Shown: positions 1 to 22,772 of the stretch, piece after piece
How positions within the stretch are numbered: the stretch's first letter is position 1
Layout: each line of letters begins with the position of its first letter
Origin: a virus
DNA: 22,772 nucleotides
Reading direction: 5' to 3' (one strand)
Virus record (IMG/VR): IMGVR_UViG_3300036861_000338
Location: 1-22,772 of that record
The notes under the pieces: model-generated
Databases searched by the model: none
Seen by the model: the letters and a program-made list of their open reading frames with translations, nothing else
What the model was told of the DNA's origin: nothing
Program-made: the position numbers and the translations under genes

Positions 1-231
1 CAGCTCAGAGCCGGCAACGGCGAGATCCCCGACACCGCCAAGGCCGCCGCCGACCAAGCGCTCGGCCCCGGCTGGCGCGAGAAGGTCCGGCCCCGCACCG
101 CCGTCGACCCGGCCGAGTTCGAGGCCGAGCGGCAGCGCTACCTGGCGGCACTCCGCGAACGGTTCGGCGAGGAGTTCGAGGACGCGCCGGAGCCTGCAAC
201 CGATGCGGAAGGGGAGGCGGGCGCACCATGA
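1..231 (+). CDS. C-terminal part of an unknown protein (cut by window start)
   Basis: Frame 1 is open from the first base to a TGA at 229-231, giving 76 residues with no visible start. The fragment is charged and probably helical, with an Arg/Glu-rich stretch in the middle and an acidic tail rich in Glu, Asp, Pro and Ala. I do not recognise a domain. The stop overlaps the next gene's ATG as ATGA, the junction type seen throughout this region, which supports it as the true reading frame. The ORF on the opposite strand over the same bases is Arg/Pro-rich and looks like a shadow. Confidence 0.7.
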   Translation, partial: QLRAGNGEIPDTAKAAADQALGPGWREKVRPRTAVDPAEFEAERQRYLAALRERFGEEFEDAPEPATDAEGEAGAP

Positions 232-428
232 CCCCCCCGACCCGCCTCCCGTCCCGCTACCTCGGCCAGCGTCTGGACGGCTCGGTGGAGGAGCTGCACC
301 GTGCGCTGGCGTTCCTGGCCGCCGACACCTGCGCAAAGGGCCGCTGCGACCCCGCCGGCGACGGGCAGTGTGGCCGCCACCGCGAGCGAGAGGCGCGGCG
401 GGCGCTGCGAGCGGCGGGTGGGTCGTGA
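228..428 (+). CDS. Small hypothetical protein, 66 aa
   Basis: Starts at ATG 228, overlapping the upstream TGA by one base-step (ATGA), with a GGGGAGG ribosome site about ten bases upstream. The product is basic, with three cysteines (the CAKGRC and QC motifs around residues 35-48) and a C-terminal Arg-rich helix ending in GGS. The cysteines and a His could bind a metal, but no known family is recognised. Its TGA overlaps the GTG of the methyltransferase gene, so the two are probably translationally coupled. The larger frame-2 ORF through this region begins at 203, but upstream of 425 it reads as Arg/Pro-rich shadow sequence. Confidence 0.6.
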   Translation: MTPPTRLPSRYLGQRLDGSVEELHRALAFLAADTCAKGRCDPAGDGQCGRHREREARRALRAAGGS

Positions 429-1099
429 CCCCCTACTACGACGACGGCACTTGCACCATCTACCACGGCGATTGCCGGGAGGTGCTGCCGTACCTTGCGG
501 CGGACCTCGTCCTGACCGATCCGCCATATGGACAGGCGGGGCGCCTGCATGCTGGCGGTGTGGTGTCGCGGGCACGCAAGCCGCCGCATGGGAAGAACGC
601 CGGTATCCGGCCTCGGTACTGGCCACCTATCGCTGGTGACGACGCGCCATTCGACCCTGAGCCGCTATTAGCCTTTCCGCGCGCCGTGCTCTTTGGGGCC
701 AACTGGTATACCGACCGTCTGCCCGTCTCTGGTTCGTGGATTATCTGGGACAAGAAGGGCGACGGGTTCGAAGGATGGAATGGGGCTGACGCCGAACTAG
801 CTTGGACGAATCTCGGCGGGCCGGTTCGGGTCTTCCGGCACCGCTGGATGGGCGTAATGCGCGACAGCGAGATCGGCCAGCCGCACCTGCATCCAGCTCA
901 GAAGCCGGTCGCCCTCATGGCTTGGATCATCGTCAACGGAACGAAGCCCGGTGATCTGATCTTGGACCCCTACATGGGCAGTGGCCCGGTTCTCCGGGCA
1001 GCGAAAGATCTCGGTCGCCGCGCCATCGGCATCGAGATCGAGGAACGCTACTGCGAGATCGCCGCCCGGCGCTTGGGTCAGGAGGTGCTGGCGCTGTGA
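425..1099 (+). CDS. DNA methyltransferase (N6-adenine/N4-cytosine type, beta-class order)
   Basis: A 224-residue S-adenosylmethionine-dependent DNA methyltransferase. The catalytic motif IV is DPPY at residues 32-35. Near the C-terminus come HPAQKP (156-161), the SAM-binding motif DPYMGSG (181-187) and GIEIEERY (202-209). Motif IV before motif I is the beta-class arrangement, and DPPY suits adenine-N6 or cytosine-N4 methylation of DNA. No partner restriction enzyme is next to it, so an orphan phage methyltransferase that hides DNA from host restriction or marks it is most likely. GTG 425 is chosen as start because it overlaps the previous stop (GTGA) and the homologous part begins just after it. 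The gene is visibly richer in A/T than its neighbours and holds a TTA leucine codon at 668-670, suggesting transfer. Confidence 0.9.
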   Translation: MTPYYDDGTCTIYHGDCREVLPYLAADLVLTDPPYGQAGRLHAGGVVSRARKPPHGKNAGIRPRYWPPIAGDDAPFDPEPLLAFPRAVLFGANWYTDRLPVSGSWIIWDKKGDGFEGWNGADAELAWTNLGGPVRVFRHRWMGVMRDSEIGQPHLHPAQKPVALMAWIIVNGTKPGDLILDPYMGSGPVLRAAKDLGRRAIGIEIEERYCEIAARRLGQEVLAL

Positions 1100-1122
1100 C
1101 CCACTCTCGACCCGCCCGGCCA

Positions 1123-1141
1123 GCCGCCCCGACCGGCCACG
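1123..1141 (+). repeat. 19-base direct repeat, copy 1
   Basis: This 19-base sequence in the gap before the deoxyribosyltransferase-like gene recurs exactly at 1602-1620, within the last codons of that gene. The pair therefore brackets nearly the whole gene, about 480 bases apart. An exact 19-base match is more than expected by chance even at this GC content, but no function is shown. Confidence 0.6.
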
Positions 1142-1151
1142 GAGCGACGCC

Positions 1152-1646
1152 ATGACGGTTGTGACCGCCCCTGCCCAGTGGGACGCCCGCGGCCGTGGGC
1201 TGTTCCTGGCCGGCGGGATCACCGGTTGCCCGGACTGGCAGGCGCAGGTTATCGCGGCCTTGCACGACCAGGACGTGACGCTGCTCAATCCGCGTCGCCC
1301 GCACTTCCCGATCGGCGACCCGACCGCCGCTGAGGAACAGATCCGCTGGGAGTACGACCACTTCCGCCTTGCCGACGCGGCATTGTTCTGGTTCCCGGCC
1401 GAGTCCATCTGCGCGATCGCGCTGTTCGAGCTCGGCGCCTGGCTCGCTGGCGGCCATCTGCGCGGCGCGCGCCTGTTCCTAGCCACCCACCCGGACTACC
1501 CGCGGCGGCAGGATGTGCTGATCCAGACCCGGCTGCGCGACCCGGCCGTCGTGGTCGGAGACAGCCTCGCCGGTCTGGTCGGGGACGTGCGGGCATGGTT
1601 GGCCGCCCCGACCGGCCACGCGACCGCGGGTGGTGGGTCGGGGTGA
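1152..1646 (+). CDS. Nucleoside 2-deoxyribosyltransferase-like protein
   Basis: A 164-residue protein matching the nucleoside 2-deoxyribosyltransferase-like family (PF15891). Visible marks are FLAGGITG at residues 18-25, NPRR at 46-49, EQIRWEYDH at 62-70, the FWFP strand at 79-82 and FELG at 92-95, whose Glu93 occupies the place of the family's catalytic glutamate. Related enzymes move the deoxyribose between bases or hydrolyse the glycosidic bond. In phages this would fit nucleotide salvage or production of a modified base, but the substrate here is unknown. ATG 1152 is preferred because GGAG lies eight bases upstream and the conserved part begins shortly after. The longer ORF from 981 runs inside the methyltransferase gene. 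Confidence 0.85.
   Translation: MTVVTAPAQWDARGRGLFLAGGITGCPDWQAQVIAALHDQDVTLLNPRRPHFPIGDPTAAEEQIRWEYDHFRLADAALFWFPAESICAIALFELGAWLAGGHLRGARLFLATHPDYPRRQDVLIQTRLRDPAVVVGDSLAGLVGDVRAWLAAPTGHATAGGGSG
1602..1620 (+). repeat. 19-base direct repeat, copy 2
   Basis: Exact copy of 1123-1141. Here it is coding, specifying part of the C-terminal tail of the deoxyribosyltransferase-like protein. See copy 1. Confidence 0.6.
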
Positions 1647-2071
1647 CCCCCAACGACCCGCTCGACCGGCTGCTGGCTGGGCTGGAGGAGATCGGCAAGG
1701 TCGGCCAGGTCGACTGGTGGATCAAGCGGCTCCGCGAGTACCGCGAAGGCCTCATGGGCATGTGCCCTCACCAGCCCGGCGACCGCGTGATGCTCGCCCG
1801 GCCGCCGAAGATCACGCTCGGGGAGTCCTGGGGCTGGTGGCCGTCCAGGCACTTCCTGATCGAGGGCGCCGCCGGCACCGTCAAGGAGATCGACTGGAGC
1901 GGCGGCCGTGCCGGGCATTACTCATGCGCCATCGACTTCGACGACGAGAGCTGGATCGACTGCAAGGGCGTTGCGCAGCCCGTGTCGCCTGAGCGCCACC
2001 ATGTGTTCTGGATGGCCGCGAGCCGGTTGGAACGCGCCGCGACCCGGCCCGCGGGCGGTGCCCATGGCTGA
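1643..2071 (+). CDS. Hypothetical protein, 142 aa, likely SH3-like beta domain
   Basis: GTG 1643 overlaps the stop of the upstream gene (GTGA). The 142-residue product has a helical, Trp-containing N-terminus of about 45 residues. This is followed by a beta-rich segment with a GDRVML strand, a Trp-rich turn (WGWW), an EGAAGTV turn and a FDDESW strand. That spacing resembles small SH3/KOW-like barrels, often nucleic-acid or protein binding, but this is a resemblance only. It lies in a run of overlapping small genes. Frame choice is supported by the overlap at both ends; the frame-1 ORF over the same region is Arg/Pro-rich. Confidence 0.7.
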   Translation: MTPNDPLDRLLAGLEEIGKVGQVDWWIKRLREYREGLMGMCPHQPGDRVMLARPPKITLGESWGWWPSRHFLIEGAAGTVKEIDWSGGRAGHYSCAIDFDDESWIDCKGVAQPVSPERHHVFWMAASRLERAATRPAGGAHG

Positions 2072-2243
2072 CCAGGGTTGGATGGTCGATGACGGCACCT
2101 GCGACCTGTGCGTCAGGGGCCAGTGCTGGCTGTGCCTCAGCCCGGTGACGTGGCCCGCCGAACGCGGCGTGGACCAGTTGACCTGCTGCTGCAACGAAGG
2201 CTACGACCTCGGCACCCGACCCGCGGGCGGTGGTGGGTCGTGA
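2064..2243 (+). CDS. Small Cys-rich protein, 59 aa, likely zinc-binding
   Basis: ATG 2064 overlaps the end of the upstream gene by eight bases. The product has seven cysteines in 59 residues: CDLC, CWLC and a CCC run near residue 43. Paired CxxC motifs of this sort usually bind zinc, so a small zinc-ribbon-like regulator or adaptor is plausible, but no family is recognised. It ends in a Gly-Gly-Gly-Gly-Ser tail whose codons also form the G-rich ribosome site for the next gene, which starts with GTG overlapping this TGA. Confidence 0.65.
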   Translation: MADQGWMVDDGTCDLCVRGQCWLCLSPVTWPAERGVDQLTCCCNEGYDLGTRPAGGGGS

Positions 2244-2485
2244 CCGACCAGCGAACCGTCCGCGGGGTCCACTGGCGCAAGCAGCCCTGCCCTGTCGCGC
2301 TTCCCATCGGTGCCGTGACGGAGATGGTCGGCGACACGGCGATCAAGCTGGTGGGCCGCACATTCACCTGCCAGAAGCAGCAGACCTGGAAAGGCTCCCT
2401 CGAGCTGCCCCACCACCACCGCTGGGACGGCGTCATCGGCGGCCAGCACGTCACGGTCATCTGGCGGGACGGGGGTGGGTTGTGA
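2240..2485 (+). CDS. Hypothetical protein, 81 aa
   Basis: GTG 2240 overlaps the upstream TGA. The product is probably beta-rich, with a VGRTFTCQKQQTW segment and a histidine cluster (HHH, about residues 59-61), and ends in WRDGGGL. No family is recognised. It is placed between the Cys-rich protein and a VRR-NUC nuclease in the same overlapping run, and its C-terminal codons again carry the G-rich junction motif that precedes the next GTG. Confidence 0.65.
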   Translation: MTDQRTVRGVHWRKQPCPVALPIGAVTEMVGDTAIKLVGRTFTCQKQQTWKGSLELPHHHRWDGVIGGQHVTVIWRDGGGL

Positions 2486-2788
2486 CCGCCCCGGCGTTGT
2501 ACCGCTGGACCGTGCTGCACCTGCACGACTCCCGCCGCGTGGTGGTCGTGGGCGACGGCGAGCCGGTCGCGGTTGGCGACAAGGACATCGCCGGCCTCCC
2601 GGACCTGCTGCTCATCCGGGAGCGTTGCGTTTGGATTGAGCTGAAGTCGGCCACTGGCCGTTTACGTCCTTCACAGAAGCGCATATTGGAAGCTCTCCGG
2701 GCGGCAGGCCAAGAGGTGTATGTGTGGCGACCAGCGCATTTGGAGGAAGCGAAGACGGGTTCTGGCGCACTCCGGAGGCCGAGAATGA
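2482..2788 (+). CDS. VRR-NUC nuclease, apparent +1 frameshift near the C-terminus
   Basis: GTG 2482 overlaps the previous stop. The protein shows the small phage VRR-NUC fold of the PD-(D/E)xK superfamily: HDSRR at residues 15-19, GLPDLLL at 38-44 (catalytic Asp41), IELK at 52-55 (catalytic Glu53 and Lys55), Gln65, and VYVWRP at 79-84. Such enzymes cut DNA, often branched structures, in recombination or packaging. In the given sequence the frame stays open past 2788 into the downstream HNH gene and the linker looks like non-coding translation. Skipping one G in the GGG at 2757-2759 instead gives a natural end, KTVLAHSGGRE, at a TGA at 2786-2788, for a protein of about 101 residues. I therefore treat the long open frame to 3477 as an artefact of one extra base. 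The second half is less GC-rich than its surroundings and has a TTA codon at 2662-2664. Confidence 0.75.
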
Positions 2789-2813
2789 ATTCGCCTTCGC
2801 TGCGTCTAGCAGG

Positions 2814-2819
2814 TAAAAT
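2814..2819 (+). promoter_or_regulatory. Possible -10 element upstream of the HNH gene
   Basis: TAAAAT stands out in this GC-rich region and lies 15 bases before a GC hairpin that leads the HNH transcript. A TTCGCC about 18 bases upstream is only a half match to a -35 box. Weak evidence; a similar arrangement (TAAGAT at 13536-13541, then a hairpin) precedes the endonuclease VII gene. Confidence 0.3.
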
Positions 2820-2833
2820 CGGCTGTATTGAGC

Positions 2834-2862
2834 GGCCCGGCGGCGCGCGAACGCCCCGGGCC
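2834..2862 (+). promoter_or_regulatory. GC-rich hairpin in the leader of the HNH gene
   Basis: GGCCCGG pairs with CCGGGCC, and the stem continues with GGCG/CGCC after one bulged C, closing on a six-base loop. That is eleven pairs with one bulge. It has no following T run, so it is not a classic terminator. It may shield the HNH ribosome site region from upstream transcripts or protect the 5' end. Confidence 0.5.
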
Positions 2863-2896
2863 CGGCCGACCCCTGAACCTTCCGGGAGGGATCGAC

Positions 2897-2932
2897 ATGG
2901 CCGATGCTACCTGCTGCGGTGGCAAGGCATGA
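2897..2932 (+). CDS. Possible 11-aa leader peptide coupled to the HNH gene
   Basis: ATG 2897 follows a strong GGGAGGG with six bases of spacing, the best ribosome site in this leader. It encodes only MADATCCGGKA. Its TGA overlaps the HNH start as ATGA at 2929-2932, the same coupling used elsewhere in the window, while the HNH ATG itself has no good ribosome site. A leader peptide that delivers ribosomes to the HNH start explains this. Alternatively it is chance, with the HNH start served weakly by AAGG. Confidence 0.4.
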   Translation: MADATCCGGKA

Positions 2933-3477
2933 CTAAGCGCCAGCCGCCACGCTTCCGGTCCTGTGAATGGTGCGGGGCCAGCTTCCAGATCAAGACGACC
3001 AAGCATCGCTTCTGCTCCAAGGCATGCGGGCAGAAGGCATGGCTGAAGGACAAGCCCGGCTACATGGTCGAAGCCCAGCGGCGCTACGTCGCGAAGTCCC
3101 CCGACCGCCGCAAGAGCTATATGCGGGCCTACCGCGCCAGCAATCCCGCCAAGGCCCGCCAGCAAGAGCTACGCCGGACCCAGAAGCGGCGCGCACACCT
3201 GAAGGCACGCACCGACCAGATCAAGCTGGAGCGCGGTTGCATCGACTGCGGTTATCGCGAGCATGCCGAGGCGCTCGATTTCGACCACCGCGACCCGTCC
3301 ATGAAAACACAGAACGTCTCATGGCTGCTTATGCGAAGCTGGGATAAGGTGCTCGCCGAAATCGCCAAATGCGATGTGCGCTGTGCGAATTGCCATCGCG
3401 TGCGAACTGCCCAGCGCGGCTACTCCAACGAAAAGCGACCGCCTGGGCCATCCCCCGAGCAAGGGCGGCTGCTGTGA
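2929..3477 (+). CDS. HNH endonuclease (free-standing homing type)
   Basis: A 182-residue HNH nuclease. The N-terminus has a zinc-finger-like CxxC...CxxxC set (Cys12, Cys15, Cys29, Cys33), followed by a long Arg/Lys-rich helical DNA-binding stretch of about residues 45-100. The nuclease part shows CIDC (104-107), the catalytic LDFDH (116-120) and CANCH (152-156), closing a second zinc site. Free-standing HNH genes in phages usually act as homing endonucleases that cut relatives lacking the gene. ATG 2929 is chosen because the conserved part begins there and upstream in-frame sequence reads as leader, although the frame is open back into the VRR-NUC gene. It has its own leader with a hairpin, and less GC than the neighbours. 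Confidence 0.85.
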   Translation: MTKRQPPRFRSCEWCGASFQIKTTKHRFCSKACGQKAWLKDKPGYMVEAQRRYVAKSPDRRKSYMRAYRASNPAKARQQELRRTQKRRAHLKARTDQIKLERGCIDCGYREHAEALDFDHRDPSMKTQNVSWLLMRSWDKVLAEIAKCDVRCANCHRVRTAQRGYSNEKRPPGPSPEQGRLL

Positions 3478-3542
3478 ACTGGTGGCCGTTCTTGCTGTAC
3501 CCGCTGACGCTGGGGTTCGCGCTGGGGAAGGTCGTCCGGTGA
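3474..3542 (+). CDS. Tiny membrane peptide, 22 aa
   Basis: GTG 3474 overlaps the HNH stop (GTGA), and the TGA at 3540-3542 overlaps the next GTG in the same way. The peptide starts MNWWPFLLYPLTLGF and ends LGKVVR: one hydrophobic segment with a short basic end, inside-positive. Precise overlaps on both sides and a clean transmembrane profile favour a real gene over chance. Function unknown; tiny phage membrane peptides can regulate lysis or exclude superinfection, which is only a possibility here. Confidence 0.5.
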   Translation: MNWWPFLLYPLTLGFALGKVVR

Positions 3543-3835
3543 CCGGACGGCCGCCGCCCTTCGACCCGCTCCCGCCGCATCGGCGCCGACGGATCACCCG
3601 CACCCGTGCCCGCTGGTACTGGCTGCTGGAGCGGCTGCCGCCCAACCCCGCCCACCCGCTACGCCGCATGGTCTGGTGGCGCCTGCGCCTGCTGGAGGCC
3701 GCCGACCGCCGGTTCGTTGAGCTGCTGGAGGTCGTGCGGCGGGTCGCACGCAAGGAGGCCCATGAGGTCGCCGAGCGGCCATGGCGGGAGCTGGATTCGC
3801 TGGCCCCGCCGCCGCCGCAGGAGCTGGACCGGTGA
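3539..3835 (+). CDS. Hypothetical basic helical protein, 98 aa
   Basis: GTG 3539 overlaps the stop of the 22-residue peptide. The product begins with a Pro/Arg-rich segment (DPLPPHRRRR). Arg/Trp/Leu-rich helices follow from about residue 22 to 85, and the tail is Pro-rich (APPPPQELDR). A strongly basic N-terminus suggests nucleic-acid contact, but no family is recognised. It is part of the tightly overlapping run; its stop overlaps the GTG of the next gene. Confidence 0.6.
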   Translation: MTGRPPPFDPLPPHRRRRITRTRARWYWLLERLPPNPAHPLRRMVWWRLRLLEAADRRFVELLEVVRRVARKEAHEVAERPWRELDSLAPPPPQELDR

Positions 3836-4149
3836 CCCGCCCGACCCGCCTCGTCCTGGCCGTGTCGGCGGTGCTGCTGCTGGCCGCGTTCGGCATCGCC
3901 CAGGCCACCGACTACGCCCGTGCCCCGCTGCTGCCCGACCCCGCGGTCGACATGGAGGCCGAGGTGGTGCAGGTGGCGCGCGCCACCGGCTGCGGCGACC
4001 TGCGGCTTCGCTACACGGTTGAGCATAGCGTCTGGAAGGGCGGGGTTCGCGACGGCCACGACGCCGAGGTCGAGCCGCAGCTCGAGCTGATGCGGCACAT
4101 CCTGCGGCGCATCCAGGCGCTGAGCGAGCAGGGGCGGTGCGGCGGATGA
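3832..4149 (+). CDS. Hypothetical exported or membrane-anchored protein, 105 aa
   Basis: GTG 3832 overlaps the previous TGA. A basic start (MTRPTR) is followed by a hydrophobic core at about residues 7-23 (LVLAVSAVLLLAAFGIAQA), i.e. a signal peptide or N-terminal anchor, with AQA as a possible signal peptidase I site. The remainder is charged, with a helical C-terminus (HILRRIQALSEQGR) that may form a coiled coil. The anchor-plus-helix layout resembles some phage spanin or Rz-like proteins, but nothing else supports that role. Confidence 0.6.
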   Translation: MTRPTRLVLAVSAVLLLAAFGIAQATDYARAPLLPDPAVDMEAEVVQVARATGCGDLRLRYTVEHSVWKGGVRDGHDAEVEPQLELMRHILRRIQALSEQGRCGG

Positions 4150-4365
4150 ACCCCACCCGGTGCGGCGCCGTGTTCGTGGCCGAGTTCGGCGACCGGCCGG
4201 AGTTCGACCGCCTCCAGGAATGCACCCGTACCGACTGCGCCGACCACCAGCGGCAGCTCGCCTGGGTCAACGCCGACCTGTCGCGGTTCATGGCCTACGC
4301 CGCAGCTCGCCCTCGCCCCACCCGACGAGGACCTGGACGACGACGACCCGGAGGACCCGCTCTGA
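4146..4365 (+). CDS. Hypothetical protein with apparent +1 frameshift
   Basis: ATG 4146 overlaps the upstream stop. About the first 50 residues read well (three cysteines, then the NADLSRFMAY region). The frame then turns into Arg/Pro/Gly-rich sequence (RPRPTRRGPGRR), the usual look of an out-of-frame GC-rich read, and runs without stop into the next gene. Between about 4288 and 4303 a +1 shift restores a natural acidic end, PQLALAPPDEDLDDDDPEDP then Leu and a TGA at 4363-4365. That stop overlaps the next ATG (TGATG). The real protein is probably about 72 residues. Either the sequence has one extra base, the gene is broken, or the shift is programmed. Function unknown. Confidence 0.55.
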
Positions 4366-4622
4366 TGAGCAACCCCGTGATCGACCTGAAGATCGAAGGC
4401 GACAACGCCTGGGAGGACCTTCGCCAAAGCGGCGTCGTCTACTGCGGCACCCGCATCGGCATGGCCGCGTTGGAGGGCGGCATGCGCTCCGGCGCGCCAT
4501 CCATCGCCATCCGCCTGGAGCTGCCATCCGGGAAGGTCGCGGTCGCCGAGTCGTCCCTGGCCGCGCTGGAAACCACCGTGCGGGCGCTGGTCGCCCGCTA
4601 CGGGTCGCAGGTGGCGCCATGA
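4365..4622 (+). CDS. Hypothetical protein, 85 aa
   Basis: ATG 4365 overlaps the restored stop of the preceding gene (TGATG). The frame is open back to 4146 but the intervening sequence looks out of frame, so this start is preferred. The product begins MSNPVIDLKIEGDNAWEDL and continues with a Gly-rich turn, a beta strand (IAIRLELPSGKVAVAE) and a C-terminal helix. It looks like a compact alpha/beta protein common among small phage hypotheticals; no function can be given. The next gene starts in the last codons (CCATGA). Confidence 0.65.
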   Translation: MSNPVIDLKIEGDNAWEDLRQSGVVYCGTRIGMAALEGGMRSGAPSIAIRLELPSGKVAVAESSLAALETTVRALVARYGSQVAP

Positions 4623-4825
4623 CCGCCACCGTCGCCGACCTGCGGGAGATCATCAACGACCCCGACCTGCCGGACACCCTCCCGGTCCGGGTGCAGCTCG
4701 GGCCGTTCCTGGGCACGTTCGACTGGGACCTGAATGGCGCCCACGGCGCGCTCGCCGGCCCCGATCCGCACCTGGTGCTGGAGCTGCACGCGGCGCACCT
4801 GGCCGAGGACGGAGGCGGGTCGTGA
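4619..4825 (+). CDS. Hypothetical protein, 68 aa
   Basis: ATG 4619 overlaps the previous stop (ATGA). The product starts MTATVADLREIINDPDLPD, then has a beta-like segment (VRVQLGPFLGTFDW) and an acidic C-terminus ending GGGS. The final codons contain the G-rich junction motif that serves the next GTG. No family recognised. Confidence 0.6.
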   Translation: MTATVADLREIINDPDLPDTLPVRVQLGPFLGTFDWDLNGAHGALAGPDPHLVLELHAAHLAEDGGGS

Positions 4826-5076
4826 GTGGCTGGCAGCGCGACACCGAGGTCGCCACCATCCTCGGCCCCGCCCAGGGGCATCTGGCCGTGTTCGTGTCCC
4901 GCTGGCCCGGCATGCCGACCCGGGCCGGTGGCCCCAAGCCCCCCGCCGTCATGTGGCGCCACGGCACCGACTACAAGTACCTGCCGCCGAGGGTGGCACG
5001 GCGGTTCGCCAGGGCGCTCCAGCGCGCCGCCGACCAGATCGAGCGCGATGTCAAGGAAGCGGAGGCCCAACCCTGA
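4822..5076 (+). CDS. Hypothetical protein, 84 aa
   Basis: GTG 4822 overlaps the previous TGA. The N-terminal half is probably beta-rich (residues 8-50, with FVSRWPGMPTRAGG and the WRHGTDYKYLPP segment). It is followed by a long basic-then-acidic helix (RVARRFARALQRAADQIERD). No family recognised. Its stop CCCTGA overlaps the likely CTG start of the next gene, and the GGAGG for that start lies in its last codons. Confidence 0.6.
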   Translation: MSGWQRDTEVATILGPAQGHLAVFVSRWPGMPTRAGGPKPPAVMWRHGTDYKYLPPRVARRFARALQRAADQIERDVKEAEAQP

Positions 5077-5540
5077 CCCGACCCACCACCGACCAGCTCG
5101 CCAACGCCCAGGGCCACCTGGAAGAGCTCGCCATGCGGCACCACAGCCGCAACAACCCCAACGGGTTCCCCGACGTGGCGACCCTGCTGGACCTGCTGCT
5201 GTGGCTGGACACCGAGCTGGAGCACGCCAAGCACGCCGCCATGTTCGGCCCCGGCGGCGAACGCAGTCCCGAAGGCGGCGGCACCATCGGCCGCCACACC
5301 ATCGGCCGCCACGGCCTGGGTCGCCCCGTCGAAGAGCGCTTGGACTGGGGCACCGACGAGGAGGACCGCCGCAACAACCGCCCCCGGCTGCGACCCGAGC
5401 TCGCCGACCCGCTGGTCCGTGACCTCCAGAAGCTCCGTGCCGGGTGGCACACCGAGTTGGCGCAGTTAGTCGACCGGTGGGCGAGGCGGTCCCATGAGGC
5501 GGCGAACTGGCCGGCCCGCACCCAAGAGACCGGGACGTGA
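5073..5540 (+). CDS. Hypothetical protein, 155 aa, probable CTG start
   Basis: The frame shows good coding character from about 5073. The codon overlapping the upstream stop is CTG (CTGACC), the counterpart of the GTGACC starts used by neighbours. A perfect GGAGG lies six bases upstream, and there is no ATG, GTG or TTG in frame nearby. The first in-frame ATG is 20 codons in, at Met21 (AMRHH), without a good ribosome site. The protein is helical and His-rich, with a TIGRHTIGRH duplication at about residues 71-80 and an acidic central part (DWGTDEEDRR). It holds a TTA codon at 5466-5468. Function unknown. Confidence 0.6.
   Translation: MTRPTTDQLANAQGHLEELAMRHHSRNNPNGFPDVATLLDLLLWLDTELEHAKHAAMFGPGGERSPEGGGTIGRHTIGRHGLGRPVEERLDWGTDEEDRRNNRPRLRPELADPLVRDLQKLRAGWHTELAQLVDRWARRSHEAANWPARTQETGT
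5283..5312 (+). repeat. Tandem 15-base duplication inside a gene
   Basis: Two exact adjacent copies of ACCATCGGCCGCCAC encode TIGRH twice. It keeps the reading frame, so it probably arose by slippage and has been tolerated. Confidence 0.8.
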
Positions 5541-5584
5541 ATGTCCGAGTTTGGGAACACGGTCCCTGGTCAGCGCCCCGCAAC

Positions 5585-5612
5585 TTGACAATCACGCTAG
5601 ATTTCGTACTCA
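5585..5612 (+). promoter_or_regulatory. Possible promoter before the second HNH gene
   Basis: A perfect TTGACA at 5585-5590 lies in the short gap before the HNH gene. Sixteen bases further on is TACTCA at 5607-5612, a poor -10. The perfect -35 in such GC-rich DNA is notable, but the -10 is weak. Confidence 0.3.
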
Positions 5613-5625
5613 GCGGAGTGTGCCC

Positions 5626-5967
5626 ATGGCCTTACGCAGGTGCTTGGAGTGCTTCCGCTGGGCCCTTCCCGGCAGGCCTCGCTGCGCCATCCATGAGCGC
5701 GCCAAGCAGCAGGCCAAGGACGCCAAGCGCCCCACCCGCCGCAGCCATATCGAGCAGCAGCGCCGCCGCCAGCAGGTGCAAGCCGTGCCCTTCTGCCAGT
5801 GGCCGGGGTGCGGCGCCACCGAGGACCTAACCGCAGGGCACCTCATCGACGTGGCGGCAGCGGAGGCAGCAGGTGTCCCCATCGCTGAGGCTGAGGCTGG
5901 CCCGCTGGTCACCCTCTGTAGGCGTCACAATTCAAGCAGTGGTGCCACCGTCAGGAGGAACCCGTGA
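5626..5967 (+). CDS. HNH endonuclease, small (113 aa)
   Basis: ATG 5626 has GGAG eight bases upstream. The N-terminus carries a zinc-finger-like set (Cys6, Cys9, Cys20, His23), then a basic helical linker with a QQRRRQQ run. The HNH part shows CQWPGC (57-62), TAGH (69-72, His72 in the catalytic position) and TLCRRHNSSSG (96-106). This GCG-ATEDL-TAGH...LCRRHN pattern is common in small actinophage HNH proteins. The ORF could begin at 5494, but that would overlap the previous gene and skip the promoter-like gap. A free-standing homing-type nuclease is likely. A TTA codon sits at codon 3. Confidence 0.8.
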   Translation: MALRRCLECFRWALPGRPRCAIHERAKQQAKDAKRPTRRSHIEQQRRRQQVQAVPFCQWPGCGATEDLTAGHLIDVAAAEAAGVPIAEAEAGPLVTLCRRHNSSSGATVRRNP

Positions 5968-6146
5968 GCGAGGCGCAGCGGGCCTACCGCAAGCCGGACA
6001 TCGAGTTCCGCCGCAAGTGGTACGGCGGCACCTACGGCACCCACATCGGCTACCGAACCTACGGCCACATCTACTGGCGACCCCTCATCATCGTCGTCCT
6101 CGGCCGGGTACTTCTCGGTCGCAAGCACCTCAGGAGATCACCATGA
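5964..6146 (+). CDS. Hypothetical protein with C-terminal hydrophobic segment, 60 aa
   Basis: GTG 5964 overlaps the HNH stop and has a strong AGGAGG six bases upstream. The first 40 residues are rich in Tyr, Arg and Gly (KWYGGTYGTHIGYRTYGHIY). A short hydrophobic segment (PLIIVVLGRVLLG) and a basic tail (RKHLRRSP) follow. It may insert in or lie against the membrane. Its end overlaps the ATG of the secreted peptide gene, whose AGGAG lies in its last codons. Function unknown. Confidence 0.55.
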   Translation: MSEAQRAYRKPDIEFRRKWYGGTYGTHIGYRTYGHIYWRPLIIVVLGRVLLGRKHLRRSP

Positions 6147-6319
6147 CCAAGGCGCGCATCGCCGTCGTCGGCGTCGCCCTGTTCGCCCTGTCCGCCATCG
6201 GCCTGTCCGCCGCCCTCGCCGACCCCCCGGCCGGCAACAGCGGCCACTCCAACAACGGCTCCACCCAGTGCCAGGCCAGCGGCCAGGACCACTGCCCGCC
6301 GTTCGGCACCGACAAGTAG
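6143..6319 (+). CDS. Small secreted peptide, 58 aa, with signal sequence
   Basis: ATG 6143 follows AGGAG at close spacing. The N-terminus is a textbook signal peptide: MTKAR, a hydrophobic core (IAVVGVALFALSAIGLSAA), then ALA before DPP, a likely signal peptidase cut after about residue 27. The mature part of about 31 residues is polar, with Asn, Ser, Gly and two cysteines (QCQASG and HCPPFG) that could form a disulfide outside the cell. No family recognised. A phage-encoded exported mini-protein could act on the host surface, which is inference. Confidence 0.65.
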   Translation: MTKARIAVVGVALFALSAIGLSAALADPPAGNSGHSNNGSTQCQASGQDHCPPFGTDK

Positions 6320-6330
6320 CCACGGCACCC

Positions 6331-6480
6331 GTGCCGATTCTCACCGTCATCCTCGGTGTGCTCGCCGCGCTGTCGTTCTTCGCAGACGCCATCGGCGTCA
6401 AGGGCGGCGACGTGGTCCTGTTCAGCCTCGGCCTGGGGTTCTGGGCCGCCGCATGGACGGCCAGCAAACGCGGAGCCTGA
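6331..6480 (+). CDS. Small two-segment membrane protein, 49 aa
   Basis: GTG 6331 is the first start after the previous stop that gives a clean hydrophobic protein (MPILTVILGVLAALSFFADA, then a second hydrophobic segment VVLFSLGLGFWAAAW and a basic end SKRGA). Two transmembrane segments joined by a short loop and a positive C-terminus would fit a small holin-like protein, but such features are common and no lysin is in view. The start lies inside a perfect palindrome CGGCAC-CC-GTGCCG at 6323-6336, which could limit its translation. The ribosome site is poor. Confidence 0.5.
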   Translation: MPILTVILGVLAALSFFADAIGVKGGDVVLFSLGLGFWAAAWTASKRGA

Positions 6481-6494
6481 GCGGGAGGGTAGGG

Positions 6495-6541
6495 GGGCGG
6501 GGCCGGCACGTCCGTCTTGTCCGACTCTCGCGCCCCCGCCC
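6495..6541 (+). terminator. Possible hairpin between accessory and terminase genes
   Basis: GGGCGGGG at 6495-6502 can pair with CCCCGCCC at 6534-6541 across a loop of 31 bases. It lies in the 117-base gap before the small terminase gene, where the overlapping early run ends. There is no T run and the loop is long, so terminator activity is uncertain. Confidence 0.3.
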
Positions 6542-6597
6542 AATCGATCTCGCTGTGCCGACCCATCAGACGTCTCGGGCTGCGGAGGTGAAGGGTC

Positions 6598-7026
6598 ATG
6601 CCCCAGGTTCCGAGCTTCGAGCCGCATGGCCACAAGCCGCGGGTCGGCCCGCTCGAGCTTCCTGCCGAGGGCTACCAGGGCGAGGTCCCGGCCTGGCCGC
6701 TGCCCGGTCGGTGGACCAAGGCCGAGCAGGAGGCCTGGCCGCAGCTCTGGCGGACCCCACAGGCATTCGCGTGGGTGAAGCTCGGCTGGACGCGAACGGT
6801 GGCGCGCTACTGCCGGATCATGCTCCGTGCTGAGCGGCCCGGATCGGCGGCAGCGATCCAGGCGCAGGCGAGCAAGCTGGAGACGGAGCTTGGGCTGACG
6901 CCGAAGGCGATGCGGCTGCTGCTGTGGACGGTCGGCCAGCCGACTGCTGAACCGGTGGCCCAGGGTGGCGAGGGGAACGTCTCGTCGCTGGAGGACCGCC
7001 GCCAGCGGCTGGCCGGCGGTGCGTGA
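6598..7026 (+). CDS. terS: Terminase small subunit
   Basis: A 142-residue protein just upstream of the large terminase. It has the layout of actinophage small terminases: a Pro-rich N-terminus (ELPAEGYQGEVPAWPLPGRW), a Trp-rich helix (EQEAWPQLWRTPQAFAWV), a central Arg-rich helix, and a segment LETELGLTPKAMRLLLW near residues 95-112 that matches the usual 'ELGLTPKARRRL' region. Small terminases recognise viral DNA and form the ring that starts packaging with the large subunit. ATG 6598 is preceded by GGAGG with about ten bases of spacing. It begins a new gene block after an untranslated gap. Confidence 0.8.
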   Translation: MPQVPSFEPHGHKPRVGPLELPAEGYQGEVPAWPLPGRWTKAEQEAWPQLWRTPQAFAWVKLGWTRTVARYCRIMLRAERPGSAAAIQAQASKLETELGLTPKAMRLLLWTVGQPTAEPVAQGGEGNVSSLEDRRQRLAGGA

Positions 7027-8642
7027 CGTCGACCCCGAGGGCCGCCCGACCCTCGGCTGGCAGGTCCTGGCGTGGATTGAAGCCTACCTGGTGCATGGCC
7101 CGGGCGACGTGCAGGGTACCCCGATCCGCCTAGATGACGAGCTGACCGCGTTCCTGCTGCGCGCCTATGCCCTAGACCCGGTGACCGGGAGGCGGGTCTA
7201 CGACGAGGCGCTGCTGAGTCGGCCGAAGGGGCGGGCGAAGTCGGAGCTGGCCGGGATGCTGGTCTGCGCGGAGGCCAGGGGCCCGGTCCGGTTCGACGGC
7301 TGGGACGCGGCCGGGGAGCCGGTCGGCCGCTCGGTGCGGTATCCGTTTGTGCGGGCCCTCGCTACTGAGGAAGGGCAGGCCGGGAACACCTACGCCAACG
7401 TGGCCTACATGCTGGAGGTCGCCCGCGACACTCACCCCGAGATGTTTGGCGGCGTCGACCTCGGGCGAGACTGGCAGACTTCCACGCGGGTGTATCTGCC
7501 CGGGGGAGGTGAGATTCGACCTAGCACCGCGAGCTCGGCCGCCAAGGACGGCGGCAAGGAGACCTTCGCGGTGGCTAGATCGAGGGGAAGCCGACGAGAC
7601 CCACCTGTACGTGCTGCCGGAGCTGCGGAGCATGTACCGGATGGTGCGGCGCAACACCGCCAAGCGCCGCGACAGCCAAGGCTGGATGCTCCAGACCTCC
7701 ACCATGTACGCGCCCGGCGAGGTGTCGGTCGCTGAGGACACCCACGTCGAGCACGCCAAGGGCGCCCTGCCGCGGCTACTGCTGGACCACAAGGGTGCCG
7801 CCGACGACGCGGTCCCCGATCTTGGCGACGACCGGGCGCTGCTGGCCGAGCTCCATCACGGCTACGGCCCGTTCGCCGGGGTCATGGACCTGCCGCGGCT
7901 GATGGCCGAGATCCGAGATCCGCGGTTTGATGAGAACGAGCAGCGCCGCTACTTCCTGAACCAGCGCCGCGCCGGCGCGGCGCGTTGGGTCGACCCGCAG
8001 GTGTGGGCGGCCCGGGCCGACCCAACGGTGACAGTGGCCGATGGCGAGCCGATCACGGTCGGGTTCGACGGGTCGATCAGTCGGGACTCGACCACGCTGC
8101 TGGGCTGCACCCGCGACCGCCACTGGTTCGTGATCGCCATGTGGGAGCGGACACCCGGGCGGACCGGCGATGGTTGGGTGGTGCCGCAGGCCGAGGTCGA
8201 CCAAGCCGTCGCCGACACCTTCGCCAGGTGGCGGGTGCCGCGGTTCTACGGCGACCCGCGGGAGTACCGGGCGTGGCTAGCGACCTGGGCGGAGCGGTAC
8301 GGCAAGGACGTGGTCGCGGAGTTCCCGACCAACTCGGCGGGCCGGTTCGCGCCGGCGGTGCTGGCCGCCGACGCCGGCATCCGTTCCGGTGAGCTGACCC
8401 ACGACGGCGACCCGCGGCTGGCCCGCCATGTCGCCAACGCGCACAAGCTGTACGTGCGGCTGCGGGTCGACGACGGCGAGGCGCGCCCGTTCGTGTTGCA
8501 GAAGGACCGCCCGCATTCCCCCCGCAAGATCGACGGTGCGGTGGCCGGGGTGCTCGCAGACGCGGCCCGCATCGACGCGCTAGCGGCCGGGCTGTTCGAG
8601 GCGGAACCAGCAGCGGCTGCCCCATGGGCGGCGTACCGGTAG
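7019..8642 (+). CDS. terL: Terminase large subunit, apparent +1 frameshift in the Walker B region
   Basis: GTG 7019 overlaps the small terminase by eight bases. Frame 2 encodes the N-terminal ATPase: a Walker A-like SRPKGRAKSE at residues 67-76 and later the DGGKETFAV strand leading to Walker B. From about 7574 this frame becomes Arg/Ala-rich, ending at 7735. Conserved sequence instead continues in frame 0, where ADETHLYVLPEL reads on to a TAG at 8640-8642. The C-terminal nuclease has VGFDGSISRD and the RKIDGAVAGVLADAARIDA helix. A single-base skip at 7574 gives FAVLDRGEADETHLY (540 residues); removing sixteen bases gives FAVADETHLY (535). Either way the motor's catalytic Asp-Glu pair comes from the second frame, so intact packaging depends on resolving this site. 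Confidence 0.85.
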
Positions 8643-8653
8643 GAGGCGAACCG

Positions 8654-8923
8654 ATGGCAGTGCGCCAGCTCCCGCTTCGCCGTCCGCTGTTGCTGGACCC
8701 CCGAGCCATGCTGGAACGCCCCGCGCGTGTGGGCCGGCGGCTGTGGGACCGCGCCCGCCGGGCGTCCCATCTGGTGCGCGCCCGCGTCGGCTATTCGGGC
8801 GGCGTCGCGGTGGCCGCGTGGGGTGTCGGGGTGCAGTTCGGCCTCGGCTGGGCGCTGATGCTCGGCGGTCTCGTCATGGCGGTGTCATTCCTGTTGCTGT
8901 ATCCGGTGGACGGTAGCCCGTGA
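8654..8923 (+). CDS. Small membrane protein between terminase and portal, 89 aa
   Basis: ATG 8654 is chosen because a perfect AGGAGG lies at 8641-8646, seven bases upstream; an in-frame ATG at 8624 is inside the terminase gene. The first 45 residues are strongly basic (RPARVGRRLWDRARRA). Two hydrophobic segments follow (GGVAVAAWGVGVQFGLGWAL and LGGLVMAVSFLLLYPV). Small membrane proteins at this position are common in actinophages, and their role is not established. Its stop overlaps the portal GTG. Confidence 0.7.
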   Translation: MAVRQLPLRRPLLLDPRAMLERPARVGRRLWDRARRASHLVRARVGYSGGVAVAAWGVGVQFGLGWALMLGGLVMAVSFLLLYPVDGSP

Positions 8924-10431
8924 CGAACCTGCTGCAGCACGCCCGCCGCGGGTTCTCCTGGCCGTTCCCGACCGACCCCGACCCGTTCCAGCTCGGCATG
9001 GGCGGCTACTTCGCGGTCGGCACCTCGGGGCAGGTCGACCAGGAGGGCATCGAGGCCAACTTCGCGGGTCTGGTCGAGGGGGCGCTGAAGGCCAACGCGG
9101 TGGTGTTCGCGGTGGAGTCCAAGCGCGTCGACATCTTCTCGGAGGCGTGGTTCATCTGGCAGGCGTTCAACGCCGGCAAGCCGGGCCGCCTGTTCTCCAC
9201 CCCCGACCTGGACATCCTCGAACAGCCGTGGCCGCATGCCACGACCGGGGACCTGCTCGCTAAGGCGCTACTGCACGCCGACCTGGGTGGCAACGCCTAC
9301 CCGGCCCGCACCGCCGACGACTCCGACCAGATTCGTCTGCTGCGTCCCGACTGGGTGACGCTGGTCATGGGGGACCGCAACGGCCGGCCGGTGCAGAGCG
9401 CCAGCCAGCTCGACGCCAACCTGATCGGCCTCATCTACGACCCCAAGGATGGCTCGACCGAGCCGGAGGCGCTGACGCGGTCGGAGTTCGCCCACTTCGC
9501 GCCCAAGCCCGACCCCATGGCACGGTTCCGGGGGATGTCGTGGTTGACGCCGGTGATCCGGGAGATCGAGGGCGACCAGGCCACCACCGAACACAAGCTC
9601 GGGTTCTTCCGCAACGGCGCCACCCCCCAGCTCGTCGTGTCATTTGACGCCTCGGTGTCACAGGAGGCGTTCGAGAAGTTCGTGTCCAAGATGGACCGGG
9701 AGAACGTCGGGTGGCGCAACGCCTACCGCACCCTCTACCTCGGCGGCGGCGCGGATGTGACGGTGGCCGGCAAGGACCTCGCCCAACTGGACTTCTCCAA
9801 CACCCAGGGCAAGGGCGAGACGAGGATCGCCGCCGCCGCCGGCATCCATCCCGTGATCGCTGGGCTGTCGGAGGGCCTCCAGGGCAGCTCGCTGAACGCG
9901 GGGAACTTCGGCGCTGCCCGGCGGGTCACCGCCGACACGACCCTACGGCCGCTGTGGCGCAACGTCTGCGGGTCGCTTCAGGCGATCGTGCCGCCACCCA
10001 ACCGGGGCGCCAGGCTGTGGTTCGACGAGAGCCAGATCGCGTTCCTCCGCGAGGACGCCGCCGACCGCGCCCAGGTCCAGTTCGTCAAGGCCCAGACGAT
10101 CCGCCAGTACGTGGAGGCCGGGTTCGAGCCCGCGTCGGCGGTGGAGGCCGCTAACACCGAGGACGAGACCCTGCTGCGGCACACCGGATTGACCAGCGTG
10201 CAGCTCATCCGGCCGGGTGAGGGCGACGGACAGACCCCGGCGACCCCCGCCGAGCAGGCCCGCAACCTCGTCGAGATGGTCCAGAAGGTCTACCTCGGGG
10301 TCGGCGTGGTGCTGTCGGCTGAGGAAGCCAGGGCGCTGCTGAACCAGGCCGGCGCCAACCTGAGCCCCGGTGGGCTCCGCGCCATCGCCGCGAGCAACGG
10401 CAAGCCCCCGGTCCCGGCCGGGGTGGGCTGA
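8920..10431 (+). CDS. Portal protein (HK97/SPP1-like)
   Basis: GTG 8920 overlaps the upstream TGA. The 503-residue product has the phage portal layout. A helical N-terminus (EGALKANAVVFAVESKRVDIFSE in two parts) is followed by the wing region with GDLLAKALLHADLGGNAY. Then come a clip/stem with HFAPKPDPMARFRGMSWLTP and a long helix, the tunnel-loop region with FFRNGATPQLVVS, and the GIHPVIAGLSEGLQG motif typical of HK97-family portals. The C-terminal helix ends in a Gly/Pro-rich tail. Portals form the dodecameric ring at one capsid vertex through which DNA passes. Its place after terminase and before the protease is the standard order. Confidence 0.93.
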   Translation: MTNLLQHARRGFSWPFPTDPDPFQLGMGGYFAVGTSGQVDQEGIEANFAGLVEGALKANAVVFAVESKRVDIFSEAWFIWQAFNAGKPGRLFSTPDLDILEQPWPHATTGDLLAKALLHADLGGNAYPARTADDSDQIRLLRPDWVTLVMGDRNGRPVQSASQLDANLIGLIYDPKDGSTEPEALTRSEFAHFAPKPDPMARFRGMSWLTPVIREIEGDQATTEHKLGFFRNGATPQLVVSFDASVSQEAFEKFVSKMDRENVGWRNAYRTLYLGGGADVTVAGKDLAQLDFSNTQGKGETRIAAAAGIHPVIAGLSEGLQGSSLNAGNFGAARRVTADTTLRPLWRNVCGSLQAIVPPPNRGARLWFDESQIAFLREDAADRAQVQFVKAQTIRQYVEAGFEPASAVEAANTEDETLLRHTGLTSVQLIRPGEGDGQTPATPAEQARNLVEMVQKVYLGVGVVLSAEEARALLNQAGANLSPGGLRAIAASNGKPPVPAGVG

Positions 10432-10434
10432 GCG

Positions 10435-11886
10435 ATGCCCTACCACGTCGATGAGACATCCCAGTGTCCGGCGTCCAAGCCGTTCGGGGTCATCAAGGAC
10501 GCCGACGGGTCGGTGGACGGCCGCTGCCACGCCACCCGTGAGGCCGCAGAACGCCAGATGGCCGCCCTGTACGCGGCCGAGCCGCAAGCATCCAGGAGGG
10601 CAGCCGTGGCCGTGTCCAACCGGCCCTGGTCGGACTTCACCCAAGCGGACTACACCGACGAGCAGTGGGCCCGCGCGTGCCTGATCGACACCGGCGAAGG
10701 CGCGGGCAAGCAGCGCTACAAGCTCCCCGTCCGCGAACCCAGCGGCGCGCTGAACCGCAACGCGGTGCATGCCGCCGGCGGCGGCCACGGTGTCGGGGCG
10801 GTGACGGGTGTCTCCCCGGACAAGAAGCGCGCCGCCGCCCGCAAGCTCGTCAGCCTCTACCGCAACGACCTCAACGAAGACCCCCCGGAGGGCCTCATGA
10901 CCGCAGCAGGGATGAGCGCGACGGGCAGCCGCACCGACCAGCTGCTCGACGGCCTGCACCCCTATGTCCGCTCGTTCCCGCTGGAGGACATCCGCATCCG
11001 CGCCGGCGGTGACGGCCGCACCGTGGAGGCCTACGCGGCGGTGTTCGATACCCCCGCCGAGATCCACGACCAGGACGGCCACTACCTCGAGGTCAACGAC
11101 CGCGTCATGTTCAACCGCGCCATCAGCGATGCCGCCCCTGCGGGCGGCCGCACCGGCTGGCGCGTCGGGGTCTTCTACAACCACGGCATGACGATCTACC
11201 GGACCCCCTCGGAGCGGGGGTCGGTCCCGATCGGGTCGCCGATGGAGGTCAAGGCCGATGCCCGCGGGCTGTGGACGCTGACCCGCTACCACCGCACCGC
11301 GCTGGCCGACGAGGTCCTTGAGCTGATCCGCGAGGGCGCCATCGATGGCTACAGCTTCCAGGGCATGTACCTGCGGTCGTCGGCGACCGACCACACCGGC
11401 CGCCCCATCACCCGGATACCCCGCGGCGGGTTCCGTCCCGGCCCGGGCGGGGAGCTGGTCACGGTCCGGCGGATGGAATCGACGCTGCGGGAGTACGGCC
11501 CGACCCCGTTCCCCGCCTACGCCGAGGCGGCAGTGGTCGGGATGCGCGCTGGCCTGGCCGCGCAGCTGCTCTCCAGCCTGGCCCCCGGCGAGCGTGCGCA
11601 ACTCGCCACCCTGCTCCGGGATGACGCTCCCCCCGACGCTCCGCAGGACGCGGACTCGTCGGACGACCAGCCATCCCCCGACGCTCCCGACGATTCGGGA
11701 CTCGTCGCCGACGACTCGCCCCCCTCTGAGGAGGAGGAGCACTCGAGCCGGCATGACCAGCTTGTGACGCGCATCCGCGCGCTCAAGGCCGACCGTCCCG
11801 GTCTGCTGCCGCCACCGGTCGTCACCCGCGCCGCCGAGGCGCTGGCGACCCGCCGTGGCAGCGCCTCGGGCGACCAGCCCGGATGA
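10435..11886 (+). CDS. Prohead protease (HK97-type) with fused N-terminal domains
   Basis: A 483-residue capsid maturation protein. Residues 1-50 are a small domain (FGVIKDADGSVDGRCHATRE, then RQMAALYAAE). Residues 58-150 form a second domain starting AVSNRPWSDFTQADYTDEQW and rich in Lys/Arg. From about 190 to 330 lies the HK97 serine protease fold: VEAYAAVFDTPAEI, FYNHG with catalytic His250, GLWTLTRYH and GYSFQG with catalytic Ser307. An acidic Asp/Pro/Ser linker (about 395-440) and a basic tail follow. It cuts the capsid protein's N-terminal delta domain and itself during head maturation. Two in-frame internal starts with strong ribosome sites (GTG 10606 and ATG 10897) could give shorter forms at the domain boundaries. 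Confidence 0.88.
   Translation: MPYHVDETSQCPASKPFGVIKDADGSVDGRCHATREAAERQMAALYAAEPQASRRAAVAVSNRPWSDFTQADYTDEQWARACLIDTGEGAGKQRYKLPVREPSGALNRNAVHAAGGGHGVGAVTGVSPDKKRAAARKLVSLYRNDLNEDPPEGLMTAAGMSATGSRTDQLLDGLHPYVRSFPLEDIRIRAGGDGRTVEAYAAVFDTPAEIHDQDGHYLEVNDRVMFNRAISDAAPAGGRTGWRVGVFYNHGMTIYRTPSERGSVPIGSPMEVKADARGLWTLTRYHRTALADEVLELIREGAIDGYSFQGMYLRSSATDHTGRPITRIPRGGFRPGPGGELVTVRRMESTLREYGPTPFPAYAEAAVVGMRAGLAAQLLSSLAPGERAQLATLLRDDAPPDAPQDADSSDDQPSPDAPDDSGLVADDSPPSEEEEHSSRHDQLVTRIRALKADRPGLLPPPVVTRAAEALATRRGSASGDQPG
10594..10608 (+). promoter_or_regulatory. Internal ribosome site and GTG start in the protease gene
   Basis: AGGAGGG at 10594-10600 lies five bases before an in-frame GTG at 10606. A protein from this start would begin MAVSNRPWSDF and have 426 residues, exactly where the second domain begins. 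It may mark an originally separate gene later fused in frame. Confidence 0.5.
10887..10899 (+). promoter_or_regulatory. Internal ribosome site and ATG start before the protease fold
   Basis: GGAGGG at 10887-10892 lies four bases before an in-frame ATG at 10897 (MTAAGMSATG). A protein from here would have 329 residues and hold the whole protease fold and acidic tail without the N-terminal domains. Confidence 0.5.
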
Positions 11887-12119
11887 ACCCCCGGGAGATC
11901 GCAGATCGGCAGGAGGCGATCCGCGCCGAGCTGCGCGGGCTCGCCGCCGACGGACCCGTCACCGACGGGCCACGCGGCGACCTCGCCGACGAGCTCCTGG
12001 ACGAGTACGAACGGCTGGAGGCCAGACGGAAGCTGCTGCGGCGGCTTCGGCAGATGCGGGTCACGAAAGCGCTCCGGCCGGGCCACGACGGTCCGGCCGG
12101 GCAAGGAGGCTCGAAGTGA
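11883..12119 (+). CDS. Short coiled-coil protein related to the capsid delta domain, 78 aa
   Basis: ATG 11883 overlaps the protease stop (ATGA). The 78-residue product opens MNPREIADRQEAIRAELRGL and continues with LADELLDEYERLEARR. The major capsid protein next door opens MNLREILDRQEAIRAELKKI and has VDTLVDEYDRLEERR at the same distance. The two are clearly duplicates, and a 26-base stretch is identical (11904-11929 and 12137-12162). In HK97-type phages the capsid N-terminus (delta domain) acts as an internal scaffold. This gene may thus supply a free scaffold-like helix, or be a remnant of a duplication. Its end overlaps the capsid GTG. Confidence 0.75.
   Translation: MNPREIADRQEAIRAELRGLAADGPVTDGPRGDLADELLDEYERLEARRKLLRRLRQMRVTKALRPGHDGPAGQGGSK
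11904..11929 (+). repeat. 26-base direct repeat shared with the capsid gene, copy 1
   Basis: Identical to 12137-12162. Encodes part of the DRQEAIRAEL helix in the small coiled-coil protein and marks a gene-part duplication. Confidence 0.85.
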
Positions 12120-13510
12120 ATCTCAGAGAGATCCTCGATCGGCAGGAGGCGATCCGCGCCGAACTGAAGAAGATCGAGGACAACCCCGCCGAGGTCGAGG
12201 AGCACTCCGGCGACTACGTCGACACCCTCGTCGACGAGTATGACCGGCTGGAGGAGCGGCGCGTCCCGCTGGCGACCCGCGCCGAGAAGCTCAACCTGAT
12301 CGCCGCCGCCGCCAAGGACGACGACGCCACCGAGCCCGGCTCCGACCGGCAGGCACCCGAGCAGGTCTACCGCAACAAGCGCGACCCGTTCGACGACATG
12401 GAGTCGGTGCGGTCCAGCGGGCCGACGGGGCGGATGCGCGCCTCGGAGATCCGCTCCCGCGCCCACGACGCGATCGAGTGGGTGAGCCGCGCCGGATTCG
12501 TCGACTTCCCCGACGAGCACGCCGAGCGCGCCAGCCAGCTCGCCACCACCGTCCCCGGCGTCGCCAAGCACATCCTGCTCACCGGATCGCAGGAGTACTA
12601 CGAGCAGTTCCGCGCCTACCTGCAGGACCCCGAGGGGATGGGCCAGCGGTCCACCACCCTCGGCACCGGCTCCCTGGGGTTCATGCTCCCGTTCGTGCTG
12701 GACCCCACCATCATCCTCACCAATGCCGGCAGCATGAACCCCTACCGGCGGATCTCCCGGGTCGAGCAGACCACCTCCAACACCTGGAACGGCGTCTCCT
12801 CCGCCGGCGTCAACGCCGCGTTCGTCGGTGAGGCAACCGCCGCCTCTGACCAGTCGCCGAGCGTCGGGCAGATCCAGATCACCCCCAAGCGCGCGCAGGC
12901 GTGGGTGTTCGGCTCCTACGAGTCCCTGGAGGACTCCGACCTCGGCCTGCAGCTCCCGCGGCTGTTCGCCGACGCCAAGGACCGCCTGGAGGAGTCGGCG
13001 TTCGCCACCGGGGTCGGCACCGGCAACATCCCCAAGGGCGCCATGACGGCCGCGACGACCGGCAACACCGCCGCCGCGACCGCCTACGCCGTCGGCGACG
13101 TCTACACCCTCCAGGGCCGCCTGGGGCCGCGGTTCCGCAACAGCCGCCGCGCGGCGTGGCTCGCCAACCTCTTCTACATCAACAAGACAAGGCAGTTCGA
13201 CACCGCCGGGGGCAGCTCGTTCTGGGCCAACCTCGGCCAGGGCACCCCCGAGCAGCTCCTCGGCCAGCCGGTCTACGAGTCCAGCTCGCTGTCGGCCGGC
13301 ACCGCGTCGGCGTCCAAGGTCCTGCTGTACGGCGACTTCGAGCAGTACATCATCGTGGACCGGATCGGGATGCGGGTCCTCTATAACCCGATGGTGACCG
13401 CCGCCGCCACAGCTAACTTGCCAACTGCAGAAGCCGGCTGGTTCGCCTTCTGGCGCGTAGGCGCAGATGCCTCAACGGCAAACGCCCTGCAAGCGCTGCT
13501 CATCCAGTAA
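12116..13510 (+). CDS. Major capsid protein (HK97 fold)
   Basis: GTG 12116 overlaps the previous stop and follows AAGGAGG with six bases of spacing. The 464-residue protein begins with a charged coiled-coil delta domain (residues 1-60) and an acidic linker. A helical region ends near ATTVPGVAKHILLTGSQEYY, and the HK97 capsid fold follows. Typical marks are LGFMLPFVLDPTIILTN, NPYRRISRVEQTTSNTWNG, AFVGEATAASD, ITPKRAQAWVFGSYESLED and the C-terminal LLYGDFEQYIIVDRIGM. It forms the icosahedral shell after the protease removes the delta domain. The final ~35 codons (from about 13405) use GCT, TTG, ACT, TCA and GCA codons unlike the rest, just before an endonuclease gene. Confidence 0.95.
   Translation: MNLREILDRQEAIRAELKKIEDNPAEVEEHSGDYVDTLVDEYDRLEERRVPLATRAEKLNLIAAAAKDDDATEPGSDRQAPEQVYRNKRDPFDDMESVRSSGPTGRMRASEIRSRAHDAIEWVSRAGFVDFPDEHAERASQLATTVPGVAKHILLTGSQEYYEQFRAYLQDPEGMGQRSTTLGTGSLGFMLPFVLDPTIILTNAGSMNPYRRISRVEQTTSNTWNGVSSAGVNAAFVGEATAASDQSPSVGQIQITPKRAQAWVFGSYESLEDSDLGLQLPRLFADAKDRLEESAFATGVGTGNIPKGAMTAATTGNTAAATAYAVGDVYTLQGRLGPRFRNSRRAAWLANLFYINKTRQFDTAGGSSFWANLGQGTPEQLLGQPVYESSSLSAGTASASKVLLYGDFEQYIIVDRIGMRVLYNPMVTAAATANLPTAEAGWFAFWRVGADASTANALQALLIQ
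12137..12162 (+). repeat. 26-base direct repeat, copy 2 (capsid N-terminus)
   Basis: Identical to 11904-11929. See the entry for copy 1. Confidence 0.85.
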
Positions 13511-13544
13511 GGAGGCGGGGCGCCAAAAGATGGAGTAAGATGGT

Positions 13545-13576
13545 GAGGCCGGGAGAGTGACAGCCCTCCCGGCCTC
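13545..13576 (+). terminator. Perfect 11-bp hairpin after the capsid gene
   Basis: GAGGCCGGGAG (13545-13555) and CTCCCGGCCTC (13566-13576) pair perfectly with a ten-base loop. It lies between the capsid stop and the endonuclease start and may lower transcription into the HNH gene or stabilise the capsid message. No T run follows. TAAGAT at 13536-13541 just upstream resembles a -10 box without a -35. Confidence 0.6.
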
Positions 13577-13608
13577 GGGCCACCACCCTGTCGAGGAGGG
13601 CAATGACC

Positions 13609-14187
13609 ATGAGCGAGCGTACCTGCTCCGCCGATGGCTGTAACCGTCGGTACAAGGCCAAGGGCTTCTGCTCGACGCATAAGTACCGGGCTGAGAACGG
13701 CTTGGATCTGACTGCACCGATCCGCCAGTACGAGACCGGCGAGCGCCGCTGCAAGCTGCTGGGCTGCGACCAGCTCCGCGAGCATGACGCGACCTACTGC
13801 CCAATGCACCGGGCGCGTCTCCTCAAGACAGGCTCGCCGGGAGAACCGGCACGGCGGAGGATGCCGTTCGGCGAGGCCATCTGGGACAAGCCGGATTACA
13901 AGCGCCGCCACGTGCTCAAGAAGCTCTACGACCTCACGCCCGAGCAGTATGCGGAGCTGTTCGAGGCGCAGGGGCGCTGTTGCGCCATCTGCAAGACCAC
14001 CGAGCCTGGCGGCAAGCATGCTGGGAAACCCAACCGGTCAAGCTGGCATTGGCCTGTCGACCACGATCATGTGACCGGCCGGGTTCGTGGGCTGCTGTGC
14101 GAGCACTGCAACCGGGCCATCGGTCTGCTCAAGGACGACCCGGAGATCATCGCCGCCGCAGCGCGGTATGTAGCGCGCGGCGCGTAA
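13609..14187 (+). CDS. Endonuclease VII-type HNH nuclease (homing-like)
   Basis: A 192-residue protein. The N-terminus has two zinc-finger-like repeats, Cys6/Cys11/Cys21/His24 (CSADGCNRRYKAKGFCSTH) and Cys48/Cys53/Cys64/His67. The C-terminal part is the recombination endonuclease VII fold: LYDLTPEQYAELFEAQGRCC, AICKT, then VDHDH (150-154, catalytic), GRVRGLLCEHCNRAIGLL and a C-terminal helix. T4 endonuclease VII resolves branched DNA. Stand-alone genes with this fold and extra zinc fingers, set between structural genes, are usually mobile. ATG 13609 is preferred over 13603 because the AGGAGG (13594-13599) is nine bases from it and only three from the other. It is flanked by two long perfect hairpins. 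Confidence 0.85.
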   Translation: MSERTCSADGCNRRYKAKGFCSTHKYRAENGLDLTAPIRQYETGERRCKLLGCDQLREHDATYCPMHRARLLKTGSPGEPARRRMPFGEAIWDKPDYKRRHVLKKLYDLTPEQYAELFEAQGRCCAICKTTEPGGKHAGKPNRSSWHWPVDHDHVTGRVRGLLCEHCNRAIGLLKDDPEIIAAAARYVARGA

Positions 14188-14212
14188 CCACCCCCTTCAA
14201 CAAGGCCGCCGT

Positions 14213-14244
14213 GAGGCGGGTCAGATCCCATGCTGACCCGCCTC
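14213..14244 (+). terminator. Perfect 12-bp hairpin after the endonuclease gene
   Basis: GAGGCGGGTCAG (14213-14224) and CTGACCCGCCTC (14233-14244) pair perfectly around an eight-base loop. Placed between the endonuclease stop and the sugar-cassette genes, it is a good candidate for the terminator of the capsid block, although a T run is lacking, as is common in high-GC hosts. Confidence 0.65.
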
Positions 14245-14263
14245 CGGTGTCATGGGAGACCGC

Positions 14264-14554
14264 ATGCCCGAAACCGAAGTCACCCGCGAGCAGCTCCTCG
14301 CCAGCGTCCACACCCTCGAACCGGGGGACGTCCTCGTCATCCGCCTCCCCGCCGATACGCGGCGGCGCGATGCCGAGGACCTCGCCGATGCGGTGCGGTC
14401 GGTAGTTGAGCCGCTTGGCGCCCGCGTGCTCGTCATGGCCGGGACGACCACCGTCGAGGTCGTCCGCAGAGTCGACACCATCGATGAGGCGGTGCGGCTG
14501 GCGACCGCCAACCCGGGCCGCACCTTCGAGGCCGACCCCGGGGCGACCTCGTGA
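14264..14554 (+). CDS. Hypothetical protein, 96 aa
   Basis: ATG 14264 has GGGAG upstream at good spacing; an in-frame ATG at 14252 has none. The protein is alpha/beta: a helix, a strand LEPGDVLVIRLP, a helix DAEDLADAVRSVVEPLG, a strand ARVLVMAG and an acidic end. Proteins with the 'PGDvLVIR...vLVM' pattern are frequent phage hypotheticals near head genes, with no assigned function that I know. Its stop overlaps the GTG of the glycosyltransferase gene, so the two are likely co-translated. Confidence 0.65.
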   Translation: MPETEVTREQLLASVHTLEPGDVLVIRLPADTRRRDAEDLADAVRSVVEPLGARVLVMAGTTTVEVVRRVDTIDEAVRLATANPGRTFEADPGATS

Positions 14555-15567
14555 CCCAATCCGACCAGCTCACGATCCTCGGCTACCCCCACCAGGCCGA
14601 CGGGTCCGGCTACTACCGGTACTACCTGCCCTACCAGCATCTCGCCCGCGGGACCGAGCATCGCATCCTGCTGCCGGAGCCGGGGGTGAAGTTCACCCCC
14701 GACGACGAGCAGGTCGAAGAGATCGACATGATCGTCGGGCAGCGGTTCTGCGGCCCCGACGGCATGGCGCTGTGGCAGCGGTGGAAGGGCAAGGTGCTGC
14801 TCGTCTACGAGATCGACGACGACGTGCTCCAGCCCGACACGTGGTCGGGGCTGCACCACTGGTTCGAGCCGCTGGTCCGGGAGTCGTTCAAGACCTGCAT
14901 CCGCATCTCGGACCTGGTAACGGTATCGACCGAGCCGCTGGCCACCCAGATGCGCAAGCTCAACCCCAACGTGGTGGTCCTCCCCAACCACTTCGACGCC
15001 GACGCGCTGTATGTGACCCGGCCCCGCCGGGAGCGGCTGACGGTCGGCTGGTCGGGTGGCATGTCGCACCTGCGCGACTGGACCGAGATCGCCGACCCTG
15101 TCCGCGAGGTCCTGCACGCGCACCCGGATGTGGATGTGCACTTCCTGGGGATCGACTACTCCCCGGTGCTGAAGCTGGACCGCCCGACCCGGTTCACGCC
15201 GTGGAAGCCGGATGTGTGGGGGTACTTCAAGGCCAACGACTTCGACATCGGCCTGGCGCCGCTGGCCGACACCCCGTTCAACGCCTCGAAGTCCCATATC
15301 CGGGCGCTGGAGTACATGGCGCTGGGGGTGCCGGTGATCGCGTCGGACTGCCCCGCCTACCGCGACCTGGTCGTCGACGGCGTCACCGGCTACCTCGTCT
15401 CGACGTCGGAGCAGTGGGCGGCGCGGCTGCGGGAGCTCATCAACGATGAGGCCGCCCGGACGGAACTTGGCGCCAAGGGCCGAGAGGTCGCCCACGGCTG
15501 GACGATCCAGAGCGGCTGGAAGCTCTGGCGGGACGCCTATGAGGAGGTCGCAGGATGGCAGGGCTAG
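14551..15567 (+). CDS. Glycosyltransferase, GT-B fold (GT4-like)
   Basis: GTG 14551 overlaps the previous stop. The 338-residue protein has two Rossmann-like halves. The N-terminal half begins with ILGYPHQADGSGYYRYYLP and has YEIDDD at residues 86-91. The C-terminal half has LTVGWSGGMSHLRDW (163-177) and the donor-binding run DIGLAPL (232-238), NASKS (244-248) and RALEYMALGVPVIAS (251-265). The Lys247/Glu254 spacing and the 'EYMALGVPVIAS' motif are classic for GT4-type enzymes, which move a sugar from a nucleotide donor to an acceptor. No signal or membrane segment is seen, so it acts in the cytoplasm. It opens a four-enzyme sugar cassette. The acceptor is unknown. Confidence 0.88.
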   Translation: MTQSDQLTILGYPHQADGSGYYRYYLPYQHLARGTEHRILLPEPGVKFTPDDEQVEEIDMIVGQRFCGPDGMALWQRWKGKVLLVYEIDDDVLQPDTWSGLHHWFEPLVRESFKTCIRISDLVTVSTEPLATQMRKLNPNVVVLPNHFDADALYVTRPRRERLTVGWSGGMSHLRDWTEIADPVREVLHAHPDVDVHFLGIDYSPVLKLDRPTRFTPWKPDVWGYFKANDFDIGLAPLADTPFNASKSHIRALEYMALGVPVIASDCPAYRDLVVDGVTGYLVSTSEQWAARLRELINDEAARTELGAKGREVAHGWTIQSGWKLWRDAYEEVAGWQG

Positions 15568-15731
15568 TACGCGCCAACCAGTCCTATTGGGCTGGCAACC
15601 AGTTCGTGCAGGAGGGATCGGTGCTAGCCGAGGGCGACCCCAAGATCGTCGAGGGCTACGTCGAGGAGTTCAAGGTCCCGGAGGCACCAGCGACGCCGGA
15701 ACCGAAGGCGAAAGGCAAGCCGAAGGAGTAG
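15555..15731 (+). CDS. Small hypothetical protein, 58 aa
   Basis: ATG 15555 overlaps the end of the glycosyltransferase gene by 13 bases and follows AGGAGG at 15540-15545 at about nine bases. The product starts MAGLVRANQSYWAGNQFVQE, then VLAEGDPKIVEGYVEEF, and ends in a Lys/Pro-rich tail (PEPKAKGKPKE). The 'G..v.eGD..v.gy...F' arrangement is typical of short phage proteins found near head genes; their role is not known. It is written between two sugar enzymes, and a long leader hairpin follows. Confidence 0.65.
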   Translation: MAGLVRANQSYWAGNQFVQEGSVLAEGDPKIVEGYVEEFKVPEAPATPEPKAKGKPKE

Positions 15732-15743
15732 CACGACAAGGAT

Positions 15744-15811
15744 GGGAGGGCGGGCCGGTTCGGCGCCTCCGCAAGCTGTCCGGCCCAGCCCTCCCCACAG
15801 CCTGCGGAGGC
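15744..15811 (+). promoter_or_regulatory. Structured leader that may mask the ribosome site of the C-methyltransferase gene
   Basis: A strong hairpin pairs 15744-15758 with 15780-15795: fifteen pairs with one bulged A. Its 21-base loop contains GCCTCCGCA (15765-15773). That is the exact complement of TGCGGAGGC (15803-15811), which holds the GGAGG ribosome site five bases before the ATG at 15816. Loop-to-ribosome-site pairing would form a pseudoknot-like lock, so the leader can exist in open and closed forms. The fit is seen directly; a regulatory role is inferred. Confidence 0.55.
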
Positions 15812-15815
15812 ATGC

Positions 15816-17024
15816 ATGCAACGCGACCGATGCGGCGGCTGCGGCAGCGATCAGCTCGAGGTGTTCCTCGACCTCGGCTCCACGCCGCTGGCCGACCGGT
15901 TCCCCGCCACCCCCGACGAACCCGAGGACACCTGGCCGCTCGAGGTCGCGGTGTGCCGCGCCTGCTGGCTGGTGCAGCTCCTGGAGGTCGTCCCCGATGA
16001 GCTGCTCTGGGATGTGAGCTATGGGTTCTACTCGGGGGCGTCGCCGTCGAAGGTCGCCGAGCATCAGGCGCTGGCCGCCGAGCTGCTGGCCACCTACCCG
16101 GAGCAGGCCAAGCGGCTGACGGTTGAGATCGCCTGCAACGACGGCGACCTGCTGCGCCATTTCCACGCGGCCGGCTGTCCGGTGGTCGGGATCGACCCGG
16201 CGGAAGGGCCGATGCTGCAGACGTTCGCCTGGCTGCTGGACCGCTACGTCGAACCGTTCGGCCGGGCTGCCGCCGCGAAGATCCGTGAGGAGGTCGGCCC
16301 GGCCGGGCTCGTCATCGCCCGCAACGTCGCCGCCCACGTCGCCGACCTCGACGACTTCTTCGGCGGCATCGTCGACCTGCTCGCGCCCGACGGCGTGGCA
16401 GTGGTGGAGGTGCAGTACCTGGCGGACCTGCTGGCCGGCAACCAGTTCGACCACGTCTACCACGAGCACCGGTTCTACTTCTCGCTATGGTCGCTGTGGC
16501 AGGTGTGCGCGAGGGCTGGGCTGCGGATCGCCAAGGTCGACTGGACCGAGCAGCAGGGCGGGAGCATCCGGGTGGCGCTGCTACGCGGCCACGACCTCAA
16601 GGAACCCGAGGGCGTCTGGTACGAGCGGGAACGTCTCGGCCTGGTCGGTATGAGTGCCTACAAGAGCTTCGCCGGGCGGGTCGAGTACCTTCGCGGCCGG
16701 CTGGCCAGCCTCGTCATGGCTGAACGGCGGGCAGGGCGCCGGCTGGCCGGGTATGGCGCCACCGCCAAGTCGACCACGCTCCTGAACGCCTGCAGCATCG
16801 GTGCCAGCCTGCTGGAGTACATCGAGGATCTGACCCCCGCCAAGATCGGCCGCTACGCCCCCGGCACCCACATCCCCGTCGTCGCGCCCGGCGACCGGGA
16901 GCCGCCCGATGTCTACCTGCTGCTGGCGTGGAACTACCTGCCCGGCGTCATCCACCGGGAGCGGGCGTTCCTGGAGCGCGGTGGCCGGTTCCTGGTTCCG
17001 ATCCCGGTCCCGGTGCTGCTGTGA
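15816..17024 (+). CDS. Sugar C-methyltransferase (TylC3/NovU-like family)
   Basis: A 402-residue, three-domain enzyme. The N-terminal zinc-binding domain has CGGC at residues 6-9 and CRAC at 47-50. The SAM-binding methyltransferase core has VEIACNDGDLL (103-113), VVGIDPAEG (123-131) and ARNVAAHVADLDDF (168-181). The catalytic segment is FDHVYHEHRFYFSL (211-224). The C-terminal domain has RLAGYGATAKSTTLLN and YLLLAWNY. Relatives add a methyl group to C-3 or C-5 of an NDP-4-keto-deoxysugar. With the downstream dehydratase this suggests a branched, methylated deoxysugar. ATG 15816 is preferred over the out-of-frame ATG at 15812, with GGAGG five bases upstream. The usual length of the family is about 400 residues, so it looks intact. 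Confidence 0.9.
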   Translation: MQRDRCGGCGSDQLEVFLDLGSTPLADRFPATPDEPEDTWPLEVAVCRACWLVQLLEVVPDELLWDVSYGFYSGASPSKVAEHQALAAELLATYPEQAKRLTVEIACNDGDLLRHFHAAGCPVVGIDPAEGPMLQTFAWLLDRYVEPFGRAAAAKIREEVGPAGLVIARNVAAHVADLDDFFGGIVDLLAPDGVAVVEVQYLADLLAGNQFDHVYHEHRFYFSLWSLWQVCARAGLRIAKVDWTEQQGGSIRVALLRGHDLKEPEGVWYERERLGLVGMSAYKSFAGRVEYLRGRLASLVMAERRAGRRLAGYGATAKSTTLLNACSIGASLLEYIEDLTPAKIGRYAPGTHIPVVAPGDREPPDVYLLLAWNYLPGVIHRERAFLERGGRFLVPIPVPVLL

Positions 17025-17293
17025 GCACCACTGGTGAGCAGGTCGACCGGGAAATGATCCTGCGGGTGCTGTTCGAGGAGATGTACTCGGTGCCGCTGGC
17101 GGAGCGGCAGCGGCGACACTGGGTCATGGACGGCGAGATGTGGCAGATGTTGCGTGATCTGTTCGCCCCCGAGGTCCCGCCGTTCGCCCTGCCGACCCCC
17201 CGAGGCGACGGGCTGACGCTGCTCGGGCTGTCGGTCGAGCTCCGCGCCGGCGCTGAGGGCGCCCGGTTGATCCAGGACGGGGCAGCCCGGTGA
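17021..17293 (+). CDS. Hypothetical protein, 90 aa, between two sugar enzymes
   Basis: GTG 17021 overlaps the methyltransferase stop, and the end overlaps the GTG of the dehydratase, so it is embedded in the cassette. The product has a helical N-terminal half (EMILRVLFEEMYSVPLAERQ) with Trp and Met residues (HWVMDGEMWQML), then a Pro-rich linker and a small strand (LTLLGLSVELRAG). This resembles short phage proteins of unknown role with a C-terminal 'LLGlpV' strand. No sugar-related motif is visible. Confidence 0.65.
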   Translation: MSTTGEQVDREMILRVLFEEMYSVPLAERQRRHWVMDGEMWQMLRDLFAPEVPPFALPTPRGDGLTLLGLSVELRAGAEGARLIQDGAAR

Positions 17294-18243
17294 GAGCCCT
17301 CGTCATCGGGGTGACCGGCCAGGATGGGAGTTACCTCGCTGAGCAGCTCGCCGCCGACGGCCACGAGGTGTGGGGTATAATCCGCGGGCAGGCCAACCCC
17401 AAGCGCGCCTGGATCCAGGGCCTGGTGCCGGGTCTGCGGCTGGTCGACGGGGATCTGCTGGACGCCTCGAGCCTTCGCCACGCACTGGAGGAGTCCAAGC
17501 CGGAGGTGGTGTTCAACCTCGGCGCGGTCACCTTCGTCGGCATGAGTTGGCAGCAGCCGACCCTGATGACCGAGGTCACCGGGCTGGGAGTGCTGCGGCT
17601 GCTGGAGGCGATCCGGCAGATGGACCCGCACATCCGGCTGGTGCAGGCCAGCTCGTCGGAGATGTTCGGCGCCGCGCCCGCGCCCCAGCATGAGGGGACA
17701 CCGTTCCGGCCCAGGTCGCCCTATGGGGTCGCCAAGGCGTTCGCGCACCACACGACGGTGAACTACCGCGAGTCCTACGGCCTGCACGCCTCGACGGCGA
17801 TCATGTTCAACCACGAGTCGCCGCGGCGCGGTGAGGAGTTCGTCACCCGCAAGGTCACCATGGCGGCCGCCAGGATCGCCCGCGGCCAGCAGCAGCATCT
17901 GGTGCTCGGGAACCTGAATGCCCGCCGCGACTGGGGCTGGGCACCGGAGTACGTGGCAGCGCTGCCGCTGATCGCCGCTCAGGAGATTCCCGGTGACTAC
18001 GTCCTGGCGACGGGGCAGGCGCACACCGTCGGTGAGCTCGCCCGCCGCGCGTTCGACGAGGCCGGGCTGGACTGGCCGCGGCATCTGCGCCGCGACCCAG
18101 CCCTGTACCGTCCCGCCGATGTCGACCATCTCCAGGGCGATGCGGCCCGGGCCCGGGAACGGCTCGGGTGGGTGCCGTCGGTCAAGTTCGCCGAGATCGT
18201 CCGGCGGCTGGTCGCCCACGACCTGGAGGCCCTGGCGGCATGA
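17290..18243 (+). CDS. gmd: GDP-mannose 4,6-dehydratase
   Basis: GTG 17290 overlaps the previous stop. A 317-residue short-chain dehydrogenase/reductase-type enzyme with the nucleotide-binding VTGQDGSYLAE (residues 8-18). The active site is SSSEMFG (121-127) and YGVAK (Tyr145, Lys149). FNHESPRRGEEFVTRK (173-188) is diagnostic for GDP-mannose dehydratases, and YRPADVDHLQGD lies near the C-terminus. It converts GDP-mannose to GDP-4-keto-6-deoxymannose, the precursor of fucose, rhamnose, perosamine and related sugars, in the cytoplasm. No second-step reductase or aminotransferase is seen in the window; the host or genes outside could supply it. It is somewhat shorter than many bacterial forms but the motifs are complete. 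Confidence 0.92.
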   Translation: MRALVIGVTGQDGSYLAEQLAADGHEVWGIIRGQANPKRAWIQGLVPGLRLVDGDLLDASSLRHALEESKPEVVFNLGAVTFVGMSWQQPTLMTEVTGLGVLRLLEAIRQMDPHIRLVQASSSEMFGAAPAPQHEGTPFRPRSPYGVAKAFAHHTTVNYRESYGLHASTAIMFNHESPRRGEEFVTRKVTMAAARIARGQQQHLVLGNLNARRDWGWAPEYVAALPLIAAQEIPGDYVLATGQAHTVGELARRAFDEAGLDWPRHLRRDPALYRPADVDHLQGDAARARERLGWVPSVKFAEIVRRLVAHDLEALAA

Positions 18244-18989
18244 CCGCTCCGGCGATGACGATCCTGCTCTGTAGCCACATGAAGGGGCCGTACCTCCGCG
18301 AGGCGATCAACAGCGTCCTGGCCCAGACCAGCCAGGACCTCCAGCTCCTGGTCGTCGACTCGGGCCAGTGGCGCGGTGAACCCGGCGAAGCGGCGGCGGC
18401 GATGGCGCGGATCTGGCGCACCTACCGCACCCATCCGCTGGTGGAGTGGACGTTCACCGGCGAAGGCCCCGACCTGAAGGCAACGAAATGCCCGGTCGGG
18501 TGGGCGACCAACCAGGCGATCCGTCGGGGCCTGGTCCGCGGGCGGTACATGGCGACCTTCTACGACGACGACCGCTACCTGCCGCAGTTCGTCGAGGTGA
18601 TGGCCGGCTACCTCGACCGGTTCCCGCAAGTCGGGGCGGTATGGTGCTCCCAGCTCGTCGCCACCCTGGACGCCGACGGGGTCGAGACGATGGTCGCAGC
18701 CCGGCCAGCGACCGAGCAGAAGTTCGGCGCGTCGTTCGACTGCCAGGTCGACGGCGCGCAGGTGGCCTGGCGGACCAGCCTGCTCGACCAGATCGGCGAC
18801 CCGTGGCTCCCCGAGGAGCCCAGCACCTGCTACCACTCCGACGGGATCTTCCTCGACAAGCTCGGCGCGGTCTGCGGGGTCGTCCCGCCGATTCCCGAGG
18901 TGCTGGTGGTGCACCGGTTCACGCCGCTGTCGGCGTACACGCCGGTGCAGGCGATCGAGTATGAGGGCCTGACGAGAATCGGCCAGTAG
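18240..18989 (+). CDS. Glycosyltransferase, GT-A fold (GT2-like)
   Basis: ATG 18240 overlaps the dehydratase stop (ATGA). The 249-residue protein starts MTILLCSHMKGPYLREAINS after a short lead and has VLAQTSQDLQLLVVDSG (residues 26-42). The metal/sugar-binding YDDDRYLPQFVE is at 108-119 and a donor-half strand VGAVWCSQLV at 131-140. It has no transmembrane segment. GT2-type enzymes transfer a sugar from an NDP donor, often with inversion. As the last gene of the cassette it may add the modified sugar made by the upstream enzymes. Acceptor unknown. Confidence 0.85.
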   Translation: MTAPAMTILLCSHMKGPYLREAINSVLAQTSQDLQLLVVDSGQWRGEPGEAAAAMARIWRTYRTHPLVEWTFTGEGPDLKATKCPVGWATNQAIRRGLVRGRYMATFYDDDRYLPQFVEVMAGYLDRFPQVGAVWCSQLVATLDADGVETMVAARPATEQKFGASFDCQVDGAQVAWRTSLLDQIGDPWLPEEPSTCYHSDGIFLDKLGAVCGVVPPIPEVLVVHRFTPLSAYTPVQAIEYEGLTRIGQ

Positions 18990-19179
18990 CCCCCGAACTG
19001 GCCCGGGGCGGCGGTCAGGTCGAGCCCGCCTGGCTGCCCGCCCCGGCCGGCATGCCAGTGGCCGGGCGCCGACGCGGGTCGCCACCGAACGTCCGATGCC
19101 GTCCGGTGGCGGTCCTGCTGCCGGCACCCGACCCGCCCGCATCTCTACCCACCCCCGACCTGGGAGGAACCTCCACCTG
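18990..19179 (+). other. Structured gap between sugar cassette and virion-surface genes
   Basis: No coding character is seen. There are three stems: CCCGGCC/GGCCGGG (19042-19048 with 19060-19066, eleven-base loop), GCGGGTC/GACCCGC (19074-19080 with 19130-19136), and GCCACCG/CGGTGGC (19081-19087 with 19104-19110) nested inside the second. This may hold a terminator for the cassette and the leader or promoter of the next block. I see no convincing -35/-10 pair. Confidence 0.5.
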
Positions 19180-19698
19180 ATGGGTAGCGTGACCAACCCG
19201 ACTGGCACGGTCAGCGGCAACAGCCTCACCGGCCTCCAGGACGCCTACGCCGGCAACTTCGGTGGCCTGCTGTGCCCGGCGGGTGGGGTGCAGGCACAGT
19301 GGAACCACGTCGTGCTGCTGTCGGACTGCGCCAACGCCTGCGCCACCGGCAGCCCGTATGTCGCCAACGAGCTGACGATCCGGCTGGTGCTGCTCGGCTG
19401 GGCGCCGCTGCCGGACTGCGCGCCCGTCTACCCACCCGCCGGCGACCTGCCGCTCACCTTCACGGTCCCGGACGTCCAGCAGACCACCAGCGACGGCGTC
19501 ACCCGCACCGTCCGCGCCTACTTCATGAAGGCCAAGGCGGGCGGCGGGCTCGGCAACGACATCGCGGCCACCTCGGGCACCGTCAGCTTCACCCGCATGG
19601 ACTCGACCCAGTACGAGGGCAGCGCCAGCCTGAGCTTCCCGTCGGGTGGGTCGTTCGCCGGGTCGTTCGTGGCGCCCTGGTGCGGCACTGCGCCGTAG
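19180..19698 (+). CDS. Beta-rich hypothetical virion protein, 172 aa
   Basis: ATG 19180 has GGGAGG about 12 bases upstream, longer than usual, but it is the first start after the structured gap that yields coding-like sequence. The product is rich in Gly, Thr, Ser and Val with alternating strands (TVSGNSLTGLQDAY, VVLLSDCANACAT, LTFTVPDVQQTT, SASLSFPSGGSF), and has several cysteines. Such composition is typical of virion tail or surface proteins. No named family is recognised. It directly abuts the next gene (stop 19696-19698, ATG 19699). Confidence 0.65.
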   Translation: MGSVTNPTGTVSGNSLTGLQDAYAGNFGGLLCPAGGVQAQWNHVVLLSDCANACATGSPYVANELTIRLVLLGWAPLPDCAPVYPPAGDLPLTFTVPDVQQTTSDGVTRTVRAYFMKAKAGGGLGNDIAATSGTVSFTRMDSTQYEGSASLSFPSGGSFAGSFVAPWCGTAP

Positions 19699-20406
19699 AT
19701 GACCCTCTCCGCCGCCAACGCGATCCAGGCCAAGACCGGCACCGTCGGTGGTGCCGGCCAGCAGACCGTGGACGTCACCCTGGACACCCCGACCCAGGGC
19801 GGCGGGTCCGTGATCGTGGAGATGTACGGCCCGATCGTGTGGCCGGGGATGCCGGACGGGTGGGAATTCGACTGCTCCGCCATCCCCGCCGCAGCGGTCC
19901 TGTGGGTGTTCCGCTGCTCCCCGATCCCTGCGGGGGAGTCGACGTGGCAGTGGACCGACCCGATCGGCGCGCGGGTGTGGGCATGGCGGGTGACCGAATG
20001 GGACCTCGGCCTGGAGCCGGTCGGCCCGTTCGAGACCTACAGTCAGAACAGCGCCAGCGGCGCGTCGGTGGCCACCCTGTCGACCGGGACCACCCCGGCG
20101 ACCAACCGCGGCGAGATCGTCGCGCTCGCCACCCACCTCACCACCCACCAGGCGTCCGCACCCGGCATGACCCTCAACTTCTCCGGCCACACGGGCGGGT
20201 TCGTCGAGCGGGACGAGGCCCGGCTGAGCCTGACCAACCAGGAGCTGGACGTGTCCTGGTCGTGGGCGTTCGGCACCAGCGCCGGGGCGACCTACGAATG
20301 CACCGCCACGGTCAACACCAGCGCCCCAGCCGCCGGTGACAGCTACTACGCGCTGCTGGGCGTGTACGCCGCCAGCCAGCCGGTCTCACCCCCTGAGGTC
20401 ATCTAA
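19699..20406 (+). CDS. Beta-sandwich virion-surface or adhesin-like protein, 235 aa
   Basis: ATG 19699 follows directly on the upstream TAG. The 235-residue protein is Ser/Thr/Gly-rich. A first beta region (GGSVIVEMYGPIVWPGM) and a Trp-rich segment (WQWTDP, WAWRVTEWDLG) precede a second beta region (GEIVALATHLTTHQ, GFVERDEARLSLTN, SYYALLGVYAAS). The pattern of a strand after a Gly-rich turn and a closing 'YALLGVYAA' strand recalls jelly-roll or Ig-like domains of tail fibres. The next two long genes share this general style, suggesting a family of surface modules. Function is inferred. Confidence 0.65.
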   Translation: MTLSAANAIQAKTGTVGGAGQQTVDVTLDTPTQGGGSVIVEMYGPIVWPGMPDGWEFDCSAIPAAAVLWVFRCSPIPAGESTWQWTDPIGARVWAWRVTEWDLGLEPVGPFETYSQNSASGASVATLSTGTTPATNRGEIVALATHLTTHQASAPGMTLNFSGHTGGFVERDEARLSLTNQELDVSWSWAFGTSAGATYECTATVNTSAPAAGDSYYALLGVYAASQPVSPPEVI

Positions 20407-20409
20407 GCG

Positions 20410-21180
20410 ATGGCGATCGCGCACGACTCCGAGATCCTCGGCATCGCCAACACGGTCGCGGGGAGCTACGACACCTCGATCACCCCGGCCAGCACCCCCA
20501 ACGGCGTCTGCGTCATCATCGTCGGGAACTCCGCCAGCGACCTGGTCACCAGCGTCGTCTACGGCATCTCCGGCGGCGCGGTGGCGCTCACCCGCCGCCG
20601 GTTCGACACCGAGTCGACCGAGGCCGGCGGCGTCTACATCTACTGGGCCGGCGACTCCAACGTGTTCCCGTCCGGCGCGCAGACCGTCCGGGTGACCCGC
20701 ACTGGCACCACCAGCCTCCGCGCGGCGATCTCCACCATGACCGTCGCCGCCGGCAAGGTCGTCGCGGTCGACAGCGACGGCAGCGGCCTGTCCGCGAGCG
20801 TCGCCAACCCGTCCTGGACCCACGCCAGTTTGAACTCGGGCGTGGTCGCCTACCTCGGCATCCACTCCGGCCTCACCTCGATGACCAACACCCCGGCGGC
20901 GAGCTGGACGCTGGCGCCCACCCCGGGGTTCGAGGACTACGGCGCGCAGGGCCGCGGCTGGGCCCGCCGCACCCTCGCCACGGCGGGGTCGCTGGGGGCG
21001 GGGTGGACGGCATCGACCGCCGACGATTTCGTCGGGGCGTCGGTGGCGTTCTGGGAGACCGACCCGCCGACTGGGGGCCCGGTCGCCCAGTTGCACCGCT
21101 CCCCGCGGCCGTCCGAGCAGCACGTCATCGTCGGCGGCTACGCCCCGACCAACCCGTCCTTGATCCTCCCGGGAGGCTAG
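20410..21180 (+). CDS. Beta-sandwich virion-surface or adhesin-like protein, 256 aa
   Basis: ATG 20410 lies three bases after the previous stop. The protein has repeated Val/Thr/Ser strands (VCVIIVGNSASDLVTSVVYG, VYIYWAGDSNVF, VRVTRTGTTSLRAAISTMTV) and a strand near the end, ASVAFWETDPP. A Pro/Arg-rich tail (RSPRPSEQHVIVGGY, then LILPGG) follows. The central 'GDSN..P.GAQTVRVT' turn matches many phage beta-sandwich modules. No catalytic motif is seen, so a binding or decoration role is more likely than an enzyme. Confidence 0.65.
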   Translation: MAIAHDSEILGIANTVAGSYDTSITPASTPNGVCVIIVGNSASDLVTSVVYGISGGAVALTRRRFDTESTEAGGVYIYWAGDSNVFPSGAQTVRVTRTGTTSLRAAISTMTVAAGKVVAVDSDGSGLSASVANPSWTHASLNSGVVAYLGIHSGLTSMTNTPAASWTLAPTPGFEDYGAQGRGWARRTLATAGSLGAGWTASTADDFVGASVAFWETDPPTGGPVAQLHRSPRPSEQHVIVGGYAPTNPSLILPGG

Positions 21181-21183
21181 ATC

Positions 21184-21630
21184 GTGGGTCGACAAGCCGC
21201 CGCATGGCGCACCGCCGGAGCCGGGTCGGCGACCCTGCCGATGGCCAGCCTCTACGCCTCCTCGACCGGTGGGCTGTGGCTGGTGGAGGTCGGGGTGACC
21301 AACACCACTGTCACCGCGTTCGAGTGTTCCCTCAAGCGGGTCACCTCCACCGGCACCCAGGGCGCCGCGCAGACCGTCGTCTACGAGGAGAACGACGGCA
21401 ACTTCACCGCCAAGGGCGACCCGCGCGACACCCACACCGTGGCGCCGACGCTGGTGGGTGGGGAGATCCGCCGCGCCGCGATCGGTGCGTCGATCGGGTC
21501 GGGGATCATCTGGACGTTCGGCGGTCGCGGGTTGTGGCTCCCGTCGGGGGTCGCCAACGGGTTCGTGCTCATGCCGATCACCGGCACCGGCCAGATCGCC
21601 GACGTGTACTGGTCATGGGACTCGAACTAG
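21184..21630 (+). CDS. Beta-rich hypothetical virion protein, 148 aa
   Basis: GTG 21184 lies four bases after the previous TAG (21178-21180), with GGGAGG in the preceding gene's last codons (about 21170-21175) as ribosome site. The 148 residues form a compact beta protein: GLWLVEVGVTNTTVTAFECS, VVYEENDGNFTAKGDPRD, GGEIRRAAIGASIGSG, WTFGGRGLWLPSGVANGFVL and a closing IADVYWSWDSN. This looks like a complete jelly-roll-type domain ending in an aromatic strand. No name can be given. It fits a small head or tail decoration protein. Confidence 0.65.
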   Translation: MGRQAAAWRTAGAGSATLPMASLYASSTGGLWLVEVGVTNTTVTAFECSLKRVTSTGTQGAAQTVVYEENDGNFTAKGDPRDTHTVAPTLVGGEIRRAAIGASIGSGIIWTFGGRGLWLPSGVANGFVLMPITGTGQIADVYWSWDSN

Positions 21631-21656
21631 CCGCCTAGCCTCAACGGGAGCCGCCG

Positions 21657-22772
21657 ATGCCTGCGCCCCGCCGAGTGCCCACCAGGCCGCGGCCGCTCCG
21701 CGGCCGGCTCGGGTCGCGGCTGCTGCGCGCACCGGTCGCCGGTGGCGCGCGGACCCCCCCGAGCGTCCGCGACAAGACCAGCTACGCCTCCTCGATCACC
21801 GAGACCAGCGGGGCGGTGCCGATCCCCTCGGGCGCGCAGGCCGGCGACGTCCACTACATCTTCTGCGAGCTCACCGCCTCCGCCGGCGCGATCACCACCC
21901 CGACGGGCTACACCGCGGTGGTCGGCCAATTTGACAGCGAGAACAGCACCAGCGCCGAGAGTGCGTGCTTCCGCAAGGACACCACGCTGTCGGGTGGCGG
22001 CGGCAGCGTCACCATCAGCTTCTCGTCGGGCCGGTTCGCCGCCGCGTCCCTGGCGATCGCCGGGGTCGACACCGCCGCGTTCGAGGACGTCGCCGGCGCC
22101 AGCGACAACGGCCCGGCGGCCACCACCACCTCGGTCGATGCGCCGTCGCTGACACCCGCCAACGCCGGGACGCTGCTGCTGACCGGCCACACCGGCCGCA
22201 ACCCCACCGCCTCGGTCGCGGTCACCTACACCAAGCCGGCGGGGATGACGACCGAAGAGGTCGACGTCTCCAGCGCCGTCGTCGGCTCCTCCAACGCCAG
22301 CGTCTCGGTGTGCTCGCTGGCCGTCAACGACACCAATGCGACCGGGGTGCAGACCGCGACTGCCGACAACGCGGTCAGCGCGTCGGGGATGTCGGTCCTG
22401 GTTCGGGGGCTGCTCACCGGCGGCGCGGAGTCCAAGACCCTCCCCGATGCCGGCTCGACCGCCGACGCGCTCCAGGTCAGCGCCGCCGTCGCCCTGACCG
22501 AATCCGGCAGCGGCACCGACAGCCTCAGCGTCGCCGCCGCCGTCGCACTCGCCGACAGCGGTGCCGGCGCTGACACGTTCCAGGTCACCCAGGCCCACAC
22601 CCTCACCGACCAGGGCGTTGGCGCGGATGCCCTCCAGGTCGCGGCCACGGTCACGCTCGGCGAGGCCGGGGTGGGCGCCGACCAGCTCACCGTCACGGCC
22701 GCCGTCACCCTGACCGACAGCGGCGCTGGAACCGACGCCCTCCAGGTCGCGGTCCCCAAGACCCTCACCGAC
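21657..22772 (+). CDS. Fibre/adhesin-like protein with 18-residue repeats (cut by window end)
   Basis: ATG 21657 opens a frame that is still open at the last base (372 codons); CGGGAG lies about seven bases upstream. Residues 1-35 are Arg/Pro-rich. From about 38 to 255 lies a beta-rich region (SYASSITETSGAVPIPSGAQ, GDVHYIFCELTASAG, VTISFSSGRFAAASLAIAG, LLLTGHTGRNPTASVAVTY). From residue 262 there are six full 18-residue repeats of the form L-x-[DE]-x-G-x-x-x-D-x-[LF]-x-V followed by five residues, and the start of a seventh. The half GxGxDxL resembles the calcium-binding RTX nonapeptide, but alternates with a plain nine-residue strand. A long repetitive fibre for host binding is likely; the C-terminus is outside the window. 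Confidence 0.8.
   Translation, partial: MPAPRRVPTRPRPLRGRLGSRLLRAPVAGGARTPPSVRDKTSYASSITETSGAVPIPSGAQAGDVHYIFCELTASAGAITTPTGYTAVVGQFDSENSTSAESACFRKDTTLSGGGGSVTISFSSGRFAAASLAIAGVDTAAFEDVAGASDNGPAATTTSVDAPSLTPANAGTLLLTGHTGRNPTASVAVTYTKPAGMTTEEVDVSSAVVGSSNASVSVCSLAVNDTNATGVQTATADNAVSASGMSVLVRGLLTGGAESKTLPDAGSTADALQVSAAVALTESGSGTDSLSVAAAVALADSGAGADTFQVTQAHTLTDQGVGADALQVAATVTLGEAGVGADQLTVTAAVTLTDSGAGTDALQVAVPKTLTD
22440..22763 (+). repeat. Six tandem 54-base (18-residue) coding repeats
   Basis: Units start at 22440, 22494, 22548, 22602, 22656 and 22710; a partial seventh begins at 22764. They share a CTCCAGGTC-like core and encode leucine at position 1, Gly at 5, Asp at 9, Leu or Phe at 11 and Val at 13. 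All units are exactly 18 codons, so the period is under selection, and the array continues past the window end. Confidence 0.9.

Follow-up and report, generated by a model that had tools for sequence, protein, structure and literature searches.

A second delta-domain-like segment in a small chimeric reading frame at the protease/capsid junction of an uncultured virus

In HK97-like phages the head scaffold is fused to the capsid protein, whereas in others it is a separate protein (PMC8569155, PMC3185693), and in HK97 itself the delta domain, residues 2-66, forms portal-binding towers of trimeric coiled coil (PMC10275583). A scaffold helix of the HK97 type is normally present only at the capsid N-terminus, as the initial annotation of the DNA analysed here had stated and as published descriptions bear out (PMC8569155, PMC10275583), and five cultured relatives of this virus have no gene annotated between protease and capsid. 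A second delta-domain protein that meets a phage capsid protein is Ccm of the satellite SaPIbov5, a complete capsid homologue of 355 residues that redirects capsid size and shape (PMC8569155). A literature search for separate or duplicated delta domains, made mostly without subscription papers, returned no case matching the one described below.

The window, i.e. the whole stretch of DNA analysed, comprises 22,772 nucleotides and corresponds to positions 1 to 22,772 of the uncultured virus record IMGVR_UViG_3300036861_000338. Between its protease and capsid genes lies a small ORF that repeats the beginning of the capsid protein, the two versions being referred to here as copy 1 (small ORF) and copy 2 (capsid). 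The features of this region are as follows.

10435..11886, + strand: prohead protease gene, S78 family (Pfam Peptidase_S78, E=6.5e-8; phrog_80 head maturation protease, E=9.8e-15)
11883..12119, + strand: small chimeric ORF of 78 aa with an ATG start, copy 1 (ORF list and translation)
11883..12029, + strand: residues 1-49 of the small ORF, predicted delta-domain-like helical hairpin (capsid-start match, delta HMM, AlphaFold2)
11904..11929, + strand: 26-nt run identical to 12137-12162, inside the small ORF; also in the related phages L003 and L043
12030..12116, + strand: residues 50-78 of the small ORF, resembling a protease C-terminal tail (pairwise alignment with relatives' proteases)
12103..12109, + strand: Shine-Dalgarno AAGGAGG of the capsid gene, within the 3' end of the small ORF
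12116..13510, + strand: major capsid protein gene with a GTG start, 464 aa; its residues 1-49 serve as the reference delta, copy 2 (Pfam Phage_capsid, E=1.6e-32)
12137..12162, + strand: second occurrence of the 26-nt run, inside the capsid gene

At its start the small ORF overlaps the protease stop by four bases (ATGA, 11883-11886), and at its end the GTG of the capsid gene, at 12116, overlaps it by four bases as well (GTGA). In a viral contig search the capsid protein had relatives with up to 83% amino acid identity. The small ORF product and the HK97-type delta domain (first 66 residues, PMC10275583) are alike in being of capsid N-terminal type and of similar length, and helical, by prediction for the small ORF, but in the window this is a second copy, placed in a separate 78-aa ORF that ends like a protease tail. 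Residues 1-49 are homologous to the N-terminal end of an HK97-fold capsid protein, whereas fusion to the capsid protein and removal by the protease, which also characterize such a domain, do not apply to a separate frame with its own stop at 12119. As in lambda, P22, SPP1 and phi29, a small protein, here predicted to be helical, is encoded beside the capsid gene; however, the scaffolds of those phages are their sole scaffold while the window capsid keeps its own delta, and the likeness is one of size, predicted fold and gene position. In contrast to Ccm, the small ORF corresponds only to the first part of a delta domain and is carried by the phage itself.

Residues 1-49 of the small ORF align without gaps with the start of the capsid protein, with 26 of 49 residues identical (53%, BLASTP E=5e-13) and a score of 122 that none of 5000 shuffles reached (mean 29.6, maximum 62). 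A delta HMM also matched the small ORF (E=2e-10), and at the DNA level the copies are about 67-70% identical (96/138 aligned nt, E=2e-13). The duplication of the capsid start proposed in the initial annotation is thus real, although it extends over about 49 residues instead of approximately 60, and the description as a free-standing delta domain suits these residues but not residues 50-78, which resemble a protease tail.

When residues 50-78 were aligned with the C-terminal tails of relatives' proteases, the mean score was 33, as against 20 for shuffles (0 of 500 reached it); given that these residues match protease tails and not the capsid, the small ORF is a chimera. The 3' end of the protease gene of L004, another relative, aligns at the DNA level with the small ORF from CTGCTGC via CGGCCGGG to AAGGAGGCTC, before the capsid start, and the similarity extends up to the capsid Shine-Dalgarno. 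Correspondence of this part of the ORF to capsid residues 50-110 was ruled out (p=0.55 against shuffles). Because pooled protease-tail profiles (protein HMM and nhmmer) run on the window did not match the small ORF, so that the tail assignment rests on pairwise tests, we hold it with moderate to good confidence. Between the tail within the small ORF (tail B) and that of the window's own protease (tail A) there is no resemblance (DNA p=0.84). Read most simply, the sequence contains the protease/capsid junction twice, with an offset of 233 bp, and delta copy 1 would continue in frame into a second protease tail.

The occurrence of this arrangement was surveyed in three viral-contig searches with capsid queries, one bacterial genome hit and five cultured phages, yielding 137 distinct capsid starts with upstream sequence, the window counted. 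A second delta-like ORF was present at none of the 136 others, which include the sister phage L003 and five cultured actinophages, and the repeat therefore looks like a one-off rearrangement. Conservation within a phage group, which would be expected of a separate scaffold gene, was likewise not observed, as the gene occurs at none of these starts. According to the initial annotation, absence from all close relatives together with lack of expression would point to a neutral remnant, and the first half of this, the absence, is what was found. At each other locus that it matched, the delta profile detected one copy (in L049, two adjacent partial matches cover a single delta), and seven related phage records searched whole contain one delta copy each. 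Within the close clade, the capsid start directly follows the protease stop or overlaps with it. L003, the closest relative both upstream and downstream of the insert (amino acid identity of 79% for the portal, 87% for the protease domain, 86% for the capsid body and 83% for the glycosyltransferase), has the same flanking genes without it.

Candidate second cases were rejected for L179, where the ORF is rich in arginine and reads the protease gene in an alternative frame, and for L172, where a long protease-capsid gap came from a miscalled ORF and the protease stop in fact abuts the capsid start; the gap in L200 is real, but self-comparison detected no delta-like ORF inside it. No match to the small ORF was obtained by tblastn against 50,697 phage records, and neither a 30-nt motif pattern scan nor small-ORF scans of the viral contigs revealed a free-standing copy. 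Among 395 genomes from the class of the bacterial genome hit there were only two single matches, both within long frames. Judged from these sequence comparisons, made with a collection from which records very near the window may be missing, the repeat is real, chimeric and private to one contig.

The 26 identical bases pointed out in the initial annotation form an exact run beginning at 11904 and 12137, which is longer than chance within the copy pair in permutations by base (p=0.0005) and by codon (p=0.005). The same annotation had taken them to suggest a recent duplication or gene conversion, which does not hold, since the small ORF shares in-register exact runs with the capsid starts of L003 (28 nt) and L043 (26 nt); in addition, the copies are only 67% identical in DNA and the branch of copy 1 is very long. 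To judge from this distribution, the run is a mark of a conserved helix with favoured codons in the clade, and not of a recent copy event. Within the first delta helix, a stretch of 24-28 nt is identical in both window copies, L003 and L043, and other silent sites differ.

In a DNA tree of 15 sequences copy 1 pairs with copy 2 (bootstrap 58), with a branch of 0.61 as against 0.047. The dN/dS between the two copies is 0.70 overall, compared with about 0.1-0.3 for most pairs of clade capsids, and copy 1 departs from its relatives at 11 of 29 columns conserved among them, whereas other clade capsids do so at 0-2. Ten of these 11 columns lie outside the two helical segments (Fisher p=0.0003, for a partition chosen after inspection of the alignment). 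In neutral simulations that started from copy 2 and introduced the same number of changes, about 19 amino acid identities were retained, as against the 26 observed (p=0.0005-0.005), and within the helices 10 of 24, as against 20 (p<1/4000, the helix/turn partition again being set after alignment inspection). About 60% of the simulated copies gained a stop within 49 codons; among random 78-codon stretches of the window, 42% are open. As far as purifying selection can be read from a single sequence, the helices are kept beyond neutral expectation and dN/dS is 0.70 overall. Since they surpass the simulations, the helices were probably constrained for much of the history of copy 1, whether in a small protein or in the capsid gene of a donor; the repeat occurs in one contig only, and thus there is no second example on which constraint could be tested.

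No ribosome-binding site precedes the small ORF: the predicted duplex with the anti-Shine-Dalgarno is -4.7 kcal/mol at its start, which equals background (window mean -4.8), in contrast to -12.0 at the capsid start and to -6.3 to -15.3 at the capsid starts of relatives, nearly all of which pair well with the 16S anti-Shine-Dalgarno. Its codon-position G+C is gene-like, with 0.86 at third positions, and translation by reinitiation at the ATGA overlap with the protease stop is possible from the sequence. AlphaFold2 predicted two helices (3-22 and 30-64; mean pLDDT 83, about 95 within the helices) and a disordered end. In a Foldseek search of this model against viral models, the best match was to an HK97 capsid protein, which was not significant (E=0.2). 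By analogy, a free hairpin of this kind could enter the coiled-coil towers of the capsid delta domains as a minor partner.

Taken as a whole, the data lead us to favour, tentatively and as somewhat short of probable, a repeat born of a junction rearrangement that yields a weakly translated 78-aa chimera, accessory or tolerated, and not a scaffold. In this lineage, a rearrangement where the protease and capsid genes meet would have left the 3' end of the protease gene plus the 5' end of the capsid gene repeated 233 bp apart, giving the present order of protease body, tail A, delta copy 1, tail B, and finally delta copy 2 together with the capsid body. The first delta would then read in frame into tail B and end at the GTGA of the true capsid start. 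As the small ORF start lacks a ribosome-binding site, we postulate that little of the product is made, through termination-reinitiation at the protease stop. Its fold would be a helical hairpin resembling the N-terminal portion of the capsid delta domain, and it might join the delta coiled coils of the capsid in a minor, accessory role. It would not be the scaffold, because the capsid keeps a complete delta domain of its own. Against this account speak the occurrence in a single contig, the overall dN/dS of 0.70, the departures of copy 1 at conserved columns, a tail match seen pairwise but not with pooled profiles, and the dissimilarity of tails A and B.

A doubtful but serious alternative is that the repeat has no function, its frame being open because of G+C richness or the need to translate through to the coupled capsid start. 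The lack of the repeat at 136 other capsid starts, the missing Shine-Dalgarno, the long branch (0.61 versus 0.047), the dN/dS of 0.70 and the 42% of open random stretches all agree with this, while amino acid identity and helix conservation exceed the neutral simulations (p of 0.005 or less), in which some 60% of copies acquire a stop within 49 codons. These helices would also look conserved if copy 1 had been a working capsid start until recently, as it would have been if an illegitimate crossover between two related phages had fused the capsid start of one with protease tail and capsid from the other. Tail B is indeed nearer to the tails of L004 and L009 than to tail A, delta copy 2 is closest to L004 (84% amino acid identity), copy 1 is about equally far from all relatives (41-53%), and an endonuclease VII gene absent from L003 lies just after the capsid gene. 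We nevertheless regard such an import as quite improbable, given the departure of copy 1 at 11 of 29 columns (0-2 in other clade capsids), the lack of a donor among the viral contigs or the 50,697 phage records and the trees, which place copy 1, if weakly (58% bootstrap in the DNA tree), beside copy 2.

It is unlikely, if still worth considering, that the chimera of scaffold hairpin and protease tail acts as a separate delta-type protein beside the fused delta, entering proheads and modulating assembly as an intermediate between fused and free-standing scaffolds. That it is an additional scaffold or a size-setting factor on which head assembly depends, along the lines envisaged in the initial annotation (which also named a role in capping assembly), we consider very improbable. 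Phages with a separate scaffold often keep its gene between protease and capsid, which is where the small ORF sits, and the predicted hairpin and the conserved helices accord with such a role; against it, the capsid still has its own delta domain, sister phages manage without the gene, and its start signal is weak. The evidence speaks more for a scar or an accessory product than for a scaffold, a reading that is possible but unneeded. Hardly credible is an artefact of metagenome assembly that merged two strains. The record does come from an uncultured virus and no independent copy was found, but a misjoin at shared sequence would collapse the region instead of duplicating it, a false tandem copy would be expected to be near-identical and not 67% identical, and copy 1 fits no sampled capsid start.

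To our knowledge, how lineages pass between a separate and a fused head scaffold is not settled. A phage that carries the two forms together, one of them born of a repeat of the protease/capsid junction, would, if our functional reading is true, be a natural case of a step in this transition. Should the repeat be only a scar, it would still illustrate the origin of junction repeats and how they are tolerated in a coupled operon.

The region downstream of the capsid gene also differs from that of L003. Directly 3' of it lies an Endonuclease VII / HNH-type gene (13603-14187; Pfam Endonuclease_7, E=7.9e-21), possibly a mobile homing endonuclease, which has no counterpart at the corresponding place in L003. 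It is followed by a 100-aa ORF (14252-14554) that matches phrog_10352, of unknown function (E=1.8e-6), and that probably belongs to the same insertion, since it was not found in the compared relatives. The glycosyltransferase gene just downstream (14551-15567) is kept in relatives (70-83% amino acid identity) and is a candidate modifier of the virion or host surface. Among the structural genes there is also a C-methyltransferase of the sugar-modifying type (15816-17024; Methyltransf_13/14 domains), which is common to L003 at 63%.
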